From the NCBI RefSeq assembly GCF_007741495.1, contig NZ_CP036262.1:2914001-2978000 (forward strand): a stretch of DNA of 64,000 nt, read 5' to 3'. This stretch comes from Roseimaritima multifibrata (GTDB lineage: Bacteria; Planctomycetota; Planctomycetia; Pirellulales; Pirellulaceae). Both the position numbers and the translations under genes were made by a program. The notes below the pieces were generated by a model. The model did no database searches. It saw only the letters and a program-made list of their open reading frames with translations, and was not told the DNA's origin. Positions 1 to 64,000 of the stretch are shown here, piece after piece. Numbering within the stretch: position 1 is the first letter of the stretch; each line of letters starts with the position of its first letter.

Positions 1-1687
1 TCCAATAGCACTGAACCCAAATCGCTTCGGGGTTGAATGGTGGCATACGGTTGGGATTCGTGTTTAAGGGTTCCGTCACTTGATGCTTGATATCTGCGGG
101 GCCATTCGCTTCTTTAGTGCTCTTTCGTTGAACCATGGGAGGTGGATGATTTACGGCGTCTTTCACCTGCTGTTTGACTGTAACGATTTTGGATTGAAGA
201 TCCTGTACGATTTGTTGCTCGTCGCTTAATGCTGTCTGAGATTCTAGATTCTCTTTATTGGCCGCTTCGACTTTTCTAATTGCCGCTGCCAAACGCTCGG
301 TTTCTTGTTCCAAATCTTGTCGGGCTTGCTGCTCGCGAATCTTCGCTTCATCGGACGCGTCACGCGCTCTCGCCGCTTCTTCCACTCGGCGTTCTAATCG
401 CTGTTCGAGGTCCAGGATCCTTTGGGTTTCCTCGCGTGTTTGCGTTTCCAGCTGAGCTGCCGCCGCGGCGTGTTTAGTAGCGGTGGACCATCCGATCAAA
501 CTGATTGCTAATAAGAGGGGACCAACGATCAAACAGGCTGCTGCGAGGCACGCTTCACGACGGTTGCTGCGGGCCCACCGCACTGTCAGAGCGAGAGGGC
601 CCAGAGGTCGAGCGGCAACAGGGAGGCCTGCTAAGAATCGGCGGCAGTCGGATGCAAATTCGCCGCAGCTGGAATACCGATCTTTGGGGTTCTTCGCTCT
701 TGCTTTATTACAAATCGAGATCAGATCGCTTGGAAACGACAGGGGGCCCGAACCAAGCGAAGGAGTAACGCCCTGGTTGATCTGCTGGAGCACGACCATC
801 GGCGATCCAGTGAAAGGTGTCCTGCCCGTCAACAATCGAAACATGACCACGCCAAGACTGTACTGGTCGCTTTGGGGGCCGATCTGTTGGATCTCGCCAC
901 GCGCTTGCTCCGGGGCCATGTAGGCGGGCGTTCCCAGCACGGTTCCGTCGATCGTTTGCGAGCCATCGTCCTCAATGTTTTTTGCGAGCCCGAAATCTAA
1001 AAGTTGCGGTTCGCCACCGCGATCGATCAGAACGTTGTCGGGTTTGATGTCCCTGTGGACGATCGCTTGTTCATGAGAGTAATGAAGTGCGTCAGCAAGT
1101 TTGGCGATTACTTCAATCGTCCATGTCATGGGGGCCGGACGATTTTCGTTGACCTTTGACAGCGGGATGCCGCGAACAAACTCGGTCGCAATGTACGCTT
1201 GCCCGTTGACTTCGTCGGCGTCAAAAATCGGAACGATATTGGGATGACGCAAACCTGCGGAGGCTTTGGCTTCGGCTGCGAATCGACGCTGTCGTTTAAT
1301 ATCGTTTTGCTGAAATCTTGGTATCTTGATCGCCACTTCACGGTGAAGCGATTGATCGCTCGCTCGCCAAACTTCGCCAAATCCGCCTTCACCAAGTTTT
1401 TCTTTCAGTAGATAGCGGCCGATCGAAGTGCCTTCGCTGAAACGACTTGTTGAATCGCCCAGGGCGGTGCCACTGCTGCTGTCGAATGACCGGATACCCG
1501 TTTTCGAAACGGAAGATATGACGCCAGCGATCTCGCGATCGGATCGTTCGAGCGGGCGAATGGCGTTAACTAGAATCGATTCGCCGCAGGCTGGGCAGAC
1601 ACCAACACAACCGATCTGGTGTGGGCGAACCGCGACCATTGCCGAGCAAGTTGAACAGTCCGTTGCGTGAGTGTATTGGGTGCGCAT
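1..1687 (-). CDS. Membrane Ser/Thr protein kinase (C-terminus cut by window edge)
   Basis: Reading from ATG at 1687 to the left edge gives 562 residues with no stop. An N-terminal Cys pair (CSTC near residue 11) and CVGVCPACG (near 27-35) suggest a small zinc-binding head. The kinase domain begins near residue 90 with the glycine loop GEGGFG, then AIK (Lys about 121), HRDIKPDN about 211, DFG about 234 and an APE-like MAPE. A hydrophobic segment (ACLIVGPLLLAISLIGW) follows, then a long Glu/Arg/Gln-rich coiled coil that would lie outside the membrane. This is the usual planctomycete PknB-like layout: cytoplasmic kinase, one membrane span, sensory or structural tail. It is divergent from an ECF-like sigma factor, a recurring partner. 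The substrate and the missing C-terminus cannot be read here. Confidence 0.93.
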   Translation of the reverse strand, partial: MRTQYTHATDCSTCSAMVAVRPHQIGCVGVCPACGESILVNAIRPLERSDREIAGVISSVSKTGIRSFDSSSGTALGDSTSRFSEGTSIGRYLLKEKLGEGGFGEVWRASDQSLHREVAIKIPRFQQNDIKRQRRFAAEAKASAGLRHPNIVPIFDADEVNGQAYIATEFVRGIPLSKVNENRPAPMTWTIEVIAKLADALHYSHEQAIVHRDIKPDNVLIDRGGEPQLLDFGLAKNIEDDGSQTIDGTVLGTPAYMAPEQARGEIQQIGPQSDQYSLGVVMFRLLTGRTPFTGSPMVVLQQINQGVTPSLGSGPLSFPSDLISICNKARAKNPKDRYSSCGEFASDCRRFLAGLPVAARPLGPLALTVRWARSNRREACLAAACLIVGPLLLAISLIGWSTATKHAAAAAQLETQTREETQRILDLEQRLERRVEEAARARDASDEAKIREQQARQDLEQETERLAAAIRKVEAANKENLESQTALSDEQQIVQDLQSKIVTVKQQVKDAVNHPPPMVQRKSTKEANGPADIKHQVTEPLNTNPNRMPPFNPEAIWVQCYW

Positions 1688-2051
1688 CGGTTGGGCCAAG
1701 CAATGAAGTTTTGCCTTGCGGTCCCGATTCGTACTATCCACGTTGAAAACGACCGGAATCCCTGTCTGACAGTGGTCGTATTCTATGGAGGGGGGATAAG
1801 ATACGCTAGTAGATTGGCGGTTGGCCGGGATTGTTTCACCAGGCCAGCACACCTCTGCAGCGATGATTTCAGCAGGATCCAACGAAACGGTCGCGAAAGC
1901 GTGGGATCCAAGAGAATGCGATTTGCCTCGATTGCCCACGAATCGGTTGTTAAGAGGTTTTGCTAGAATCATTCAAAGTGAGTTCGAACCGGGGACGTTC
2001 GGATTCGGTTCTCTTCGATTTTTGACCTGCGTTTTACCGACAGGCATCCGG
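1688..2051. promoter_or_regulatory. Divergent intergenic region between kinase and sigma factor
   Basis: About 360 bases separate the kinase start from the preferred sigma start. The sigma reading frame is open back to 1821, so part of this could be coding if an upstream start is used. No clear dyad or strong promoter hexamers stand out. Both genes must be transcribed outward from here, so shared control is plausible but is an inference. Confidence 0.4.
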
Positions 2052-3317
2052 ATGTTTTTAGAAAATACAGAATCGACGATGATGTCGGTGTTGTTCGGCG
2101 TCGCCAGTGTTCATAAAGAAAGCCGCCGGGATAGCTTGGAACGATTTTGCCTGACTTACACCAATCCGCTGGTCCGTTTTTTAGTCGTTACAAAGAAAGT
2201 TTCGAGCGAGGATGCGGACGAGATCGTGCAAGAATTTTGGCTGGTTAAACTCCTTGAACCACCGCCTGAACAGAATTTGATTTCGAAATATCTGGCAGCA
2301 AAAGACGCAAATTCCGAGTTGAGTTTTCGTCGTTATCTTTCAAAATCGCTTAGTTTCTATTTCATAAACCGATACCGGTCCGCGGACGCTCGGCATGCGA
2401 GGAACAATATTGCAATCGAAGCCTTGGAAGGTTGGGAGCCCGAGCAACTTGCCGCGGAACAATTCGAATTCGATACGGAATGGGCCAACCATCTGCTCAA
2501 TCGAGTTTTGAAGGATGTTCGCTCTGAATGTGTCGCCAATGGCCATCGTGCGAAGTGGGATGTGTTCGTCGAGCTTGTCCTAGTGCCCGGAATGCGGCAG
2601 GTTCCTGCTCCTTCTTATGCAGAGCTTGCAGAGAAGCTTGGGATTCAAAGTCCCAAAGCGGTCGGAAATGCGTGGATCACAGTCAAGCGAATGATTTTGA
2701 GGCATTTCCAGGCAGCCGTTCTAGATTACCTACCGTCCAGTTCCGCCGAGCAAAGTGTCATTGATGCGGAACATGAGACGCAGCAGGTTCTTGTTAGCTT
2801 GGCCGCGCGTGGAGGACTTCGGATCCTGTTGGAGGAAGAGACCGAAAGGTCTAGCTCCCTCTCTCAAACCGCTTCGTTTGCGTTGGGGGGGCCGGTAACC
2901 GCTGACATGTTCCGCGATCCTTCGGATTTAGAAGCCGCTTGGCAAAGCGTTTTAGTTACAAAGGTTGGCGACCTGACATCCGATTTAAAGCTTGCTGACA
3001 CGGATGCTCGATTTGGTGAGTGGCTAAGTACCATGTGTCCGCCCTTGGATGTTCTGGACAGCGTTCGGCGACTTGCAAAGAAACAGGGTAAGCAATCAGC
3101 ATTGCCATTTTCCGAACAGGATTGTTTCCCGCGCGAAATATGGGCGTTGATCTATCTGCTTGTTCTGGCAATTGCTCAAACGAAGCACGGACGTTATCTG
3201 TCAAATACGAAGCCAGAATCGTTAAAACGCCGTATGGTGCCGTTTCGTGACGCCGATTGGATTGATGATGAATCGCGACGAATACTCTCGTGCTTCATCG
3301 ATACGCATAATCTTTAG
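2052..3317 (+). CDS. ECF-like RNA polymerase sigma factor with long C-terminal extension
   Basis: About 421 residues from ATG 2052; the frame stays open to 1821, but the upstream part looks non-coding in composition. Residues about 20-110 resemble sigma region 2: ERFCLTYTNPLVRFL, then the acidic DADEIVQEFWLVKLL helix, then SFRRYLSKSLSFYFINRYR. A region-4-like helix pair (SYAELAEKLGIQSPKAVGNAW) lies about residues 188-210. About 200 further residues have no recognised domain, whereas ordinary ECF factors are about 180-200 residues long. Planctomycete ECF groups linked to Ser/Thr kinases are known, and this gene faces one. The tail may sense, or be modified by, the kinase; that is inference. 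Exact start uncertain. Confidence 0.75.
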   Translation: MFLENTESTMMSVLFGVASVHKESRRDSLERFCLTYTNPLVRFLVVTKKVSSEDADEIVQEFWLVKLLEPPPEQNLISKYLAAKDANSELSFRRYLSKSLSFYFINRYRSADARHARNNIAIEALEGWEPEQLAAEQFEFDTEWANHLLNRVLKDVRSECVANGHRAKWDVFVELVLVPGMRQVPAPSYAELAEKLGIQSPKAVGNAWITVKRMILRHFQAAVLDYLPSSSAEQSVIDAEHETQQVLVSLAARGGLRILLEEETERSSSLSQTASFALGGPVTADMFRDPSDLEAAWQSVLVTKVGDLTSDLKLADTDARFGEWLSTMCPPLDVLDSVRRLAKKQGKQSALPFSEQDCFPREIWALIYLLVLAIAQTKHGRYLSNTKPESLKRRMVPFRDADWIDDESRRILSCFIDTHNL

Positions 3318-3423
3318 TTCCAGTACCGCCGAAATGCCTGCCCGCAAACCACGTTTCTGTGACGTTTTTTGAGGCGTGGTATTGTTTGGGGCGTCGTATT
3401 GGCTGCCTGGGGAAAGGTTATGA

Positions 3424-4905
3424 TTGTTCTGCGGTTCGTCTTTAAGCGTTTCTAGTCTTGCTAACATCGGGTGCGTTTTGAATTCCGAAATATTTGGATC
3501 CTTGCTGGGATGGCTTTTTTGCGGGCTTCGGATCGTCTTAGTGTTTGGTTCGTTTCAGGCCGCCATGGGGCAGTCGGTCCCTGTGAAAAGGCTTCCTGCT
3601 TTCCCCGGAGCCGAAGGGTTTGGGGCGGAGACTCGCGGTGGGCGGGGAGGGGCTGTGATCGAAGTGACCAATTTGGATGATCGTGGTCCTGGTAGTTTTC
3701 GTGAGGCCTGCGACGCGGCAAATCCTCGCACGATTGTCTTTCGAACCGGAGGAACGATTACCGTTGAATCAACCATTCGCATTCGAAATCCCTACCTCAC
3801 CATCGCGGGGCAAACCGCTCCGGGGGGCGGCATTCTGTTGAAAGCCGATCCACGGTTCGACGGGCCCGTGCTGAATGTCGGGACTCATGACGTGGTGGTA
3901 CGCGGGCTGCGTATCCGACGTGGCCCCACGGCGAAGAAAGGTTGTTGCGGCGACGGTTTGAGCATTACAAATGGACGGACGCCGCCGCATCATGTGGTGA
4001 TCGACCATTGCTCGATTAGCTGGGCGACGGATGAAAATGTTGAATCGTGGTACGCCGCGAATGATTTAACCATTCAGTGGTGCATTATTTCCGAAGCCCT
4101 GCACAATAGCAGCCACGAAAAAGGACCGCACAGCAAGGGTACGATTATTGGATCCGATGTTCGCCGCGTTTCCTATCACCACAACCTGCTTGCCCATAAC
4201 GTGGCGAGAAATCCCCTGGTTTCGAATCATGACGGCCCCAATCATGTTGTGAATAATTTAGTTTACAACTGGATGTATTTTGGAGCGGAATTCAGTAACG
4301 CCATGCAGAAACCGCCTCGAGTCAATTTGATCGGGAATACCTACATGCCGGGCCCTGATACGCGAACCGAGCGGTATGAAGTTTCCCTGTCGAACTATCC
4401 AAACGAACCGATGTTCTACGTTCGTGACAATGTGGGGCACCATCGCCCGAATGGGAATGGCAACGAATGGTCGTTGATCGGAGACGGGTCGTCGGGGCTT
4501 GGAAAAGACTGGATGCGCGTCGCTGCGGATAACCAGATTCAACGCGATCAACCGTGGCCGGATTCCCCGATCCCGATCACGGTCCATCCCTCCTCCACGG
4601 CGGCTGATCTTGTATTGGATCATGCGGGGGCAACGATACCGCAGCGCGATGCCGTGGATGAACGCGTTGTTTCCGATGTTAAGAACAAGACGGGCAAATG
4701 CATTGACGATCCTGCTGACGTAGGTGGTTGGCCTTCGATTCGTGTAGGGGCCCCGGTCGAAGATTCCGACCACGATGGGATGCCGGATGCCTGGGAAATC
4801 GAACAGGGATTGGACCCTTCCGATGCAACCGATCGAAACGGATTGAATCTTAGCAAGGTCGGGTACAGTAATCTTGAAGTCTACTTAAATGGTCTGTTCG
4901 AATAA
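3424..4905 (+). CDS. Secreted pectate-lyase-like right-handed beta-helix protein
   Basis: Up to 493 residues. The mature part opens with LPAFPGAEGFGAETRGGRGG, the conserved start of bacterial pectate-lyase-family proteins, followed by VTNLDDRGPGSFREA and successive beta-helix rungs (GLRIRRGP, VVIDHCSISWATDENV). The C-terminus has a calcium-binding DSDHDGMPDAWE motif of thrombospondin-type-3/dockerin style, often seen at the end of planctomycete lyases. A hydrophobic stretch before AAMGQS is a likely signal peptide. Starts are TTG at 3424 or TTG at 3478; the ATG at 3420 is out of frame and closes quickly. Probable role is cleavage of an acidic polysaccharide, such as algal polymers, outside the cytoplasm. 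Substrate unknown; no sulfatase or transporter neighbours. Confidence 0.85.
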   Translation: MFCGSSLSVSSLANIGCVLNSEIFGSLLGWLFCGLRIVLVFGSFQAAMGQSVPVKRLPAFPGAEGFGAETRGGRGGAVIEVTNLDDRGPGSFREACDAANPRTIVFRTGGTITVESTIRIRNPYLTIAGQTAPGGGILLKADPRFDGPVLNVGTHDVVVRGLRIRRGPTAKKGCCGDGLSITNGRTPPHHVVIDHCSISWATDENVESWYAANDLTIQWCIISEALHNSSHEKGPHSKGTIIGSDVRRVSYHHNLLAHNVARNPLVSNHDGPNHVVNNLVYNWMYFGAEFSNAMQKPPRVNLIGNTYMPGPDTRTERYEVSLSNYPNEPMFYVRDNVGHHRPNGNGNEWSLIGDGSSGLGKDWMRVAADNQIQRDQPWPDSPIPITVHPSSTAADLVLDHAGATIPQRDAVDERVVSDVKNKTGKCIDDPADVGGWPSIRVGAPVEDSDHDGMPDAWEIEQGLDPSDATDRNGLNLSKVGYSNLEVYLNGLFE

Positions 4906-4979
4906 GACATCGGATGGCACTGTCAGAATGACGTCGAATCGAACAACGCACCAAGTCCGTATGGCGATGAGGAACTTCT

Positions 4980-6437
4980 GTGGACTCTGAACTTCCCTAC
5001 TATGGCGTTTTTGACCTGTTCAAAATTGGTATCGGACCTTCCAGTTCTCACTCGGTGGGACCGATGCGCGCGGCCGAAATGTTTCTGGCCGAATTGACGG
5101 ATCAAAGGTTGCTGAATTCGATCCAACGGATTCGTGTCGATTTGTATGGATCGCTAGCGTTGACTGGAATCGGGCATGGGACCGACGTTGCCGTGTTGAT
5201 GGGACTGCAGGGAGAGGTGCCCGATCAAATCGACCCTGATTTGGTCCCCGAGAAACTGCGGCAGATCCGTTCCGGTCACCAAATCTGTTTGGCTGGCACG
5301 CATTCGATTGGGTTTCATGAGAAAACGGATCTGGTGTTTCATCGCAAAACGTTTTTAGATGCGCATCCCAACGGGATGCGGTTTCAAGCGTTTCCTGATC
5401 GGGATTCTGAAAGCGTCGTTCATGAAACAACCTACTTTTCGATTGGGGGTGGGTTTGTCATACGTGGTCCAGCGGTATCCGAAAAGAGTTCTGGCGAGGA
5501 CGGGGGGCCGGATGCAGGCGAACAAGCGGCGGAGAACCATCGCGGGCAGGCACCTGTGGTTGTTGCGGTACCGTTCCCGTTTTCATCCGCACGTGAGGTA
5601 TTGGAGCTAACCGAAAAGCACCAGCTGTCGATCAGCCAGCTTGCCTGGGCGAATGAGAATGCGCTGCGGGCAGAGTCGGAAACGCGGGAAGGGATTCAAC
5701 GTATCTGGCGGACGATGCAGGAATGCGTCGAACGTGGTTGTCGTACCGAAGGGGTTTTGCCCGGCGGATTGAATGTCCAACGCCGGGCCCCGGCCCTGCA
5801 CCGGTCTCTCCGTGACAACGCTCCGTCGATTGCTGGCGATCCAATGTCGGTGCTCGACTGGGTCGATCTGTATGCGCTCGCCGTGAATGAAGAAAACGCG
5901 GCAGGAGGGCGAGTCGTGACCGCTCCGACCAACGGGGCGGCTGGAATCATTCCATCGGTCCTGCACTATTTGGATCGTTTTTGTCATGCGGTCACTCCGC
6001 AGACGATCGAGAATTTTTTGCTAACCGCCTCCGTTATTGGATCGCTGTATAAACGAAATGCTTCCATTTCTGGAGCCGAAGTGGGGTGTCAGGGGGAGGT
6101 GGGAGTCGCATGTTCCATGGCGGCCGGAGCTCTCACCGAAGCCCTCGGAGGGACGCCCGGTCAGGTCGAAGAGGCGGCCGAGATTGGGATGGAACATAAT
6201 CTGGGATTGACCTGCGATCCGATCAAAGGGCTGGTGCAGATCCCCTGTATTGAACGCAACGCAATGGGGGCCGTCAAAGCAATCAATGCAAGTCGATTGG
6301 CGCTGCGTGGGGACGGAAAGCACTTTGTTTCGCTCGATCGCGTGATCCGCGTCATGAAACGGACCGGCGAGGACATGTCGTCTCGCTACAAAGAAACCTC
6401 ACGAGGCGGATTAGCCGTCAACATCACCGAATGCTAG
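4980..6437 (+). CDS. sdaA: L-serine ammonia-lyase (L-serine dehydratase), iron-sulfur type
   Basis: 485 residues from a GTG start with GAGG about 8 bases upstream. It deaminates L-serine to pyruvate and ammonia with a [4Fe-4S] cluster. The beta domain starts with [19 protein letters not shown]. The alpha domain carries [14 protein letters not shown], the cysteine segment [16 protein letters not shown], then [20 protein letters not shown], which together supply the cluster ligands. It is the single-chain form, as in E. coli SdaA (about 450 residues). The additional length is a polar Gly/Asp/Glu-rich insert around residues 167-185 between the two domains, probably a flexible linker. No obvious operon partner; the lyase gene ends 74 bases upstream. 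Confidence 0.96.
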
Positions 6438-6656
6438 GGAAGTCACGAGGGTAAGCCAGAGTGAAAAGTGGCGCCCGGATCATTTTTCGGTTTAGTTCCT
6501 TTGTTGAATCCAGTGTTGGCCCGGATCGTAGGGATCTGCTTCTGGGGTGAGGGCGGTTATTGTCAAGGCGATCGCCCCTTCGGTTTGGAAGGTTGGTGCG
6601 ACGGGTAAATCCATCCCAGGAGAGGTTCCAGCGGAAACGCTCGGCTGGCGTTGCTT

Positions 6657-7178
6657 TTACTCTCGTTCCCAGACTTTTAGCGATGGGGCCGTTCGGTCGT
6701 CGGACAGCATTCCGTGGACTTCGTAGAATTTGTTGCCTTCGATGCGAAATAGGTAGGCGGATTCCTTGGCGGTTTTGGTGCCCGCATTGGGGCCGGTCAG
6801 TATCAGACGGTTGCGGTGGATGAAGACGTTCGCTCGGCCGGTATCATCGATTTCGTAATCGGAACGATGCGAGTAGACCACTTTGTCCTGTGGATCATAG
6901 ACCGTCAGGATGGTGTGGTCGCCGAAGTGCTCTTTAATCGTTTTGAAACGACCTTTGGCTGTCTTGCGGTATTGAACCCATTTGCCTTTGATTTGCTCTG
7001 CGGCAGAATCGGTGCTTGCAGCCGGTCGCTTGTCTTCGGCTTGCAGCGGGATCGCCGTCTGGAACAGGATCGCTGAAAGCAGCAGCGGCATCACGAGAAA
7101 GAGAATCCGCGTTGATTGCAAACGGGCATGAACGTGCCCGATTGCGCAGATCGGTAAAGAGAATTGGGGGATGCTCAT
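6657..7178 (-). CDS. Secreted protein of unknown function, TIGR-like beta-rich fold
   Basis: 173 residues from ATG 7178 (a GTG lies three codons earlier). An N-terminal hydrophobic stretch (ILFLVMPLLLSAILF) before AIPLQAEDKRP fits a Sec signal peptide. The mature domain, starting near AAEQIKGKWVQYRKT, alternates short beta strands (HTILTVYDPQDKVVY, SAYLFRIEGNKFYEVHG) and resembles small lipocalin-like or DUF-type proteins that report 'KGKW' at the first strand. I do not recognise the family with certainty. Neighbours are convergent sdaA and the upstream DUF6800-type gene, neither informative. Confidence 0.65.
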   Translation of the reverse strand: MSIPQFSLPICAIGHVHARLQSTRILFLVMPLLLSAILFQTAIPLQAEDKRPAASTDSAAEQIKGKWVQYRKTAKGRFKTIKEHFGDHTILTVYDPQDKVVYSHRSDYEIDDTGRANVFIHRNRLILTGPNAGTKTAKESAYLFRIEGNKFYEVHGMLSDDRTAPSLKVWERE

Positions 7179-7323
7179 TTGCGACACTGGTTCAAGTCAC
7201 ATGAATCCCCGCTCTCAGGACTGGAGGAGTCCGGGCATGGCCCGCTCCACCGTCATAAGATCACAGGCCGTAAACGCGAGGCGTGCTCGCGTGACGGGGC
7301 AGAAATCGCTTTGCAGCGATTGC

Positions 7324-7503
7324 TTATGCGTTCAGTTTTTCGCGTTCGATGATCGCATCCGCTCCGGTCGTCATGCGGCGAAGCTTCCGAATCACGGTGC
7401 TTTTTTCCATTGTCCCGTTTGCGGCTCGCGCCAAAAGTTTTTTAGTTTGGACAACGCGCTTACGGCGACGACGAAGTTCACGACGGCGTTCGGTTCCAGC
7501 CAT
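7324..7503 (-). CDS. Short basic protein, DUF6800-type
   Basis: 59 codons from ATG 7503 to TAA at 7324. The sequence starts MAGTERRRELRRRRKR, has a central TKKLLARA segment, and ends VIRKLRRMTTGADAIIERE. This Arg-rich head plus 'KLRRLTPGA-IIER' tail is a small family I associate with planctomycetes (DUF6800). Function unknown; the charge pattern suggests nucleic acid or ribosome binding, but that is inference. It lies downstream of topA, 106 bases from the topA stop and on the same strand. Confidence 0.8.
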   Translation of the reverse strand: MAGTERRRELRRRRKRVVQTKKLLARAANGTMEKSTVIRKLRRMTTGADAIIEREKLNA

Positions 7504-7609
7504 ATCAAAAAGCCTTTATATGAATAATATTCGTTAGAGAAATTGGTCAAAGAGTCGTCAGCATACCTAAACATGGCCTCTGAGGGGAGGCCGGGAAATT
7601 TGGAGGCGA

Positions 7610-10324
7610 CTAGGGCCGCTTCTTGACCCCTTTGGCGGCTGCCGTCTTCTTTTTAGCGGCCTTTTTCTTAGCCGTTTTCTTCTTGGCGGTCTTCTTTGCT
7701 GTCTTTTTCTTGGCCGCTTTTTTCTTCGCCGCTTTTTTCTTTTTCTTTTTCTTAGGAGCCGCGGCGGCTCGTTCTGCCAACAGGTCCAAGGCTTCGTTCA
7801 GCGTTAGTTCCTCGGGGACCATTCCCTTGCGAAGCGATGCGTTGGTTTCACCGTCGTTGACGTAGGGCCCATATCGCCCTTCCAAGACTCGAATCGGTTT
7901 CTCGGTGACTGGCGATGGGGCATCGAACACCTTCAAAGGCTCTTTCGCGGCAGCTCGTCCGCGAGTCTTCGGTTGTTTGAGCAGTTCGATCGCTTGTTCG
8001 CGGGTGACTGCCATCGGCGAAACCCCTTCGGGCAGCGATCGCGTTTCCTTGCCGCAGCGGATGTAGGGCCCGTAACGTCCATCGTTGGCTTCGATCGTTG
8101 CGTCCAATTCTTCGTACGGCCCTAGGTCGCGGGGCAACGCGAGTAACTGATGTGCCAGTTCCAGCGTCACATCGTCCACCTGGATCATCTTGGGGATCGA
8201 CTTGTTTTTCTTTTCGTCGTCGTCGTTTTCGCCCAGTTGCACATACGGCCCAAATCGGCCGTTCTTCAGATAGATCGGTTTGCCGGTTTCCTCATGAGTC
8301 CCCAGCGGTTCGTCATCACGGGAGGAGGATTCAAGCAGCTCCAGAGCAAGCGTTAGCGTCAGTTCGTCCGGGGGTAGTCCATCGGGGATACTGCCGCGGC
8401 GTTCGCCTTGCTCGAGGAACGGACCAAATTTGCCGACTCGCACGAAGACCTCTTCGCGGTGTTCGCCTTCTTGGGGCGTTCCCATCGAGAACATAGCGGT
8501 TTCGCGGGGATCGATTTCGTCGACCTTGGCGGCCAAGCGGGGCTTCAGACCGATCTCGGATTCGTTCCCGCCAAAGTAGAACGCATCCAAGTACTTCAGG
8601 CGTTCGGCTTCGTGGCGGCTGATCGCGTCTAAGAAGTCTTCCATCTGAGCGGTGAATTCGTAATCGACCAGAGCGAAGAAATGCGTTTCCAGCATGCGGA
8701 CGACGCTAAACGCCGTCCAGCTAGGAACGAGCGCTCCGCCTTTTTTGTAGACGTAATCTCTCGCCTGAATGGTTTCGATAATCGAAGCGTAAGTACTCGG
8801 GCGGCCGATCCCTTTTTCTTCTAAAATCCGAGTCAAAGCGGCTTCGCTAAATCGGGAGGGCGGCTTTGTGGTGTGATCTTTGGGATTCAGGTCCAGGGCC
8901 TTCAGCGGATCGTTTTCGTTGACCGCTGGAAGGAGCGTTTCTTTGTCGGCCAGTTCCGCTTCGGGATCATCACTTCCCTCGACGTAGGCTCGTAAGAAAC
9001 CTTCAAATTCGATGCTTGTCCCCGAGGCTTGAAAGCGAGCGTCGCCCCCTTCGATGACGATGGTGGTACGCCGTTTCTTGGCGTCGGCCATCTGACAGGC
9101 AACGGTTCGTTTCCAGATCAAATCGTACAAGCGGAATTCGTCGCGATTCAATTCGTCGCGGAGCGATTCCGGTTTGCGGAACGTCGTTCCTGCGGGGCGA
9201 ATCGCTTCGTGAGCCTCCTGCGCGTTTTTGACTTTACTTGCGTAGGTTCGGACTTCGGGGTGCAGGAAGTTTTCGCCGTATTCGCTTGTCACCAAAGTTC
9301 GCGCCGCGTTGATCGCTTCTTTGGAGAGCGTCGTACTGTCGGTACGCATGTAAGTGATGAAACCGTTTTCATACAACTTCTGAGCGGCTCGCATCGCATT
9401 CCGGGCGGTCAGCCCAAGTTTGCGGTTGGCCTCTTGCTGCATCGTGCTGGTGGTGAAAGGAGCCTTGGGCCGTTCGGTGAACGGTTTGAAATCGACTCGG
9501 CTGACGCTGAAGGAGACTTCGTTCAGGCGTGTCGCCAGTGCCTCCGCCGCTGCCTGGTCCATTTGCAGGAGTTCCGGATTTTTTAGTTTCCCGGTGTCGG
9601 CATCAAAGTCTTTCCCGGTCGGGATCTTTCGTCCGCCCACGGAAACCAGCGTCGCTGGGAAGCTTTGCGGTTTGCCCGTTTCGAAGACCGCTTCTAGGTC
9701 CCAGTAAGATGCGGAATGGAAAGCCATTCGTTCGCGTTCGCGTTCCACGATCAGGCGAACCGCGACGCTCTGGACACGTCCAGCCGAAAGCCCTCGACCG
9801 ATTTTCCGCCACAGCAGCTGCGAAACGTCGTATCCGTACAGGCGATCCAAGATCCGCCGAGTTTCCTGAGCGTTGACCAGACCGGAATCGATTTCTCGAG
9901 GCGAAGCGAGTGCGGATTCAATCGCTTCTTTTGTGATTTCGTGAAATACCAGGCGGTGAACAGGGACCTTTGGCTTGAGCAGTTCCTGCAGATGCCAACT
10001 GATCGCTTCTCCTTCGCGGTCCTCGTCCGTCGCGAGATAGAGTTGGTCGCAATCTTTGAGGGCGTCTTTGAGCTTTTTGACCTGCTTCTTTTTATCGTCG
10101 GGAACGATGTAGACCGGTTCAAAACCGTCGTTGACGTTGACTCCCAGGTACGCCCACTCCTCCGATTTATATTTCTCGGGGATTTCTTTCTTTCCACCGG
10201 GAAGATCGCGAACATGCCCGATACTTGCTTCCACCTGGTAATTTTTGCCAAGAAATTTGGAGATCGTCCGTGCCTTGGCGGGGGATTCGACGATCACCAA
10301 CGATTTGCCAGTCGATTTTACCAT
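7610..10324 (-). CDS. topA: DNA topoisomerase I (type IA)
   Basis: 904 residues from ATG 10324 (a TTG four codons upstream is less likely). It relaxes negative supercoils by single-strand passage. The Toprim domain opens with KSLVIVESPAKARTISKFLG and continues to the LATDEDREGEAISWH acidic motif. The catalytic tyrosine lies in FITYMRTDSTTLS at about residue 320. The C-terminus holds four repeats of the type G-R-F/Y-GPY/F (GKFGPFLEQGE, GRFGPYVQLGE, GRYGPYIRCGK, GRYGPYVNDGE) in place of the E. coli zinc fingers. It ends in a tail of about 50 residues of Lys, Ala and Thr, reminiscent of histone H1 or actinobacterial TopA tails that raise DNA affinity. Transcribed divergently from the PpiD-like gene. 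Confidence 0.97.
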   Translation of the reverse strand: MVKSTGKSLVIVESPAKARTISKFLGKNYQVEASIGHVRDLPGGKKEIPEKYKSEEWAYLGVNVNDGFEPVYIVPDDKKKQVKKLKDALKDCDQLYLATDEDREGEAISWHLQELLKPKVPVHRLVFHEITKEAIESALASPREIDSGLVNAQETRRILDRLYGYDVSQLLWRKIGRGLSAGRVQSVAVRLIVERERERMAFHSASYWDLEAVFETGKPQSFPATLVSVGGRKIPTGKDFDADTGKLKNPELLQMDQAAAEALATRLNEVSFSVSRVDFKPFTERPKAPFTTSTMQQEANRKLGLTARNAMRAAQKLYENGFITYMRTDSTTLSKEAINAARTLVTSEYGENFLHPEVRTYASKVKNAQEAHEAIRPAGTTFRKPESLRDELNRDEFRLYDLIWKRTVACQMADAKKRRTTIVIEGGDARFQASGTSIEFEGFLRAYVEGSDDPEAELADKETLLPAVNENDPLKALDLNPKDHTTKPPSRFSEAALTRILEEKGIGRPSTYASIIETIQARDYVYKKGGALVPSWTAFSVVRMLETHFFALVDYEFTAQMEDFLDAISRHEAERLKYLDAFYFGGNESEIGLKPRLAAKVDEIDPRETAMFSMGTPQEGEHREEVFVRVGKFGPFLEQGERRGSIPDGLPPDELTLTLALELLESSSRDDEPLGTHEETGKPIYLKNGRFGPYVQLGENDDDEKKNKSIPKMIQVDDVTLELAHQLLALPRDLGPYEELDATIEANDGRYGPYIRCGKETRSLPEGVSPMAVTREQAIELLKQPKTRGRAAAKEPLKVFDAPSPVTEKPIRVLEGRYGPYVNDGETNASLRKGMVPEELTLNEALDLLAERAAAAPKKKKKKKAAKKKAAKKKTAKKTAKKKTAKKKAAKKKTAAAKGVKKRP
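7623..7770. repeat. Low-complexity AAG/GCC-rich coding repeat in topA tail
   Basis: Reiterated codons for Lys, Ala and Thr (KKTAKK and KKKAAKK types) at the 3' end of topA. The codons vary, so the repeat looks maintained by protein composition rather than recent slippage. Confidence 0.7.
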
Positions 10325-10726
10325 CTTGGAGTGCAAGCTTTCTCAGGTGGGGGTCGAATATGATTGCCTATTCTGCCAGGTTCCCCTGGTCTTCCATAAA
10401 AAAGAATAGGAATTCATTTGGTTTTGCGATTTATAGCGAGTCGACTTGACCGCAAAAATCCTAGGTGTGTACGTTGCTCGGCGGGTTGCAGTTGGAAAAA
10501 TCGCCTTAAAACCGATGCGGTTTTGCCAGTAGGTGGTAGCGTAATCGCGCTGAAAGCGAAACAATCTGGCTCCACCGAAGCGGTTGACAATTGCAATTCG
10601 CCGGTTCCTTAGGTTTGGACCGCAACTGTTACTTGTCAAGTGATCGACTTTTTTTACCGACCAACTGCCGCATTGTCACCGGCGCTAGCACGTTCGTTTC
10701 TCGATTGATTTTTGGATAAGGATAAG
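10325..10726. promoter_or_regulatory. Divergent intergenic region topA / PpiD-like gene
   Basis: About 400 bases with no convincing gene; short frames on both strands lack protein-like composition. The region before the + gene is relatively A/T-rich and contains the 14-base GGATAAGGATAAGA stretch just upstream of ATG 10727, which may act as the ribosome binding site. No clear operator or riboswitch fold was seen. Confidence 0.45.
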
Positions 10727-13177
10727 ATGTCCACCAGCCCCTTTGAGATGTTTCGCCGGAACCTCAAGCCGTTAATGATTTTATTGACGATCTTGGCGAT
10801 GTTTGCTTTCGTTGTGCTGCCCGCGGTCGATAGCTGGATGCGGCAGGAAGGCCCCGGAGGTTCGCCAAGCACCGTGGTTGCTAGTTACCGGGGTGGCGAA
10901 TTCGATCAGGGGCGTGTCAATCAATTGACGCGGAATCATTACAACACCGTTCTGTTCCTGAACGCTTTGGCCGATCAGACGATCGAAAAAGGGGGCATGC
11001 CTTCGGTCCCAGGATTCCAGTATGACCCACAGCAGAAACAGGTCACCAGCTTAGGTATCAACGCCAATCCGTCTGCGGAAGCGACGATTTCGGCCCAGTT
11101 GCTTGCTCAACGAGCCGAAAAGCTTGGCTTGGATCTGGACCACTCGGCTGTCAAAGCTTGGTTGGGACAATTCGCTGACAATAAATTGACCGATGGCGAA
11201 ATCGCTTTGGTTTTAAGAAAAGCGACCGATGGTCAATTGGGACAGTACGACATGCTGGAGCAGGTGAAGATTCACCTGTTAAGCAACGCCGTCCAGCAGG
11301 CCTCCCTCTCCGGTTTGGTCGCCTCCAATCGTGACACCATTCCACCGGCCCAGCGTTATGAACTCTTTTTGCGTTTGAATCAGCGAGCCAAAGCGGTCGC
11401 TTATTCGGTCCTTGTGGATGACTATTTGGCGAAGACCGATGCCTCGCCGAGCGAAGAGGCCATTGCCCAGCTCTACGAAGAAGGCAAAGAACGTTATCCC
11501 GACGAAAATTCTATGGAACCAGGTTTCCGCCAAGCCGCAACCGGGACCTTCGAAGTTGTCTCCGGTGACTTTCAAACGTTTATTGCCCGCCTAGCCGAAG
11601 CCCTTCCAGAAGAAACCCTGCGAGCGGAATACGATCGGCAAGTCGCTGCCGGCGGTTTCAAAATTCCTGACGCAATGCCAGGCGAAAACGAGCCAGCAAC
11701 CGAAGAAGCTGTCGAAGAAGCTGTCGAAGAACCAGCGGACGATTCAAAGCCTGCCGAAGCCGAAATGAAAGAACCAGCGGACGCTGAAAAGCCAGCCGAC
11801 GCTGAAAAACCAGCGGACGCTGAAAAACCAGCGGACGCTGAAAAGCCTGCGGATGCTGAAAAGCCTGCGGATGCTGAAAAGCCTGCGGATGCTGAAAAGC
11901 CTGCGGATGCTGAAAAGCCTGCGGATGCTGAAAAACCTGCGGATGCTGATCAGTCAGCGAAAATGGTTCCATCTTCGGTTCAGTTGGTTGCTTTCCGTCC
12001 GCAAGACGATGAAGCCCCTGCAGAAGACGCAAAGCCAGCTGAAGAAGCTAAGCCTGCAGAAGAAGCTAAGCCTGCAGAAGACGCAAAGCCTGCTGAAGAA
12101 GCTAAGCCTGCAGCAGAAGAAAAACCAGCTGATGAAACCAAACCAGCCGACGCTGAAAAGCCAGCTGACGCTGAAAAATCTGCTGACGCTGAAAAACCTG
12201 CCGACGGTGGGGTGCGTCCTTTTGAGGAAGTGAAAGAGCAGATCGCTCAGCAGCTAGTGACCTCCGACGCGTTCACCGAACTGCGTGCATCGATCGCGGA
12301 AGTCCAAAAGATCATGCGAGATTACTCGATCGAACGTGCGATCTACGAAGCTGAACTGGAAGACGATTACGAAGGCGAAGATGGTCCTTCCGACGAGCCA
12401 ACCGCTCCGGATCTAGCCAAATTGGCTGCGGACTACAACCTGAAGTATGAATTGATCGGGCCACACGATGCTGTTTCCATCCAGGAAACGCCCGTCGGTG
12501 GTTCCGCGATGATGACCGGTCAGTTCCAGATGGGAGCATCCTTCCCGCAGGTAATGTTCGGCCAAGAGGGCGAACTTTATTCGCCCGTTGAAACGATGAG
12601 CATGCAGACCGGTGAAACCTACGTTTCTTGGAAGATCGAAGAGACGCCCGACACCATTCCACCGTTGGAAGAAATTCGCGTCGAAGTGGTTAGTGCCCTT
12701 CGCTTTCAGCAGGCTCGAGAGATGGCGCTGACCGCCGCCCAAGAGCTGGCCGATAAAGCAAACGCTTCCCCTGAAACGCCTCTGACCGAATTGGTTCCCG
12801 AAGACCGTCGCGAATTCGTGTACGAGGATTTGGGAGAATTCCCTTGGATGTTGTGGTTGGGCCCAGGCCGAATGCCAATGATCTGGAATATCGAACAGCT
12901 CAATCGTGTTGGCGATGATTTCATGGAACAGGTCTTCACGCAGCCGATCGACGAATATGGAGTCGCTCCGAATCAGCCAGGATCGGTTTATTACGTTGTG
13001 AAAACTTTGTCGCGGACGCCTAGCCAGGATGTGCTGCGAGCTCAATTCATGCAGACGACCGAACGCGATTCGGTCCGCGACATGGCTTCTCGTGAAACGA
13101 GTGAGCTGTATCAGGCGTATGAAGCGAAATGGCGTAAAGACTTGGACCTGCAATGGAATGAGGATTTGAATCAGTAA
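10727..13177 (+). CDS. PpiD/SurA-N-like membrane-anchored periplasmic protein with AEKPAD repeats
   Basis: 816 residues from ATG 10727. A short basic N-terminus (FEMFRRNLKPL) precedes one membrane span (LMILLTILAMFAFVVLPAV), as in PpiD. The next part is rich in helices resembling the SurA N-terminal chaperone region (VVASYRGGEFDQGRVNQLTR, VKAWLGQF). No catalytic parvulin domain is recognisable. Residues about 350-500 are replaced by a Pro/Ala/Glu/Lys repeat, including nine consecutive AEKPAD units. After the repeat, helical regions resume (PFEEVKEQIAQQLV, LEEIRVEVVSALRF). Related long proteins are common in planctomycetes. Role in envelope protein folding is inferred from topology only. Confidence 0.7.
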   Translation: MSTSPFEMFRRNLKPLMILLTILAMFAFVVLPAVDSWMRQEGPGGSPSTVVASYRGGEFDQGRVNQLTRNHYNTVLFLNALADQTIEKGGMPSVPGFQYDPQQKQVTSLGINANPSAEATISAQLLAQRAEKLGLDLDHSAVKAWLGQFADNKLTDGEIALVLRKATDGQLGQYDMLEQVKIHLLSNAVQQASLSGLVASNRDTIPPAQRYELFLRLNQRAKAVAYSVLVDDYLAKTDASPSEEAIAQLYEEGKERYPDENSMEPGFRQAATGTFEVVSGDFQTFIARLAEALPEETLRAEYDRQVAAGGFKIPDAMPGENEPATEEAVEEAVEEPADDSKPAEAEMKEPADAEKPADAEKPADAEKPADAEKPADAEKPADAEKPADAEKPADAEKPADAEKPADADQSAKMVPSSVQLVAFRPQDDEAPAEDAKPAEEAKPAEEAKPAEDAKPAEEAKPAAEEKPADETKPADAEKPADAEKSADAEKPADGGVRPFEEVKEQIAQQLVTSDAFTELRASIAEVQKIMRDYSIERAIYEAELEDDYEGEDGPSDEPTAPDLAKLAADYNLKYELIGPHDAVSIQETPVGGSAMMTGQFQMGASFPQVMFGQEGELYSPVETMSMQTGETYVSWKIEETPDTIPPLEEIRVEVVSALRFQQAREMALTAAQELADKANASPETPLTELVPEDRREFVYEDLGEFPWMLWLGPGRMPMIWNIEQLNRVGDDFMEQVFTQPIDEYGVAPNQPGSVYYVVKTLSRTPSQDVLRAQFMQTTERDSVRDMASRETSELYQAYEAKWRKDLDLQWNEDLNQ
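11778..12210 (+). repeat. 18-bp coding tandem repeat (AEKPAD) and related AKPAEE repeats
   Basis: Nine consecutive 18-bp units encode AEKPAD (about 11785-11948). Six consecutive units are almost identical in DNA, with the GCGGATGCTGAAAAGCCT pattern, which suggests recent expansion. A second, more diverged block encoding AEEAKP-type repeats covers about 12018-12210. Unit length is a multiple of three, so copy-number change keeps the frame. Confidence 0.9.
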
Positions 13178-13196
13178 TGCACTGATTCCGTCTATT

Positions 13197-13772
13197 TTGA
13201 GTGCAACAACCTTTCTAAAGACTTTTTTCTCGCATCCCGGCCAAGTTGGTGCGATTGCTCCGTCCTCGCGGTATCTAGCCCGCGAGATGGTCAATTGGAT
13301 TGATTGGCAAAATGCGAAAGGGGTCATCGAATACGGTCCGGGGACCGGAGTCTTTACTTCGGCAATTCTCGATTCATTGCAACCAAACGCCTCGTTTTTT
13401 GCGATCGAACGCTCTCCTGAACTTGCGAACATTGTTCGCAAGCGCTGTCCGCAGGCAACCGTCTATGAAGATACGGTTGAAAATGTCGTTCAGCTGTGTG
13501 AGCGTGAAGGGCTGCAAAGCGTTGACGCAATTCTTTGTGGTTTGCCTTGGGCTTCTTTCCCGGAACCACTGCAAGAGGCTTGCCTTGATGCGATGATGAA
13601 AGTACTGAAACCGGGAGGCCAATTTGTCAGTTTCGCGTATTGGCAAGGTTTGTTGCTGCCAGCGGCTCATCGATTTCGGCGTAAACTAGATAATTATTTT
13701 AGTGACGTGCATCAAAGCCGAACCGTGTGGGCGAATTTGCCTCCTGCGTTTGTCTATCGTTGCACCCACTAA
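13197..13772 (+). CDS. SAM-dependent methyltransferase, phospholipid N-methyltransferase-like
   Basis: 191 residues from a TTG start; an in-frame ATG is not available nearby. The N-terminus FLKTFFSHPGQVGAIAPSSR is characteristic of the PmtA/KsgA-related group of phospholipid methyltransferases. The SAM-binding motif I is VIEYGPGTGVFT, with an acidic residue at the end of strand 2 (AIERSP). The motif IV region reads AILCGLPWASFP, where N/D-PPY-like motifs occur in rRNA adenine methylases, so the substrate could be a lipid amine or another small group. It starts 19 bases after the PpiD-like gene and may be co-transcribed with it. Confidence 0.8.
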   Translation: MSATTFLKTFFSHPGQVGAIAPSSRYLAREMVNWIDWQNAKGVIEYGPGTGVFTSAILDSLQPNASFFAIERSPELANIVRKRCPQATVYEDTVENVVQLCEREGLQSVDAILCGLPWASFPEPLQEACLDAMMKVLKPGGQFVSFAYWQGLLLPAAHRFRRKLDNYFSDVHQSRTVWANLPPAFVYRCTH

Positions 13773-13804
13773 AATCGTGCAGACGCTTGGCACGGGGTTC
13801 GCAA

Positions 13805-13852
13805 TTAACGACTAACGACTGGCGACTAACGACCGGCGACTAACGACCGGCG
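13805..13852. repeat. Short direct repeat, GACTAACGACCGGC type
   Basis: Four imperfect copies of a 14-base unit built on GACTAACGAC lie in the gap between the methyltransferase and polyprenyl synthetase genes. They are noncoding. Origin unknown; slippage is the simplest explanation. Confidence 0.75.
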
Positions 13853-13992
13853 GATCCTTCCTGCTTGGCAGGTTCGCTTTGCGACGGCCGGTTAAGGGAC
13901 CTGGCTTTTGATTGCCTCGGTCGGAACCGGATTGCACCGCCGATGGCCGCTACCTTGAATTTGAACACCTTACGAGTCCTAAAAGATCCAAG

Positions 13993-14883
13993 ATGCCTCC
14001 TACCGATAGTCGCAAAGATGCCATCGACGACCTTCTGTCGATCATTGGTGACGCCTTAGAGACGGCGCTTCCTGAACAGGATGGTTGCCCCCAGCAGTTG
14101 CGGGAGGCGATGCGGTATTCGTTGCTCTCTCCTGGCAAGCGGCTGCGTCCCGCGCTCGTGCTGATGGCAGCGGAGGCTTGTGGCGGAGACGTTCAGCAGG
14201 TGGTTCCCGCAGCGATTGCGGTGGAAATGATCCATGCCTATTCGCTGATCCATGACGATTTGCCTGCGATGGATAACGATGCCCTGCGTCGCGGGCGCCC
14301 GACCTGCCATATCCAGTTCGGCGAAGCGACGGCAATTTTGGCGGGGGACGCGCTGCTCACCAACGCTTTTGAAGTCCTCGCGACACGGTTTGAACCAGCG
14401 TCTGAGCGAGCAACCGCGGTCGCGATGTTGGCGACCGCTGCCGGCCGGTCCGCGCTTGTTGGCGGGCAGATGGACGATCTGGCTGCGGAGACAGATGGGG
14501 ACCACACTCTCGAACGTCTGCAGGCGATCCACCGGCGAAAAACCGGCGCCTTGTTCAATGTCTCGCTGCAGTTGGGCGCGCTCTCTGCGGGGGCGTCAGA
14601 CGCTCAGCGAAAGGCGTTGCAGGACTATGGCGACGCACTTGGGCTCGCTTTTCAGGTCATCGACGATATTCTTGACCACGGTGGTCACTCGGCCGAGCTA
14701 GGAAAAGAGACCGGACGCGACGCCGCCCGAGGAAAATTAACTTATCCCGCCCTGATGGGGGAAGAATCTGCCCGAGAACACGCAATTCGTCTGATTAATG
14801 TTGCAGACGATGCGATTGGGTTATTTGATTCAGCTGGTTGGCGGTTAAACTGGTTGACCAGCTTCGTACTCCAAAGGATTTGA
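13993..14883 (+). CDS. ispA: Polyprenyl diphosphate synthase (farnesyl/geranylgeranyl type)
   Basis: 296 residues from ATG 13993; the frame is open 27 codons further but that part lacks family similarity. It condenses isopentenyl diphosphate with allylic diphosphates. GKRLRPAL binds substrate, the first aspartate-rich motif is DDLPAMDND with the two-residue insert of short-chain (IspA type) enzymes, and the second is DDILD. RRGRPTCH and KTGALF are also conserved. Length matches IspA (about 299). The dxs start lies 8 bases downstream, so the two isoprenoid genes are probably one operon. Product length (C15 or C20) cannot be decided. Confidence 0.93.
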   Translation: MPPTDSRKDAIDDLLSIIGDALETALPEQDGCPQQLREAMRYSLLSPGKRLRPALVLMAAEACGGDVQQVVPAAIAVEMIHAYSLIHDDLPAMDNDALRRGRPTCHIQFGEATAILAGDALLTNAFEVLATRFEPASERATAVAMLATAAGRSALVGGQMDDLAAETDGDHTLERLQAIHRRKTGALFNVSLQLGALSAGASDAQRKALQDYGDALGLAFQVIDDILDHGGHSAELGKETGRDAARGKLTYPALMGEESAREHAIRLINVADDAIGLFDSAGWRLNWLTSFVLQRI

Positions 14884-14891
14884 ACGGCACC

Positions 14892-16784
14892 ATGCACCCT
14901 CTGCTCTCAAAATTATCGTCCGCAGAACCTTTGAAGGATTTTTCAACGGCGGAACTGAATCAGGCCGCTGATGAAATTCGCGACGTCCTCTGCAATCTGC
15001 TGGAGACTCGGACGGCTCACTTTGCGTCGAATCTGGGCGTCGTTGAGCTCTGCTTGGCACTCCATTCGACGTTCGATTTTCGCAAAGATCGCCTGATCTG
15101 GGATACGGGGCATCAGGTTTACCCCCACAAACTGGTCACGGGCCGGTACGCCGAATTTTCGTCGATTCGCACCCAGGGAGGATTGATGGGGTATCCCAAT
15201 CCTCAGGAAAGTGAATACGACCTGTTCATGACCGGACATGCCGGTTGTAGCGTCAGCACCGCGCTGGGGCTTCGCAGCGGCGATGACTTGATGGGGGAGC
15301 CGGAACGGAAAAGCGTTGCGGTGATCGGGGATGGCGCCCTGCCAAGCGGGATCGTTTTTGAAGCTTTGAACAACGCCGGATTTTTGGCCAAAGATCTGGT
15401 CGTCATCCTGAATGACAACAAAATGTCGATCTGCCCACGCGTTGGGGCTCTGGCCGGGTATTTAGATCGCCTGCGGAGCAATCCGTTTTACACCGGCCTT
15501 AAGACCGAAGTGGTTCGAGCTCTCAACCACGTCCCTGTGTTCGGAGATCCCGCCGAGCGTTTGTTGGCGCAAATGAAAGAGGGCGTCAAGGCGGGCGTGC
15601 TGGGAGGCATGCTGTTTGAGGAACTGGGGCTGCGATACATCGGTCCTATCGACGGCCATGATGTCGGACTGATGAAAAAATACTTGGCGATGGTCAAGAC
15701 GATGCCGGGTCCTGTCCTGCTGCATGTCGTGACCGAAAAAGGACACGGTTATAAACCAGCCGCTGAAGATCCGGTCTATTTCCATACGCCACCAGCCTTC
15801 GATGCGAACAGTGGCCCGGCCGTTGCCAACGCCGGAAGCGGCCAACCGCCATACACTTCGGCGGTTCGCGACGCGATCCTGCGAGCCATGGATGACAATC
15901 CTAAGGTGACGGTGATGACCGCCGCGATGTGCCAGGGAACCAAGATGGAACCGGTCCGCGAACGGTTTCCCGATCGGTTCTTTGATGTCGGCATTTGTGA
16001 ATCCCATGCCGTTGCGTTTGCTGCCGGTCAGTGCAAGGCAGGGATGAGGCCGATCGTTAATATCTATAGCACGTTCTTGCAGCGGAGCTATGACCAGATC
16101 TTCCAAGAGGTGGCGCTGCAGGACCTGCCCGTCGTCTTCACCTTGGACCGGGCTGGATTGACCGGCCCTGATGGACCGACGCATCATGGTGTCTACGACA
16201 TCGGCTACATGCGTTTGTTTCCGAACATTGCTGTCATGGCACCCGCTTACGCCGGTGAAGTCGAACCGATGTTGCAGTTTGCGTTGCAGCATGATCACCC
16301 CTCGTCGCTACGGTATCCGAAAACCTCTGGGTTCGATTTCCAGCATCTGCCATCGCCTATCGAGCTCGGTCGTAGCGAAACGGTACGCGAAGGGACCGAT
16401 GGGACGTTAATCGTATTTGGCGCCCTGTTGGATGCCGCGATGGAAGCCGCCCAGTCGCTCGCGGGTGAAATGAATTTAAAGGTCGTCAACGCTCGGTTTG
16501 CCAAACCGCTCGATCGCCAAATGATTGTCGACGCGTTATCCGACAGTCCCTTCTGTTTGACGATCGAAGAAGGGACCCTGCCGGGTGGATTTGGATCGGC
16601 CGTTTTAGAAGTCGCAAATGAACTGGGGCTGGATACGCGGTCGCTAAAACGATTGGGGCTTCCGGATCTGTTTGTTGAACACGGCAAACGGGAAGACCTG
16701 TTGGATCAGACCGGACTTTCGGCTGAAAAAATCGCCGCATCGTGTCGCGAAATGGTCGCTTCCGAACTGGAATCGCGGAACTAG
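14892..16784 (+). CDS. dxs: 1-deoxy-D-xylulose-5-phosphate synthase
   Basis: 630 residues from ATG 14892 (TTG 14838 would overlap ispA). First step of the MEP isoprenoid pathway: thiamine-diphosphate-dependent condensation of pyruvate and glyceraldehyde 3-phosphate. Visible motifs are DTGHQVYPHKLVTGR, the ThDP motif GDGALPSG...NDNK, LRYIGPIDGHD, HVVTEKGHGYKPAAEDP and IYSTFLQRSYDQ...GPDGPTHHG. The segment usually written IAEQHAV reads ICESHAV: the catalytic glutamate is kept but the flanking positions differ. Many planctomycetes carry more than one DXS, so this may be a divergent paralogue. Length is normal for DXS. A stem-loop at 16812 follows. Confidence 0.92.
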   Translation: MHPLLSKLSSAEPLKDFSTAELNQAADEIRDVLCNLLETRTAHFASNLGVVELCLALHSTFDFRKDRLIWDTGHQVYPHKLVTGRYAEFSSIRTQGGLMGYPNPQESEYDLFMTGHAGCSVSTALGLRSGDDLMGEPERKSVAVIGDGALPSGIVFEALNNAGFLAKDLVVILNDNKMSICPRVGALAGYLDRLRSNPFYTGLKTEVVRALNHVPVFGDPAERLLAQMKEGVKAGVLGGMLFEELGLRYIGPIDGHDVGLMKKYLAMVKTMPGPVLLHVVTEKGHGYKPAAEDPVYFHTPPAFDANSGPAVANAGSGQPPYTSAVRDAILRAMDDNPKVTVMTAAMCQGTKMEPVRERFPDRFFDVGICESHAVAFAAGQCKAGMRPIVNIYSTFLQRSYDQIFQEVALQDLPVVFTLDRAGLTGPDGPTHHGVYDIGYMRLFPNIAVMAPAYAGEVEPMLQFALQHDHPSSLRYPKTSGFDFQHLPSPIELGRSETVREGTDGTLIVFGALLDAAMEAAQSLAGEMNLKVVNARFAKPLDRQMIVDALSDSPFCLTIEEGTLPGGFGSAVLEVANELGLDTRSLKRLGLPDLFVEHGKREDLLDQTGLSAEKIAASCREMVASELESRN

Positions 16785-16811
16785 CAGGTTCCACTTGCGT
16801 CTTTCTGATAG

Positions 16812-16838
16812 GACATCGCTATTGGGGCGATGTCGTTT
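16812..16838 (+). terminator. Possible terminator after dxs
   Basis: An 8-bp perfect stem (GACATCGC / GCGATGTC) with a 7-base loop begins 28 bases past the dxs stop, followed by GTTTC rather than a full T-run, so it is only a weak intrinsic terminator. Confidence 0.5.
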
Positions 16839-16943
16839 CATGGGGAAGAGCGGAGCGGTCACGAGTGGGCTGACCGATACCGAATCACGGTAGGGCCTCT
16901 GTTCTTGTCTGGCTTTGCATTTGCGTTCACACGAGACCATCCG

Positions 16944-17435
16944 ATGCTACAGAAAAGACCGCTTGCGCTTATTTTGTTGTTAGTTGCGACTTCCTTTGCG
17001 TGTGGCGACTTGTTGGCGCACGCCGCTGCGAAGCCTGTAACCCTGCGAGGCGTTTCTGCGACCGGCGATCAGGACGTACCTGCCATCGGAAAAGAGGAGA
17101 TCAAGAAATTGAACCTGTTTCGCGATTGGAAAGTCGTCGAAATCCTAGGCAAACCGTTAGTCGAGAATTCCGTGGTTACTCTGGAAGTCAAAGAAGACGG
17201 GGCGGTCAGCGGGAAAGCCTCGGTTAATGGGTTTTTCGGAAAAGTCGAAATCGATGCGGAAAAACTGAAATTTGGTCCGTTGGGGCTGACTCGCCGAGCA
17301 GGACCGCGCCCGCTGATGGACCAAGAAAGTCGGTACATAAAGAGCTTGGCGATCGTGGTTGCTTATAAGATAGAGAAGAACAAGACATTGTTGCTGCTGG
17401 ATAAGGACGGCAAGCCGGTCGTCCGGTGCGAATAG
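16944..17435 (+). CDS. Secreted META-domain-like protein
   Basis: 163 residues from ATG 16944. N-terminal signal sequence (PLALILLLVATSFACGDLLAHA). The domain from about residue 50 follows the META/HslJ pattern: a W-x-V-x-x-I-x-G-x-P strand, VTLEVKEDGAVSGKASVNGFFG (equivalent to the 'G-x-v-s-G-x-x-G-C-N-x-F-x-G' core, Cys absent), a glycine-rich LKFGPLGLTRRAG, and MDQESRYIKSL. Such proteins are small envelope beta-rich domains of unclear role. It is followed 45 bases later by a PQQ-propeller gene, so they may share a transcript. Confidence 0.7.
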   Translation: MLQKRPLALILLLVATSFACGDLLAHAAAKPVTLRGVSATGDQDVPAIGKEEIKKLNLFRDWKVVEILGKPLVENSVVTLEVKEDGAVSGKASVNGFFGKVEIDAEKLKFGPLGLTRRAGPRPLMDQESRYIKSLAIVVAYKIEKNKTLLLLDKDGKPVVRCE

Positions 17436-17480
17436 GCAGCAGGAACGAAGCACCCGAAATGGCTCCCGTTGTTATCCATC

Positions 17481-18614
17481 ATGAAAAATTGTCTCTACTG
17501 GTTGTTCGTCGCATTGGTTCTAGGGCGCGTCGCAGAGGGCGACGCCGATGAGCCAGTCGTTGTGTGGCGGCAAGAGGTCGGAGTCGGTTTCTCTTCCTTT
17601 GTCGCGTCCGAGGATTCGGTTTATACGTCGGGGCATGTCGGCGACGACGACGTCGTCTACTGCTTGGATGCAAACGATGGAAAGATTCGCTGGCAGTTCG
17701 CCTACCCCGAACCGCTGGAGGCTCGTGATTTTGAAGGGGGGCCGACAGCGACGCCAGCGTTGGACGGCGATCGGCTGTATGCCCTCAGTCGTAGCGGCAA
17801 ACTGTTTTGTCTGGATGCGACCGATGGCGAAGTGCACTGGAAACTAGACGTATCCGAAGTCGCCGATGTCCGTATTCCTGGCTGGGGATTCTCGGGGACG
17901 CCACGAATCGTTGATGAGAAATTGCTGTTGACCGTCGGCGAGGCGGGATTGGCACTCGACAAGATCGATGGATCGCTGATTTGGAAATCAGCGGACCGCG
18001 ATGCGGGATACGCTTCGCCGGTGCTGCTTCCCGCCGCCGAAGGGACTCTGGTCGTTTTTGCATCGGGGCGATCTTATTCGGCCGTCGATTTGCAAACCGG
18101 ACAGCCGCGTTGGCAAGAACGATGGCTGACGACCTTCGGATGCAATGCCGCCGATCCGATCTACCGTGATGGAAGACTGTTTCTTTCTTCAGGATACAAC
18201 CGCGGTTCTGCCCTGTTTGATGTAAGCGGCGAAGAACCCGAATTGATTTGGAAATCGAAAGATTTTCAAAATCAATTGCATGGCTCTATCTTGCACGATG
18301 GTTTTCTGTATGGGTTGGATGGTGACATGGAAGCGGGCGCGCGATTGAAGTGTGTTGACTGGAAAACCGGTGAAGTCCGTTGGGTAGAAAACGACCTCCG
18401 TCCGGGGGCGATCATCCTCGTGGAAGACGAATGGATCTTGTTGACCGACACCGGGGAAATGATCCGTGGCGCGGCCACTCCTGACGGCTATCAGGAAACA
18501 TCACGCAGCAAGGTTTTGGAAGGGAAATGTTGGGTCAATCCGCTTTATCATGGCGGCCGACTGTATTGCCGTAGCGTGGAGGGCGGAGTCGCATCGGTGG
18601 AATTGCGGGATTAG
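17481..18614 (+). CDS. Secreted PQQ-like beta-propeller protein
   Basis: 377 residues from ATG 17481 with a signal peptide (NCLYWLFVALVLGRVAEG). Repeated blades of the type YCLDANDGKIRW, FCLDATDGEVHW, DKIDGSLIW, VDLQTGQPRW and VDWKTGEVRW match PQQ-binding-like/WD-type repeats as in BamB and quinoprotein dehydrogenases. The residues that hold PQQ in true dehydrogenases cannot be confirmed, so binding of a cofactor is uncertain. This is one of three such proteins in the window (others at 45065 and 53565). It precedes a Gfo/Idh/MocA oxidoreductase by 44 bases, a pairing that suggests periplasmic sugar metabolism. Confidence 0.88.
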   Translation: MKNCLYWLFVALVLGRVAEGDADEPVVVWRQEVGVGFSSFVASEDSVYTSGHVGDDDVVYCLDANDGKIRWQFAYPEPLEARDFEGGPTATPALDGDRLYALSRSGKLFCLDATDGEVHWKLDVSEVADVRIPGWGFSGTPRIVDEKLLLTVGEAGLALDKIDGSLIWKSADRDAGYASPVLLPAAEGTLVVFASGRSYSAVDLQTGQPRWQERWLTTFGCNAADPIYRDGRLFLSSGYNRGSALFDVSGEEPELIWKSKDFQNQLHGSILHDGFLYGLDGDMEAGARLKCVDWKTGEVRWVENDLRPGAIILVEDEWILLTDTGEMIRGAATPDGYQETSRSKVLEGKCWVNPLYHGGRLYCRSVEGGVASVELRD

Positions 18615-18658
18615 AATGCAGGGTTCTGTACCATGCCTTCTTCTGGAATTCGATCCCC

Positions 18659-19975
18659 ATGTCCATTGATCGACGCTCGTTTATTGCGGCCTCTGCCGCC
18701 GCTTCGGCCGCCCTTTCCTGTCCCGCTATTCGTGCGGCCCCCAAAGACAAAAAGTATCGGACCGCATTGATCGGATCCGGTTGGTGGGGGATGAATATTC
18801 TGCGTGAAGCGCTTGCCGCAGGGCAGACCAAAGTCGTTGCGATCTGCGACGTCGATCAGGACAAATTGGAATTGGCTGCCGAGGAAGTGACGGACCTGAG
18901 TGGCGACGAACCGAAGACCTATGGCGATTTTCGTGAGCTGTTTGAAAAAGAAGACGTCGAGATTGCGATCATTGCCACCCCGGATCATTGGCATGCATTA
19001 AATGCGCTGGCCGCGATCGAGGCGGGGGCCCACCTGTTTATCGAAAAACCAACCGGTCATACGATCGGTGAAAGCCAGGCGATCGTGAAAGCGGCACAGG
19101 CCTCCGATTCGGTCGTGCAGGTCGGGCTACACCGCAGGATTGGCCCTCACCACACCTCTGGGATTCGTTTCCTTCGCGAAGGGGGAGCGGGAGATATCGG
19201 ACTGGTTCGGATGTTTGTCCACAGTCGCGGTGGCAGTGAAGCCCCGACAAAAAACAGCCCGCCGCCGGAACAGCTGGACTGGGATATGTACTGCGGGCCG
19301 GCACCGCTGCGTCCGTTCAATCGCAAAATTCACCCTGGCGGGTTTCGGCATTTTCTGGATTTCGCCAACGGGACTCTGGGCGACTGGGGAGTCCACTGGA
19401 TCGATCAAATGTTGATGTGGTCCGAGCAGAAATCGCCACATACCGTTTATTCGACAGGGGGCCGGCCAATTCGTGGCGCTGCGGTTTTGAATGAAGATGA
19501 ACAGACAACCGACGCTCCCGATTCCCAGATCGCAACTTACGAATTCGATAATTTCACCGCGACCTGGGAACATCGCCAGTTCGGAGGCGCTGGGCCTGAG
19601 AAATCGACCGTCGGCTGCCACTTTTATGGAAACAAAGGGACCTTTCACATGGGCTGGCGTGACGGCTGGACCTTTTATCCAGCGGATTCACGAAAGCCGG
19701 TCATTCATGAAGAAAGCCAGCTGCAGGAACCGGACGGCCACAATCTGAAATTGCTGTGGGCCGATTTCTTGAAATCGATCGAATCTGGACAGAAACCCGT
19801 CGCTGACATTGCTATCGGGCACCAGGCGACTACCCTCAGTTTGTTAGGAATGCTTTCTTTAAAACTGGGCCGGAGCATCCGCTGGGATGGTGACCGCGAA
19901 GCAATACTGGACGATAGTGCCGCCACTAAATTGCTTAAACGTGAATATCGCGGTCCTTGGGTGTACCCCGTGTGA
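18659..19975 (+). CDS. Gfo/Idh/MocA-family oxidoreductase with twin-arginine signal
   Basis: 438 residues. N-terminus IDRRSFIAASAAASAA is a twin-arginine export signal. The NAD(P)-binding fold begins TALIGSGWWGMNILREAL. The family motifs are ATPDHWHA and FIEKPTGHTIGE (EKP with the catalytic Lys), and a typical substrate-side segment GTLGDWGVHWIDQM. The family oxidises sugars or related alcohols, and exported versions are very numerous in planctomycetes, where the exact substrates are mostly unknown. Related by family, not by closeness, to the gene at 40432. No transporter or hydrolase partner nearby. Confidence 0.93.
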   Translation: MSIDRRSFIAASAAASAALSCPAIRAAPKDKKYRTALIGSGWWGMNILREALAAGQTKVVAICDVDQDKLELAAEEVTDLSGDEPKTYGDFRELFEKEDVEIAIIATPDHWHALNALAAIEAGAHLFIEKPTGHTIGESQAIVKAAQASDSVVQVGLHRRIGPHHTSGIRFLREGGAGDIGLVRMFVHSRGGSEAPTKNSPPPEQLDWDMYCGPAPLRPFNRKIHPGGFRHFLDFANGTLGDWGVHWIDQMLMWSEQKSPHTVYSTGGRPIRGAAVLNEDEQTTDAPDSQIATYEFDNFTATWEHRQFGGAGPEKSTVGCHFYGNKGTFHMGWRDGWTFYPADSRKPVIHEESQLQEPDGHNLKLLWADFLKSIESGQKPVADIAIGHQATTLSLLGMLSLKLGRSIRWDGDREAILDDSAATKLLKREYRGPWVYPV

Positions 19976-20132
19976 TGATTCAGTGTAGCTAATGTTAGGG
20001 TTGTTTTTTATTAAATAGATGCAATTTCAGAATAGCTGTAGGCATAGGAATTAAGGGCCGTTATCATGATTTTAGATAAATTGTGATAAGTGAGTTTTTG
20101 TTTCTGTGCATTCTAATATTTTGGAATTCAAA

Positions 20133-21047
20133 ATGAAGAGAAATCGTAGCCGCGTAGGCTTTACATTAGTAGAACTACTGGTCGTGATCGCCATCATTGG
20201 AGTCCTTGTCGGGCTCCTGCTTCCTGCGGTGCAAGCGGCCCGCGAAGCGGCTCGCCGCATGAGCTGCTCCAATAACATGAAGCAGCTTGGCTTGGCGCTT
20301 CACAACTACCACGATACGCATCGTGTCTTTCCGTACGGATATTTCGACGCTGGGACATTTCACCGTCGTGACTGCTGGATGCAGCAGATATTGCCGTTCA
20401 TTGAAGGGGGGAATTTTGCAGACCAGTACCAGAGTTGGGATGGCGCATATGTAATGGACACGCCGGTTGAGCTTAAGGACGCGCCGATGCCTGCGTTCAT
20501 GTGTCCTTCCGATCCAGGCGCTGGCGGTTTCGGCGGAGGCGGAGGTCTGCGTTCCGGTGGAGAAGGTTTCCAGGGGAACTATGTTGTCGCGGCGTCCAGC
20601 GTCGACATGACCCGTCCGATGACCAACCTGAACGGAATGTTTTATAACGAATCGAAAACCAAATTCCGTGACTTGGTCGACGGAACTTCCAATACCTTGA
20701 TGGTTGGAGAATCGGTCGTTCGTTCTGGATTGGGCGGTTGGGGTGGCGCCGGTGGTTACTGGGGTGGCGGTCCACACGGAGCCTTTGGTTTCACCACATG
20801 GCAAGGTCCGAATACGAGCGTAGCCGACCAGGTTTATTCGTGCAAAACGGAAACCGATCCTAAAGCGCCCTGCTTGTCGATCGGTACCGCCGCTGAAATC
20901 CGGAACTTTGCTCGTAGTTACCATCCCAGCGGAGCTCAGTTCACTTTGGGGGACGCCTCGACGCGTTTCCTAAGCGATACCATCGATTTGGTCATCTATC
21001 GCGGTTTGGGCACACGTAACGGCGGCGAAGTCGTTCAGTTGCCATAG
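20133..21047 (+). CDS. DUF1559 protein with prepilin-type N-terminus
   Basis: 304 residues from ATG 20133. The N-terminus RVGFTLVELLVVIAIIGVLV is a type IV prepilin signal with a Gly-Phe cleavage site, followed by LLLPAVQAAREAARRMSC and NNMKQLGLALHNYHD, the signature of DUF1559. The C-terminus ends with the family's H-x-G-G-like final block (SYHPSGAQFTLGDASTRFLSDTID). These proteins are a large planctomycete-specific expansion, thought to be pseudopilin-like surface components. A glycine-rich loop (GGFGGGGG, GGWGGAGGYWGGG) makes up part of the middle. It is followed by a small lipoprotein gene, a common pairing. A stem-loop follows at 21079. Confidence 0.95.
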   Translation: MKRNRSRVGFTLVELLVVIAIIGVLVGLLLPAVQAAREAARRMSCSNNMKQLGLALHNYHDTHRVFPYGYFDAGTFHRRDCWMQQILPFIEGGNFADQYQSWDGAYVMDTPVELKDAPMPAFMCPSDPGAGGFGGGGGLRSGGEGFQGNYVVAASSVDMTRPMTNLNGMFYNESKTKFRDLVDGTSNTLMVGESVVRSGLGGWGGAGGYWGGGPHGAFGFTTWQGPNTSVADQVYSCKTETDPKAPCLSIGTAAEIRNFARSYHPSGAQFTLGDASTRFLSDTIDLVIYRGLGTRNGGEVVQLP

Positions 21048-21078
21048 TGGATGCTCGGCAAGTAATTGCAATCTTCTT

Positions 21079-21103
21079 GCGGCGATCCTCTGAGGATCGC
21101 CGC
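21079..21103 (+). terminator. Stem-loop after DUF1559 gene
   Basis: A near-perfect 12-bp palindrome (GCGGCGATCCTC, one base, GAGGATCGCCGC) lies 32 bases after the stop. There is no T-run, so it may end transcription through structure or be a repeat remnant. Confidence 0.45.
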
Positions 21104-21130
21104 ACCTCTACTGTCTGATCAAGTGGGAAA

Positions 21131-21194
21131 TGTCGCCTTTCGCTTCGCGAAACTAGCGTCTGCAAGCACTACTTTCGCGGAGCGAGAGGCGACA
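21131..21194. repeat. Inverted repeat, TCGCCTTTCGC family
   Basis: Two 22-base arms (21131-21152 and 21173-21194) are complementary with two mismatches around a 20-base loop. The core TCGCCTTTCGCT / AGCGAGAGGCGA recurs in other gaps (22810, 23312, 52456), so this is a dispersed palindromic repeat. Confidence 0.75.
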
Positions 21195-21295
21195 CTAGCC
21201 AGGCTGGTCACCATAAGTTCACAGCCTCGCCGGGCAACGCCTTGCGGACGAAAAGGCTATCCCACTCGCTTTACACACCCTACCTCACCTTTAGT

Positions 21296-21712
21296 ATGCT
21301 CATGTTATCCAAACTGCCTTCGATTCTTGCTGCTTGTTTTGTTGTTTCTAGCCTTGTGTTCACTGGCTGTGACAGCGATCCGCTTGGTCGTGTTGAAGTT
21401 GATGGGACCGTAACCGTCGACGGAACGCCTTTGAAAAAGGGAGAAATTATGTTCATCCCACAGGAACCGTCCTCTCCTACGGACAGTCTGAAAATCGTGG
21501 ATGGAGCTTTCAAAGGCCCCGTCTTACCTGGTTCCAAACAAGTTCAGATCCGTGGCTACGAAGAGGTCACCTCCGATCTGTCTGCGGACTCACCTGAAGC
21601 GGGCGTATCATTCAACAAACAGATCTTGCCCGCTAAATTTAATGACAATAGTGAGCTAACCGAGACGATTCCTAGTTCAGAATCTCTGAAATACGAACTC
21701 TCGACCAAATAG
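21296..21712 (+). CDS. Small lipoprotein, carboxypeptidase-regulatory-like fold
   Basis: 138 residues from ATG 21296. The signal peptide ends in a lipobox, SLVFTGCDS, predicting a lipidated cysteine at about residue 24. The mature part begins VEVDGTVTVDGTPLKKGEIMFIPQE, the repetitive beta-sandwich motif found in many planctomycete lipoproteins encoded beside DUF1559 proteins. It probably sits in the outer membrane or on the cell surface. Function unknown; association with the upstream DUF1559 protein is by gene order and family habit. Confidence 0.85.
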   Translation: MLMLSKLPSILAACFVVSSLVFTGCDSDPLGRVEVDGTVTVDGTPLKKGEIMFIPQEPSSPTDSLKIVDGAFKGPVLPGSKQVQIRGYEEVTSDLSADSPEAGVSFNKQILPAKFNDNSELTETIPSSESLKYELSTK

Positions 21713-21743
21713 CGGGTTCCTTATCCCGCTCCTTGTGAACGTG

Positions 21744-22784
21744 ATGGAAGCCGTTATGACACATCCCGCAGCTGATTTCTTTTCAACAGGTGCGGTACTG
21801 GTTTCGCAAGCGATGCGGGATGTGTTGCGAATCGCTTCGCTTGCCGCCAGCACGGACGCGTCCGTGCTGATTGTCGGCGAAATGGGAACGGGCAAGCACT
21901 GGCTTGCCCGAGCAATCCACCAAGCGTCGTCGCGACGCGACCAGCCTTTCCAGCGATGGGACTGTGGTTCCATCGCCCCGCTAGGGATAGGAAATGGCGA
22001 GGAGGGCTTGGGGCGATCCTGCAGTCCGCCCGCCTCGGGGACGCTGTTTCTTGATCACCTGGATCGGGCCGACCTGCCGCTGCAGGATCGATTGTCGCAG
22101 TTTGTGTTCAATGCGGGCGAGCAAGCGGATGCTCATCCGGATTCGTCTTCGACCCTCCCCGCTGCCCCGTGCCGCCTGATTGCGGCCAGCTCGCTTGATC
22201 TGTTACCGCCGGTCGAAGAGGGGAGATTTCGCAGCGATCTTTTTTGGGGAGTGAACGTGATTCCGATTCTGCTCCCCCCGCTACGCGAACGCCGCGAAGA
22301 CATTCTGCCGCTGATCGATCACTTCTGGAAAGTACTTAATCGGCAAATTGGCAAGCAGGTGCAGTCGCTTGAAGGGCCGCTGTTGACCTCGCTGGAAAAC
22401 TATCCTTGGCCAGGGAACATCGACCAGCTGTTCAGTTACCTTCAGCGGGTGATTGTCTGTTCAGAGGGAAGCGAGCCAGCCATCGATTTTCTGCCCGAAT
22501 CGATCACCGGGAAAGCGAAAGCGATTGCCGAGCCGGTCAACACCGCGGACGTAGGTTCGCTGACCACTGCAGTTGTGCAGCAAGGGCTGCAGACCATCGC
22601 TGAGGATGCGAGTGACGTCCATAGCCAGATCGTCGACCGTGTTGAACGCGAGGTCATCCGCCAGGTCCTTCTCGAATGCGACGGGGTTCAAACCCGTGCA
22701 GCGAGTCGGCTGGGAATGAATCGCAACACCCTGCACAAGAAGATCAAGGACTACGGAATGGATCAGCCACCGTCCGCCTCCTGA
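21744..22784 (+). CDS. Degenerate sigma-54-activator-like AAA/Fis protein
   Basis: 346 residues from ATG 21744 (GTG 21735 and ATG 21756 also in frame). AAA+ domain like NtrC: Walker A GEMGTGKH near residue 46, Walker B GTLFLDHLDRADL where the usual Asp-Glu is Asp-His, sensor-like RLIAASSLDL, and the conserved RFRSDLFWGVNVIPILLPPLRERREDILPL. The segment between Walker A and B is much shorter than usual and has no GAFTGA loop, which contacts sigma-54. The C-terminus is a Fis-type helix-turn-helix (VIRQVLLECDGVQTRAASRLGMNRNTLHKKI). It probably binds DNA but is unlikely to remodel sigma-54 holoenzyme. No receiver or sensor domain is present. Confidence 0.85.
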   Translation: MEAVMTHPAADFFSTGAVLVSQAMRDVLRIASLAASTDASVLIVGEMGTGKHWLARAIHQASSRRDQPFQRWDCGSIAPLGIGNGEEGLGRSCSPPASGTLFLDHLDRADLPLQDRLSQFVFNAGEQADAHPDSSSTLPAAPCRLIAASSLDLLPPVEEGRFRSDLFWGVNVIPILLPPLRERREDILPLIDHFWKVLNRQIGKQVQSLEGPLLTSLENYPWPGNIDQLFSYLQRVIVCSEGSEPAIDFLPESITGKAKAIAEPVNTADVGSLTTAVVQQGLQTIAEDASDVHSQIVDRVEREVIRQVLLECDGVQTRAASRLGMNRNTLHKKIKDYGMDQPPSAS

Positions 22785-22830
22785 TCACCGTCTGAGTTGT
22801 TGGGCAATGGTCGCCTTTCGCTCGGGGGAT

Positions 22831-23207
22831 GAAAAGAATAAATGAAGAAAGTCTGGCTCCCCTCGCCCCTAAGCAAGCTCTTTGTTGCGGAAGAAATCTC
22901 TGCTAGCTCATTGCGTGATCTCTGCCTCTTTCTTTGATTTAGTGGAGCTCGCTTGGGGGAGAGGGGGAGATTTCCAGCTGGCGATTTTGCAGCGAAGACG
23001 CGGTGAAAGCCTCGGATTTCAGCCGATTATGTCACGCCTTGCCAACGCTGTCGGCCCCTCTCCCCCAGCCCCTCTCCCCCAAAACAAGCCTTTGAATCGT
23101 ACTTAATTGCATTAGCTGGCGAACCGATGATCCGGTATCAAACCTGTTTTAAGCGAGCTTGTTTTGAGGGCGAGGGGAGCCAGACTTTCTTCACTTATTC
23201 TTTTCAC
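22831..23207. mobile_element. 377-bp element with 38-bp terminal inverted repeats (copy 1)
   Basis: The left arm (22831-22868) and right arm (23170-23207) are complementary over 38 bases with one mismatch; both include GTCTGGCTCCCCTCGCCC. The interior also holds G-rich and C-rich stretches that are inversely repeated (GGGGGAGAGGGGGA near 22955; CCCCTCTCCCCC near 23060 and 23077). No protein is encoded. The core is about 94 percent identical by eye to 39705-40084. Such size and ends fit a non-autonomous (MITE-like) element or a large structured repeat. Confidence 0.85.
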
Positions 23208-23311
23208 GCCCCCCCCCCCCGCGAAAGGTTGGCGTGAGTGAGAAGCTCAAGGCGTGACCAATATCCGTCGCGAATAAATCGCACGTCCCGAGCGAAAGCC
23301 GCTTTCAGGGA

Positions 23312-23387
23312 GCGTTCTTTCGTGAAGCGAAAGGGGACAATCGAAAGGTGACGGTGCCGCAGTAGGAACTACCGTCTGGCGACGGTA
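23312..23387. repeat. Two short palindrome-family repeats
   Basis: At 23312-23334 GCGTTCTTTCGTGAAGCGAA continuing into AGG is the reverse complement of a motif at 52458-52481. At 23370-23387 TACCGTC-TGGC-GACGGTA is a 7-bp hairpin with a close relative near 52580. Both are noncoding. Confidence 0.6.
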
Positions 23388-23443
23388 ACTACGGCAGAGA
23401 GGCAGCTATCCTTCTGTGCATCGTCGATCGCGGGTGCCAGTTA

Positions 23444-24787
23444 CTAGTTGGTGAATTCACGTTCGACGAACGTTGTATCGCAGTTTCCTGCGATGAATTC
23501 AGGATGTTGCAGGACTTTGTCGTGGAAGCTGGCGGTCGTCGAAATGCCTTCGATTGCCAATTCTTTCAGAGCCCTTCGCATCGTGGCGATCGCTTCCAGT
23601 CGTGTCGGCTGGTAGACAATCAGTTTCCCGATCATCGAATCGTAATACGGAGGTACCGTATAGCCCGAGCAAACGTGGGAATCAAAACGAACGCCCAAAC
23701 CGCCTGGGGCAAACATGTGCTGAATTTTACCTGGATTGGGTTGGAAGCCTTTGTCGGGATTCTCGGCGTTGATGCGGCATTCGATAGCGACCCCGCGGCA
23801 TGGAATGTCTTCTTGTTTGAAGGGAAGAGGTTCGCCGGACGCGACAAGGATCTGCTGCTTGATCAGGTCGATGCCGGTGACCATTTCGGTGACGGGATGT
23901 TCGACTTGAATTCGGGCGTTGACTTCGATGAAGTAGAAATCATCGTTCTTGTCGACGATAAATTCGACCGTTCCCGCATTGGTATAGTTGGCGGCTCGAA
24001 TCATTCGCACGGCCGCTTCGCAGATCGCGGTCCGTTTTTCTGGCGATAGCGTCGGGCTGGGGGCTTCTTCGATCAGTTTTTGATGGCGACGTTGAACGCT
24101 GCAATCGCGTTCATAAAGATGAACCACGTTGCCATGTTCATCGGCGATCACCTGAACTTCGATGTGCCGAGGTTTTTCAATGTACTTTTCGATGTAGACG
24201 GCTCCGTTACCAAACGCCGCTTGGGCCTCGGTGCGGGCTTGCGATACGGCGGTTGCCAGGACCGATTGGTCGACGGCCACTCGCATCCCTTTGCCTCCGC
24301 CACCTGCGGTTGCTTTGATCAGGACAGGAAATCCGATTTCGTTGGCAACGCGAATCGCTTCATTGTCATCATCGATCAACCCGTCACTCCCGGGCACTAC
24401 TGGGACTTCGGCCTTGATGGCCAGCGACCGGGCGGTGTTTTTATCGCCCAGCATTTCCATCGCTTCGGGGCGAGGCCCGATGAAGTCAATTTTGCAGCTC
24501 CGGCAAACTTCGTTGAAGTGAGCGTTTTCGGCTAGGAATCCATAACCCGGATGGATCGCGTCGACATCCCCTAGCTCCGCAGCGCTAATGATCCGGTCGA
24601 TGCGCAGGTAGCTGTCCGCGCTCCGCGCGGGGCCGATGCAAAACGCTTGATCGGCATAACGAACATGAGCCGAATCGGCGTCCGCTTGGCTGTAGACGGC
24701 AACCGATTCGATCCCCAATTCTCGGCAGGCACGGATGACACGAAGGGCAATTTCGCCACGATTGGCAATCAGGATCCGGTTGTACAT
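23444..24787 (-). CDS. accC: Acetyl-CoA carboxylase, biotin carboxylase subunit
   Basis: 447 residues from ATG 24787. ATP-dependent carboxylation of the biotin on AccB with bicarbonate, first half-reaction of malonyl-CoA synthesis. N-terminal [19 protein letters not shown], the glycine-rich ATP loop [11 protein letters not shown] near residue 160, [35 protein letters not shown], and EGRINAENP-like [13 protein letters not shown]. Length equals E. coli AccC (449). It is the third gene of pepP-accB-accC, 99 bases after accB. The carboxyltransferase genes accA/accD are not in the window. Confidence 0.98.
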
Positions 24788-24886
24788 GACCGTTTAGCTA
24801 TCTAAAGAATTTGGGGGTAAACCAGTGGGAGCCTAGGCAGTGATTTTGCCGAGAGGCCAGAAAACGCGGTACCTTGGCTGAAAGAC

Positions 24887-25363
24887 CTAGGCCGAGGTAT
24901 CGATTTTGAAGAGCGGTTTATCGAAATCGACAGGTTGCCCGTTTTCGGCAAGGACTGCGACGACTTTCCCGCTGACTTCCGCTGGAATTTCGTTGAAGAC
25001 TTTCATGGCTTCAACGATGCAGATCACGGTGTCGGGGGAAACCATCGCACCGACTTTGACAAAATTCTCGGATTCAGGATTCGGTTTTGTGTAGAAAGTC
25101 CCGACCATCGGTGATTTGATGGTCAAAATATTGGGGCCGTCTCCAGCCGGTTCGGCAGGTGTTGCAGCTGCGACCGGGGCCGCCGCCATGGGGGCAGGCA
25201 TGGCCTGCAAAGGCTGTGCACCGCCCCGTTTTAGACTGATTCGGTCGGTATCTTGCTGGAGATCGATCTCTGCCAGGTCGTGCTGCTCCATCAATTCGAT
25301 CAACTCTTTTAGCTGATCGATCCCAAATACGTTGACCGCTTCGCGTTTCCCACCTGCATTCAT
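24887..25363 (-). CDS. accB: Acetyl-CoA carboxylase biotin carboxyl carrier protein
   Basis: 158 residues from ATG 25363 (GTG 25378 is five codons upstream). The N-terminal helix IDQLKELIELMEQHDLAEIDLQ is typical of AccB. A Pro/Ala-rich linker follows (MPAPMAAAPVAAATPAEPAG). The biotinyl domain starts IKSPMVGTFYTKPNPESENF and includes the biotin-accepting lysine in VEAMKVFNEI (about residue 121). It carries the carboxyl group from AccC to the carboxyltransferase. Located between pepP and accC on the minus strand, as in many bacteria. Confidence 0.97.
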   Translation of the reverse strand: MNAGGKREAVNVFGIDQLKELIELMEQHDLAEIDLQQDTDRISLKRGGAQPLQAMPAPMAAAPVAAATPAEPAGDGPNILTIKSPMVGTFYTKPNPESENFVKVGAMVSPDTVICIVEAMKVFNEIPAEVSGKVVAVLAENGQPVDFDKPLFKIDTSA

Positions 25364-25438
25364 ACGACGTCGTCTCACTTATTGTGATAAAAATCTATGT
25401 GACCGGCCGCGACGAGCCGTTGTCTTTAACCGGTTGTT

Positions 25439-26536
25439 TTACAGGAAAACGATCATGTCATCGAGGCCCTTTGCGAGCGACGACAAGACTTCGTTTCCTT
25501 CCGGGGTGACGAGAACGTCATCTTCGATACGAACGCCAAACTCGCCGGGCAAATAGATCCCAGGTTCTACCGTTACGACCATCCCCGATTCCAGCGTTTC
25601 TTCGCTTGTTGACGCCATCCGGGGGGATTCGTGGACCTGTAATCCGATTCCGTGCCCCAGTCCGTGGCCAAAATAATCTCCAAACCCCGCTTGGGCAATC
25701 ACGTCTCGGGCAGCCCGATCGATTTCTTTTAGAGGGATTCCGGGACGAATTTTTTCGATCGCGGTTTGCTGCGCCAACAGCACCACTTCGTAAACTTCAT
25801 GGAAACGGTCGCTTGGAGGACCGATCGACAGCGTCCGCGTGAGGTCGCTGGTATAGCCTTGGAATTTTGCCCCCCAGTCGACCAGCAACGTCGATGCCTG
25901 ATTGAGAACCTGAGATCCGGGATGGGCGTGAGGCAATGCGGCGTTGGCGTCGATTGCCAAAATGGGAGCAAATCCGCAGCCACTTGCCCCCAGTTCTCGC
26001 ATCGTCGATTCCAGTTCATGGGCCATCTGCAATTCGGTCCAGTCGGGCCGAAGCCGAGCTCGAATGGAGAGAAAGGTTCGTTCCGCAATCGAAACCGCTC
26101 GTCGCAAAATGGCGATTTCGTCTTCGTCTTTGATTAATCGCTGAGCTTCGATAAACGCCGAAGTTGGCACCAGCGTGCGGGCCCCGAGCGATTTAGCCAA
26201 TTTTTGATAGTCGTTCCAGTGCAGATGATTGGCTTCGAATCCGATCGATTGACAGTCTGCCAGCTGACTGGCTGCGGCTTCTTCGATTAATTGGTACATG
26301 TTTTTATCGGGGCCGCGGACCAATGCCGGAAGCTGCGGGCATTCCTGCTGCAGTTGCGTTTCATAGCGTCGGTCGCTTAACAGCGTCGCCCCGTTTTCTG
26401 TCAACAGTAGGACCGTGCTGTCCCCGCTGAATCCGGTCAGATAGCTCACATTGGTTTCGTTGAACACAAAAAGTGCGTCGACTTGGTGACTAGAAAGCCG
26501 GGAGCAGGCTTCTTGCAGGCGGGCCGAATAATTCAC
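25439..26536 (-). CDS. pepP: Xaa-Pro aminopeptidase (M24 family)
   Basis: 365 residues from ATG 26536. The N-terminal creatinase-like domain ([20 protein letters not shown]) is followed by the pita-bread metallopeptidase domain. Dinuclear metal ligands are visible: [19 protein letters not shown] supplies two Asp, [15 protein letters not shown] the His, [10 protein letters not shown] a Glu, and [10 protein letters not shown] the last Glu. It removes N-terminal residues preceding proline from peptides in the cytoplasm. First gene of pepP-accB-accC, 75 bases before accB; this linkage occurs in several phyla. Could also be annotated PepQ-like; the Xaa-Pro class is sure, exact specificity less so. 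Confidence 0.95.
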
Positions 26537-26637
26537 AGGTCAGGTCCCTAAATATGGATACGGAAGGATCGAGCGATATCTAACAAACGCCGTGCAGGTC
26601 GGATGCCGTTCCAGCCGAATCCGCGAATGGACCGGCC

Positions 26638-26868
26638 TCATTTTTTTTGGCGTTGCAGATCCTCGACCGAGGCAGCACGGTTCATTGATTGAATCTGGAT
26701 CGCCGTTCGTTCGGCGAAACGAGGCGTCGTCAACGCTCCGCTCATGGCGCGAAAGGCTACACTGAAAACGCTCGGTTCTAAACCGTTGGACAATAACAAT
26801 GCGAGCGACGACGAGCAATCACCGTTTCGGTACACTAAGTCCACTCGGAAAGCCTGTCGTCTTTTCAT
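26638..26868 (-). CDS. Small hypothetical protein upstream of pepP
   Basis: 76 residues, ATG at 26868, ending about 100 bases before pepP. It starts MKRRQAFRVDLVYRNG and includes ALTTPRFAERTAIQIQSM, which reads like a real protein with amphipathic segments rather than random translation. No family recognised. It starts 26 bases from the divergent TPR gene, so the two would share a promoter region. It could still be a chance frame. Confidence 0.4.
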   Translation of the reverse strand: MKRRQAFRVDLVYRNGDCSSSLALLLSNGLEPSVFSVAFRAMSGALTTPRFAERTAIQIQSMNRAASVEDLQRQKK

Positions 26869-26872
26869 CTAG

Positions 26873-30355
<3,483 letters not shown>

Positions 30356-30803
30356 ATTCGCTATCGAAAGAGAAGCGGTCGCAGCCCTTCCTAGCGGAAC
30401 GGCGCAAGCCGTCCGGCCACTGTCCTGGAATTCCGCGCGTCCTTGCCGGTCGGCTCGCGCCGATCCGCTAACAAAACGCCCACCGGTCGCAGTCCTTCCT
30501 AGCGGAACGGCGCAAGCCGTCCGGCCACTGTCCTGGAAACCGCGCGTCCTTGCCGGTCGGCTCGCGCCGATCCGCTAACAAAACGCCTACCGGTCGCAGT
30601 CCTTTCTAGCGGAACGGCGCAAGCCGTCCGGCCACTGTCCTGGAATCCCGCGCGTCCTTGCCGGTCGGCTCGCGCCGATCCGCTAACAATACGCCCACCG
30701 GTCGCAGTCCTTCTTAGCGGAACGGCGCAAGCCGTCCGGCCACTGTCCTGGAATTCCGCGCGTCCTTGCCGGTCGGCTCGCGCCGATCCGCTAACAATAC
30801 GGC
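30356..30803. other. Repeat-filled gap between convergent genes
   Basis: This gap lies between the 3' end of the TPR gene and the 3' end of ccoS. Almost all of it is the 4-unit palindromic array. The last unit ends two or three bases before the ccoS stop codon. No gene. Confidence 0.85.
30376..30801. repeat. Tandem array of four 107-108 bp palindromic units
   Basis: Units start at 30376, 30484, 30591 and 30699 and are nearly identical. In each, a 26-base left arm (first at 30392-30417, beginning TAGCGGAACGGCGCAAGCCG) pairs with a 26-base right arm (30445-30470) with three mismatches around a 27-base loop. The left arm itself folds on CGGC-GCAA-GCCG. Spacers between palindromes are about 29 bases. 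The organisation resembles REP/BIME units of other bacteria. Confidence 0.95.
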
Positions 30804-30977
30804 TTACTTGTCTTTTGTCTGCTTTTTTTCGACGCTTGGTTTGTCGTCGATTAGCATGCGCACGGCCGGTGTGTCCATGTCGTCATACTGCCCGCTGCGG
30901 ATACAGCGAATGCATGCGACCATTCCGGCGGCACCTAGGAAGATGGCGATCGGCAACGCGATATATAAAACACTCAT
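30804..30977 (-). CDS. ccoS: Cytochrome cbb3 oxidase maturation protein CcoS
   Basis: 57 residues from ATG 30977 to TAA 30804. One membrane span, SVLYIALPIAIFLGAAGMVAC, followed by the short family motif IRSGQYDDMDTPAVRML with the conserved YDD-D-P pattern. CcoS is needed for insertion of haem and copper into cbb3 oxidase. It starts 6 bases after the ccoI stop, as the last gene of ccoH-SafE-ccoI-ccoS. Confidence 0.93.
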   Translation of the reverse strand: MSVLYIALPIAIFLGAAGMVACIRCIRSGQYDDMDTPAVRMLIDDKPSVEKKQTKDK

Positions 30978-30983
30978 TGGAGC

Positions 30984-33539
30984 CTAAGGGGATCGGAAAG
31001 TCGGCCATGCGAGGGTCAACGAAAGGACGCTGATGGAACTGAGGGGCATCAACACGGCGGCCAGCAAGGGGCTGATCCAACCGGCCAACGCAAATCCAAC
31101 TGCGAATAAATTATAGGAGAGCGAAACCGCAAAAGTGGTCCGGATCAGTTTTGAAGTCGCCGAGGATCCGCGGATCAATTCAACGATACTTGTCAAACGC
31201 CCCGACGCTATAAAGATCGGAGCCGCCTGCAGACTTACCTCCGCTCCACCCCGTACGGCGATCCCGACATCGGCCGCAGCTAACGCCGCGGCATCATTGG
31301 CTCCGTCACCGATCATCACGGTGATCATCGACTGCGGTTGGCGAACACGTTCCAATTTGTCCGCTGGCAACAGGCCGCCATGGGCAAGTTCCAGCGGGAT
31401 TCCAATCTGTTGGGCTACCGCCGCGACGATCGCCGGATGGTCGCCAGAAAGGATCCCTACCTGCCATCCCCTTCGCTGTAAGGTCGCGACGGTTTCGGCC
31501 GCTTGCTGACGTAAAGGATCGGACAGTCCCAGCACCGTGGTGGCGACTCCGTCGACTGCGATCACGATCGGAGTTGCGGCGATTTGCAGTGAGGCGTCGA
31601 CGGCGGCCAATATTTCGGCTGAGCAAACGATTCCTTTGGAGGTTAGGAAGGGAATATTTCCGACAACGATTTGCCTCCCTTCACAGACCCCTTGGACTCC
31701 GCCCGTTTCCACGACCAGCAATTCGGCGTCGTCCGGAGGCGTCAATCCCTGCAACAAACACTCTCGCTCGATCGCCGACGCAATCGGGTGGGAGCAATCG
31801 CGTTCGACGGCGGCCGCATCACTCAATGCCGTTTCAGGACCGTACAAAACTTGGGCTCGCGAACGCCCTTCGGTCAACGTGCCCGTTTTATCGAACCAGA
31901 GGATTCCTTTGGAAGCTAACAACTGCAGGGACGCGCCATCGCGGATCAATATTTTTCGCTTTGCGGCGCGACCTAAAGAAACGGCAATCGCCAGCGGCGT
32001 CGCCAAAGCGAGTGCACAGGGGCAGGCGACGATTAACAATGCCGTCGCATGACCTGCGGCCAATCCCCAGCCTTCACCTGACCAGATCACCAGCGCCGCG
32101 ATCGCCAGCAGCGTGACGATGACCACAAACCAGCCTCCGATCGCGTCGGCCAACTGCACGATCGGCGTCCGTTCGGCCATCGCCGATTCGACCGATTGCA
32201 TGACGCGGCCGATGCGACTTTCACTGCCGACCGCTCGTACCGTAACATCGATTGAGCGTGACAGATTCAGCGTGCCCGCCGAAACTTCGTCTCCGGTCTG
32301 GGCCGCAACGGGTTGGCTTTCGCCGGTTAGGAGAGAGCGGTCGAGGGTCGTGTTGCCGGCCGCGATGATTCCGTCCGCCGGCAGGCTTTCTCCCGCGGCG
32401 ACTCGGATTTGGTCATCTGGCCGGAGCGTGTCGACAAGCACCCAGTCGGTCGTGTTGTCCGCAGCGATTCGATTAGCGTGAGCGGGAGTGATTCTTAGCA
32501 GTAAGTCAACGGCTTTTGCGGCTCGGTGCTGTTGGTGGAACTGGATCCATCGCCCGACCAGAAGAAAGAAGACGAGGACGGCAAGCGAATCAAAATAAAC
32601 ATCACCGCGCCCGCTGATTGCATTGACGGTTCCGGTGACCGTTCCCACGCTTAGGCCAAGCGCGACCGGCAAATCCATGTGCGGCGTCCAGGTTCGCAGT
32701 GCCGCGAAGGCTCCGCGAAAAAAGGTACGTCCGGGCACGGCTACCGCGATCAATCCCAGTCCCGTTCCCATCAAACGCAGCAATAAGCGGTGTTCTGCAG
32801 CGACGCCACTTGCGTCCCCCGCGTACAGGGCGACGGCGATCCACATCGCATTCGCTGCGCAGAACCCGGCGATCGCGATCTGAGTCAATAAACGTCGATT
32901 CTCTTTGCGGAAATGTGCGTCGGGTTGTTTGGTGATCGGAGCCAGTTCGTAACCCAAACGATGAAGCAGGCGGGCGATCCCACTGAGCGAACAGGTAGCG
33001 GGATCGAACATCACGCGAAGGGTGTGGTCACCTAAATGCACCCGAGCGGTGTTCCAGCCCTCGGTCTGTTGTGCAGCATTTTCGATCAGCCATGCACAGG
33101 CGGCACAGTGCAGGCCATGGACCGCCAATTGAGCCGACTGCAGGCCGTCGGACTGTTGCTTGGGGGTGGATAGGCCAAGGAATTCGGGATCATCGAAGGA
33201 GTCAAAGCGGCCTTTGTCGGTCGCTTCGGGCATCCGATTGCGTTCCCCATTTGCTTGATCGCGGAGGTCGTAATAACTGTCCAGTCCCCAGCCTTGAATC
33301 AATTCATAGGCCCCACGGCAACCGTTGCAGCAAAACAATGGATGCGGAGGGTTCTCGCCAACGTACGGAGTCGGCAAGTCGCAGTGGGTGCAGGGAGCTT
33401 CTCGGCTGACCTTCGACGGCGTGCGCGAATCACTTTTGGATTCCGGCGCACTTTTGTCCGGTGTTGCGGAATCAGGGACCATGTTTTGGGGCTGCTGCGG
33501 ATTCGCGAGATCAGAAGAATCCCGGAGACGCTTATTCAC
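30984..33539 (-). CDS. ccoI: Copper-transporting P1B-type ATPase for cbb3 oxidase assembly
   Basis: 851 residues from ATG 33539. N-terminus carries a Cys-rich FixI-type zinc/copper-binding region (CTHCDLPTPYV, FCCNGCRGAYELIQGW) and an HMA-like GLHCAACAWLIENAA near residue 140. Membrane and catalytic motifs: CPCALALATP near 505, TGES, WFDKTGTLTEG with the phosphorylated Asp near 548, CSHPIASAIE and MIGDGANDAAAL. The FixI-type head and position between a SafE-like gene and ccoS mark it as CcoI, the exporter that feeds copper to cytochrome cbb3 oxidase, rather than CopA. Its ATG overlaps the upstream stop by four bases. The oxidase genes ccoNOP are outside the window. Confidence 0.95.
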   Translation of the reverse strand: MNKRLRDSSDLANPQQPQNMVPDSATPDKSAPESKSDSRTPSKVSREAPCTHCDLPTPYVGENPPHPLFCCNGCRGAYELIQGWGLDSYYDLRDQANGERNRMPEATDKGRFDSFDDPEFLGLSTPKQQSDGLQSAQLAVHGLHCAACAWLIENAAQQTEGWNTARVHLGDHTLRVMFDPATCSLSGIARLLHRLGYELAPITKQPDAHFRKENRRLLTQIAIAGFCAANAMWIAVALYAGDASGVAAEHRLLLRLMGTGLGLIAVAVPGRTFFRGAFAALRTWTPHMDLPVALGLSVGTVTGTVNAISGRGDVYFDSLAVLVFFLLVGRWIQFHQQHRAAKAVDLLLRITPAHANRIAADNTTDWVLVDTLRPDDQIRVAAGESLPADGIIAAGNTTLDRSLLTGESQPVAAQTGDEVSAGTLNLSRSIDVTVRAVGSESRIGRVMQSVESAMAERTPIVQLADAIGGWFVVIVTLLAIAALVIWSGEGWGLAAGHATALLIVACPCALALATPLAIAVSLGRAAKRKILIRDGASLQLLASKGILWFDKTGTLTEGRSRAQVLYGPETALSDAAAVERDCSHPIASAIERECLLQGLTPPDDAELLVVETGGVQGVCEGRQIVVGNIPFLTSKGIVCSAEILAAVDASLQIAATPIVIAVDGVATTVLGLSDPLRQQAAETVATLQRRGWQVGILSGDHPAIVAAVAQQIGIPLELAHGGLLPADKLERVRQPQSMITVMIGDGANDAAALAAADVGIAVRGGAEVSLQAAPIFIASGRLTSIVELIRGSSATSKLIRTTFAVSLSYNLFAVGFALAGWISPLLAAVLMPLSSISVLSLTLAWPTFRSP

Positions 33540-34372
33540 GATGGCTCCGTTTCGATCGACAGGTCTTCGCAGCAGGGAAGGGGAGCATCACCCACGGTTC
33601 GCACACGCTGCAGTAAGGCAGCGGGATCGGACTCGCCATCCAATCGATCGGACTGCACCGTATTCTGAAACGCCGTCAATGACTGAAGGTTCGCAAACCC
33701 GCGTCCGCTGGTGGTGAAACAGCCGGTCAAGATCAACAACAAAGAAGCTGCGATAGGGACCAAGCGAGTAAAACGCCTAGCAAGTACCTGGGTTCCCGCG
33801 ACCAATCCAACCAGTGCAGGAACGCTTCCTAGCCAGAATGCGGCCATCACTAAACCCCCGGTAACGGGACTGCCTGTTCCCGCTGCAAACAGGGCGAACA
33901 TGTACAGCCATCCGCATGGCAGCAGTGTTGTCAACAAACCCGTCACGACGGCGCGGAGCGGAATTGGCAATTGAAAGATGTAGGGACGCAGACGAACCAG
34001 CAATCCGCCAATTTTGGAGGCGGGAGGGCTGTGGCCATCGGTCGGCATTGGAGGAGGGACCAGCAACGCACGCAATTTGAAGACTCCCAGCACAATCATC
34101 ACGCCGCCGACTGTTCGAGCCGCGGCAATTTGAAAACCGACCGCGTCGCCCGTCCAATCGACGAAACTGCCGATCGCTCCGGCAGCGAACCCAACTAGCG
34201 TATAGGTCAAAAGCCGTCCGAAATGGTAGAGGCTTGTCGATGCGAAAACGGTCTTCCGTGGCTGGCGCTCTCCGGCTCCGCTCGCCCAAATCGCCAAGGG
34301 GCCGCACATGCCAACGCAGTGCATGCTCCCTAAGACGCTGGCGGTTAAGACGGCGGCGAGCAAAATCCACAT
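33536..34372 (-). CDS. Membrane protein of the SafE/DsbD-like family (copper delivery)
   Basis: 278 residues from ATG 34372. Six or so membrane spans. The N-terminus WILLAAVLTASVLGSMHCVGMCGPL contains the conserved Met/Cys motif (MHCVGMCGP) of the 'sulfite exporter TauE/SafE' DsbD_2-type group found in cco clusters. Further family motifs are YHFGRLLTYTLVGFAAG and LLPCGWLYMFALFAAGTGSP. Homologues in other cbb3 loci (e.g. CcoA/SenC neighbours) have been linked to copper supply; the role here is inferred from position. It begins 33 bases after ccoH and overlaps ccoI by four bases. A short C-terminal cytoplasmic tail ends with a cysteine pair (LPCCEDL). Confidence 0.88.
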   Translation of the reverse strand: MWILLAAVLTASVLGSMHCVGMCGPLAIWASGAGERQPRKTVFASTSLYHFGRLLTYTLVGFAAGAIGSFVDWTGDAVGFQIAAARTVGGVMIVLGVFKLRALLVPPPMPTDGHSPPASKIGGLLVRLRPYIFQLPIPLRAVVTGLLTTLLPCGWLYMFALFAAGTGSPVTGGLVMAAFWLGSVPALVGLVAGTQVLARRFTRLVPIAASLLLILTGCFTTSGRGFANLQSLTAFQNTVQSDRLDGESDPAALLQRVRTVGDAPLPCCEDLSIETEPS

Positions 34373-34405
34373 CGGTAGTCGTCCACGGTTAAAGGAGAGG
34401 CGGGC

Positions 34406-34954
34406 TTATTGGACATTCATCGTGGAAGAGACCGCCATCGGTTCCGGGGCTCCGTCGATGGTCAATTCGAACTGCCAGATCCCGGTTTCTCGCATCGGTT
34501 CCAACGCAAGGTAATGTCCCTCGCCAACTCCCCGTAACTGAACCGGTAAGCGCCCGTTAGCGTCGCGGTGACGGAAAAAATGGCCTTCGATCTGGAGGTC
34601 ATCAACCGGATTCTTCTGGGCATCATGAACCCACAATTCAAGGGCCCGCATCCCTTGGCCATCGGCGATTTCTGCGGGCTGCAGCTTCACCGTCCAGCCC
34701 AATCGCTCGGCCGCGGAACGTTCTTGTTGGGTTTCGTCCCAGTGGAGGGAGGCTTGATAGTAATCGGGAATTACCGAGATCAACGACCGAGTCTTCGATA
34801 GGTAAATAGCCGAACCGCCGGTGATGACGGGAATACACATCAGCATCACGATAAAACTGACCCAGAAACGCCTCGCTTTCCGTTCTTCAGCTGGGCTTGC
34901 TTTCTCGCGTGGTCCAGCCGAAGCCGGATCGGAAGAAGCCGATGAAGGAGGCAT
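34406..34954 (-). CDS. ccoH: FixH/CcoH family protein, cbb3 oxidase assembly
   Basis: 182 residues from ATG 34954. A polar head of about 30 residues, then one membrane span (FWVSFIVMLMCIPVITGGSAIYLS), then a periplasmic domain with the family motif VIPDYYQASLHWDETQQERSAAERLGW and an immunoglobulin-like region ending LEPMRETGIWQFELTI. FixH/CcoH stabilises subunits during cbb3 assembly. First gene of the operon ccoH-SafE-ccoI-ccoS. The palindromic repeat array 2 lies directly upstream, in the presumed promoter region. Confidence 0.88.
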   Translation of the reverse strand: MPPSSASSDPASAGPREKASPAEERKARRFWVSFIVMLMCIPVITGGSAIYLSKTRSLISVIPDYYQASLHWDETQQERSAAERLGWTVKLQPAEIADGQGMRALELWVHDAQKNPVDDLQIEGHFFRHRDANGRLPVQLRGVGEGHYLALEPMRETGIWQFELTIDGAPEPMAVSSTMNVQ

Positions 34955-35070
34955 TTGGGATTCCCATGGTCACAAGGTGGATTGCCAAGTCATGCTTCCA
35001 TTGTCGACTGGCAGACGACGGTTGCCAAGTCGCAGAACGGCAAAATCACTGCGGCATAATGCTGCGCTGC

Positions 35071-35290
35071 ATCTACTTTCTTAGCGGAACGGCGCGAGCC
35101 GTCCGGCAATCGCATCGAAAGCAGAGTGAATTTGCCGGTCGGCTTGTGTTAATCCGCTGGGAGATTCGTCTGCAGATGGTATCTACTTTCTTAGCGGAAC
35201 GGCGCGAGCCGTCCGGCAATCGCATTGAAAGCAGAAGGAATTTGCCGGTCGGCTTGTGTTAATCCGCTGGGAGATCCGTCTGCAGGTGGT
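35071..35290. repeat. Two tandem 110-bp palindromic units (array 2)
   Basis: Units begin at 35071 and 35181 (ATCTACTTTCTTAGCGG). Each has a left arm with TTAGCGGAACGGCGCGAGCC and a right arm GCCGGTCGGCTTGTG...ATCCGCT that pairs with it. The arms match those of the array at 30376, but the loop between them (about 26 bases, AATCGCATCGAAAGCAG...) is unrelated. Confidence 0.92.
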
Positions 35291-35337
35291 ATTGGACGCG
35301 AGCCGTTTCGCCCGATCGACGCCTTCTGTGTGAAGGG

Positions 35338-35400
35338 CGGGCAGCTTGCGCCGTTCCGCTAAGAAAGAAAAGGCCGGACGGCTTGCGCCGTTCCGCTAAG
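35338..35400. repeat. Two inverted half-units of the TTAGCGGAACGGCG family
   Basis: GCTTGCGCCGTTCCGCTAAG appears twice (about 35343-35362 and 35381-35400) in the opposite orientation to the two tandem units just upstream. These are single arms without partners in the usual position. They can pair with the left arms of either array unit. Confidence 0.85.
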
Positions 35401-35445
35401 CTGGTGGGAGAAGGTGCGATGGCGCTTCCTGTCGCAGCGGCTTGG

Positions 35446-36786
35446 TTAGTTCCGTTCGGCGAAATCGGCGTGTGTGGCGACCAGTATTTCTAGAATCGCT
35501 TTCCGGTCGTCCGCCGATAGGTGTGCGAATGCTTCTTCGGGCTCGGTCGCGGTCAAGACTTCTTGAATCCGACTTACCGCCCGCTGATGGACCTCGGGAG
35601 GCAATTCCCGGAACGCGGGAGAGTAAATCAAGAAACTGCAGGGGTAGCGGAACAGCCTTGTCTTCAAATCCAAGTCACGCAGGCTGCGCCCACTTGGATC
35701 GGTTGGTCCTCGCTTGGCAAATTCGCTCGCGAAGGTGCTGGTTCCCGTGACCGGGGACTCCAGGCCAAATTCATCGCAAAGCAATAGTTGCTGCACAAGT
35801 TTTTCGACCGCTTTGGTCATTCGTCGCTGAGCGCTTTCACTGATATGGTCAGGATCGCGTTCCAGCAGAGCGTTCATGGTGTACGACTGATGAAGTGCTT
35901 CACGGGTTTCAAAGTTGGCAAACGTCAACGCATTGTGAACCTGCGTTTGATGTTCCAAGACCATCAGGGCTACGATATCGCTATGGGGGCTTGGGTAGGG
36001 ATCGGTGTCGACCAAGCCTTCAAGGGTGGTCCGGTTCGCACCCGATTCGTAATCCATCGCTTCGTCATCCGACGTCGTGACGTTTCCCATGTGCCGCATC
36101 TGCCCGTGTTCGCCTGTCACATACCATCCGCCCCAGCGTTCGATAAACGGGCTGGCGTGATCGGTCGTAAAAGTTCCACGGCTGAAGATGGGATGACCAC
36201 TGTTATCCGAATAGACGCTCCGGATCAAATAGCCAGGAACGCCTTGCGTTCGATTGGTTGCATGGCAAGTCAAACACTGTCCGCGGTCGCGAAGGAGGCG
36301 AGGTGTATCGCTTGAACGCTGCCGAATGGTGTAAAAGATCGCTCCCTGTTGCGGGTCCGTTACCGCTATCTCTAAGGCGTCGCCTCGGTGACAATAACCA
36401 ACGTAGACGTTGTCGTTGAAGTAAATGGCTCGTGGGGTTCCCGGTGCAATTCGGTGCAACTGCAGGGAGGTTTTGGAGAAAACTAAGACCTGGGAATCAA
36501 GCGGAATGTCCAACGCCTTTAAAACCGCCGGTAGGTAGCCGAACTTGGGATCGTATTCCAGTTCAACCTCTCCAGCAGAAATTTGCTTTCCTAGTACGGA
36601 GACCTCATCGGAGACCGGGGCATTGATGTAATCGATTGGGGGCCGTTCGTAGGAGGCTGACTGGGCATGCAGGTCGTTGGAGGTCAAACCATGGGCCACC
36701 AAGCCACAGAACAGCCCGCCGATCGCGAAACAGGCCCTTAAGGACCACAGGAATCCTTCGTCGGTGTTTAAAATCATGCGAACCAT
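35446..36786 (-). CDS. Secreted monohaem cytochrome-c-like protein of unknown function
   Basis: 446 residues from ATG 36786; the frame extends 28 codons further. Signal region GFLWSLRACFAIGGLFCGLVAHGL ends near LHAQS. One haem-binding CXXCH motif, GQCLTCHATNRTQG, lies about residue 180. The segment before it, RAIYFNDNVYVGYCHRGDALEIAV, and GVPGYLIRSVYSDNSGHPIF after it resemble long cytochrome-type proteins annotated only as hypothetical in planctomycetes. The rest is helical. It is divergent from the Rrf2 regulator, which may control it. Partner and redox role unknown. Confidence 0.75.
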   Translation of the reverse strand: MVRMILNTDEGFLWSLRACFAIGGLFCGLVAHGLTSNDLHAQSASYERPPIDYINAPVSDEVSVLGKQISAGEVELEYDPKFGYLPAVLKALDIPLDSQVLVFSKTSLQLHRIAPGTPRAIYFNDNVYVGYCHRGDALEIAVTDPQQGAIFYTIRQRSSDTPRLLRDRGQCLTCHATNRTQGVPGYLIRSVYSDNSGHPIFSRGTFTTDHASPFIERWGGWYVTGEHGQMRHMGNVTTSDDEAMDYESGANRTTLEGLVDTDPYPSPHSDIVALMVLEHQTQVHNALTFANFETREALHQSYTMNALLERDPDHISESAQRRMTKAVEKLVQQLLLCDEFGLESPVTGTSTFASEFAKRGPTDPSGRSLRDLDLKTRLFRYPCSFLIYSPAFRELPPEVHQRAVSRIQEVLTATEPEEAFAHLSADDRKAILEILVATHADFAERN

Positions 36787-36910
36787 GGGGACTCCTTGGA
36801 GAGTGGGACGGTTTTTCAATCGGAAACGCAAAATTCGACCTCGTACCCCGGTCGTTTTTAGATTCCGCATGTTAAACTCGGTGGGAGCGTCGTTGGACGT
36901 CTTGGTGAAT

Positions 36911-36928
36911 TGTACACAATGATGTGCA
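36911..36928. promoter_or_regulatory. Possible Rrf2 operator dyad
   Basis: TGTACA-CAATGA-TGTGCA is an imperfect dyad (five of six positions symmetrical) in the 264-base gap between the cytochrome-like gene and the Rrf2 gene. Flanking A/T bases extend the symmetry. Assigning it to the regulator is inference. Confidence 0.3.
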
Positions 36929-37050
36929 TAATAGAAATGGTTTGGTTGGTTTTAGGGAAAATCGCCCATCGAAGGGGTTCGCGGGGGGATGGGCAGCGGT
37001 TTGGCGGGGGGCATTTTGGGGAATTGAAACAAGTTTTATCGAGAGTGAGC

Positions 37051-37488
37051 ATGCTATCGAAGACAGCTGAGTACGCGCTTCGTGCGGTCACGGTCTTGGC
37101 CACCGTTCAGGGGCGTCCGGTGTCGGCCGATAAAGTCGCCGAACAGACCAAGATTCCGCGACGATATCTTCATAAAGTATTACAGGATTTGACGGCGGCC
37201 GGATTGATGAGTTCCCGCCCGGGTCCGGGCGGAGGTTATGAGTTGGTCGGGAAACCGGAAACGCTAACGATCCTGGACGTGGTCAACGCGGTCGATCCGA
37301 TTGCACGGATTACAAGCTGCCCGCTGGGGTTAACTTCACATACCTCACTTTGTCCGCTCCATCGCGAACTGGACAAGGCGTATGCCTCGGTGGAGAATGC
37401 TCTTCGGAAAGTCACCCTTGCTGACGTTGTTTTGTCGACGGATCCGATTGTTCCGTTGTGTGACATTCCGGCGATCCGTCCTAAGTAA
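37051..37488 (+). CDS. Rrf2-family transcriptional regulator
   Basis: 145 residues from ATG 37051; the longer frame from 36910 runs through non-coding-looking sequence. Start [17 protein letters not shown] and winged-helix core [24 protein letters not shown]...[10 protein letters not shown] are diagnostic. The cluster-binding region has cysteines in [18 protein letters not shown] and a third in VPLCDIP; IscR and NsrR use three Cys in this area, so a redox- or NO-sensing Fe-S form is plausible. Divergent from a cytochrome-like gene, with a candidate dyad between them. Confidence 0.9.
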
Positions 37489-37539
37489 CCTTGCCGCAGC
37501 CCTGAATTTCTTGAATTCTGTCCTGAACTGGAGAATCCC

Positions 37540-38124
37540 ATGTTACGAATGCCTGCCAGCCGTTTTGGCTTTGTTTTGACCGCTTTGCTCACGTTTGGTT
37601 TTGTTGGAGCAGGAATTCCAGCAGCTTTTTCCGCCGACGCAGTGGCTGACGAGAAAGGGACCGAAATCACGATCGCCTCGGGTGCCAAAATGATGGCTCC
37701 TGCGACTTGGAAAGTGGTTCGCCCCAAGATTTCGATCATTCAGAATGAATTCGCCGCACCCGGTGCCGAACCAGAGCAGACGGCTCGAGTCACGATGATG
37801 GCCGCATCTGGGTCGGTTCAAGCGAATGTGGATCGCTGGAAAGGCCAGTTTCAACTAGCTGCCAAAGACGGGTTCAAAGAAGAACAGAAGACGATCGAAG
37901 GACATACCCTGCACTTGGTCGATTTGCAGGGTACGTTTAACGAACGAATGGGAGGTCCATTTGCGGGCGGACGAGTGGTTCACCGCGAAAACTACGCGAT
38001 GGCGGGAGCGATTTTGATCGATCCCAACGGCGGCAAGTTTTTTATCAAAATGACCGGTCCCGTCGAGGCTGTTAAAGCCAACCGCAAAGCGTTCGGTGAA
38101 ATGCTGGACGGGCTGAAAAAGTAG
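37540..38124 (+). CDS. Secreted protein of unknown function
   Basis: 194 residues from ATG 37540. Signal peptide RFGFVLTALLTFGFVGAGIPAAFSADA. The mature part begins ITIASGAKMMAPATWKVVRPK and ends with ANRKAFGEMLDGLKK, a layout like small planctomycete proteins that resemble TolB/DcrB-type 'PsbP-like' sandwich domains (W-K...F, then MTGP at the last strand). No family assigned with confidence. It starts 52 bases after the Rrf2 gene and 40 bases before the ATPase gene, so the three could be a transcript. Confidence 0.65.
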   Translation: MLRMPASRFGFVLTALLTFGFVGAGIPAAFSADAVADEKGTEITIASGAKMMAPATWKVVRPKISIIQNEFAAPGAEPEQTARVTMMAASGSVQANVDRWKGQFQLAAKDGFKEEQKTIEGHTLHLVDLQGTFNERMGGPFAGGRVVHRENYAMAGAILIDPNGGKFFIKMTGPVEAVKANRKAFGEMLDGLKK

Positions 38125-38163
38125 TCGCTTTCGCCAACAGAACCCCCGGGAATCCCGTTACCT

Positions 38164-39666
38164 ATGAATATTCAGAGCTTCCTTGAGCATCACGGCGTCT
38201 TGCGAAACCCTTTCGCCGAAGAAGACGCTCAGACCGATCCGGTGTTCAAGGAGCACTGCATTGTCAGTGCCTACCATCCTGTTTGGGATAAGGTTTACGG
38301 TGATCCTACCGAACCGGCTACGGCGATCGTATTTGGGCCCAAAGGTTCGGGCAAAACGGCCATGCGGTTGCAAATTGACCGCCACCTCGCGGCCTATAAC
38401 GTGGAGCATCCGACGAAGCGAATCAACGTCATTCGCTACGATGACTTCAATCCCTTCCTGGATCATTTTCGCGAACGCCTAAGTCGGCGTTCGGCGAAAA
38501 AGCCCGAGCGGGTTTTGGAAGCTTGGCGGTTGTGGGACCACATGGACGCAATCCTTTGCATCGGGACCACCCAGTTGGTCGATCGGGCTTTGGAAAAAAC
38601 GGGTGAAGAGGAAGAGGGCCCGCTGCCGGTGATCGCCAGCCGAGTCGACGATCGGGATTTGGCCAAACTGGACCGAACGACGGCGCGTGATCTGTTGCTG
38701 CTGGCCTGTTGTTACGACCAATCGACCAGTTCATCGTTCACCGGACGTTGGGAACAGTTCCGCCGCAAGCTTGGCTATTCCAATTGGGGCGTGCAATGGG
38801 ATTTGTGGCTTGCGATCGGCTGGGCCGTTTTGATGTTGATGCTGACCGGTTATCTGTTTCGCACCGAAAAGATCGAATGGGATACGGCTGCCTGGATTTT
38901 TGCTGGGCTGTGTTGTTTGGGATGTTTTCCGTACGCACGTCGGTGGTTTCGTTGCCAACGATTGGCGATGGGAATCCATCGCCACATGCGCGTCGGCAAA
39001 CGTGAAATTGGTTCGCTACGAAAAGTCCTCTTGCAATTCCCTGCGAAAGAGCTTGCCAGCCAACCGCTGCCAAGATTCAGTCGTACCGATGATCGTTTTG
39101 AATTGCTGACCAAGTTGCAGCTTGCCGGCAAGAAGCTTGGTTTCTCCGGAACGATCGTGATGTTAGACCGAGTCGATGAGCCTCACATGACCGGCGGAAA
39201 ACCGGAATTGATGCGGCGTTTTGTCTGGCCATTGCTAGACAATAAATTGTTAAAACATCCCGGCCTGGGGTTAAAGCTGATGCTCCCTCAAGAATTGCAT
39301 CGCGACATCGAGCGGGAGAGTACCGAATTCCACGAGCGGGCTCGACTGGATAAACAGAACGTGATCCCCGCCTTCGCATGGACCGGAGAATCGCTGTACG
39401 ACTTGGCGAGAGCAAGGATGAGCGCCTGTGCAGCCGAGGGACGAACACCGGAACCGAAGGATCTGTTCTCCGAGCAGATTGGGTACACTCGACTGTTGGC
39501 CGTGTTCCAGTCCTTAAGAGTTCCTCGCCACCTCTTTCGCTTTCTGTATCGCGTGCTGGTGGAACACTGCAACAAGTACAGCGACGCCGAACCAAACTTT
39601 CAAATCGACTCACAAACCTTTGAATCGGTATTGGCCGTTTATCTTCGAGACCTAGAACCGAAGTAG
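38164..39666 (+). CDS. Membrane P-loop ATPase with KAP-like domain layout
   Basis: 500 residues. N-terminal LEHHGVLRNPFAEEDA resembles ExeA-type ATPase starts. Walker A is FGPKGSGKTAMR (residues 57-68). Two adjacent membrane spans (WLAIGWAVLMLMLTGYLF and AAWIFAGLCCLGCFPYA, about 215-260) sit between Walker A and a Walker-B-like IVMLDRVDEPHM (about 335). Insertion of a paired membrane segment inside the P-loop domain is the hallmark of KAP NTPases. C-terminal part is helical (LAVFQSLRVPRHLFRFLYRVL). The ATPase would be anchored in the membrane with catalytic parts in the cytoplasm. Function unknown. Family assignment to KAP is by topology, not by motif identity. Confidence 0.7.
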   Translation: MNIQSFLEHHGVLRNPFAEEDAQTDPVFKEHCIVSAYHPVWDKVYGDPTEPATAIVFGPKGSGKTAMRLQIDRHLAAYNVEHPTKRINVIRYDDFNPFLDHFRERLSRRSAKKPERVLEAWRLWDHMDAILCIGTTQLVDRALEKTGEEEEGPLPVIASRVDDRDLAKLDRTTARDLLLLACCYDQSTSSSFTGRWEQFRRKLGYSNWGVQWDLWLAIGWAVLMLMLTGYLFRTEKIEWDTAAWIFAGLCCLGCFPYARRWFRCQRLAMGIHRHMRVGKREIGSLRKVLLQFPAKELASQPLPRFSRTDDRFELLTKLQLAGKKLGFSGTIVMLDRVDEPHMTGGKPELMRRFVWPLLDNKLLKHPGLGLKLMLPQELHRDIERESTEFHERARLDKQNVIPAFAWTGESLYDLARARMSACAAEGRTPEPKDLFSEQIGYTRLLAVFQSLRVPRHLFRFLYRVLVEHCNKYSDAEPNFQIDSQTFESVLAVYLRDLEPK

Positions 39667-39704
39667 TGAAATAACCCGCCGAGTATCTTCCGGCGGCTTG
39701 GGAC

Positions 39705-40084
39705 GTGCGATTTAAAAATGAAGTAAGTCTGGCTCCCCTCGCCCCTAAGCGAGCTCTTTGTTGCGGAAGAAATCTCTGCTAGCTCATTGCGTGATCTCTG
39801 CCTCTTTCTTTGATTTAGTGGAGCTCGCTTGGGGGAGAGGGGGAGATTTCCAGGCGGCGATTTTGCAGCGAAGACGCATTGAACGCCTTGGATTTTGAGC
39901 GATTATGCCACGCCTTGTCCAACGCTGTCGGCCCCTCTCCCCCAGCCCCTCTCCCCCAAAACAAGCCTTTGAATCGACCTTAATTGATTTAGCTGGCGAA
40001 CCGTTGATCCAGTATCAAACCTGTTTTAAGTGAGCTTGTTTTGAGGGCGAGGGGAGCCAGACTTACTTCATTTATAAATCGCAC
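39705..40084. mobile_element. 380-bp element with 40-bp terminal inverted repeats (copy 2)
   Basis: Left arm 39705-39744 and right arm 40045-40084 are complementary over 40 bases with one mismatch. Core matches copy 1 at 22831-23207. The outer ten or so bases differ from copy 1 (GTGCGATTTA here, GAAAAGAATA there) yet are self-complementary within each copy. Weaker complementarity continues outward to about 39697 and 40091. No protein is encoded. Confidence 0.85.
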
Positions 40085-40265
40085 ATCCCTTGCCGCTTGC
40101 TGTAGTAAAGTGAAGCCTCATATCTCTCGGTGGTTTGCCGCTTGGTGCTAAATCGATGCTGCGATGGAGGCGGTGCGGCGCCGGGTTGGTTGGATGGTGA
40201 TTTGAGTGGCGTTGAAGCACCGCGCGGGGGATGTTGCTGCAGTCGATTACGAGCACCGCTTCGCT

Positions 40266-40305
40266 GAGTACGAGTACGAGTACGAGTACGATTGCGATTG
40301 CGACT
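40266..40305. repeat. GAGTAC and GCGATT short tandem repeat
   Basis: Four GAGTAC units are followed by related GATTGC units. Noncoding microsatellite, a likely slippage site. Confidence 0.85.
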
Positions 40306-40362
40306 GCCGCTTTGCTGGGCACGTGTATCGCTTCGCCGAAAGGGGCGAGTGGGGGGCGCAGC

Positions 40363-40393
40363 AAAAACGCCCGACGATTTGGGTCGTCGGGCG
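40363..40393 (-). terminator. Intrinsic terminator of the Gfo/Idh gene
   Basis: Ten-base-pair stem CGCCCGACGA / TCGTCGGGCG with a six-base loop. Read on the minus strand it is followed by a run of T, as in a rho-independent terminator, 38 bases after the stop at 40432. Confidence 0.85.
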
Positions 40394-40431
40394 TTCTTGA
40401 TTTTCAATCGATTCGCTGTGGTGCGAGTCGT

Positions 40432-41946
40432 TTAGACTTTGTCGCCGGTTGGGCAGACGAATCCTTCACGGTACTCACGAGTCAGCATCTTGTTTGCTTC
40501 GTCGTTGTTGGTGAAGCGTTCGGCTTCGGGGTCAAACTTCAGAAGTGGCCCAAGCGATAGAGGCGACCCGTTGGTGTCGACTCCGTTGTCTTTCAGGTGC
40601 TGCATGGTCCGAGCCAGCGTTGCCTGGTTGTCGTCCAAACTTGGGATTTTCGCAACCGCTTCGCTGATTTGATCTGCGGATGCCTTGTTCTTCTCTCCTA
40701 GGTAGTAGGAGATGTTCCCAAGATGGCTGACGCCTGCGGACAAATGTCCGGTCATTGCGTCGGCATTCAGGACGTCGGTATCGCGCCGGTTGCAGGCGTC
40801 GACAAAGTTGCCGAAGTGATCGCCTCCGCCTTTGAATTCCTTGATCACGTTCATGTCTTTGTCGTAAGCGATGCAGTGCGAATAAGTTTTTTGCACCACA
40901 TAACCATCGGTCCCGTAAAACACGACTCCGATTTTATTTCCCTTGGTACTGCCGAACAATTTGTTCAGTTCTTCATCGGCCGAGTTGTCGACGCTTAAAC
41001 CACGGGTTTCGAATACGAGGCATTTGTCGCCGTAATCGTAGATCGATACTTCGGTGTTGGCGGTGTCGCCCGCATCGATGTAAGTCGGGTCCTTGCGTTC
41101 GGCTCGGTACCCGAGACGTCCACCGTAGGAAATAATCTGTTCTGGATGGCGATCAACGCCTAGACCCCAGCGTGCGATATCGGTTTGGTGAGGTCCTTGG
41201 TTTCCGAGGTCACCGTTGCCGTAGTGGCGTTGCCAGTGCCAGTCATAGTGGAAACGCTGGCGAGTAACCTTCGGGTCGGTGATCGTCGCAGGACCGGTCC
41301 AAAGTGCGAAATCGATTCCTTCGGGAATTGGGTAATCGCCTAGGGGTCCGATTGATTTGCGGCGTTTGTAGCACAGACCGCGAGCTAGTTTGACTTCACC
41401 AATATTGCCTTCAGCAATGAACTTGACCGCTTCTTGAACCGCGGCACTACTGCGCGACTGGGTGCCGACTTGGCAGATTCGCTTGTATTTTTTGGCTGCT
41501 TCGACCAGGGCGCGGCCTTCGGCAATATTGTGGCAAATCGGTTTTTCGATGTAGCAGTCTTTGCCCGCTTGCATCGCCCATACGCCACAGAGTGCGTGCC
41601 AGTGGTTTGGAGTCGCGGTGCTGATCGCGTCGACCGAGGCGTCGTCAAAGACGCGTCGCATGTCGGTGACGATTTCAGGACGTTTGCCCTGTTCTTTTTC
41701 GATTTGGCCGGCACGTTGCGATGCCGCTTTGGGATCGATATCGACGACGTGGGTGATCCGGGTCTTGTCGTTTCCCAAGAAAGCCGAAACGTGACTTCCG
41801 CCTCGCCCACCAGCGCCAATGATCGCCACATTCATGGTTTCATTTGCTGATTGAGCCAACGAGGGGCGTACGGCGGCTGCGGAAGCGGCGGCAACGGTTG
41901 TTGCCGCCACGAAATGACGTCGGTTCAGTTTAGGGCGTTGAGGCAT
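40432..41946 (-). CDS. Gfo/Idh/MocA-family oxidoreductase with twin-arginine signal
   Basis: 504 residues from ATG 41946 (ATG 41961 is five codons earlier). Export signal LNRRHFVAATTVAAASAAAV. Nucleotide fold begins VAIIGAGGRGGSHVSAFL; then ATPNHWHALCG and CYIEKPICHNIAEGRAL with the family EKP motif, and NGDLGNQGPHQTDIARWGL in the substrate half. Longer than average for the family (usually 350-450), with a C-terminal extension including DNQATLARTMQHLKDNGVD. Substrate unknown. Monocistronic by appearance, with a strong terminator 38 bases downstream. Confidence 0.93.
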   Translation of the reverse strand: MPQRPKLNRRHFVAATTVAAASAAAVRPSLAQSANETMNVAIIGAGGRGGSHVSAFLGNDKTRITHVVDIDPKAASQRAGQIEKEQGKRPEIVTDMRRVFDDASVDAISTATPNHWHALCGVWAMQAGKDCYIEKPICHNIAEGRALVEAAKKYKRICQVGTQSRSSAAVQEAVKFIAEGNIGEVKLARGLCYKRRKSIGPLGDYPIPEGIDFALWTGPATITDPKVTRQRFHYDWHWQRHYGNGDLGNQGPHQTDIARWGLGVDRHPEQIISYGGRLGYRAERKDPTYIDAGDTANTEVSIYDYGDKCLVFETRGLSVDNSADEELNKLFGSTKGNKIGVVFYGTDGYVVQKTYSHCIAYDKDMNVIKEFKGGGDHFGNFVDACNRRDTDVLNADAMTGHLSAGVSHLGNISYYLGEKNKASADQISEAVAKIPSLDDNQATLARTMQHLKDNGVDTNGSPLSLGPLLKFDPEAERFTNNDEANKMLTREYREGFVCPTGDKV

Positions 41947-42085
41947 TGAGGCGGGCTCCATGATCAGATACTAGTAAAATACGGTACGTTATCGCGTTAG
42001 GTAGTTTAACACAGTCCGCACGCGATCGTGTACATTTACTCGGTTAATCTGCAAACTGCAACCTATTTTAGGAGCCATTTGAACG

Positions 42086-42490
42086 ATGACGATCCATCGA
42101 TTGGGGACGCACATCGTGGAGTGTGCTCGAATCGCAAACATGATTGCCCAGCACGGCGAATTATTCTTGGAACGTGTCTACTCGATTGGCGAAATTGAGT
42201 ACTGCGGCCAACAGGGATCTCCGCACCATCTTTACGCTGCTCGCTGGGCAGCAAAAGAAGCCGTCCTGAAGGTTTTGATGACTCGAAAAACGGCCGGCAT
42301 CCGCTGGACCGAATTGGAGGTCGTGGTCGATTCCGATGGGGAACCTCGTGTCGTCCTTTCGGGGCGAGCCAAAAAAATGGCCGAGGAAATCGGTATCGAC
42401 GAAATTCTTCTGACGATCGCACATTGTCGGACCTACGCCACGGCAACCGCCATCTCGCTGCTAGAGGATCCGTCCAGCTACGCCGATTAG
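42086..42490 (+). CDS. acpS: Holo-[acyl-carrier-protein] synthase
   Basis: 134 residues from ATG 42086. Transfers phosphopantetheine from CoA to ACP. The family start GxDIVExxRI reads GTHIVECARI: the Asp that binds Mg2+ in characterised AcpS is His here (codon CAC). The second metal/CoA motif is intact: YAARWAAKEAVLKVL with the Glu. C-terminal LTIAHCRTYATATAIS matches the final strand (SISH-x-x-x-A-x-A). Length fits (about 126). Alone between Gfo/Idh and an unknown gene; no acp or fab genes here. Confidence 0.88.
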   Translation: MTIHRLGTHIVECARIANMIAQHGELFLERVYSIGEIEYCGQQGSPHHLYAARWAAKEAVLKVLMTRKTAGIRWTELEVVVDSDGEPRVVLSGRAKKMAEEIGIDEILLTIAHCRTYATATAISLLEDPSSYAD

Positions 42491-42609
42491 TCGGCTTTCG
42501 GCAGTCATAACGAGAGAAGGGGCAGCGGGATTTCTTGCAATCTGGAGGAGGTCAGGGTGTCGATGATGATCGATACCTCCCCTTTTCTTTTGAATACAAG
42601 GATGCTGTC

Positions 42610-43383
42610 ATGGCTCGACGCCTGACTGCCGCGATGGTCGCGGCGGCCGCGATTGGTGGCCCTTATGTCGCCACGGAAACCGAGATCGGTAAGAACGTTT
42701 CAGGAAGTGTTAGTGCGATGGTGCGGACCGCATCGAGTACCAACGCGAACCGAACGGACAACTTTTCGGATACCTCCACGGCCGGACCCTACCACGCGCA
42801 CTATCAAACGGAATCCTTATGGGACCAGCGGCTGGGGCCGCGGACCCGTGAGGCGATGTTGGGCAGCAATCCGCTCCAGCCTTCCCTTGTCGGAGGCCCG
42901 GTGCATGATCTTCGCGACGTGTTGCGATTTGATATTACGCCCAACTGGATCTCCGGTCACTTCGCTCGGGTGACAACCGTTTTAGCGGATTTGCAGTTAG
43001 ACGGGCTGCGCGTGCCGCTGGTCACAGGGACCGATGCGACCGACCTCGCAGGGACGATCACCTACTATTTTGATCACTCCGGTCAAATGCAACGAGTGAA
43101 TGTGCAGGGATTTGTCGGCGACCCTGCGGATATCACTCAATTGATGCAGCAGTACTATCATATGTCGCCCGAACCGACGTTGGATGCGGGAGTCTTTACA
43201 GTGCGTTGGAACGGTATGGCGACCGGCCTGCTAAAGCTGACGCGGGCTCCCGTTATGTACAGCGATGCGACCCATCAACGCTACACGGTATTCCTCGAAT
43301 TGAACCAACCGAATTTGGCGTACGGTCTAAGCCCAGCGGCACAGCAGATTGTCCGTGCCGACCGTTACACCGGCCGTTGGTAG
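42610..43383 (+). CDS. Exported protein of unknown function
   Basis: 257 residues from ATG 42610. N-terminus RRLTAAMVAAAAIGGPYVATET suggests a signal or anchor. The body has beta-rich segments (LVGGPVHDLRDVLRFDITPNWI, LVTGTDATDLAGTITYYFDHSG) and ends VRADRYTGRW. A planctomycete family without function (possibly DUF6690) is my tentative match; I am not sure. Stop is followed by hairpins at 43518. acpS is 120 bases upstream on the same strand. Confidence 0.6.
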   Translation: MARRLTAAMVAAAAIGGPYVATETEIGKNVSGSVSAMVRTASSTNANRTDNFSDTSTAGPYHAHYQTESLWDQRLGPRTREAMLGSNPLQPSLVGGPVHDLRDVLRFDITPNWISGHFARVTTVLADLQLDGLRVPLVTGTDATDLAGTITYYFDHSGQMQRVNVQGFVGDPADITQLMQQYYHMSPEPTLDAGVFTVRWNGMATGLLKLTRAPVMYSDATHQRYTVFLELNQPNLAYGLSPAAQQIVRADRYTGRW

Positions 43384-43473
43384 TGAACGCATGCTTTGGG
43401 TGGACTCTGTGTAAGCAGAGCCCAGCCGATTCGAGGACGCTGTACGGAGTGGCCGCTTCGGACGATCGGGCGT

Positions 43474-43505
43474 GATAACAAACGGGCGTGGTAACAAACG
43501 GGCGT
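43474..43505. repeat. Direct repeat, GTAACAAACGGGCGT
   Basis: Two adjacent copies (first with GATAACAAACGGGCGT) follow the unknown gene. Noncoding; short. Confidence 0.7.
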
Positions 43506-43517
43506 AAACGATTCGGC

Positions 43518-43546
43518 GGCGTGCGAAGTGACGGCCGTCGCACGCC
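43518..43546. terminator. Possible bidirectional terminator
   Basis: Nine-base-pair stem GGCGTGCGA / TCGCACGCC with an 11-base loop lies between two convergent genes. There is no T-run on either side, so termination is by position and structure only. Confidence 0.45.
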
Positions 43547-43639
43547 CGGGACACGAGTATCCCGGAAAACACTGGGCTGTTCATGTTTGAGCAGCTGCCA
43601 GGGTCCTGGCGGGATCGTCGCATCCGCCCATCCTGAACG

Positions 43640-44587
43640 TTACCGATGAACCTTGTGGCAGTCGACGCAAGCTTCTTGCAGCTGCAATATCAGCCGATCC
43701 GCCTTAACCGATTCATTTTTTCGTAGGGCGGTCATCAAGCTTTGCGAAAGTTCTTGTGACGTTTGCAATCCTTGCTTCAAACTGGTCGGGGCGTCGTTTG
43801 GTAACAGCCGCTGCGCTTCCGTAAAGCCTTCCCAAAGCTGCAGGGCTTCGTGCTTTGCAACAAGATCGGGGTTGTCCTTGGGGTGTTTCCAGTCAGCGTT
43901 CTGGCAGGCCTTTAGGTTGTCCCATGTGCGATCGATCTGAGCCATCCAAGCGGCGGTGCTTGTCACTTGGGCGATTTCAACCAGTTGTGGTAACTCTTGA
44001 TCGGCTGCGGGGCGACGATAGTCACGAACCGCTTTCCAAAGACCTGTGTAGTTGGGACTGGTGCCGGCCGAACGGAGATTCGCTTCGGCTTGCGGACGAT
44101 CGATCTTTCCGGCTCCCATGCAGAGGACGGCGGCGGCTGCGGGGCCTCGATGTTTGCCGTGATGGCAGTGCACGTAGACCGTTCCTTGGACCTCTTTGGC
44201 GATCCGAAAAAACGATAGGTTCGCATCCGGATCGATACCGTCGTATCCGATGGGGACATGGAGGTAACGCATGCCGTAATGCTTCGCCAGTTCGACATTG
44301 GGGCGTGCTCCATCGACACTGACAATCGTTCGGATTCCTCGGGCCTGGAGCGCAGCAAAGTCGTCGGCGGTGGTTGGCTGGGCGCCAGAGAAAACTTGTT
44401 CGGTCCACTGCAGCCAGTGGGGCAGGGGAGTCGCTTCGCGCGAAGAGGGCTGCGGCGTTGCGCTCGCCGCGGAGGAGGGCGATTCAGTAGAAGAGGTTGG
44501 GGGGTGGGCCACGATTGGAGACGTACCCAGTAAGAAGACAAGGCAGCCGGTGGCGAGCGTGCGGTGAATGATTTTCGTGAATGTCAT
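43640..44587 (-). CDS. Secreted tyrosine-phosphatase-like protein with C-terminal CXXCH
   Basis: 315 residues from ATG 44587. Signal peptide (TLATGCLVFLLGTSPIVAHP). Residues about 60-180 are a dual-specificity-like phosphatase fold: FSGAQPTTADDFAALQARGIRTIVSVDG, VPIGYDGIDPD, and the active-site loop YVHCHHGKHRGPAA (H-C-x5-R). The C-terminal 100 residues are helical and end with the haem c motif LQEACVDCHKVHR, resembling cytochrome c' or cyt c-556 domains. Phosphatase plus cytochrome in one exported chain is unusual. It follows arfB by 29 bases. Substrate could be a sugar phosphate, phosphoinositide or protein; not decidable. Confidence 0.8.
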   Translation of the reverse strand: MTFTKIIHRTLATGCLVFLLGTSPIVAHPPTSSTESPSSAASATPQPSSREATPLPHWLQWTEQVFSGAQPTTADDFAALQARGIRTIVSVDGARPNVELAKHYGMRYLHVPIGYDGIDPDANLSFFRIAKEVQGTVYVHCHHGKHRGPAAAAVLCMGAGKIDRPQAEANLRSAGTSPNYTGLWKAVRDYRRPAADQELPQLVEIAQVTSTAAWMAQIDRTWDNLKACQNADWKHPKDNPDLVAKHEALQLWEGFTEAQRLLPNDAPTSLKQGLQTSQELSQSLMTALRKNESVKADRLILQLQEACVDCHKVHR

Positions 44588-44616
44588 GTTCAAAGTGATA
44601 GCCCTGTCGTTTGGGG

Positions 44617-45042
44617 TCAATCCATTCCTGGGCGTCCCCGCAAACGCTTTTTGTCGGATTGTCGTTTTTTGGAATCGAGTCGTCGTTTTTTGCTGCCCAG
44701 CGTCGGTTTGGTTTTTCGACGTGCTTTCTGTGGGACCGCAACCTGTAGAAGCATCTGCTGCAATTTATCGCAGCAATCCTGTAAATTACGAGGCGCATCA
44801 CGATAACGATCGCTTTGCAGTACGATCTCGCCATGAATTGTGACACGTGTTCCGAACGCGGTCAAAAAACGATCGCGCCAGCCATCGGGAATCAGGGGTT
44901 GGTCGCGAACCTGCCAGCGAAGCGTTACCTTTGAATTTACCTTATTTACGTTCTGCCCCCCTGGCCCGCTACTACGCGCATACGAAACCTCTAACTGAGA
45001 CGCAGGAATGGTTAAACGACGATTGATAACCAGGTTTTCCAC
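44617..45042 (-). CDS. arfB: Alternative ribosome-rescue peptidyl-tRNA hydrolase
   Basis: 141 residues from GTG 45042; the frame is open to 45102, but the family begins at VINRRLTIPASQLEVSY. The GGQ motif sits in SSGPGGQNVNKVNSKVTLRW (about residue 27). A basic C-terminal tail (KKRRLDSKKRQSDKKRLRG) binds the empty mRNA channel of stalled ribosomes. It releases nascent chains from nonstop complexes. Its start is 23 bases from the divergent PQQ-propeller start. Length is typical of ArfB (140). Confidence 0.94.
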   Translation of the reverse strand: MENLVINRRLTIPASQLEVSYARSSGPGGQNVNKVNSKVTLRWQVRDQPLIPDGWRDRFLTAFGTRVTIHGEIVLQSDRYRDAPRNLQDCCDKLQQMLLQVAVPQKARRKTKPTLGSKKRRLDSKKRQSDKKRLRGRPGMD

Positions 45043-45064
45043 GAATGGATCCTTTTCGCGAGCA

Positions 45065-46453
45065 ATGCGGACGACAGCGAGCGTTCGCCTAGGGGGCTGC
45101 ATCCTAATGGTTTGTCTGTTGGTTGACAGACCGGGGTGGGGCCAAGCGGGTTCGCAGCCAAATCGTGCGGAGCCACAAAATAAGGTCAGCGATTCCGATT
45201 GGCCGCAATTCTTAGGCCCTCATGGTAATGGTCATTCGGATGCGACCGGGATTCGTACCGATTGGTCCGACGGAAATCTAAAAACATTATGGCACCAGCC
45301 GCTGGGAACCGGATACGGGATCGGAAGCGAAGCGGACGGAAAGTATTACCAATTCGATCGTGAGGCCGATCAGGAGCGGTTGCGCTGTTTTGATGCGGCC
45401 AGCGGTAAATTGATTTGGAGCGAAAGTCAGCCGGTCGTCTACCGCGATATGTACGGCTACAACAACGGGCCACGCAGCAGTCCGGTCATCGCTGACGGAT
45501 CGGTCTTTACGTTCGGGGTCGCTGGGCAGTTGACATGTCGCGACGAACAGTCCGGTGCGGTTTCCTGGACGGTCGATACCAATAAAAAGTACGGCGTCAT
45601 TCAGAACTTTTTTGGAGTCAGTTGTTCGCCGATCGTCTTTGAGGACTCGGTGATTGTCATGGTGGGGGGCAGTCCGCCTGAAGATCAACAGATTGCGATG
45701 GGAGCGCTTGATCGCGTTTCACCAAACGGATCGGCGATCGTTGCCTTCGATGTCAAAACGGGGGAAGAAAAGTGGCGCGCGGGAAATTACCTGGCCAGCT
45801 ACAGCACGCCGCTTGTTGTCGAACTGCAGGGAGAGCAAGTTCTGCTTGCGTTTGTCCGCGAAGGGTTGCTGGCGATCGATCCAAGCACTGGCAACAACCG
45901 TTGGTTCCACCCCTGGCGTTCGCCTCGTCTGGAAAGCGTCAATGCCGCCCTCCCCGTGGTCAAAGGGAATCAGATTTTGATTTCCGAATGTTATGACATC
46001 GGATCGGTTTTTCTAAACGCGACTACCGACGAAGCGGAAGTGGTATGGGCCGACAACCCTCGCAGCCGCGACAAGAATTTTCGTGCACACTGGTCCACGC
46101 CGGTCGTGATCGATGGGGCGCTGTATGGTTGCAGCGGAAGAAACGCGCCCGATAGCGATTTTCGCTGTATCGATTTCGAAACCGGAACGGTCCACTGGGT
46201 GGATCGTCGCCGGACTCGGAGCTCTGTTTTAGCGATCGACGGCCATCTGGTCGTATTAGACGAAGGGGGCCGAATGCAACTGGTGAAGGCCAATCGCGAA
46301 GCGTTAGAAGTGGTGACGGAGATCGATCTGGGGATCGGTGCCCCGGACCGCCCCGCCCTACAGCCACCCTGCTGGGCGGCTCCGATTTATGCCAACGGCA
46401 GGTTGTACGTCCGCGGCCGAGACAACGTGATCTGCCTGCAGTTGGGCAAATAA
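45065..46453 (+). CDS. Secreted PQQ-like beta-propeller protein
   Basis: 462 residues from ATG 45065. Signal peptide RLGGCILMVCLLVDRPGWGQ. A domain start DWPQFLGPHGNGHSDATGI is the signature of planctomycete quinoprotein-like propellers, followed by blades such as RCFDAASGKLIWSES, TCRDEQSGAVSWTV and VAFDVKTGEEKWRAG. Equivalent to the gene at 53565 (WPQFRGACDN). Whether it binds PQQ is unknown; a cytoplasmic partner is not visible. Divergent from arfB with almost no gap. Confidence 0.88.
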   Translation: MRTTASVRLGGCILMVCLLVDRPGWGQAGSQPNRAEPQNKVSDSDWPQFLGPHGNGHSDATGIRTDWSDGNLKTLWHQPLGTGYGIGSEADGKYYQFDREADQERLRCFDAASGKLIWSESQPVVYRDMYGYNNGPRSSPVIADGSVFTFGVAGQLTCRDEQSGAVSWTVDTNKKYGVIQNFFGVSCSPIVFEDSVIVMVGGSPPEDQQIAMGALDRVSPNGSAIVAFDVKTGEEKWRAGNYLASYSTPLVVELQGEQVLLAFVREGLLAIDPSTGNNRWFHPWRSPRLESVNAALPVVKGNQILISECYDIGSVFLNATTDEAEVVWADNPRSRDKNFRAHWSTPVVIDGALYGCSGRNAPDSDFRCIDFETGTVHWVDRRRTRSSVLAIDGHLVVLDEGGRMQLVKANREALEVVTEIDLGIGAPDRPALQPPCWAAPIYANGRLYVRGRDNVICLQLGK

Positions 46454-46485
46454 GCCCAATGTTCTATGGAGCGGGGCTCAATGTT

Positions 46486-48159
46486 TTACTGGCCTGGGAA
46501 CTGACCAAAGCCAGAAGTGAATTCACCACCGGGAAACCCTGCAGGTCCTTTTACTTCGGGACCTTCATCCTCTTGGGGAGCAGGTGCGCCTAGGTGAGTT
46601 GCCAGTTTCGCGATCTCTTTGCTGCGGTATTCCAACATTGCAGCGAAAGTTTTGCGAGTGATTAACTGGCTGTCGTTTACATCTTCTAGTGCACTGGTCA
46701 GCATTTCGTTCAGTTGTTCAAGGGTCATATCGTTTTGGTTTGCCAAAACGGTCGACAGCCCTTGAGGGGTGCGACTGGGATCCATGGTCTTCGATCCGGA
46801 AACGCCGTAACGGACCGACTGGAGCGCGTGGATCAGGCGCCGGCGGGAAGCCAGGATCTCAGGCGGCTGAAGGTTTCTAGCGCCGCCGAATCCTCCCATC
46901 CCCATACCCATTTCCATGCCGCCCATTCCCATTCCCATTCCCATATCCATCTCTCCGGGCCCCTCCATTCGCATGTCCATTCCTCCGCCACCTTCCATTC
47001 CGCCCATTCCCATTTCCATGCCCATATCCATTCCGCCGGGCATCCCACCAGGCATTCCGCCGCGGGTTGCATTTGGCATGACGGGACGCGGCTGTTTGGC
47101 TGCGGGAGGCAACGGGTCCATTGCCAGTAGGCGATCGGCTTCGGATTGAAAGACCGAAGCGACGTTAGCGGTCCAAGCTTTTGCGACGTCCTGTGGAGCC
47201 TGTACTTTGTCCAGTGCCGCCAAGCGTGGCAACCGAGCGGTCGCGTAGAGCGAAATAATGTCGGGAGCGTCGGGCGATGTCGACAATTTGACAAAGGCTG
47301 CGGTGATTTGTTCACTTAATTCGGGTGTGTAGAGGGCACTCAAAATGTCGAGTGCATACCGCTGCAAGAACGCGTGACCTTCGGGAGTCCGGTTCGCGGG
47401 AACCGGTGCATTTGCCAATTCCAGCATCATATTGGCGATCCCCGTACGCGCTGGAGCAGAAAGTCCTGCCAATCCATAACGAGTCCATCGATGCAGCCCA
47501 ATCAAAGCGGCTGCGCGAACTCCGTCGGGAACCTTTTCGGATCGGTAAAGCTGAACCAGTGGAGAAAGCGTTCCACCGGATGGTTTCGGGGGACGTGTTC
47601 CGGCAGCCGGTGTATCGCTCAGCGAACCGAGCAACAGGGTCGCGTTGATGCGAACGCCAGGATGATAATTTCCGTTGGCCAGAGCCAGCGCTTTGTTGGT
47701 GGACCAAGAAACGATCGCACGGGCAACATCGTTAGCACCGGACGATTGGGCGCGTCGGAGGTCCTTCAAAATGTCTTCGTTGTACGCAGGCAGATTGGCC
47801 AGTTCGCCCGGCTGAGTCATTTTGGCGAACAGGTACTGATTGTAGTAGGCACTAAAAACGTTCCACTGTGGCCAGGAACCCGGGCTGGCATCTCGTCGCC
47901 CAGGGGCTTCCTTTCTGGCTTGCTCCATCGCGCGGATGCTGGTCGGCGAGGTGAGTGCTTCAGGAATCTTATCAACAGTGAATCCTACCGCTTGTCCCCA
48001 AACCGATGCCGAAAAGAAAATCGCGGAGAGGAAAATCAATACGGCGAATCCTGCACCCCACAATCGGCGTTCCAGCGACTTGGCGCATAGATCGGCGACG
48101 GCGGATCGCGGGTTTTGATCAAAGGTAGGTTGATCAAAAGAGCGTCGGGGTTGAGGCAT
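46486..48159 (-). CDS. Secreted helical-repeat protein with Met/Gly-rich segment
   Basis: 557 residues from ATG 48159. A TM/signal segment (GAGFAVLIFLSAIFFSASVWGQ) is preceded by about 50 residues. The body has HEAT-like helical pairs (DGVRAAALIGLHRWTRYGL, EGHAFLQRYALDILSALY). Residues about 385-440 are Gly and Met repeats (GGMPGGMPGGMDMGMEMGMG, GGMEMGMGMGGFGG), unusual for a bacterial protein; methionine-rich stretches can bind Cu(I). Continues with another helical region ending AMLEYRSKEIAKLATHLG. Third gene of DUF2617-HisA-like-this gene, 62 bases downstream. Function unknown. Confidence 0.75.
   Translation of the reverse strand: MPQPRRSFDQPTFDQNPRSAVADLCAKSLERRLWGAGFAVLIFLSAIFFSASVWGQAVGFTVDKIPEALTSPTSIRAMEQARKEAPGRRDASPGSWPQWNVFSAYYNQYLFAKMTQPGELANLPAYNEDILKDLRRAQSSGANDVARAIVSWSTNKALALANGNYHPGVRINATLLLGSLSDTPAAGTRPPKPSGGTLSPLVQLYRSEKVPDGVRAAALIGLHRWTRYGLAGLSAPARTGIANMMLELANAPVPANRTPEGHAFLQRYALDILSALYTPELSEQITAAFVKLSTSPDAPDIISLYATARLPRLAALDKVQAPQDVAKAWTANVASVFQSEADRLLAMDPLPPAAKQPRPVMPNATRGGMPGGMPGGMDMGMEMGMGGMEGGGGMDMRMEGPGEMDMGMGMGMGGMEMGMGMGGFGGARNLQPPEILASRRRLIHALQSVRYGVSGSKTMDPSRTPQGLSTVLANQNDMTLEQLNEMLTSALEDVNDSQLITRKTFAAMLEYRSKEIAKLATHLGAPAPQEDEGPEVKGPAGFPGGEFTSGFGQFPGQ
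46890..47060. repeat. Met/Gly-codon coding repeat (CAT/CCC/TCC-rich)
   Basis: Degenerate short repeats of CCCATTCCCAT type in the + strand, encoding Met-Gly on the minus strand. Variable unit length. Confidence 0.8.
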
Positions 48160-48221
48160 CAGTGCACACCGTGTGGAAAAGGAACAGAGAAGATCCAACC
48201 CCATTATCCCAGAGTTTCCCG

Positions 48222-49007
48222 CTACGTCAACTTTCTCTTGGAATCGCCAGTAACGATTAAGCGGGCCGATTCAGGGCGATGGAGGGCCGATCCGACCAGG
48301 ACGGCGTCGCAGCCCGATCGAATTAGCTGGTTCAGGTCTTCTAGGGAACGGATTCCCCCGCCAGAATAGAGCCGAATCGAGGGAAAACGCTGCCGCATCT
48401 GCTGACAAAGGGATCCACACGCCGGTCCCGAACCGGTTCCCACCACGGCTATATCTAGCAGTAGAAAAGAGTCGAATCCGGTCGCGATCAGTTGTTCGAC
48501 CCAAGGGAACAGGCTGGGTGGATCGGACTGCGAAACCGCGGTTCGTATCGATCCATCAAAAAAATCGATCCCAAACGTCATTTTTGTCTCGTTTAAGGCA
48601 GCTCGGATCCAGGGTGGTGGGGATAGATCGGAATGGCTGTCACGGAACGTTTCCGAGGCGACGATCCAGTCGACGACGTGATCCGGATCGTCCAGCTGCG
48701 GATGTTTTTTTTGCCAATCACGCTGGTCAACGATGCCCGCGTCCAACCATAAAGGGACGCCTAAATCCAGCAAAGGTTGCAGCGTTGTCGTCTGTAGAGG
48801 GCCCCCTTGAATCGCATCCAGGTCGGCTACATACAGCCCCTGGATGCCTTGTTGAATGTAGCGTTTCGCAAGCTCAAGCGGGGCAGGGTGGGTCACCAAA
48901 TTATTGGGAAGGGGCCTGTATGAGGCCCGTTTGCCCGCTACCGCGTGGACGGCCTGTCCATGTTTGATGTCGAGGACGGCGAGAATTGGTGGGGTCGGAG
49001 AATTCAA
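48222..49007 (-). CDS. HisA-like (proFAR isomerase-related) TIM-barrel protein
   Basis: 261 residues if TTG 49007 is used (TTGA overlap with the upstream stop); the frame is open to 49097. Begins ILAVLDIKHGQAVHAVAGKR, like HisA's catalytic first strand but with LDIKHG in place of the usual 'IDL-DG'. Other family segments: LYVADLDAIQGG, LWLDAGI, MTFGIDFFDG, LLLDIAVVGTG and RLYSGGGIRSLEDL. This matches the HisA-related COG1411 proteins of methanogens, methylotrophs and planctomycetes, often found near tetrahydromethanopterin genes. True histidine genes are absent here, so it is probably not HisA itself. Linked to a DUF2617-like gene by overlap. Confidence 0.8.
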   Translation of the reverse strand: MNSPTPPILAVLDIKHGQAVHAVAGKRASYRPLPNNLVTHPAPLELAKRYIQQGIQGLYVADLDAIQGGPLQTTTLQPLLDLGVPLWLDAGIVDQRDWQKKHPQLDDPDHVVDWIVASETFRDSHSDLSPPPWIRAALNETKMTFGIDFFDGSIRTAVSQSDPPSLFPWVEQLIATGFDSFLLLDIAVVGTGSGPACGSLCQQMRQRFPSIRLYSGGGIRSLEDLNQLIRSGCDAVLVGSALHRPESARLIVTGDSKRKLT

Positions 49008-49588
49008 GCGTCTGGTAGCGAAAAGACGCTTTCGATTTTTACGATCGCGTAATCGTCGGGGAACGTGTGGATCGCCTGGACCGACATCGAACGGCAACGG
49101 GTGTCGACATGGATATAGCTGAGTGCCCCCAACGCCATTCTTCCGCTTGAATCAAATCGGTGCAGCAAGCCTTCGGTCGGGCCATTGCCAAGCTGTTGTT
49201 GGAAGGACCAGAACATATCGGCGCCAACCGGTTCCAACTGGAAGCGAGTGCTGTAACGGACTCCGCCGTGACATTGAATCCGTTCGCTGTGCGTCCCTTT
49301 TAATTGTTTTCTAAAAAGCTGTCGCTTGGTCGGCAGCGGTTGATTCGCTGATGATGCGACTTCACAAATCGTCAAACCAGCGGCGCGCCACGTGATCACA
49401 TGACCGCAATTGGTGATGTCGATCTTTGCCTCGTAGGCGGTCCGCTCGATTCGCCGAGTCTTATGCAGATGGTAGAGCTCTGGGTGCATCGTACGTCCGA
49501 AGACCTGGAAGGCTAATTCTGCAACTTTGGGGCGAACCGTTAACACGCGTCTGTCCTCGGAAAGAAATGTCGAATGACTGCCGAGCAC
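49004..49588 (-). CDS. DUF2617-like cytoplasmic protein
   Basis: 194 residues from GTG 49588; GTG 49546 also in frame. No signal peptide. Segment RPKVAELAFQVFGRTMHPELYHLHKTRRIERTAYEAKIDIT and FPDDYAIVKIESVFSL fit DUF2617 (moderate confidence). Function unknown. Stop overlaps the HisA-like start, so expression is probably coupled. Could be a carbohydrate-responsive small protein, but nothing in the sequence indicates a reaction. Confidence 0.65.
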   Translation of the reverse strand: MLGSHSTFLSEDRRVLTVRPKVAELAFQVFGRTMHPELYHLHKTRRIERTAYEAKIDITNCGHVITWRAAGLTICEVASSANQPLPTKRQLFRKQLKGTHSERIQCHGGVRYSTRFQLEPVGADMFWSFQQQLGNGPTEGLLHRFDSSGRMALGALSYIHVDTRCRSMSVQAIHTFPDDYAIVKIESVFSLPDA

Positions 49589-49913
49589 CTGAGTGACTCA
49601 GGCGTCGTGCCTAGATTATACGCGTTGTCGGTTGCCGGAATGAAGAGCGGTTCCAACGGAATATAAATGATAATTTTATCCCCGATCCAACCTTGACTTT
49701 TGATCGGCAGTACTTACCGCTCCGCAGGCTGCTAAATTAAAGAGTACCAATGCCGGTTGTCGGAAAGGGACGTGCGGCTGGTAACTTCATTCGCTATCGA
49801 TGCCGCGGCCACACACTTAAGTAAACGGATGATTCCGCCGATAACCGGGCGTCTCATGCGGATTCAATTGTGTGAATGGGCGCACCGTGACTTTATTTAA
49901 TCGCTAGGTGAGT
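49589..49913. other. Intergenic region between DUF2617-like gene and zinc-ribbon gene
   Basis: About 325 bases, divergent promoters for both genes. AT-rich near 49660-49680 (AATATAAATGATAATTTTATC). Includes GGGACGTGCG at 49769, a partial match to the GGGACGTGCGATTTA motif at 39701. No gene. Confidence 0.5.
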
Positions 49914-50543
49914 ATGCAATTTCAATGCACGTCGTGTGGCCGGCAATTGGAGATCCCCGCCGAAGCTGCCAACCGTTCCATTCGCTGCCCAGCTTGCATG
50001 GCGGTGATAAGCGCCGGAGTTATCGATCCAGCGGGCGGCAATGATGCCGCTGGTCCCTTGTCGCCCGAGCATCCGCCAACAGTCGATCCACTGGCCGTGC
50101 CTGCGAACCCCTATACCGCGCCAATCCCTTCGCCTGATTTTGGCACCTATCAAACTCCGATCGGAGTCGGAGGGAATTACACAGGCGGGCGTACCGATCC
50201 GGTGTTGTATATCCTGCCCGGGGTTCTGATGATGTGCATGGCGGGGATAGCCCTACTGATGAATGGCCTTGGTTTGATAGGCACCATGCTGAACGCTCCA
50301 CAGCTTGACGCAGGCGACCTGGTGGCGGCGCTAGTCTGGCTGGGGCCGGGAGCGGCTGTCAACGGTTTCATCCTGATCGGCGGGATCCAAATGATTCGCC
50401 GCCGATCGTTGGTTTTATGTCGGATCGCCAGCATCTTGGCGGTCATTCCCTACTTCGGAATTTGTTGTGTTGGCAACGTACCGTTTGGGATCTGGGCCTG
50501 TGTGATGGTCTTCTCCGACAACGCAACTCGCGATTTTCAGTAA
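49914..50543 (+). CDS. Zinc-ribbon membrane protein of unknown function
   Basis: 209 residues from ATG 49914 (GTG 49908 two codons earlier). N-terminal zinc ribbon MQFQCTSCGRQLEIPAEAANRSIRCPACM (two CxxC pairs) as in many planctomycete membrane proteins. A proline-rich linker follows, then four hydrophobic segments (ILPGVLMMCMAGIALLMNGLGLIG, LVWLGPGAAVNGFILIGGIQMI, CRIASILAVIPYFGICCVG, FGIWACVMVF). Resembles DUF-type membrane proteins often called 'zinc ribbon domain-containing'. Ends seven bases inside the opposite-strand cysI stop region. Similar head to the GYF protein at 59351. Confidence 0.8.
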   Translation: MQFQCTSCGRQLEIPAEAANRSIRCPACMAVISAGVIDPAGGNDAAGPLSPEHPPTVDPLAVPANPYTAPIPSPDFGTYQTPIGVGGNYTGGRTDPVLYILPGVLMMCMAGIALLMNGLGLIGTMLNAPQLDAGDLVAALVWLGPGAAVNGFILIGGIQMIRRRSLVLCRIASILAVIPYFGICCVGNVPFGIWACVMVFSDNATRDFQ

Positions 50544-52252
50544 TCCGCGTCTGCAAGTCGTTCCAGTTCATCGCGTCCGACGCGATCACAAAAACCGCCC
50601 AACGTTTCGTTCTCTTGGCGATTGGCTTTGAACGCGGTAAAGATCTTTACCAGTTCGGTAGGCACATCGGCGGTCAGAACTTTTTCTTTGTATGCGAAGT
50701 TCAGTCGCGTTCCAAGCAACGCACCACCGACAAAGACCCGGTAGCGATCTTTGGTCTGGCCGACCAAAGCGATGTCCGAGTTGTAGGGACGTGCACACCC
50801 GTTGGGGCAACCGGTCATCCGGATCGTGAACTTTTCCTGGTCCAGGCCAAGCTTGGCTAGTGGGGCTTCGATTTTGTCCATGATTCCAGGAAGCGCTCGT
50901 TCGCTTTCGGTAACCGAAAGGCCACAGGTTGGCAGTCCAACGCAGGCCATCGACCAACGTCGAACGGTGCTGGTTTCTTCGGTCAAAGGAACGCCGTGAT
51001 CTTTCAGAATCTGCAACAAGCGATCTCGCTGCGCTTCATTGATGTCGCAGAAGATGATGCTTTGGTGAGCCGTCAAGCGAATGGCCGGATCGAATTCGGC
51101 AATGATCGCCCGGAAGGCTGCTTTCAGTTGCGTGTTTTCGTTGTCGTACAAACGTCCGTTTTCGACGTTTAATCCATACGACCAAAGACCGTCCCCTTGT
51201 TCTTGCCAACCCATGTGATCGTCAAAACCATGGACTTCGTCTTCGGTGCAGTCCTCCAACGCTTCGCCGTAATACTCTTCGACCTTGGCTCGGAATTTTT
51301 CGATTCCCCAGTTGGCGATCAAGTATTTCATACGAGCAATTTTGCGGTCTTCGCGATTTCCAAAATCACGCTGAACCATCAGCACAGCCTTGGCAACATC
51401 GATGGCCTGTTCCGGACGGACAAACGCCATTCGTTTGGCCAAAGCCGGGAACGTTTTGGCAGCCGAAGGGGTGACTCCCATGCCTCCGCCAACGGTGACG
51501 TTGTAGCCGATGATCTTGCCTTCGCGGACAACCGCCAAGAATCCGAGGTCATTGGCATACAGGTCGATGCAGTTGTCTTCAGGAAGGGCGATTCCGACCT
51601 TGAATTTACGCGGTAGGTACCGCGTGCCGTAAAGAGGTTCCTCTTCAGCCGGCGTCACGGTTCCGCCTTCAAGCGTCGTTTCACCGGTTTCCAGATCGGT
51701 AATCCACAGTTCGTGATAACCCTTGGTGCGTGGCGCCAGGGCGACCATGATGTCGTGCGACAGCTGCTGGATTTCTTCGTGAACCGTGCCAACTCGTTTG
51801 CAAGGGCAGCACATCACGTTTCGGTTGACGTCGCCGCACGCAGCCAGCGTCGATAGGTTGATCTTATTGATTCGATTGATCGCTTCGCGCAAATCCTCTT
51901 TTAGGATCCCGTGCAATTGCAACGTTTGACGCGTCGTGATTTTGAGGGTTGAATTGCCCAGCGAGTCGCACAGGTCCAGTTGTGCGGCCAGTTGAGAAGC
52001 GGTCATCCGCCCACCCGCGATCCGGCAGCGGACCATGCAGGAGTAGGCCTTATCCAGACCCGCTTTTTTCCGTTCCGTTCGGAGGTCGCGGTCATCTTGC
52101 TGGTAGGTGCCGTGAAACTTCAGCAGCTGCAAGGTGTCTTTATGGAACGATGCTGTTGATTCTTGAAGCTCTTCTCCGATGGTCCCACGGAGGGCCCGGC
52201 TTTCTTCCTTAATCTTTTCAACGCCGGTTAATTTTTCGGTATCGTTGGCCAT
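50537..52252 (-). CDS. cysI: Assimilatory sulfite reductase hemoprotein / ferredoxin-type nitrite-sulfite reductase
   Basis: 571 residues from ATG 52252. Six-electron reduction of sulfite to sulfide using sirohaem and a coupled [4Fe-4S]. N-terminal QLLKFHGTYQQDDRDLR and KAYSCMVRCRIAGGRMTASQ, then a duplicated sirohaem domain (VGGGMGVTPSAAKTFP). Cluster ligands are ACVGLPTCGLSVTESE near residue 435 (C-x5-C) and MTGCPNGCARPY near 478 (C-x3-C). Size equals E. coli CysI (570). A ferredoxin partner or cysJ is not in the window. NirA is the alternative, but the C-terminal motif order favours CysI-type sulfite reductase. Regulation not visible. Confidence 0.93.
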   Translation of the reverse strand: MANDTEKLTGVEKIKEESRALRGTIGEELQESTASFHKDTLQLLKFHGTYQQDDRDLRTERKKAGLDKAYSCMVRCRIAGGRMTASQLAAQLDLCDSLGNSTLKITTRQTLQLHGILKEDLREAINRINKINLSTLAACGDVNRNVMCCPCKRVGTVHEEIQQLSHDIMVALAPRTKGYHELWITDLETGETTLEGGTVTPAEEEPLYGTRYLPRKFKVGIALPEDNCIDLYANDLGFLAVVREGKIIGYNVTVGGGMGVTPSAAKTFPALAKRMAFVRPEQAIDVAKAVLMVQRDFGNREDRKIARMKYLIANWGIEKFRAKVEEYYGEALEDCTEDEVHGFDDHMGWQEQGDGLWSYGLNVENGRLYDNENTQLKAAFRAIIAEFDPAIRLTAHQSIIFCDINEAQRDRLLQILKDHGVPLTEETSTVRRWSMACVGLPTCGLSVTESERALPGIMDKIEAPLAKLGLDQEKFTIRMTGCPNGCARPYNSDIALVGQTKDRYRVFVGGALLGTRLNFAYKEKVLTADVPTELVKIFTAFKANRQENETLGGFCDRVGRDELERLADADY

Positions 52253-52654
52253 GAATGGTATTTCGTCTGGTTTGTAGGGACATTCGTGAGTGACAGATAA
52301 TATCGCGCGGCGCCAGAACCGACCATGCCGGTTTGCACACTATCGCCTCGCGGGTTCCTGCAGCCCTCGCCGATCGAATGTCCGGCTCGGGGGAGGAACG
52401 TGGCTAATGGAGGGGGCGGCGATGCCGTGAATGCCCCATTGCCGGTTAGTGATTGTTGCCTTTCGCCCTGCGAAAGAACGCCCCATAAAGCTAGTTTTGC
52501 AGGGGAAATGCGGATCGATTCGTGGCGTTTTGCCGGTCTATCCAAGCTCTGGCAAGCGTGGCGACGTGATGGTCGTCGCTACCGTCGCCTGACGGCGTTC
52601 CGCGGAACGTGCAATTCGCTCGTTTTGCTTCCGGTAATTCGCAATAACCCAAGG
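52253..52654. other. Intergenic region upstream of cysI
   Basis: About 400 bases between cysI start and the membrane protein's stop. Small frames on both strands have no protein-like composition. Contains palindrome-family motifs at 52456-52481 (TTGCCTTTCGCCCTGCGAAA type) and about 52580-52596 (TACCGTC-GCCT-GACGG). Confidence 0.6.
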
Positions 52655-53239
52655 TTAGGACGTCGAATTCGCCCAGGATCGGGTGCCCGTTTGCGAACGA
52701 TCGACCGCTTTTGAGGGCAGTCGAGTTTCCCGGCCGGGGGTTTCTACGACCGATTTATTCGCAACGTCAACACATTGATTCATCGTGCCCGGTTCAAGTG
52801 GTTCAGCCGCAAGGGCCTCCGCAGCCGCCGATCTGTCCGCAAATAATTTACGTCGAGCCCCTTTGCGACGTTGGTGGTCGCGCCAGGCAAAAAAGACCAG
52901 TGCCACCAAGTAGACTCCGCAGAATGCGACAATTCCCCACAGCAGGACAATCGTGAATCGGTTCACCACGTCACCGTTTAAAAGGCGTGTCGACTGATAA
53001 ACCAAACGCAGGCCGCCGGCGGTAAGGCCAATCGCAGCGACCAATCCTGCCACCAACATCCACGCTTTGCGGCGGTGCGGGTTTAAAGAGACGATTCCGC
53101 AAAAAACGAGAGGAATCCCCAGCATCATTGGGAAAAATGCGGTCGCCAGTTTCTCTGTCGTGCCGACCATGCCGTAAACGGTGAGGCTACAAAGCGCAAG
53201 TCCGAAGATAACCGAGAGCTGTGGCATACCCATTCGCAT
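52655..53239 (-). CDS. Hypothetical membrane protein
   Basis: 194 residues from ATG 53239; the frame extends to 53308 in the same phase with cysteine-rich non-family sequence. Five hydrophobic segments or four spans (LSVIFGLALCSLTVYGMVG, FPMMLGIPLVFCGIVSL, WMLVAGLVAAIGLTAGGLRL, FTIVLLWGIVAFCGVYLVALVFFAW), with a basic short cytoplasmic loop and a polar C-terminal tail of about 60 residues. No motif recognised. Separated from cysI by 400 bases. It may be a small transporter accessory or unknown. Confidence 0.65.
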   Translation of the reverse strand: MRMGMPQLSVIFGLALCSLTVYGMVGTTEKLATAFFPMMLGIPLVFCGIVSLNPHRRKAWMLVAGLVAAIGLTAGGLRLVYQSTRLLNGDVVNRFTIVLLWGIVAFCGVYLVALVFFAWRDHQRRKGARRKLFADRSAAAEALAAEPLEPGTMNQCVDVANKSVVETPGRETRLPSKAVDRSQTGTRSWANSTS

Positions 53240-53564
53240 CCGTTTTGCAGCTATTTTGGCGGTAAGGTGAAAGGCGGGGCCGTTAAAACGACAAAAACAT
53301 TGTGACACTCGAGACCAATTTGTGCGAGCCGAAATCGACTATTTTGATCGTTTGACGATATATCGGCTCCTTGATTTCCCTTGTCTTGCTGATTGTGCTG
53401 TTTAGGGGAGCGTTTCATCTTGCCTTGTCGCAAGGCAAATTGCTGGAAATCGTCGGAACATGCACCGGTAACGCGACTTCGGCTACCGTTGTTGTTTATC
53501 ATACCTACAGCGAAATCACCTGGTACTCCTTCGTTTCCTTCCATTGTTCGCAAAGCCTGTCTCC
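53240..53564. other. Intergenic region between membrane protein and PQQ-propeller
   Basis: 325 bases, divergent promoters for both genes. AT-rich patches near 53300-53380. No gene, no strong dyad seen; the minus frame at 53251-53637 overlaps the next gene and lacks protein-like composition. Confidence 0.45.
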
Positions 53565-54923
53565 ATGCTTCCGATAATCCAGCGAGCCTTTCTACCTGGA
53601 CTCGTTCAACGTGCCAGTTTGTCAGCGGCGGTTGCACTTCTGATGCTGACGATTGCCGGACGGGAATTCCCTGTCCAGGCGGTTCAAGCGACCGAGCCGG
53701 TTTTCACGCCGGATTCGCTTGACCACTCCGCCCGTTGGCCTCAGTTTCGTGGCGCGTGCGACAATATTGCCGACCCGGACGTAACGACTGAACTACCGCT
53801 TGAATGGTCCGAAACCAAAAACGTGCTGTGGAAACTGGAAACAAAAGAGAAGGGGTGGTCCTCACCGGTCGTCTGGGACGGGCGTGCTTGGTTCACCGAA
53901 GCGACTGCGGACGGGACCGAAATGTTTGCCATTTGTGTGGATCTGGATACAGGATCGGTCGTCTGGCGGCGGAAAATTTTTCAAAACGAAGCGGACGAAG
54001 TTCGCGAAATTCACCTGATGAACGGCTACGCGTCGCCGACGCCCGTGGTGGATGGCAACCGCGTTTGGGTGACCTTTGGTAGTTACGGGACCGCTTGTTT
54101 GGCGGCCGATTCTGGTGAGTCGATTTGGGAGCGACGCGATCTTCCCTGCAACCACTTCCGAGGCCCAGGCAGTTCGCCGTTGCTGAAAGATGGGCGTTTA
54201 TATCTGCATTACGACGGCTTTGATTTTCAGTATGTCGTCGCGTTCGATGCGCTCACTGGCAAGACGCTTTGGAAAAGCGACCGCGATGTCGAATACGGCA
54301 CGGACAATGGCGACCATATGAAAGCCTATTGCACGCCTCTGCTGATTCAGGTGGACGGCAAAGAACAATTGATCAGTCCAACCAGTAAAGCGGTTCTCGC
54401 CTACGACCCCATCACTGGTGAAGAAATTTGGCGAGTGCGGTTCAAAGAATTTTCGGCGACGGCGCAACCTCTGTTTGATGGGGAAACGCTCTATATCAAC
54501 ACGGGCTTCGGGAAGGCTCAGTTGATTGCGATCGATCCAACGGGCAAGGGGGACGTAACCAAAACCCATCAGGTTTGGGTCCAACCCAAAGGGGTCGGTT
54601 CCAAGCCAACGCCTTTGCTGTACGAAGGACGCATCTACAACATTCACGATTCGGGTATCGCCACCTGCATGGATGCAAAAGACGGCAGCGTGATTTGGAC
54701 CGAGCGTCTAAGAGGCAAATTTTCAGCCTCACCGCTGCTGGCAGCCGGCCGCTTGTACTGGTTTGATCACGATGGAACGGGCTATGTCACGAAGCCAGGG
54801 GATAAGTTCGAACTGTTGGCTGAAAACAAATTGGACGACGGTTGCATGGCATCGCCCGTTCCCGTTGGTAACTATTTGCTCGTTCGCACACGATCGGCGT
54901 TGTATCTTTTGGGAGAGAAATAA
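53565..54923 (+). CDS. Secreted PQQ-like beta-propeller protein
   Basis: 452 residues from ATG 53565 (TTG 53544 is possible). Signal region SLSAAVALLMLTIAGREFPVQAVQ. ARWPQFRGACDNIADPDVTTELPLEWSETKNVLWKL is the standard planctomycete propeller opening; later blades include FAICVDLDTGSVVWRR, ACLAADSGESIWERRD and VAFDALTGKTLWKS, and the last blade AGRLYWFDHDGTGYV. Its 3' end overlaps the RND exporter gene on the opposite strand by 52 bases. Role unknown. Confidence 0.9.
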   Translation: MLPIIQRAFLPGLVQRASLSAAVALLMLTIAGREFPVQAVQATEPVFTPDSLDHSARWPQFRGACDNIADPDVTTELPLEWSETKNVLWKLETKEKGWSSPVVWDGRAWFTEATADGTEMFAICVDLDTGSVVWRRKIFQNEADEVREIHLMNGYASPTPVVDGNRVWVTFGSYGTACLAADSGESIWERRDLPCNHFRGPGSSPLLKDGRLYLHYDGFDFQYVVAFDALTGKTLWKSDRDVEYGTDNGDHMKAYCTPLLIQVDGKEQLISPTSKAVLAYDPITGEEIWRVRFKEFSATAQPLFDGETLYINTGFGKAQLIAIDPTGKGDVTKTHQVWVQPKGVGSKPTPLLYEGRIYNIHDSGIATCMDAKDGSVIWTERLRGKFSASPLLAAGRLYWFDHDGTGYVTKPGDKFELLAENKLDDGCMASPVPVGNYLLVRTRSALYLLGEK

Positions 54924-57244
54924 CTGAGGATTGCGGGCAGCAGGAGGACGTCGGCGAAGAGTGCGGCCAACAACGTCAGGCATCCCATCACACCAAATAA
55001 CCGTGCATCACGAGCATCGCCGACGACTGCGGTCAGCATCCCTGCCACCAAAACCAACGTTGTCATTAGCAACGCGGAACCAACGCCGGTGAAGGCTCGT
55101 TCGATAACCGCTTGATGGTCGCCTCCGCGTCGCTGCTCAAGCTGGTAGCGCGTCAAGAAATGGATGCTGTCGTCGACAGCAATTCCCAAGCAAATGGTAA
55201 AGACACAGACCGTTACCAATTCAAGATGCTGGCCGAAAATGAAGAGGATCGCTCCGGTTGCAACCAGTGGAAACAGGTTCGGGATGATCGAAATCAGACC
55301 GATACGGATCGAGCGGTAAACAAGCGTCAAAACAAGCCAGATGACGATGCTGGCGGTCCCCAAACTGTTGGCCAAATCATTGACGATTTGATAGACGTTG
55401 CGCCATCGCCGTGGCGCGTTACCTGTCAGTTCAAACTGCAGCATTGGGTACTGTTGCTGCAGGCTGGCTAGAGTCGATTCGATGTTCGTGAAAGCACCGC
55501 TATAAGCGGCGATGCCTCTGTCTTGGACTCGGAAACTGGTCGCTGCAAATGCTTCATTAGGGCGATAGAACGCTCGTTTGATCGATGGCGGAAGCAGCGT
55601 CAACAACGTCATCCGTTCGGCCGCGGGCCCGTCTCCGGGGAGCGCGGCCAAAACCTGTGGCAGGCCCAGCGGATTCCCAAGCAATGGTTCGCTTTGAAGG
55701 ACGGCATCGATTTCCTGCAACGCGGGCAATAGCTCGTCGGGCGTTTCCGGCCCTTGCCAGCGGACTTCGATGTTTCCAAATTCCAATCCGCCAAGGGAAC
55801 GGTCTAGGTGTCGCATGCCTATCGCCGCTTCGCCCGAATCGCTCAGCCCGCTATAGCGTTTTTCATCCGGTTGAAGCTGCAAAGTTAACAGCCCCAGTCC
55901 TGCGGTCGCGAAAATCGCAAAAGCGGTAATCGCTCGGTCGTGGCGAAGAACATACCGCACCAATGGGCTTAAATAACGTATTTGGCCGTCGATTGGCCCG
56001 GCACCAATCCCGATGTGCAGTCTGCGTCCCAGCGGCGATCGACATCCCAGCGGAGTCATGGTTAGTACGCTGACCAACGTCAGGCCGACGCCAAGTACAC
56101 AGCACCACCCAAATTCTCGCACGATTTCATGATGCGCCCAGCCAAGCGAAACAAAACCGATCGCGGTAGTCAAACTGGTCAGCACGCACGCCAACCCAAC
56201 ATGAGCCACCCCTTGTCGTGTCGCTTCGCTTGTCGTTCGACCTTGGGATTTGCGCGTGCGGATTTCCACCATCAGGTGGACTGCATCGGTTAACCCGACC
56301 AAGCTGATCAAAACGGGCACGATAATGTCGTTGAACGGATTGTTTTGCAAATCAAAGAAATGCAGGAACCCCATCGTCCAAAAAACGCCCATCGCTGGCG
56401 CTGTGGCGACGATGACGACCGCTGATAATCCTCGAAATAGAATTAGGGCGGCGATCAACATGATCGCGTACCCAATGATTTGGTACTGCTGGGCGTTCTT
56501 GACGTGGTTGGAAGCCATCATCAAGTGTAGGGGGACACGGCCGGTGACCAGGACGTTTGCCTGGACCGATTTGAATTCTGCAATCGCATGTTCTGCACAT
56601 TCGCGTAGATCTGAAGTGACGGCTGCGTCGGTGCTAACGTGAAACCAGTCAATCCGTATCTGCATGACGATCGTGTTGCCGTCGGCGGAAATGAATTGTC
56701 CAACGGCCAGTGGATTGTCCAGGATCGCTTTGGCAGCGGTGGTCAGCCGTCGTTGCGATGCATGCGGACCCGGCAGCAAAGTTCCCGACAAACCAAAAAG
56801 GTTGAAATTGGGAACATTGTCCAGCCAGAGTACGCTTTCGACCTGCGGTAATTGTTCCAGGTCGTGGGCAACGCGCCGCAGTGCAGCAAGCCCTTCGGGC
56901 GTGAAGAAATCTTCGGTTTCGACGACCAGCAAACATTCTCCGCCGCCGAACTCAAAGGCCTCTGTGTTCGTGACATCAGGTTCCGTGCGATTTGAATTCA
57001 CGGAAGGTTGGCGGTTGGAAACCAAACGAACGGAAGGCGCCCCGAAAGGACTGACCGATGCCGGGGTGGGGTGAAAGAGGTCGGTGACCAATGTTGGCTG
57101 GGTGTATCCCACGATGGCAAGGGCCGACAGCAACAGCATGACGGCCAGCTGCAAACCGGGGCGGTCGGCCCAGGCTAATAGCAAGCGTTCGCTGATAGGT
57201 GTTTTCGGTTCGCCTTGCTTCTCTTCCGGTTCGGCTTCACTCAT
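54872..57244 (-). CDS. RND/MMPL-family exporter
   Basis: 790 residues from ATG 57244, which overlaps the upstream gene by ATGA. Twelve predicted membrane segments in two halves, each half starting with one span then a large periplasmic loop of about 200 residues. Segments include IIGYAIMLIAALILFRGLSAVVIVATAP, VPVLISLVGLTDAVHLMVEIRTR (with the Asp used for proton relay), and the second half CVFTICLGIAVDDSIHFLTRYQLEQRRG. Family moves lipids or drugs using the proton gradient. Last gene of the operon from 61345 to 54872. Substrate unknown. Confidence 0.92.
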   Translation of the reverse strand: MSEAEPEEKQGEPKTPISERLLLAWADRPGLQLAVMLLLSALAIVGYTQPTLVTDLFHPTPASVSPFGAPSVRLVSNRQPSVNSNRTEPDVTNTEAFEFGGGECLLVVETEDFFTPEGLAALRRVAHDLEQLPQVESVLWLDNVPNFNLFGLSGTLLPGPHASQRRLTTAAKAILDNPLAVGQFISADGNTIVMQIRIDWFHVSTDAAVTSDLRECAEHAIAEFKSVQANVLVTGRVPLHLMMASNHVKNAQQYQIIGYAIMLIAALILFRGLSAVVIVATAPAMGVFWTMGFLHFFDLQNNPFNDIIVPVLISLVGLTDAVHLMVEIRTRKSQGRTTSEATRQGVAHVGLACVLTSLTTAIGFVSLGWAHHEIVREFGWCCVLGVGLTLVSVLTMTPLGCRSPLGRRLHIGIGAGPIDGQIRYLSPLVRYVLRHDRAITAFAIFATAGLGLLTLQLQPDEKRYSGLSDSGEAAIGMRHLDRSLGGLEFGNIEVRWQGPETPDELLPALQEIDAVLQSEPLLGNPLGLPQVLAALPGDGPAAERMTLLTLLPPSIKRAFYRPNEAFAATSFRVQDRGIAAYSGAFTNIESTLASLQQQYPMLQFELTGNAPRRWRNVYQIVNDLANSLGTASIVIWLVLTLVYRSIRIGLISIIPNLFPLVATGAILFIFGQHLELVTVCVFTICLGIAVDDSIHFLTRYQLEQRRGGDHQAVIERAFTGVGSALLMTTLVLVAGMLTAVVGDARDARLFGVMGCLTLLAALFADVLLLPAILSYFSPKRYNADRVRTSK

Positions 57245-59346
57245 CGCCGCGCCGCCGCGGCTTGTTCAATCTCGTTTTGGTCAAGGCGATCATCATCATT
57301 CAGGTCGAATTTTCGGAATCCGAAACGTTGAAAGGCCAGCGGCGTTTCTTCGGGGACGACGATACCGTCTCCGTTGCCATCAAATTTTTTCAGGAAATCG
57401 AACGTTGCTTGCTTCGTCTGTTTTTGCTGGAGTGCCTGTTGTTGCATCGCCTGAGCGTCGGGTGGAGGGTTTGATCGGCGCCGCGATGCACGGGGCGCGA
57501 TCGGAGTGGCGATGTCCAGGTAGGCGAGCGACATTTCTTCCCATGTCTGGTCTCCCCAGGTGACGTATTCGTCGGGAGCGGGATTGTTCGGATTTCCGGC
57601 TGAATTATCGAACTGGACACTCATTTCCAAGCGTTCGATTTCGTCTAATTGGAGAGGGGAAACGAATTGGTAGGTATGTTGCCAATTGAAGTCGTATTCG
57701 GGAACCGATAACAGCGTCTGATTTTCGTTTGATTTTGTCTGCACATCCATGCGAAACGATCGACCGCGTAGGTGCATGTGAGGCGTCACCGACAGCAGTT
57801 CGCTGCCGGGCGAGAATCCGCTAAGTTGCATCGGTACTTCGAACGCAGGATTTCGAGGGGGAATTTCAAATTCATGATCGATGACCAATCGAGTCGAAAC
57901 CTGATATTCAACCTCTTGGTCCGACGCATACCAGACTCCCATTTTCGATAGGTCCGTCGTCGCGGTTCCGTTGGGGGTATAGTGCATTTGGAACACTAGT
58001 TTGGAACCCGCTTGCACGCGACGTGCGTAGCCGGAAGGTAGTTTTCGGGTTCGTTGTCCAGGGACATATCCGCCCAACCAACCGACTCCTGACATCCCCG
58101 ATCCATCCGGCGGCCGTACAAACACGATCGCATGGTGGACCACCGTCGAATCGCCTGGAATGACCTGAGCCGCGGTCACCCAGCGGTCGGTGGTCCAGCC
58201 CGGATCGACAACAAAATATTGGTATTCGATCACGCCATCGGCGGGAACCGAAAACGGGCGGGAACGCATTTCCCACTGTTCGTCAGGAAGCGATGTCAGG
58301 TGCCAAGGGGCAGCCGAAGCAGCTTGCTCGCGAATCGGCTGGTTGGATTGTTCGTTTTCAGAGGAATGGTTGGAAGCGTCTTGAGCGATATCGGCGTCGT
58401 TGCGAATTCCTTCCGGCATTCCCGCTTCGATCCAGTCAGCGATGATTTGCCGATCGGCATCGGGGACGCGGCGAGCCCCTACGAATTCGCCGAAGCGGGG
58501 ATCCGCATGCCATGGGGGCATCCGTCCGTTTTCAATCACTTCTAGCGTCATATCGGCCCAGCCGGCTACCTCGTCATAATCGATCAACGCCATCGGACCG
58601 ATCTCGCCCTCGCGGTGGCATTCGACGCAGTGCTTGTTTAGCAGCGGAGCAACGTCGGTCCAGTACGTCGGTCCCTTTCCGTCCGTTGATCGATGGCGGT
58701 CGCTGCGGTGGTACGTGATCAGGCAACCAACCCCTTCGGTTTCGGGAACGGCGATCGGCTGCCCCATGTCCAACGCGACCAATGCGTCGTGTAGTTCATG
58801 CTTGGTTGGTTTGGCACGCCGAAGGCCCGGTTCGTACTGATCATCGATTCGTCCTTGGTAAACGACGTTTAGGTCACCACTAAGGACAAACACTTGAGGC
58901 GTCCTGACCGCACCGAACAGTTTTGCCAAACGCTGATCGACATCCTTGATCAGTGGGAAGAGGATCTTGGTTTCTTGTTGGTAAGCTTGGATTTCTGCCG
59001 GGGAGTCCTGGCGATTGCTGTCGACGCCAAGAAACTGAAAACCGGAATCTTCAAATTGGTCTGCCAACCGTTGCAACCGTGGTGCGTAAAGTCTTGCGAG
59101 TGGGCATTCGGTTCCAAGAAAGCAAAGCACAATCGGTCGGTTCGGCTGCCATTCAATCGGATCGCCGTTGACGGTCCGCGCGGGAAACGATTCCAGAGTG
59201 ACCGAAGGGCTGGCAGGATTGCTGACTGGGCCTAGGTCAGGCGGTGCAGCGACGACTGGCGATCGGCGATTGGGAACGGCCGATAGCGACAAAGCGATGA
59301 CGACCAATGCGGTCCAAGATTTAGTCCAGCAGTTCATGAAATCCAT
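57241..59346 (-). CDS. Redoxin / c-type haem / copper-monooxygenase-like / EF-hand protein
   Basis: 701 residues from ATG 59346 (ATG 59337 also in frame). Signal segment WTALVVIALSLSAVPN. Domain 1 (about 60-200) is a thioredoxin-like redoxin with PIVLCFLGTECPLARLY (one Cys only) and FLGVDSNRQDSPAEI. Next, a monohaem motif LNKHCVECHREGEIGPMALI. Domain 3 resembles the copper type II ascorbate-dependent monooxygenase fold, with VVHHAIVFVRPPDG and TPHMHLRGRSFRMDV as copper-ligand-like His motifs. The C-terminus has two EF-hands (DGNGDGIVVPEE, DLNDDDRLDQNEIE). Such redoxin-cytochrome-PHM fusions are recurrent in planctomycetes; the substrate is unknown. Translationally coupled to the RND exporter. 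Confidence 0.88.
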   Translation of the reverse strand: MDFMNCWTKSWTALVVIALSLSAVPNRRSPVVAAPPDLGPVSNPASPSVTLESFPARTVNGDPIEWQPNRPIVLCFLGTECPLARLYAPRLQRLADQFEDSGFQFLGVDSNRQDSPAEIQAYQQETKILFPLIKDVDQRLAKLFGAVRTPQVFVLSGDLNVVYQGRIDDQYEPGLRRAKPTKHELHDALVALDMGQPIAVPETEGVGCLITYHRSDRHRSTDGKGPTYWTDVAPLLNKHCVECHREGEIGPMALIDYDEVAGWADMTLEVIENGRMPPWHADPRFGEFVGARRVPDADRQIIADWIEAGMPEGIRNDADIAQDASNHSSENEQSNQPIREQAASAAPWHLTSLPDEQWEMRSRPFSVPADGVIEYQYFVVDPGWTTDRWVTAAQVIPGDSTVVHHAIVFVRPPDGSGMSGVGWLGGYVPGQRTRKLPSGYARRVQAGSKLVFQMHYTPNGTATTDLSKMGVWYASDQEVEYQVSTRLVIDHEFEIPPRNPAFEVPMQLSGFSPGSELLSVTPHMHLRGRSFRMDVQTKSNENQTLLSVPEYDFNWQHTYQFVSPLQLDEIERLEMSVQFDNSAGNPNNPAPDEYVTWGDQTWEEMSLAYLDIATPIAPRASRRRSNPPPDAQAMQQQALQQKQTKQATFDFLKKFDGNGDGIVVPEETPLAFQRFGFRKFDLNDDDRLDQNEIEQAAAARR

Positions 59347-59350
59347 TTGC

Positions 59351-60331
59351 CTATGACGAACTGTATATGGCGATGACCAATGCCCCGATCAGTAACAAAC
59401 AGATTGCAAGCATCAGGCTGATCAGTTTGATTCGTTTCTGTTTGCGTTTACTTCGTATGACGCCCGGTTGGTTGTCTCCTTGGAACTCCGCCGTTGGTTC
59501 GTTCACAACGATACGCGTCGGCGGGACCGCAACCACCGGGGCCGCTGGGATGCCAGGAATGTTCGCGGGAGGGATCGGCGGAGTCGCGACGCTTAGTTCA
59601 GGCAACACCTCTTCCGCCGACCGCCACTGAGCCCAGCCATCGCGCCAGAGCAAGGAGCTGGAACCAACGCGGCCCTGTTCGATCCACTCGCACAGGAGGT
59701 CTCCTCCAGCGGGCCCATACTGACCACCGGAACTGGGGCGAACATACCAGATTGCGTCAGGAGCCGAATCCAATTGAGCAAATCGACGTGCGACGGACGT
59801 CGCTGTTTCTTGTGTCGGAGCGGGTACCGGATCGATGGTGTTTGAAGATTCGTCGGAGGCGGCGGCTGGTTCCGGAAAGGATGGGGCTTCAGCCGGCAAA
59901 TCGGGTTGCTCGGGCGTTGGTGGCTCGGCAGGATCCGTACTCGGAGGCGCGTTCGTGCTCGGAGAAGTGCTTGTATTCGGAGACGTGCTCGTGCTCGTGC
60001 TCGTGCTCGGATTAGGATTAGGATTAGGATTAGGATTAGGATTAGGATTAGGATTAGGATTAGGATTAGGATTAGGATTAGGATTAGGATTAGGATTAGG
60101 ATTAGGATTAGCTGCGACTTTGGCAGCCGCTGGTTGGTTGGCGGCCGGTTTGGTTTTGGGGGTCGCAGCTGCGCGGTTCTCCTCGGTTTCCAGAGGTAAT
60201 GACCACTCGGAATCTTCCAAGGGGATTCGCATACGCACCCCGCACTTGGGGCACTTACCGCGCTTCCCAGCGAGTTCCGATTTGATATTCAGTCGCTTAT
60301 GACAAGCGTGGCAGGCGAAACGAACTCCCAT
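59351..60331 (-). CDS. Zinc-ribbon and GYF-domain membrane protein with Asn-Pro repeat
   Basis: 326 residues from ATG 60331. Zinc ribbon CHACHKRLNIKSELAGKRGKCPKC at the start. A Pro/Ala spacer contains 17 consecutive Asn-Pro pairs, then a Ser-Thr repeat. A GYF_2 domain (IWYVRPSSGGQYGPAGGDLLCEWIEQGRV...WRDGWAQWRSAEEVL) occurs at about 215-260. C-terminal membrane anchor LMLAICLLLIGALVIAIY, so the protein is tail-anchored with a cytoplasmic head. GYF domains bind proline-rich peptides, and the protein carries its own. Gap of 15 bases to the upstream cytochrome gene and 4 to the next. Function unknown. Confidence 0.85.
   Translation of the reverse strand: MGVRFACHACHKRLNIKSELAGKRGKCPKCGVRMRIPLEDSEWSLPLETEENRAAATPKTKPAANQPAAAKVAANPNPNPNPNPNPNPNPNPNPNPNPNPNPNPNPNPSTSTSTSTSPNTSTSPSTNAPPSTDPAEPPTPEQPDLPAEAPSFPEPAAASDESSNTIDPVPAPTQETATSVARRFAQLDSAPDAIWYVRPSSGGQYGPAGGDLLCEWIEQGRVGSSSLLWRDGWAQWRSAEEVLPELSVATPPIPPANIPGIPAAPVVAVPPTRIVVNEPTAEFQGDNQPGVIRSKRKQKRIKLISLMLAICLLLIGALVIAIYSSS
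60009..60110. repeat. (GGATTA)17 hexanucleotide repeat inside coding sequence
   Basis: Seventeen perfect copies of GGATTA on the + strand; on the minus strand each unit reads as Asn-Pro. Because each unit is two codons, copy-number changes do not shift the frame. A second short repeat (GTGCTC type, Ser-Thr) adjoins at about 59985-60008. Confidence 0.98.
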
Positions 60332-60346
60332 CGGTCTGATTTGGTC

Positions 60347-61345
60347 CTAGCGGTATTGGTCGTGGCATGCGGTGCAGGATTGGCTAACAGCCCCGACGGC
60401 TGCACGAACCGCCGCTGCATCGTTCTTTTCAAGCCCCGTGCGGATGCTTAGTGCGGATTTGACCATTTCTTGGGCTAGTTTTTGGTATTCCTCGTCTTCG
60501 GCGTCTGCCAAGCCTTCACGAGTCATCACGTTACCCACCATCGCGATCAATTCTGCATTCTTACGCAATTTGTCTTTGTTTTCGGTGACCGATTTTGCGT
60601 CATTCGAGTTCGGTTGCAGCTCATCATAAAGGGCTCGGTCAAGAAACTCCATAAGAGGCGTTCGGTCAACGATCATCGACCAATCATTTTCCGGTTCCGC
60701 TTCGCGGCTGTTCAGTCCGCTCCCGCCAACAAGGTCTTGGAGATCGGTTTTGCGGAGTTTTGCTTCGTTGTAGACCTGCACGGAACCTGCCTTGCAGTTA
60801 AACGCGGTGCGGGCCATTAAATCACGGGCTGCTGCGCTTTCGTCTTTCCAGCGGACCTCGCCGTCGTATTCGGCAATGACGGCGAAAAGCGTAGCCAGCA
60901 TCGACAGATCATTTCGGGCGTCCTGATACCCTCCGCTCTTAAAAGGGCCTGGCGAGGTAATCACTGCATCGAAACGGAGCTTTGTTGATTTGATCTCGTC
61001 TTCTAACGAAACGGCACTAATTAGCTTTTCCCAGCCCTGCCCCGATTCGTCGTCTTGGCCCGCTGGTTTGTCCGCACTGTTGGCTGCGGCGGTCGCTTTG
61101 GCAATGGCCGCCCCCCGTAGTTCGGGCGCACTGGGCCGCGTTGGCTGGACGGCAGAAGAAAGATCCGAATAGAAAACGCTATCCAAGCGGGCGTTGTCAA
61201 AAGAGGGAGGCCTCGCCCGCTTTTCACCCGCTAACAACGGAATTCCGGCGAAAAGGACCAATAAGCACGTCGCTCCTTGCCAGATTCCTTTTGCTTGACC
61301 ACCCGCCGATTTGGATTTCGGTCGCCTGGGAGATTGGATTTGCAT
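60347..61345 (-). CDS. Secreted CXXCH protein, cytochrome-c'-like
   Basis: 332 residues from ATG 61345 (GTG 61384 upstream is less likely). Basic region then signal (ATCLLVLFAGIPLLAGE). Four or more long helices, for example GGYQDARNDLSMLATLFAVIAEYDGEVRWK and LRKNAELIAMVGNVMTREGLADAEDEEYQKLAQEMV, ending with the haem-binding VSQSCTACHDQYR at the extreme C-terminus, the position of the haem site in cyt c' and c-556. The helical pattern fits. First gene of the four-gene operon toward the RND exporter. A redox partner for the downstream redoxin/PHM-like protein is plausible by position. Confidence 0.75.
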   Translation of the reverse strand: MQIQSPRRPKSKSAGGQAKGIWQGATCLLVLFAGIPLLAGEKRARPPSFDNARLDSVFYSDLSSAVQPTRPSAPELRGAAIAKATAAANSADKPAGQDDESGQGWEKLISAVSLEDEIKSTKLRFDAVITSPGPFKSGGYQDARNDLSMLATLFAVIAEYDGEVRWKDESAAARDLMARTAFNCKAGSVQVYNEAKLRKTDLQDLVGGSGLNSREAEPENDWSMIVDRTPLMEFLDRALYDELQPNSNDAKSVTENKDKLRKNAELIAMVGNVMTREGLADAEDEEYQKLAQEMVKSALSIRTGLEKNDAAAVRAAVGAVSQSCTACHDQYR

Positions 61346-61548
61346 ACGCACCTGTCCTGCTGCGGTTACTTTTACTTTATACACCTGGAAATGTTCCTCC
61401 TTCTATTCTAACCGACCTGGATGCGAATATTAAGCTTGATTCTGCGAACGTAGGATCGTGATCGTCGGGCGTTCCAGCGACGTTAGGAATCGTTTACCCT
61501 AGACGCGTCGGTTTTGGACCTTTCACGGTAAAGAAGTGAGTATTAAGC

Positions 61549-62328
61549 GTGCGTGTTGTCATTCTGGAAGATTCGGTTGTTGCCAGTCGGTGGGCGGCAA
61601 ATTTCATCGCTGAGCAGATTCGTCGTAAGCCGACTTCGGTTTTGGGGTTAGCTACCGGCGGAACCCCCGTTCGGTGCTACGATCAACTCATCCAGTTCCA
61701 CAAGAACGATCAGTTGGATTTTTCGCAAATCCAAACGTTCAACTTGGATGAATACCTAGGTCTGCCCCCCGAGGACAGCAACAGTTACCGCCGGTTCATG
61801 CAAGAGAATTTTTTCGATCACGTCAACGTGGTCCCTGCTAGAACGCATGTGCCGGATGGGATGGCTAAAGACATCGATTCGCATTGCCAAGAATATGAAC
61901 GTCGGATCAAAGAGAGTGGCGGGATCGATTTGCAGTTGCTGGGAATCGGTAGCGACGGACATATCGCGTTCAACGAACCGGGATCGTCATTGGCCAGTCG
62001 GACTCGTCTGAAATCTTTGGCCATGGAAACCGTGCAGGATAACGCCCGCTTCTTTGGCAGCGAGGAGAAAGTTCCCCGGTTGGCGATCACGATGGGTGTC
62101 GGCACGATCATGGAATCTCGCCAGTGTTTGCTGTTGGCAACCGGCGCGAACAAGGCGACCGCCGTCCGTGAAGCGATCGAAGGTCCGGTCACCGCAAAGG
62201 TCACCGCGTCGGCGTTGCAAATGCATCCCGCCACCATCGCGGTGTTGGATGAAGCGGCCGCTGCGGAATTGGAATATGCCGATTACTACCGCGAAGCCGA
62301 AGTGTTGCGATTAACACTCGCTTCTTAG
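61549..62328 (+). CDS. nagB: Glucosamine-6-phosphate deaminase
   Basis: 259 residues from GTG 61549. Converts glucosamine-6-phosphate to fructose-6-phosphate and ammonia. Family motifs: VLGLATGGTPVRCYDQL (phosphate-binding), TFNLDEYLGLPPEDSNSYRRFM with the catalytic Asp, LLGIGSDGHIAFNEPGSS with the active-site Asp and His, and AITMGVGTIMESRQCLLLATGANKA. Length equals E. coli NagB (266). Feeds amino sugars, e.g. from cell-wall or chitin turnover, into glycolysis. 40 bases before the rhomboid gene; no nagA or transporter visible. Confidence 0.97.
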   Translation: MRVVILEDSVVASRWAANFIAEQIRRKPTSVLGLATGGTPVRCYDQLIQFHKNDQLDFSQIQTFNLDEYLGLPPEDSNSYRRFMQENFFDHVNVVPARTHVPDGMAKDIDSHCQEYERRIKESGGIDLQLLGIGSDGHIAFNEPGSSLASRTRLKSLAMETVQDNARFFGSEEKVPRLAITMGVGTIMESRQCLLLATGANKATAVREAIEGPVTAKVTASALQMHPATIAVLDEAAAAELEYADYYREAEVLRLTLAS

Positions 62329-62368
62329 GATTGTGCTTTAAACGAATTCAAAGCCACTGACGGATGGA

Positions 62369-63355
62369 ATGATGCGGAAATTTGGGACCCTTGCTAATCA
62401 AGAATTGGCACAGAAGTTGACAGACTATTTGCTGATTCAGCAGATCGTTGTATCCGCAGAAGAATCGAGTCAGGGGACTTGGGATATGTGGGTGCGCGAC
62501 GAAGACAAACTTCCTATCGCTCGCGGCGTGATGGATCGTTTTCTCAGCGACCCCAATGCGGCAGAATTTCAACAGGCAAGTCAACAAGCGAAACAGATTC
62601 GCAAACTGCAGGCGGCCGAAGCACAGCGAAGAGCGAAACTGGTGCGTAAAATGCCTCAGGGGGCGGGACCTGGTATGTTCCTCAGTCGTCCCATCCCGGT
62701 AACCATCGGCGTGATCGTGATCGCGATCATCGCGTCTTTGTTAACCAAGTTCGGGGAAATACGCGGTGGACTGGCCTATCGAATTGTCGATGGGAATGTG
62801 GTCGTCCAGGACGAACCTTTTGGGCTGAAACTGTATCGAGCGATGATGATGGTCGATCCGCTTGACTATCGGTACACCGATAACAAAGACCCGCTTGCTG
62901 AAATTCGCAAAGGACAGGTCTGGCGCCTGATCACTCCGATCTTCTTGCACGGCAGTATCATGCACTTGGCGTTTAATATGCTGGCCATGTATTCGTTGGG
63001 GGGGATTATCGAACGCTTGCATGGTTCGTGGGTGCTGCTGTTGCTGACGTTGGGGACCGGCGCGATAGCCTCGTTGGTGCAGGCGTTTACTCCGGCGGCC
63101 TTGGGTGGGTCTCCCATTGCATTGGGAGCGTCTGGAGCCATTTTTGGATTGTTCGGGTACCTTTGGGTGCGCCCGATGCTGGAACCGATGTTTCCGATCC
63201 GCATCCCGCAGTCGAGTGTCGTCATGATCATGGGCTGGATGTTTTTGTGCATGACTCCGATTATTCCAAACGTCGCCAATGCGGCTCACGTTGGCGGGTT
63301 ACTTGCAGGGATCGCCGTGGTGCCACTGGCGATTAAATTCTGGCCCGTCCGGTGA
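62369..63355 (+). CDS. Rhomboid-family intramembrane serine protease
   Basis: 328 residues from ATG 62369. N-terminal soluble domain (KFGTLANQELAQKLTDYLLIQQI...DKLPIARGVMDRFLSDP) like the GlpG cytoplasmic domain. About six membrane segments follow. Conserved WRLITPIFLHGSIMHLAFNMLAMYSLG, the active-site Ser in LGASGAIFGLFG (about residue 253), and the His in NAAHVGGLLAG (about 306). Cleaves single-span proteins within the membrane. Substrate unknown. Overlaps the next start by GTGA. Confidence 0.95.
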   Translation: MMRKFGTLANQELAQKLTDYLLIQQIVVSAEESSQGTWDMWVRDEDKLPIARGVMDRFLSDPNAAEFQQASQQAKQIRKLQAAEAQRRAKLVRKMPQGAGPGMFLSRPIPVTIGVIVIAIIASLLTKFGEIRGGLAYRIVDGNVVVQDEPFGLKLYRAMMMVDPLDYRYTDNKDPLAEIRKGQVWRLITPIFLHGSIMHLAFNMLAMYSLGGIIERLHGSWVLLLLTLGTGAIASLVQAFTPAALGGSPIALGASGAIFGLFGYLWVRPMLEPMFPIRIPQSSVVMIMGWMFLCMTPIIPNVANAAHVGGLLAGIAVVPLAIKFWPVR

Positions 63356-64000
63356 ATCGCATCCGTGCTTGGTTCCTCGGTCCCGCAGGTGTTTACCAGG
63401 TCCTTCGGCTCGCCCTGCCTTTGATTATCAGTACCGGGACCTTGTCCTTGGTCTTGTTTATTGATCGTACTTTGCTGCTGCGGTACGAGGGGGCGGCGAT
63501 GAGTGCGGCGATGGCCGCAGGGAATCTGTACTGGACTCTGGTCTGTCTTCCTTTTGGATTGGTGTCGATGACCGGCGCCTTTGTTGCCCAGTACGTCGGC
63601 AGCAATCAACGGCACCAAGTTGGCAAGCTCCTTTGGCAGTCGATCTGGTTTGCGTTGGCAACCGTCCCGCTGTTCATCGCCCTTGCGATCTTTACCCCCT
63701 GGTTTTTTGAAGTCACGGGACAGCCGCCCGAACTGTTGCGTTTGGAAACGATCTACATGCGGATCCTTTTGATTGGAGCGGTGGGGTCGGTGATTGAAAT
63801 GGCGCTCAGTGGTTTTTTCAGCGGCATCGAAAAAACTCAGACGGTCATGTGGGTCAGCATCCTTTCTGCAATCCTGAATATCGTTCTGGATGTGGTTCTA
63901 ATCTTTGGTTGGGGGCCGGTTCCTGAAATGGGAATCGTCGGGGCGGGGATCGCCAGTGCCATCTCGTTTTGGTTTAAAGCGATCCTGTTTGCGGGGCTGA
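63352..64000 (+). CDS. MATE-family efflux transporter (C-terminus cut by window edge)
   Basis: 216 residues visible, starting at GTG 63352 overlapping the rhomboid stop. Multiple spans: LRLALPLIISTGTLSLVLFIDRTLLL, AAGNLYWTLVCLPFGLVSMTGAFVAQYVGSN and FALATVPLFIALAIFTPWFF. The motifs FIDRTLLL, AQYVGSNQRHQVGK and IEKTQTVMWVSILSAILNIVLDVVLIFGWGPVPEMGIVGAGIA fit MATE (NorM/DinF) transporters, which export drugs or metabolites with Na+ or H+. Probably in one transcript with nagB and the rhomboid gene. The right half is outside the window. Confidence 0.92.
   Translation, partial: MNRIRAWFLGPAGVYQVLRLALPLIISTGTLSLVLFIDRTLLLRYEGAAMSAAMAAGNLYWTLVCLPFGLVSMTGAFVAQYVGSNQRHQVGKLLWQSIWFALATVPLFIALAIFTPWFFEVTGQPPELLRLETIYMRILLIGAVGSVIEMALSGFFSGIEKTQTVMWVSILSAILNIVLDVVLIFGWGPVPEMGIVGAGIASAISFWFKAILFAGL

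Follow-up and report, generated by a model that had tools for sequence, protein, structure and literature searches.

A MITE-like, probably mobile repeat in Roseimaritima multifibrata, often at hairpin tips, with arms that pair without co-evolving

Repeats and insertion sequences (ISs) inside palindromes have already been described, as reports on both attest (Tobes and Pareja, 2006, PMC1525189; Di Nocera et al., 2013, PMC3733652). The passages of Di Nocera et al. drawn on here place REPs inside palindromes and include tyrosine transposases with inverted repeats on either side, some having GGGGWSAS in common. We followed up two copies of a long inverted repeat in a 64,000-nt window of the R. multifibrata genome (contig NZ_CP036262.1, forward-strand positions 2,914,001 to 2,978,000); the open-licence literature, in its titles and abstract openings, yielded no description of this repeat family. 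We consider it quite probable that the second copy is a non-coding, non-autonomous, MITE-like mobile repeat, of a kind often placed at the tips of pre-existing hairpins, and that its arms pair without co-evolution.

Both window copies carry outer arms that pair with each other and differ in sequence between copies, as the first-pass annotation had observed. Inverted-repeat detection gives copy 2 arms of 52 nt at 39693-39744 and 40045-40096 (92% complementary, spacing 300 nt) and copy 1 arms of 45 nt at 22824-22868 and 23168-23212 (93% complementary). From 39705 the left arm of copy 2 reads GTGCGATTTAAAAATGAAGTAAGTCTGGCTCCCCTCGCCC, to which the right arm is complementary save for one base within 39705-40084, and direct reading bears out the inner pairs reported for each copy (GAAGAAAGTC/GACTTTCTTC in copy 1, GAAGTAAGTC/GACTTACTTC in copy 2). 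The extent needed correction: sequence, arms and alignment place the copy 2 element, a plus-strand member of what we call class A, at 39700 (GGGACGTG...) to 40089 instead of 39705-40084. Its pairing runs 7 nt beyond the element, the landing site being a palindrome too: GCGGCTT (39693-39699) facing TTGCCGC (40090-40096) with a GCGGC/GCCGC stem of 5. By end-type comparison both ends are of type a (39700-39727, plus strand, GGGACGTGCGATTT...GAAGTAAG; 40062-40089, minus strand), and core search and alignment place near-invariant inner arms inside them (TCTGGCTCCCCTCGCCC, 39728-39744, plus strand; 40045-40061, minus strand). The plus-strand interior (39745-40044) folds as DNA into three side hairpins (a GCGAGCTC pair, a G-rich/C-rich pair and a AAACAAGC pair) and as RNA into a partly different structure. 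Copy 1 (22824-23212, plus strand) has type b ends on both sides, and neither window copy holds a likely gene of its own.

Convergent genes flank both copies. Around copy 2 these are a plus-strand gene of 500 aa, P-loop-like by eye (38164-39666; best named match in R. sediminicola, 83% identity), and a minus-strand gene, Gfo/Idh/MocA-like by eye (40432-41961). Direct reading finds copy 1 within a hairpin, with CTTTCGC at 22815-22821 and GCGAAAG, past a run of C, at 23221-23227; nearby are a type a end remnant on the minus strand (AATAAATCGCACGTCCC, 23273-23289) and, beside it, an unoccupied CTTTCG/GCGAAAG double hairpin of the same landing-site family (23292-23345). Elsewhere the window holds tandem repeats at 30376-30861, 11720-12263 and 59985-60129 (107-108-nt period, 18-nt period and GGATTA hexamers) and, at 35071-35400, closely spaced hairpin-type repeats (TTAGCGGAACGGCGCGAGCCGTCC) of a type that also stands unoccupied elsewhere in the genome.

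The two copies belong to a large family. Across the genome (7.2 Mb, a single contig) the core arm has 175 matches at up to 3 mismatches, against 0 for the control, and the stretches read contain at least 79 paired core arms, at least 76 of them class A. By size, these 79 divide into 64 near-full copies, nine short ones (122-123 nt from the outer end of one core to that of the other), three of 524-538 nt and three of 650-651 nt, the last being a different repeat; most class A copies measure 390-404 nt with their ends. The family is thus, like a MITE, short, multi-copy and, to judge from the window copies, non-coding. It also has shared inverted terminal repeats: ends of about 25-28 nt with the motif GGGACGTGAA....ATAA.TGACGA, which are common to several unrelated palindromic interiors. 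A 25-nt end profile, trained on the same stretches that were scanned and that had been chosen for holding ends, gave 261 matches in 667 kb of them and 0 in one plus-strand shuffle. Among 100 family genomes searched, this genome has 60 occurrences of the end motif, one congener has 16 and another a single one, and the other 97 have none.

The differing outer arms of the two window copies turn out to be two of several end types found genome-wide, i.e., type a (GGGACGTGCGATTTATAAATGAAG), b (GGGGCGTGAAAAGAATAAGTGAAG) and c (GGGACGTGAAATTTATAACTGACG). Left and right types combine in the 64 near-full copies as aa (30), ab (14), cb (9), bb (3), ba (1) and ca (1), with an unassigned end in the remaining six. 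Ninety-three end pairs were found; with the 8 over 700 nt omitted here and from the flank and site counts, the 85 paired elements below 700 nt fall by motif into classes A (43), B (22), D (6) and C (4), with 10 mixed or other. Class A copies also form head-to-tail clusters (genome 2790811-2792426, 2625416-2626727, 2642129-2643338 and 6283334-6287104), spaced about 407-503 nt apart in most and more widely in part of the last.

The first-pass annotation had read the paired, varying arms as compensatory change and offered three causes: selection for a hairpin, repair between arms, or a symmetric insertion site. That copy 2 pairs far beyond chance is plain, with z-scores of -12.6 for the DNA fold and -14.6 for the RNA fold and 0/100 shuffles equally stable in either case. 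A base-paired RNA or DNA hairpin maintained by compensatory changes should, we reasoned, match its own arms better than those of other copies, and we compared arms in the 64 near-full copies (15 of the 79 pairs, of other lengths, being excluded), reduced to 41 by removing near-duplicates. In a plain swap that ignores end types, own arms do match better (18.17 vs. 17.04 of 28, p = 0.0007, n = 41). However, when arms are swapped within the same end-type pair the excess vanishes (18.17 vs. 18.06, p = 0.31, n = 41), and class B, whose interior is unrelated, has none either (17.59 vs. 17.78 of 25, p = 0.89, n = 22); its left ends resemble one another at 20.2/25 and its right ends at 20.8/25, more than the left and right ends of one copy do. 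There is no co-evolution of the arms beyond end type, and with that the compensatory reading fails.

Other copies agree. Mismatched arms, which the annotation itself had named as evidence against its reading, are general: none of the 64 near-full copies has fully complementary 28-nt arms (median 19/28), and left and right end types are unlike in 25. The supposedly compensatory A/T site is A/A in 29 of the 41 non-redundant copies, T/T in 2 and of unlike letters in 10, which the alignment counts as AU 29, UA 2 and unpaired 10. The covariation check proposed for the copies likewise gave little, the RNAalifold covariation term being -1.18 of -62.5 kcal/mol with two-sided changes at 3/63 pairs, and Rfam returned no match for the element at gathering scores. 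Hairpin selection retains in its favor a fold that is very stable under either parameter set, a slight own-arm excess in the inner 10 nt within end types (7.27 vs. 7.11, p = 0.059) and, over the whole named structure, 32 pairs with two-sided change vs. 21.5 in letter shuffles (0/500; slid versions 23 to 31), a control that leaves end type free where the arm swap within types holds it fixed. Two-sided changes thus exceed letter shuffles, though covariation does not support the helices as it would in a structured RNA. We regard selection for the hairpin by compensation as largely refuted and, as an explanation of the family, highly improbable. Paired arms of varying sequence need not signal hairpin selection: insertion into palindromes together with shared end types mimics it, and the swap test tells the two apart.

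Repair between arms would copy one arm onto the other by template switching during DNA synthesis, a mechanism reported elsewhere (PMC7202029, PMC8604942, PMC8794818). A few copies look as though this had happened. Of the two sisters 1627876 (ab) and 1667102 (aa), whose right ends are unlike, the latter has the uncommon TACAA in both arms; in the smallest copy (2221834-2221942, 109 nt) two rare changes recur in both arms, although its outermost ends are of unlike type. On a tree of the interiors, whose bootstrap is not settled and many of whose branches are unsupported, cb copies cluster (2 changes), whereas aa, with 11 changes, and ab, with 9, are intermixed; right ends therefore switch type repeatedly. 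Such switching is also expected from recombination between copies, and arm repair as a general process is at odds with the missing own-arm excess over 28 nt within end types, with the lack of any fully complementary copy among the 64, and with an A/T site at which unlike letters outnumber T/T by 10 to 2. Template switching between close arms may explain 1667102 and 2221834; as the general cause of arm pairing it is unlikely.

The flanks offer another source of pairing. Hairpin-site tests covered 119 elements, reduced to 110 non-redundant ones for the stem test. Flanking stems of at least 6 bp occur in 43/110 elements vs. 3/110 when the flanks are read 25 nt further out, and in 17.6% with flanks swapped, a value raised by the recurrence of the same hairpin families. 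Among the 43 stems, the one at 2086296 is a tandem class A junction and not a host hairpin. Joining the two flanks gives a fold below -6 kcal/mol in 63/110 elements vs. 32/110 further out and 30% swapped. Two site families dominate, with both arms present for CTTTCGC in 25/119 elements and for CGCCTC in 12/119. The five known hairpin arms are on both flanks in only 42 elements and on neither in 37/119. Single sites include CTTCACTCTCCCC, GCGAGCCTC and GATCGGC, and, given the 3/110 control, a few of them can be attributed to chance.

Several landing families also exist as unoccupied hairpins. Empty CTTTCGC/GCGAAAG hairpins number 61 matches (one hairpin read on both strands), with a loop of 3 nt in 57. 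Occupied CTTTCGC sites keep 2 bases on each side in 20/25 cases, and 11/25 have GG+GA or TC+CC, which fits a 1-nt repeat within a GGA/TCC loop; the rest vary. At occupied CGCCTC sites 3+3 bases are kept in 2/12. No target duplication of usual size was found at the occupied sites, where the leftover loop bases vary. We also noted enlarged-loop CTTTCGC hairpins (genome 1685672, 6200298 and 6348085, holding GTCCCC, ACGTCCCC or ATCCCC), which may be what excision or deletion left of the 25-nt ends. Nesting has one clean case, at 4191578-4191904, where a class A element occupies the tip of a class B hairpin and that hairpin in turn lies in a CTTTCGC-like site; 2221763 and 2298618 are further, partly rearranged examples. 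An empty-site comparison in two relatives out of 80 named loci (R. sediminicola, L110, and a Roseimaritima MAG, L111) did not show the element within the 800-900 nt behind the left-gene match, where the sequence is non-comparable.

Flanking stems, empty hairpins and nesting therefore make the symmetric insertion site the best supported of the three options in the first-pass annotation, although the 37/119 elements without known arms count against it as a complete account. The convergent genes around both window copies, and the hairpin nature of many occupied sites, would also suit a transcription terminator or mRNA 3'-end element serving those genes. We think this improbable: the copy number, the nesting and the variability of the ends are in keeping with mobility, and most copies are 390-404 nt long.

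A mobile family of non-autonomous elements calls for an enzyme, and none was found with the 25-nt ends, whether as an autonomous copy or as a transposase, in the 0.65 of 7.2 Mb read or elsewhere among the matches listed. A 538-aa open reading frame (ORF; between genome 3186756 and 3188798) was rejected as partner: it sits in a separate IS-like insert within a class A copy (L082:2379-4080, genome 3186878-3188579), with borders TGGACTGTC/GACGGTCCA and a 9-nt repeat, ggctggggg. This ORF has two identical occurrences in the genome and reached no Pfam cut-off. ORFs in 4618089-4620199 and 3751020-3752830 resemble IS1182- and IS4-type transposases by eye and were taken as putative nested inserts, while 6704837-6706609 spans a host gene and was dismissed as an autonomous copy; at the other one-ended sites no transposase was recognized by eye from sequence or ORF beginnings. 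PF01548, the marker for IS110-type DEDD transposases, had 0 matches in the genome and matches in 4/14 control genomes.

The remaining candidates are Y1 tyrosine transposases. As a rule, Y1 elements have no true inverted ends and rely on a short target motif. It is possible, if doubtful, that the family is a REP-type repeat mobilized by such an enzyme (RAYT/TIRYT) acting on the 25-nt ends or on the G-rich core, a reading that refines the MITE-like explanation and does not exclude it. The genome has 8 Y1 matches. One Y1 gene (L307, genome 7107148 region) lies among 14 class B core matches and one Y1 domain (L308, genome 1282559 region) between two class C core matches; RAYTs are expected beside their own repeats, as at these two loci (Di Nocera et al., 2013, in the part drawn on here), and both repeat families also occur as interiors of 25-nt-ended elements. 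In class A, GGGGAGAG fits GGGGWSAS by eye. Yet none of the 28 Y1 loci of the genus has the class A core (up to 3 mismatches) or the 25-nt end (up to 4), and true inverted ends such as those found here would be unusual for a Y1 element. At 4 mismatches one core-like site appears near L311/L312; the B core is found at L307 and L360 and the C core at L308, and G-rich matches at L361, L364 and L368 fall inside the Y1 match or directly beyond it. The flanks thus give no support to Y1 transposases as carriers of class A.

Under the MITE-like explanation that we favor, the ends of about 25-28 nt, of few sequence types and common to several otherwise unrelated palindromic interiors, would be acted on in trans by an enzyme, and many copies would have inserted into the tips of intergenic hairpins that were already there, duplicating little or none of the target. 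The pairing of the outer arms would then have two ordinary sources, namely that the two sides of a copy can be of one end type and that the landing site was already a palindrome or hairpin, and would not come from joint evolution of the arms. A more far-reaching version, which we put forward tentatively and rate as rather unlikely, envisages genus-level miniature elements in which one set of about 25-nt ends carries interchangeable palindromic cargo and integrates at the triloop tips of differing hairpins, including another element's own, guided by DNA structure with an overlap of about 1 nt and driven by a novel recombinase or a repurposed single-strand (Y1) transposase. This version is made less likely because most recognized sites fall in two hairpin families. 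If insertion were nonetheless structure-guided, the intergenic regions of the genus would record many hairpin-tip insertions, and that record could lead to an enzyme that integrates at hairpin tips.

Set beside known systems, the family shares insertion into palindromic repeats with the REP-targeting ISs (IS1397, IS621, ISPpu9 and others; Tobes and Pareja, 2006, as outlined there), but those carry transposases, whereas the element here is non-coding and the genome has no detected IS110 gene. GTAG/CGTC REPs and BIMEs with their RAYTs, and TIRYT repeats, are likewise palindromic intergenic repeats, in some genomes inside palindromes (Di Nocera et al., 2013, in the passages cited), and interior classes B and C adjoin resident Y1 genes as in those systems. 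REPs and BIMEs, however, are 20-40-nt units; the element here, at 390-404 nt with 25-nt ends, is no such GTAG/CGTC-tagged palindrome, even with CGTC present in its ends (CACGTCCC), and no examined Y1 gene is flanked by the class A core. The closest likeness is to bacterial MITEs, which are also short, non-coding and multi-copy with inverted ends and interiors that vary under constant ends, though here no partner transposase or classical target duplication was found and many landing sites are hairpin tips. The unusual traits of the family are a single set of ends shared by many cargos, a frequent location at hairpin tips, and nesting.
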